Shown piece by piece: positions 1-7,358 of a stretch of DNA of 7,358 nt (positions are counted from its first letter, which is position 1; each line of letters begins with the position of its first letter). The translations under genes and the position numbers were made by a program. The notes beneath the pieces were generated by a model. The model saw nothing but the letters and a program-made list of their open reading frames with translations. It did no database searches and had not been told where the DNA came from. Source of the stretch: Trebonia sp. (GTDB lineage: Bacteria > Actinomycetota > Actinomycetes > Streptosporangiales > Streptosporangiaceae); assembly GCA_030038035.1 (NCBI GenBank), contig JASHPP010000552.1, positions 1 to 7,358 on the forward strand, given 5' to 3'.

Positions 1-804
1 GCCGCGGTAGGCGCGCTGCTCGCGGTCGGCGTCGGCGGGCAGGGCGCGCCGCGGGCGGGCGTGGTCGGCGGCCTGACCACGCTGGCCGTCCGGCTGGCGG
101 CCGGGCGGCTGCCTGGCCCGCACCAGTCACCGTTCATCACCACCGCGCGGGTGGCCATGCTAGCCGCCGGGTTCGCCCTGCTTGGCGTGCTCTGCTGGGT
201 GCTCGTGATGGCCTTCGCCGACGCGATCGGCGCCAGGCGGCGGCAGCGGGAACTGCTCGCCCTGCTCGCGCACGGCGATCCCAAGGCGCCCGGCGCGCTC
301 GTGATCGACTACCCGGCGGCGGCCGCCTACTGCCTGCCGGGCATCCGGTCCAAGATCGTCGTCAGTGCCGGCACGCTGGACCTGCTCGCCCCCGCCGAGC
401 TTGCCGCCGTGCTCGCCCACGAACGAGCACACCTGCGCGCCAGGCACGATCTCGTGCTGATTCCGTTCACCTCGCTGCGCCGGGCCTTTCCCCGCTCTCG
501 GGTGGTCGCACAGGCGCGCCAGAGCGTGGCGCTGCTCGTGGAGATGATGGCCGACGACCGCGCGCTGCGGGTCCGCGGGCTGGTGGCCAGGCAGCTGGCA
601 ACCGCGCTGCTGCGGTTCGGCACCGCGGGAGCCGGATGCGCCCCGGCCGGAGCGCTCGCCGTGGCCGAAGGCGAGCTCACCGCGCGGGTCAACCGGCTGC
701 TGGCCCCGCCGCCGCCGCTGTCCCGTCCGGTGCAGGCCGCGATCGTGCTCGCCGCCGCCCTGCTGGCCGCCGCACCGGTCCTGCTGCTGGTCACCACTCC
801 GTGA
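1..804 (+). CDS. M56 family (BlaR1-like) membrane zinc metallopeptidase, 5' end outside window
   Basis: The frame is open from base 1, so the gene starts upstream; 267 C-terminal residues are visible. It carries a gluzincin motif, HERAH, at visible residues 140-144 (His140, Glu141, His144). A second acidic motif, E-M-M-A-D-D, starts at 181 and probably supplies the third zinc ligand. A hydrophobic segment at about 51-73 and another near the C-terminus (about 244-264) frame the soluble protease domain, as in M56 proteins. Family members of about 300 residues are common in actinobacteria and usually sit beside a BlaI/MecI-type repressor, which they cleave to relieve repression of stress or beta-lactam-response genes. 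Any such partner would lie to the left of the window, so this role is inferred. The GTG at 61 is only an internal codon. The gene converges with the DUF2516 gene. Confidence 0.88.
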   Translation, partial: AAVGALLAVGVGGQGAPRAGVVGGLTTLAVRLAAGRLPGPHQSPFITTARVAMLAAGFALLGVLCWVLVMAFADAIGARRRQRELLALLAHGDPKAPGALVIDYPAAAAYCLPGIRSKIVVSAGTLDLLAPAELAAVLAHERAHLRARHDLVLIPFTSLRRAFPRSRVVAQARQSVALLVEMMADDRALRVRGLVARQLATALLRFGTAGAGCAPAGALAVAEGELTARVNRLLAPPPPLSRPVQAAIVLAAALLAAAPVLLLVTTP

Positions 805-860
805 TCCATTAGCCCGAACGGACACGGCCGACTGCGGCGGCGGTCACTATCTGCGGCTGG

Positions 861-1208
861 TCACCATTGGCCGTACGGGCCCGTCCTGCTGTTACTGCCG
901 CGGCGGCGGAAGTCCCGCACCTTCGGGCGGACGTCGGCAAGGTAGATCGCGGCGGCCACGAACGCCGCCACGGACAGGATTCCGACGATGCCGCCGTAGA
1001 CGGCGGTGTACAGCCCGAGCACGAAGGCGACGCCGAGGATGATCAGCCAGATCACCTTCTTCAGCTTGCCTACCGCGACGAACGCCTGGGCCGGCCGGAT
1101 GATGGCGTCGACGAAGGCCCAGGCCTCCACGACGAACGCCGCCACCCCCAGCGCCACGAAGAAGTAAGTGAGCGGGGCGTACGCTCCGTTGCCCAAGATT
1201 CCGACCAC
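861..1208 (-). CDS. DUF2516 family small membrane protein
   Basis: A 115-residue protein with three hydrophobic segments (about residues 13-36, 49-68 and 71-90). The basic cytoplasmic-looking tail ends in G-P-Y-G-Q-W, resembling the G-P-Y-G-P-W type ending I recall for DUF2516 proteins. The function is unknown. The start is a GTG with only a weak purine stretch (AAGGTAG) upstream. It lies 19 bases after the stop of the XRE regulator and is probably cotranscribed and coupled to it. The pairing has precedent: in Mycobacterium tuberculosis (from memory) Rv0474 encodes a similar XRE regulator and Rv0476 a DUF2516 protein, with hbhA between them. No hbhA-like gene is present here. Confidence 0.88.
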   Translation of the reverse strand: MVGILGNGAYAPLTYFFVALGVAAFVVEAWAFVDAIIRPAQAFVAVGKLKKVIWLIILGVAFVLGLYTAVYGGIVGILSVAAFVAAAIYLADVRPKVRDFRRRGSNSRTGPYGQW

Positions 1209-1227
1209 GGGTCCACGCTACCTTGTC

Positions 1228-1641
1228 CTAGGCGGGGTCGGTGTCCTGTGCGGCGTCCTGTGCTGCCTCGGGATGGTCGCGGACCACCGAAATCACCTCG
1301 GCGGTGGGCGGCGTCGGCTTGCCCTCCCGGCGGAAGGACTCGTAGATCTCGATCAGGACCTGCTTCTGCCGTTCGGTGAGCGAGGGGTCGGTAAGCAGCG
1401 CCGAACGGACGCCGGAGTCGGCCGGACGGTCTTCGAGGATGCCGGCCTGCACGTAGAGCGCCTCCGCGGAAATCCGCAGTCCCTTGGCGATCTGCTGGAG
1501 GATGTCCGCGCTGGGCTTGCGCAGCCCGCGCTCGATCTGGCTGAGGTACGGGTTGGAGACGCCTGCGGCGTCGGCCAGCTGGCGCAGGGAGATCTTGGCC
1601 TGCTCGCGCTGCTGGCGGATGTAGTCACCGATTGTGCTCAT
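1228..1641 (-). CDS. XRE-family helix-turn-helix transcriptional regulator (Rv0474-like)
   Basis: A 137-residue protein with an N-terminal Cro/C1-type domain at about residues 6-66. The recognition helix is S-N-P-Y-L-S-Q-I-E-R at 29-38, followed by the usual G-L-R-K-P-S turn. A short C-terminal region (about 82-105, S-L-T-E-R-Q-K-Q-V-L) probably serves for dimerisation or effector sensing. The tail is acidic and disordered. It resembles M. tuberculosis Rv0474 and its relatives by memory. The effector cannot be read from the sequence. ATG at 1641 is chosen because no other start exists before an in-frame stop at 1684-1686, and because it sits exactly seven bases after a -10-like TATCAT, indicating a leaderless mRNA. 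Probably first gene of a two-gene operon with DUF2516, and probably autoregulated through the inverted repeat over its -35. Confidence 0.9.
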   Translation of the reverse strand: MSTIGDYIRQQREQAKISLRQLADAAGVSNPYLSQIERGLRKPSADILQQIAKGLRISAEALYVQAGILEDRPADSGVRSALLTDPSLTERQKQVLIEIYESFRREGKPTPPTAEVISVVRDHPEAAQDAAQDTDPA

Positions 1642-1647
1642 GTCCCC

Positions 1648-1676
1648 ATGATAACCCTCCTGCTTGCAAATGCAAA
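1648..1676 (-). promoter_or_regulatory. Promoter of the XRE regulator, leaderless
   Basis: On the minus strand, TTTGCA (1676-1671, four of six matches to TTGACA) is separated by exactly 17 bases from TATCAT (1653-1648, fits TAnnnT). Six bases (GGGGAC) lie between the -10 and the ATG, so the A of the start codon would be at +1. The AGGAGGG at 1661-1655 lies in the spacer, 13 bases from the ATG, so it is probably not used as a ribosome binding site. Predicted from sequence only. Confidence 0.6.
1664..1675. promoter_or_regulatory. Probable autoregulatory operator, perfect inverted repeat
   Basis: TTGCA-AA-TGCAA is a perfect 5-bp inverted repeat with a 2-bp spacer, in an A/T-rich island unusual for this GC-rich window. 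It covers most of the -35 element of the XRE regulator. Small XRE dimers bind sites of this size, and binding here would block RNA polymerase, so negative autoregulation is the natural inference. A second palindrome, CTAGCTAG (1680-1687), lies just upstream of the -35 and may be an accessory site. Confidence 0.55.
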
Positions 1677-1815
1677 TCCCTAGCTAGCAAGACGGGCGGC
1701 GTGCCGGCGAGCCCGCCGATGGGTCCGATTCGCCCCGGCTGATCGCGATTGCCCGGTCGGCCCGGCCGCGGCCGCCACGGACCCGGTCTGGCGCTGGTTC
1801 CCCCGCCGCCAGCCC

Positions 1816-1844
1816 TGTTGTCGCGGTGGCCCCCACCGGCAACA
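1816..1844 (-). terminator. Terminator-like hairpin after the BKACE gene
   Basis: Inner stem CGGTGG (1824-1829) / CCACCG (1833-1838) with a 3-base loop, extended after a small asymmetric internal loop by TGTTG (1816-1820) / CAACA (1840-1844). It lies about 26-54 bases beyond the minus-strand BKACE stop and before the regulator promoter. No U-tract follows, which is common for actinobacterial terminators. Confidence 0.45.
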
Positions 1845-1854
1845 ACGGCGCGCA

Positions 1855-1882
1855 CCCGCCGGCGGCCGGCTACGCCGGCGGG
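1855..1882 (-). terminator. GC hairpin overlapping the BKACE stop codon
   Basis: A perfect 10-bp stem, CCCGCCGGCG (1855-1864) / CGCCGGCGGG (1873-1882), with an 8-base loop that contains the TAG stop of the BKACE gene. With the hairpin at 1816-1844 it forms a tandem pair that could end transcription or protect the mRNA 3' end before the regulator unit. Confidence 0.45.
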
Positions 1883-2697
1883 CCGATGCCGAGGAATTCG
1901 CGTGCCTGCGCCGGGGTCATCGGGGGGCGCTGTGCGAGGCTGGCGAGGTCCGCGGCGCGCTGCACCAGCTCCGCGTTGCCGGTGACCGGACGGCCGCGGG
2001 AGTAGGTGAGCGTGTCTTCCATGCCGACTCGCAGGTGGCCGCCGGCCGACAGCGCGCCGAACAGCACCGGCAGCGTCGTCCTGCCGATCCCGGTGGCCGA
2101 CCACGTGGCGCCGTTCGGCAGCGCCTGCACCGCGGCTACCAGCGTGGCGGCGTCGCCCGGCATGCCGCCAGGAACGCCCATCACCAGGTCGCAGTGCACG
2201 TGCCCGCCGGCCGGCGGGCCGAACTCGCCGAGCAGCCGGTGCAGCGCGGCGATGTGCCCGAAGTCGAAGAGCTCGAACTCGGGCACCACTGAGCGCTCCT
2301 TGGTCAGCAGGTACAGGTCCTTGACGAATCCCCAGGGGTTGGCGAACACGTCGTCGCCGAAATTCACCGTCCCGCAGGTCAGCGAGCAGGCGTCAGGCGC
2401 CGCGTCGAGCACGGCCAGCCGCGCGTCGAAGCCGTCGGTGACCGCGCCGCCGGTGGACAGCTGGACGACCAGGTCGGTCGCGGCCCGCAGCGCGGCTACC
2501 GTGTCCTTGAGGCGGCCGACGTCGAGGGTTGGCTTGGCGTCGTCGTCCCTGATGTGCACGTGGATGACGGCCGCGCCCGCCCGCCGGCACTGCGCCGCCG
2601 TTTCTGTCAGCTCATCGAGCGTCACCGGAAGGGCGGGGACCCGCCCCTTGTCGGCTTCGGCGCCGGTGGCGGCGACGGTGATCAGCGTGCCTGTCAT
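1870..2697 (-). CDS. BKACE family (DUF849) beta-keto acid cleavage enzyme, Kce-like
   Basis: A 275-residue TIM-barrel protein. The family condenses a beta-keto acid with acetyl-CoA to give acetoacetate and a new CoA ester; the founding member, Kce, acts on 3-keto-5-aminohexanoate in lysine fermentation. Visible active-site features are zinc ligands H46 and H48 in I-H-V-H-I-R, E14, Q-L-S-T-G-G at 79-84, P-E-F-E at 139-142, H-V-H at 166-168, and G-G-H-L-R-V-G-M-E-D at 219-228 giving R223, the third metal ligand E227, and D228. H46 and H48 have the same numbers I recall for Kce, so the alignment is nearly ungapped. The true substrate is not predictable. The start is ATG 2697, with GGGAGG nine bases upstream; the longer reading from 2838 adds low-complexity sequence inside the upstream gene. 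It lies 64 bases after the epimerase-like gene, probably in one operon. Confidence 0.92.
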   Translation of the reverse strand: MTGTLITVAATGAEADKGRVPALPVTLDELTETAAQCRRAGAAVIHVHIRDDDAKPTLDVGRLKDTVAALRAATDLVVQLSTGGAVTDGFDARLAVLDAAPDACSLTCGTVNFGDDVFANPWGFVKDLYLLTKERSVVPEFELFDFGHIAALHRLLGEFGPPAGGHVHCDLVMGVPGGMPGDAATLVAAVQALPNGATWSATGIGRTTLPVLFGALSAGGHLRVGMEDTLTYSRGRPVTGNAELVQRAADLASLAQRPPMTPAQAREFLGIGPPA

Positions 2698-2714
2698 GGT
2701 TTTCTGCCTCCCGT

Positions 2715-2746
2715 TCCGTGCCTCCGTGCCTCCGTGCCGCCGTGCT
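2715..2746. repeat. Four tandem copies of an 8-bp unit
   Basis: TCCGTGCC occurs three times head to tail (2715-2738), followed by the variant GCCGTGCT (2739-2746). The array fills half of the 64-base gap between the epimerase-like stop and the BKACE ribosome binding site. On the transcript it reads as GGCACGGA repeats. Likely produced by replication slippage; copy number would alter the operon spacer. Confidence 0.8.
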
Positions 2747-2761
2747 CCGCCGGGCGGCGTC

Positions 2762-3577
2762 TCACACGGCCGGGACCGAGGCCAGGTGGTCCCTGGCGAA
2801 CGCCAGCGTCTCCGCCAGGTCCGCGAGCCGGTCGTCAACGGTCGCCGCGCGGCGGGTGTTCACCTCGGCGACCACCATGCCCCGATATCCGGTCGCCGCG
2901 ATCCCGCGCAGCAGTTCGGCGCAGGGCTGCCTGCCGCGGCCTGGCACCAGGTGCTCGTCGGGCACCGGGCCTACGGGCAGGCCGCTGCCGTCGGCCAGAT
3001 GGACGTGCGCCAGCCTGGTCCCGAGGGTATTCGCCATCACGATCGCGTCCGACCCCGAGGCCGCCGTGTGCGACAAGTCGAGCGTGACGTACGGGACGTC
3101 AAGGCCGGTGGGGTCCCAGTGCGGCGCATACCCGGAGACTTCGCTGGCGCCCGCCCGGATCGGGAACATGTTCTCCACGGCGAAGATCACGTTGGTCTCA
3201 TCCGCGATCTTCGCCAGCCCCCGCTCGAACCCGCGCGCGTACTCCCGCTGCCAGCGGAACGGGGGGTGCAACACGACGACCTTCGCGCCGAGCCGCTCGG
3301 CGAGCTCCTTGGCCCGCAGCAGCTTGCCCCACGGCTCCCTGCCCCACACGAGCTGGGTGAGCAGCAGGCTCGGCGTGTGGATGGCGAGCACCGGCACCTG
3401 GTGGTAGTCGACAAGCCTCGCCAGCGCGTCGCCGCTCTGGCTGACCGGGTCGCCGTACACCATGATCTCGATGCCGTCGTAACCGAGGCGAGCGGCTTCC
3501 GCGAAGGCATCGGGGGTGCGTTCGGGGTAGACAGACGAGGTGGACAGCGCGACGGGAATCGCGGGTAGCTCGGTCAC
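2762..3577 (-). CDS. Sugar phosphate isomerase/epimerase-fold TIM-barrel protein (Rv0498-like)
   Basis: A 271-residue protein of the xylose-isomerase-like / AP endonuclease family 2 barrel. Metal-ligand candidates occur in the expected order: E135 in V-E-N, D167 and H170 in L-D-L-S-H, H191/H193 in H-V-H-L-A-D, and E238 in V-A-E-V-N. Also present are L-S-T-S-S-V-Y-P near the start, [11 protein letters not shown] at 101-111, and D-G-S-G-L-P with E-H-L-V-P-G-R-G at 196-215. These closely match what I remember of M. tuberculosis Rv0498, whose reaction is not established to my knowledge. GTG 3577 is preceded by GGGAGGAG five bases upstream, the best ribosome binding site in the window. First gene of a likely operon with BKACE, divergent from radA. 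An isomerase or epimerase reaction is inferred from fold only. Confidence 0.9.
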
Positions 3578-3611
3578 CGCTTCTCCTCCCGCCGTGCTGT
3601 TGCCACAACCC

Positions 3612-3617
3612 AGCTTA
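3612..3617 (-). promoter_or_regulatory. Possible -10 element for the epimerase/BKACE operon
   Basis: On the minus strand TAAGCT fits TAnnnT and would start transcription near 3605, giving a leader of about 28 bases that holds the GGGAGGAG ribosome binding site. No convincing -35 is found at 16-18 bases; CTGACA lies 20 bases upstream. Weak, but it is the only candidate in the 88-bp divergent gap. Confidence 0.3.
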
Positions 3618-3636
3618 TGCGCGCGGCGCGGCCCGA

Positions 3637-3659
3637 ATGTCAGGGACCGCCGCTATGGT
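3637..3659 (+). promoter_or_regulatory. DNA-damage (RecA-NDp / PafBC-type) promoter of radA, leaderless
   Basis: The consensus I recall for RecA-independent damage-inducible promoters of mycobacteria is tTGTCRgtg-N8-TAnnnT. Here ATGTCAGGG (3637-3645) is followed by exactly eight bases (3646-3653) and TATGGT (3654-3659). The TGTCA core and -10 match fully; the mismatches are at weakly conserved positions one and eight. The A of the radA ATG (3666) is seven bases after the last T of the -10, so the mRNA is probably leaderless. M. tuberculosis radA is, from memory, among the genes carrying this motif. Confidence 0.75.
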
Positions 3660-3665
3660 GCCAGC

Positions 3666-5111
3666 ATGGCCAAGTCAACGGCAGGATTCCGCTGCGCCGA
3701 GTGCGGCTGGCAGACGCCGAAGTGGACCGGGCGATGCGGTGAGTGCCAGGCGTGGGGGACGGTCGAGGAGACGGCCGTGCCGCGGCTGGTGCGCGCGGGC
3801 ATCCGGCCGGCGGGCCACGCAGGCTCCTGGGCGCTCGGCCGCGGCGCCACCGGCGCCCCAGGGGCCCCAGGCGCCCCTGGCGGGCGGCTGGGCGGCGGCC
3901 CCGCGAGCACGGCGGCGATGCCGATCGGCAAGGTCGACGCGGCGCAGGCGAGCGCCCGGCCAACCGGCCTGGACGAGCTGGACCGGGTCCTTGGCGGCGG
4001 CCTAGTTCCAGGCGCGGTGCTGCTGCTGGCCGGCGAGCCCGGCGTCGGGAAGTCGACCCTGCTGCTTGAGGCCGGCGCCCTGCTGGCCGCGGCGGGACCG
4101 GTGCTCTACGTCACTGGCGAGGAGTCGGCCGCGCAGGTCCGGCTCCGCGCGGACCGGATCGGCGCGGTGCACGACAACCTGTACCTCGCCGCGGAAACGG
4201 ACCTGGATGCCATCATCGCCCACGTCGGAAACGTGCGGCCTCGGCTGCTGATCATCGACTCGGTGCAGACGATCGCGGCCGCCGACGTCGACGGCGTCCC
4301 CGGCGGCGTCACCCAGGTGCGCGAGGTCGCCGCGGTGCTGACCGCGGTGGCCAAGGACCAGGCGATGGCCACGATCCTGGTCGGCCATGTGACCAAGGAC
4401 GGCTCGGTGGCGGGGCCGCGCACCCTTGAGCACATCGTCGACGTGGTGCTGCACTTCGAGGGCGACCGGCACTCGCGGCTGCGGATGGTGCGGGCGGTCA
4501 AGAACAGGTACGGCCCGACCGACGAGGTCGGCTGCTTTGACCTCGGCGAGTACGGCCTGATCGGGCTCGCCGACCCCAGCGGGCTGTTCCTGTCCCGCCA
4601 CAGTGAGCCGGTACCTGGAACCTGCGTCACCGTGACCCTGGAGGGCCGCCGCCCGCTCCTCGCCGAAGTGCAGGCGCTGGTCACCGCGTCCGCGCTCGAC
4701 GTGCCGCGCAGGGTCACGTCCGGGCTCGATGCCTCCCGTGTCGGCATGGTGCTCGCGGTGCTGCAGCGCCGCACCGAATTGAAGCTCGCCAGGACCGACG
4801 TCTACGCCGCGACAGTCGGCGGGGTCCGGCTCACCGAGCCTTCCGTTGACCTGGCTGTGGCGCTGGCGCTGGCCAGCTCGACTGCCAACCTCGCGGTGCC
4901 GCAGGGCGTGGTCGCGGTCGGCGAGGTCGGCCTGGCCGGTGAGGTGCGCAACGTCGCGGGCGTGCCGCGGCGGCTCACCGAGGCGGAGCGGATGGGCTAC
5001 CGCAGGGCGATCGTGCCCGCGGGCTCGGCCGACGTCCAGGGCGGCGGAACCATGGAGGTCATCGAAGTGGACGATATCCGTGCGGCGCTGACAGCCGCCC
5101 TCCGCGGCTGA
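3666..5111 (+). CDS. radA: DNA repair protein RadA (Sms)
   Basis: A 481-residue RadA, a RecA-like ATPase that promotes branch migration and processing of recombination intermediates. The N-terminal zinc finger has C10, C13, C24 and C27. The ATPase core begins near 98, with Walker A G-E-P-G-V-G-K-S-T at 123-131 and a hydrophobic Walker B strand (L-L-I-I-D-S). The RadA-specific K-N-R-Y-G motif is at 279-283. The C-terminal Lon-protease-like domain contains G-E-V-G-L-A-G-E-V-R at 419-428. ATG 3666 is chosen because it directly precedes the zinc finger; upstream in-frame sequence is not RadA-like. No Shine-Dalgarno is present, in keeping with leaderless expression from the damage-type promoter. 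The linker between zinc finger and ATPase (about 44-95) is unusually rich in Gly, Ala and Pro, with three G-A-P triplets. disA, the usual downstream neighbour, is absent. Confidence 0.97.
   Translation: MAKSTAGFRCAECGWQTPKWTGRCGECQAWGTVEETAVPRLVRAGIRPAGHAGSWALGRGATGAPGAPGAPGGRLGGGPASTAAMPIGKVDAAQASARPTGLDELDRVLGGGLVPGAVLLLAGEPGVGKSTLLLEAGALLAAAGPVLYVTGEESAAQVRLRADRIGAVHDNLYLAAETDLDAIIAHVGNVRPRLLIIDSVQTIAAADVDGVPGGVTQVREVAAVLTAVAKDQAMATILVGHVTKDGSVAGPRTLEHIVDVVLHFEGDRHSRLRMVRAVKNRYGPTDEVGCFDLGEYGLIGLADPSGLFLSRHSEPVPGTCVTVTLEGRRPLLAEVQALVTASALDVPRRVTSGLDASRVGMVLAVLQRRTELKLARTDVYAATVGGVRLTEPSVDLAVALALASSTANLAVPQGVVAVGEVGLAGEVRNVAGVPRRLTEAERMGYRRAIVPAGSADVQGGGTMEVIEVDDIRAALTAALRG
3852..3878 (+). 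repeat. Three 9-bp units encoding a Gly-Ala-Pro repeat in RadA
   Basis: GGCGCCCCA, GGGGCCCCA and GGCGCCCCT are consecutive 9-bp units encoding (Gly-Ala-Pro)x3, RadA residues 63-71. The same DNA forms an 8-bp inverted repeat, CCAGGGGC (3858-3865) / GCCCCTGG (3873-3880), with a 7-base loop. Probably a slippage expansion in a flexible linker. Confidence 0.75.
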
Positions 5112-5147
5112 GGGCCCCCGCCGCCGATGTCACCGGGCACGGGCGGA

Positions 5148-5178
5148 GCTGGCAGCGCAGGAGCTTAACGCTGCTGGC
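5148..5178 (+). terminator. Probable radA terminator hairpin
   Basis: GCTGGCAGCG (5148-5157) pairs with CGCTGCTGGC (5169-5178) over 10 bp, two of them G-U, around an 11-base loop. It starts 37 bases after the radA stop. No U-tract follows. Confidence 0.5.
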
Positions 5179-5335
5179 CGGGCTGGACTGGCCCGCGCTC
5201 ATGGCGATCGCCTCGAACGTACCCCAGACGCCGGAGGCGAGCGGGCCCGCGCAGCCGGCCTCGCCTACCGCGCGACTCCAGGAGATGACCACGAGCCGCG
5301 GCACGCAGCCCGGCAGCGGCGTCCGACTCGCCGGG

Positions 5336-5341
5336 GATAAT
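5336..5341 (+). promoter_or_regulatory. Candidate -10 element of mutY
   Basis: GATAAT matches TATAAT at five of six positions and stands out in GC-rich surroundings. Seven bases follow before ATG 5349, so transcription would begin at or one base before that ATG. The alternative ATG at 5340 overlaps the element. No convincing -35 is visible. Confidence 0.45.
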
Positions 5342-5348
5342 GCCTGGC

Positions 5349-6632
5349 ATGGGATCGCCCTATTTCGAGCCGGTGCTGGCGTGGTATCCGGCGCACGCGC
5401 GCGACCTGCCGTGGCGCGCGCCGCGGGCAACCCCGTGGTCGGTTCTGGTCAGCGAGGTAATGCTGCAGCAGACGCCGGTGAGCCGGGTGCTGCCCGCCCA
5501 CCACGCCTGGCTCGCCAGGTGGCCGTCGGCCCCCGCGCTGGCAGCGGACCCGCCGGGCGAGGCGGTGCGGCAATGGGGCCGGCTCGGCTACCCGCGGCGC
5601 GCGCTGCGGCTGCACGCGACCGCCGCCATCGTGACGCAGCGGCACGGCGGGCAGATCCCGTCGTCCCGGGAGGAACTGCTCGCGCTGCCCGGGATCGGCG
5701 CCTACACCGCGGCGGCGGTGGCTGCCTTCGCCTTCGGCCGCCGGCACGCCGTGCTTGACACCAACGTGCGCCGCGTGCTTGCCCGGCTGGTGTCCGGGCG
5801 GCAGTTCCCCGGTCCGCGGCCGTCGGCGGCGGAGTACCGGCTCGCGGAATCGCTGCTGCCCGCCGACCCGGCCGTCGCGGCCCGCTGGTCGGTCGCCGTC
5901 ATGGAACTCGGCGCGCTCACCTGCACCGCGGCCCGGCCACGCTGCACCGACTGCCCGGTCGCGCCGCACTGCGCCTGGCTAGCCGCAGGCCAGCCCGCAT
6001 CGGCGTCGCAACGCCCTATTCAGCGCTACGAAGGCACCGACCGCCAGTGCCGCGGCAGGCTGCTGGCCCTGCTAAGGGAATCGCCGGGACCCGTGCTATC
6101 GCAGCACTTCGACGCCGTCTGGCCCGACAACGTCCAGCGCGCCCGGGCGCTCGACGGCCTGGTGTCCGACGGCCTAGTCGACCCGCTGCCGGACGGCAGC
6201 TTCGCGCTGCCCGCGTTACGCCTAGCGGATCCGAGAGTGCTGGTACGGCAGCCACCCATCGCCTCGGTCTCGGCCCATTCCCGTCCGTCACGCCAGCCCC
6301 TGCCGCTCGCCCTGCAGCGCCCGGCCGGGATAACGGGAAAGAAAATGCCACCCCTGGGGCGCGTCGTTTTGTTAGCCGGCCGTCCCGGGCGTGTCACGGA
6401 CCGGGCCGCTCCCGTCCTGCCCCGAATGCCCTGCTTTGCAAGATCACGCCCCCGGTGCCACCGGGCAGCCCCGGCACGCGGCCCACCAGGCCGGACCGGC
6501 CCGCCCGCACCGCATGCCACGATGACCGCCCAGACCTCGGCAGCGACCGGACGCCGAACCTGCCGCGCACCCATGCCGCAACCGGAGGGCAGGCATCCGG
6601 CAATGCCGGGTTACTCACCGACGCGTCCCTGA
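5349..6632 (+). CDS. mutY: A/G-specific adenine DNA glycosylase MutY, with aberrant C-terminal tail
   Basis: MutY removes adenine mispaired with 8-oxoguanine or guanine. Catalytic E36 is in S-E-V-M-L-Q-Q-T-P, and the helix-hairpin-helix L-P-G-I-G-A-Y-T-A starts at 113. The conserved Asp is D137 in L-D-T-N-V-R-R-V. The [4Fe-4S] ligands are C192, C199, C202 and C208 with the exact C-x6-C-x2-C-x5-C spacing. A winged-helix-like end, R-A-L-D-G-L-V-S-D-G-L-V then F-A-L-P, closes near residue 289, the usual end of actinobacterial MutY. The frame nevertheless runs about 138 codons further through Arg/Pro-rich, non-homologous sequence holding TTA, ATA and AGA codons. In the +1 frame a TAG lies at 6223-6225, where the gene would be expected to stop. 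The catalytic part looks intact. ATG 5349 is preferred over 5340 because of the -10 spacing; the difference is three residues. Confidence 0.93.
   Translation: MGSPYFEPVLAWYPAHARDLPWRAPRATPWSVLVSEVMLQQTPVSRVLPAHHAWLARWPSAPALAADPPGEAVRQWGRLGYPRRALRLHATAAIVTQRHGGQIPSSREELLALPGIGAYTAAAVAAFAFGRRHAVLDTNVRRVLARLVSGRQFPGPRPSAAEYRLAESLLPADPAVAARWSVAVMELGALTCTAARPRCTDCPVAPHCAWLAAGQPASASQRPIQRYEGTDRQCRGRLLALLRESPGPVLSQHFDAVWPDNVQRARALDGLVSDGLVDPLPDGSFALPALRLADPRVLVRQPPIASVSAHSRPSRQPLPLALQRPAGITGKKMPPLGRVVLLAGRPGRVTDRAAPVLPRMPCFARSRPRCHRAAPARGPPGRTGPPAPHATMTAQTSAATGRRTCRAPMPQPEGRHPAMPGYSPTRP
6451..6465. other. Short GC hairpin
   Basis: CCCGGT (6451-6456) pairs with ACCGGG (6460-6465) around the 3-base loop GCC. 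It lies within the anomalous mutY tail and is more typical of intergenic than coding DNA. Confidence 0.4.
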
Positions 6633-6646
6633 CCGGTCTTTTGTTT
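6631..6646 (+). terminator. Palindrome followed by a T-rich tract after the mutY frame
   Basis: GACCGGTC (6631-6638) is an 8-bp palindrome followed by TTTTGTTT (6639-6646). It is the only T-rich tract on + in this region and directly follows the mutY frame's stop. A true stem-loop is weak (ACCG 6617-6620 / CGGT 6634-6637), so this is only a candidate. Confidence 0.35.
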
Positions 6647-6663
6647 CCCGGTAATCGCCGTGT

Positions 6664-6702
6664 CCGGAATGCCCGGTTCCGGGATACCGGCATACCGGGC
6701 AT
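6664..6702. terminator. Two mutually exclusive hairpins, possible bidirectional terminator
   Basis: Hairpin one pairs CCGGAA (6664-6669) with TTCCGG (6677-6682). Hairpin two pairs ATGCCCGGT (6669-6677) with ACCGGGCAT (6694-6702) and can enclose a small CCGG/CCGG stem (6679-6682 / 6687-6690). They share 6669 and 6677-6682, so they cannot form together. ATACCGG is also directly repeated at 6684-6690 and 6692-6698. Lying between convergent genes, termination or mRNA end protection is plausible. Confidence 0.45.
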
Positions 6703-6734
6703 GTCGCATCGTCGGGCCGTCGGCTGGCATCGGC

Positions 6735-6753
6735 GCCGGGGACGCGCCCCGGC
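6735..6753 (-). terminator. Strong GC hairpin downstream of clpC
   Basis: GCCGGGG (6735-6741) and CCCCGGC (6747-6753) form a perfect 7-bp all-GC stem with a 5-base loop, about 50 bases beyond the clpC stop on minus. It could also act on mutY readthrough transcripts. No U-tract is present. Confidence 0.5.
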
Positions 6754-6803
6754 CGCGTGACAACGGAAAGCCGCAGCTCCAACCCGAATAGACGGCTGTC
6801 GTG

Positions 6804-7358
6804 CTAGCCGATCGCCTGCGCGGTCCCAGGCCCCTCGGTAGGCGTCGCACCGCCCGCCGCCGGGCTTGGCGCGGCCGGCTCGCTCGCCGCGACCGCCGCC
6901 ACCGCCGCGTCGGGGACCGACTCCGGCTTCGGGACGCCGGTGAAGGTGAACTTCACCTCGTCGCCGCTGCCCTCGGTGTCGACGATGACGATGTGCCCTG
7001 GGCGCAGTTCCCCGAACAGGATCTTCTCGGACAGGCTGTCCTCGATCTCCCGCTGGATCGTGCGCCGCAGCGGCCGTGCCCCGAGCACCGGGTCGTAGCC
7101 GCGCTGGGCGAGCAGGTCCTTGGCGGTCGGCCGGATCTCGATGCCCATGTCGCGGTCCTTGAGCCGCTCGTCCACCTTGGCGATCATCAGGTCCACGATG
7201 CTGAAGATCTCGTCCCGCTCCAGCTGGTGGAACACGATGATGTCGTCGACGCGGTTCAGGAACTCGGGCTTGAAGTGCTGCTTCAGCTCCTCGCCGACCT
7301 TCGCCTTCATCCGGTCGTAGGAGCCGCGGGCCTCGCCCTGCCTGGCGAACCCGACCGA
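6804..7358 (-). CDS. clpC: ATP-dependent Clp protease ATP-binding subunit ClpC, C-terminal part
   Basis: 184 C-terminal residues are visible; the frame is open to the right edge, so the ATG at 7310 is internal. The fragment contains the end of the second AAA+ module, with L-K-Q-H-F-K-P-E-F-L-N-R-V-D-D carrying the conserved arginine-finger region. The small D2 domain follows, including G-Y-D-P-V-L-G-A-R-P-L-R-R-T-I-Q-R (the sensor-2 motif G-A-R-P-L-R). ClpC is the hexameric unfoldase that feeds ClpP in Gram-positive bacteria and is essential in mycobacteria. The last roughly 40 residues form an Ala/Pro/Gly-rich disordered tail, which varies between species. The stop TAG (6804-6806) lies in a small hairpin, CGGCT (6793-6797) / AGCCG (6806-6810). 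Converges with mutY. Promoter and N-domain are outside the window. Confidence 0.95.
   Translation of the reverse strand, partial: SVGFARQGEARGSYDRMKAKVGEELKQHFKPEFLNRVDDIIVFHQLERDEIFSIVDLMIAKVDERLKDRDMGIEIRPTAKDLLAQRGYDPVLGARPLRRTIQREIEDSLSEKILFGELRPGHIVIVDTEGSGDEVKFTFTGVPKPESVPDAAVAAVAASEPAAPSPAAGGATPTEGPGTAQAIG

Follow-up and report, generated by a model that had tools for sequence, protein, structure and literature searches.

A predicted PafBC-class, leaderless promoter before radA and its conservation across the class Actinomycetes

The promoter directly before radA in the stretch of DNA analysed here (7358 bp, referred to as the window) is very likely the main promoter of this gene and a member of the PafBC (RecA-NDp) class, by which radA would be switched on by DNA damage without cleavage of LexA and transcribed into a leaderless mRNA. 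This reading is based on the site itself, on its fixed geometry in relatives, on the association of the same motif with repair genes in one relative, on the presence of PafB in relatives, and on the lack of an SOS box in the window. The comparative tests in relatives support the assignment to PafBC, which stands as a prediction. Binding of PafBC, sensing of single-stranded DNA and induction at radA would follow by analogy to mycobacterial work, in which binding of single-stranded DNA and sigma adaptation were described as the mechanism of PafBC (PMC11804915). By this analogy, RNA polymerase containing SigmaA would read the -10 element TATGGT, with no usable -35 element. After DNA damage, single-stranded DNA would bind to the WYL domains of PafBC, and the activated heterodimer would insert between sigma region 4 and the DNA and read TGTCAG at -26 ('sigma adaptation'). 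The promoter would be turned on in this way with LexA uncleaved, and transcription would begin at or beside the A of the ATG. Induction of radA 'without LexA/RecA control', as it was put in the initial annotation, is likewise a prediction.

For this class of promoters, the consensus is tTGTCRgtg-N8-TAnnnT, the form that was also given in the initial annotation. In the window, positions 3637-3645 read ATGTCAGGG, followed by the 8-nt spacer ACCGCCGC at 3646-3653 and by TATGGT. All capital letters of the consensus are matched, and mismatches were identified at two lower-case positions alone, with a for t at base 1 and g for t at base 8. The agreement in core bases and spacing that had been claimed was thus confirmed, and its description as 'near-perfect' is fair. 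Two characteristics of the class, a TGTCR core at -26 and a TAnnnT -10 element located N11 after TGTCR, are present. The pattern TGTCR-N11-TAnnnT occurs a single time over the two strands of the window (3638-3659, plus strand), compared to a mean of 0.04 occurrences in the shuffled window, where at least one occurrence was found in 7 of 200 shuffles. A simple consensus scan of the region 3500-3750, which is a weak test for the lack of a canonical -35 element, found no sigma70-type site with two hexamers; a terminator was not found in the same region either. The features of the window are listed in Table 1.

Table 1. Coordinates and characteristics of the features in the window
Feature	Position	Strand	Remarks
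M48-like peptidase gene, end		+	Leftmost gene of the window
DUF2516 gene, HTH gene, BKACE gene		-	In this order between the end of the M48-like peptidase gene and the TIM-barrel gene
Xylose isomerase-like TIM-barrel protein	2762..3577	-	Divergent neighbour; PF01261
-26 element TGTCAG	3638..3643	+	PafBC-type recognition hexamer; sole pattern match in the window; conserved before radA
10-nt spacer	3644..3653	+	Equal length in the 62 exact loci (best 80 of 512), by the pattern used
-10 element TATGGT (TAnnnT)	3654..3659	+	Pattern match
Start codon of radA, also the predicted transcription start	3666..3668	+	Start codon 6-8 nt after the motif in 61 loci (of the best 80 of 512)
radA (DNA repair protein RadA/Sms), 481 aa	3666..5111	+	TIGR00416, 501 bits (cut-off 403)
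mutY-like gene	5340 onward	+	193 bits, under the curated cut-off of 286.5
Clp ATPase gene, end		-	Rightmost gene of the window

The initial annotation had placed the motif directly before a recombination-repair gene, and the downstream reading frame was indeed identified as RadA/Sms, with AAA_25, Zn ribbon and ChlI-like Pfam domains. A mycobacterial counterpart had also been proposed, and radA was named as part of the mycobacterial PafBC regulon (PMC8922275). Nothing connects the divergent TIM-barrel gene with the switch. Downstream of radA, the 430-aa mutY reading frame probably exceeds the true protein in length, since the TIGR01084 match spans residues 10-221 only; by eye, the tail of the frame enters GC-rich, repeat-like sequence at 6340-6760. 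The gene order radA-mutY-clp is present in the window, with the radA/mutY gap at 5112-5339, and also in the related loci L003 and L004, without disA after radA, and in L001 and L006 no DisA-like reading frame was found before clp. In a Nonomuraea locus (L017), a DisA-like frame is located directly 3' of radA. In seven genomes of close relatives, all of them MAGs with completeness not given, no match to the diadenylate cyclase domain PF02457 was obtained, compared to one match in each of two Nonomuraea genomes. Synthesis of c-di-AMP may have been lost in the lineage of the window and its close relatives.

The gap between the -10 element and the ATG of radA is 6 nt, a feature that is absent from the initial annotation. 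Since transcription usually starts about 7 nt after the -10 element, this spacing suggests that the radA mRNA begins at the ATG and is probably leaderless. Leaderless PafBC promoters are not claimed as unreported, because the terms 'leaderless' and 'PafBC' co-occur in published papers. What is added here is the predicted leaderless geometry at radA and the class-wide conservation of the motif before this gene, together with two side leads, the possible loss of disA and the joint divergence of PafB and the -26 element.

The conservation was followed in 80 radA loci, the best 80 of 512 relatives, which were chosen by RadA similarity alone, so that the upstream DNA was unselected. The closest of them are labelled Streptosporangiales, Streptosporangiaceae and Nocardiopsaceae. 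An exact motif within 150 nt upstream of radA was identified in 62 of these 80 loci, which are not independent, as many are from Nonomuraea or Arthrobacter and some pairs have near-identical upstream regions (for example, L074/L078 and L075/L079). Both strands of all 80 loci, 0.71 Mb in total, contain 63 exact matches, the one extra match being in L078. In 61 loci, an in-frame start codon follows the exact motif at 5-8 nt, with a gap of 7 nt in 38, 6 nt in 22 and 8 nt in one. The other loci of the set have one core mismatch (11 loci), two (5 loci), four (1 locus) or five (2 loci). The locus with four mismatches, L008, contains an exact motif about 78 nt before a GTG, and the two with five are L070, which is masked with N, and L071, which has CGTCGG-N10-TACGGT 62 nt upstream of an in-frame GTG. 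A leaderless GTG start in L071 was ruled out, as the GTG located upstream is not in frame. Among 2370 ATG/GTG triplets sampled elsewhere in the loci, there were no exact matches, 5 with one mismatch and 18 with two, in a comparison that is slightly uneven, with a mean of 2.0 (maximum 6) candidate starts per radA locus versus one per background triplet.

For a second sample, 60 genomes were taken evenly across the class, including the genome from which the Nonomuraea locus L017 originates (G008). Here, the exact motif was present before radA in 44 of 60 genomes, 42 of them at leaderless spacing (gaps of 5-8 nt searched). In the remaining two, G069 and G088, the exact motif lies at a greater distance from the start, a GTG with GGAGG in front of it. 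One mismatch was found in 15 genomes, with CGTC in eight, AGTC in three, TGTCC in three and TGTGG in one, and two mismatches in a single genome (G053). Three genomes with a RadA start that we take to be Streptomyces-like (G063, G084 and G102) all contain the exact motif before radA.

In addition to radA, further genes with the motif were sought in relatives. In genome G001, which is from the closest of the relatives examined and is the source of locus L001, whose RadA is 83% identical over the best segment (among the best 80 of 512), this short pattern was matched 88 times, compared to 33 times for the reversed pattern, while in G004 the forward and reversed counts were about equal (107 versus 101). 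By counting from the list, 18 of the 88 matches in G001 share TGTCRGACCTA-N6-TAGGCT, which by eye forms the left arm of a dispersed, roughly palindromic repeat (for example, L196-L200); the copy in L196 reads TGTCGGTCCCC ... GGGGACCGACA, and its left arm fits the PafBC pattern. In view of these repeat copies and of the parity in G004, raw genome-wide counts are weak as proof, and the distance to start codons was therefore relied on. In G001, 63 of the 88 matches were examined, the remaining 25 including 14 repeat copies and radA itself. A coding-like start 4-9 nt downstream was found for 10 of these 63 matches, compared to none of 32 control rows, which were obtained by fetching 30 of 33 control places (two loci overlap). 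In N. jabiensis, the motif is located 4-8 nt before an ATG or GTG at 50 places, with one site counted twice, versus 9 places for the reversed pattern. Among 30 loci from these 50 places that were read by eye are radA and genes resembling uvrB and the genes of a UvrD-type helicase, of DNA polymerase I and of a DnaQ-type exonuclease.

Of 40 reading frames listed downstream of the matches in G001, 30 were scanned with Pfam. RecA, UvrA, UvrB, RecG, RecQ, SbcD, DnaX, a gyrase-B-type topoisomerase and an RNase-T/DnaQ-type exonuclease were identified, and further a sigma-70 factor with a SnoaL domain, a TfoX-domain protein, an Eco57I-type methylase, a mycothiol-S-transferase and a glutamate-cysteine ligase. 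Against the assignment to PafBC, many matches precede genes for which a link to repair is not evident, namely those for nucleoside diphosphate kinase, ribosomal protein S6, adenosine deaminase, an M20 peptidase, an MMPL transporter, a BldD-like protein, a CDP-alcohol transferase, a glyoxalase, a luciferase-like protein, DUF2786 and DUF4262 proteins and two OrfB transposon proteins. Three further proteins had no family match. Among the control rows, 14 had a coding-like start and 10 of those proteins were scanned; seven of the 10 were assigned to families without a role in repair (one was a DUF222 protein), and three had no match. The genes recG, recQ and sbcD have leaderless spacing, and the distance from motif to start is 130 nt for recA, 75 nt for uvrA, 69 nt for uvrB and 24 or 66 nt for dnaX. 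An association of the motif with repair genes, for which a genome-wide scan had been suggested in the initial annotation, was observed in this relative, with matches before recA, uvrA, uvrB, recG, recQ, sbcD, dnaX and the sigma factor gene. Before two OrfB/TnpB-type genes of G001 (L151 and L178), TGTCAGA-N9-TAACGT is located 30-37 nt upstream of a possible start, and these transposon genes might be damage-responsive.

Damage control of repair genes is also exerted through the LexA SOS box of the GAAC-N4-GTTC type. It is extremely unlikely that LexA controls radA in the window, as in Corynebacterium glutamicum, and that the PafBC-type motif is incidental. An SOS analysis in C. glutamicum reported that radA is affected by LexA (PMC9960051), and among the best 80 of 512 loci the exact SOS box GAACGCACGTTC was identified upstream of radA in two from Cellulomonas (L039 and L050), compared to 3 of 2275 background segments. 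However, with up to one mismatch allowed, the box is absent from the whole window, and its exact form is missing from the other 78 of these 80 radA upstream regions, while it is present at the recA locus of G001. In both Cellulomonas loci, the box accompanies a PafBC-type motif before radA, so that dual control is possible there. A dual arrangement of SOS box and RecA-NDp promoter was described for mycobacterial recA (PMC8223512), and recA of G001 likewise has an SOS box upstream as well as the PafBC-type motif.

The presence of PafBC in the organism of the window is suggested by its relatives. Tandem WYL genes about 1 kb apart were found in seven of eight relatives, the exception being G005, and in each of the six that were fetched from these seven (those other than G004), a PafB-like start was read. 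PafB of G001 matched chain 7p5x_AY with an E-value of 4e-67 and fused PafBC (6sj9) with 5e-60. The chain is named 'Transcriptional regulator-like protein' and is taken by us for M. smegmatis PafB; the same entry contains a PafC chain. With a profile built from six proteins, from Streptosporangiales, the check for a PafB homologue proposed in the initial annotation gave matches in 37 of 38 genomes and in 57 of the 60 genomes of the class sample. Each of these 57 genomes had a match of 155 bits or more, the next WYL group reached at most 82 bits, and the second piece of a split PafB in G072 scored 117 bits. No match was obtained in G005, G060, G074 and G095, for which completeness is not given, and all four contain the exact motif before radA. 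Presence or absence of PafB versus the motif has no power as a test, as nearly all genomes contain both.

That the site is instead read by a different regulator, either ClgR or another WYL protein, for example SiwR, is considered very unlikely. The eight relatives contain 3-24 WYL domains each, SiwR also acts via the -26 region (PMC10693628), and a connection of ClgR with this P1 motif of M. smegmatis is discussed in PMC5656591. However, the SiwR promoter was described as a palindrome plus a GGA triplet at -26, not as TGTC (PMC10693628), and in a review the RecA-NDp motif was assigned to PafBC by mapping of binding sites in M. smegmatis (PMC8223512).

The divergence of PafB is regarded as a lead rather than a result. 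In nine of 38 genomes, PafB scored below 200 bits, and all nine have a changed -26 core before radA; among the 19 exact-motif genomes of the 38 with a PafB match, none scored below 230 bits. These numbers represent few independent events, and with a profile built from Streptosporangiales distance alone lowers the scores. The PafB start reads AEKLVSLTYAL in the Paeniglutamicibacter loci L038, L053, L061 and L075 and in the Arthrobacter-labelled L059 and L079, and the related TEKLVSLTYAL in L042, compared to TERLL in others. In L040, PafB is split across two frames, and in L056 it is strongly diverged. The DNA-binding end of PafB (L271-L277) and the -26 element of radA were observed to diverge together in L038, L042, L053, L059, L061, L075 and L079, while the -10 element and the spacing stay. 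Against this co-divergence, the first T of TGTC is lost by a change of one base in L071 and L044, despite an ordinary PafB (521 and 231 bits).

In all 16 loci with one or two mismatches (of the best 80 of 512), TA...T is kept and all changes lie within TGTCR. Both the -10 element and its spacing from the ATG are thus maintained when TGTCR is changed, and basal promoter function therefore seems to be selected by itself. This is consistent with a common constitutive sigmaA promoter whose spacer contains a conserved motif, where radA is a housekeeping gene to which PafBC adds little, as are the four genomes with an exact radA motif and no PafB match. Such a promoter is nevertheless very unlikely, since no sigma70-type site with two hexamers was found in the region 3500-3750, and the TGTCR core is common to recA, uvrA, uvrB, recG, recQ and sbcD in G001. 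The changed -26 core in all nine genomes with low-scoring PafB also argues against it, in genomes that are not phylogenetically independent. With PafBC as the preferred regulator, it may tentatively be proposed that membership of radA in the PafBC regulon is ancestral and near-obligatory in the whole class Actinomycetes, nearly always with a leaderless promoter, that regulator and -26 element co-evolve, and that in Paeniglutamicibacter and relatives the code was rewired or control was lost. Natural divergence of PafB and the -26 element would help to decode how PafBC reads DNA.

In the literature, TGTCGG, TGTCAG or TGTCAC followed by N10-TAnnnT were given as forms of the PafBC motif in M. tuberculosis (PMC8151990), and RecA-NDp promoters were said to reach other Actinobacteria (PMC8223512). 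A search for literature combining RecA-NDp and radA found none. For Streptomyces venezuelae, no conservation of the PafBC motif of M. smegmatis was reported in 2022 from an initial motif search (PMC9380542), a statement that has now become testable by seeking TGTCR-N11-TAnnnT 6-8 nt before start codons. For S. coelicolor, a list of genes with TGTCAGT motifs published in 2008 includes radA (PMC2375139), the source in which a relevant occurrence of the word TTGTCAGTGGC was found. This SIGffRid set has the same core and includes homologues of radA, recQ, uvrB, dinP, priA and dinG. In contrast to the site described here, it is a prediction by word statistics that allows a looser spacing, and PafBC is not named in the passage presenting it (PMC2375139).

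The closest likeness is to the RecA-NDp promoters of Mycobacterium (recA P1, uvrA and radA), which share TGTCR-N11-TAnnnT with a -26 plus a -10 element and are located before recombination and repair genes. The window differs in belonging to another group of Actinomycetota and in having mutY instead of disA after radA, and may differ in its 6-nt gap, which predicts a leaderless mRNA. The radA promoter in the window is a well-conserved further instance of an already known promoter class, by which the mycobacterial DNA-damage circuit and its geometry are extended to radA over a whole bacterial class.
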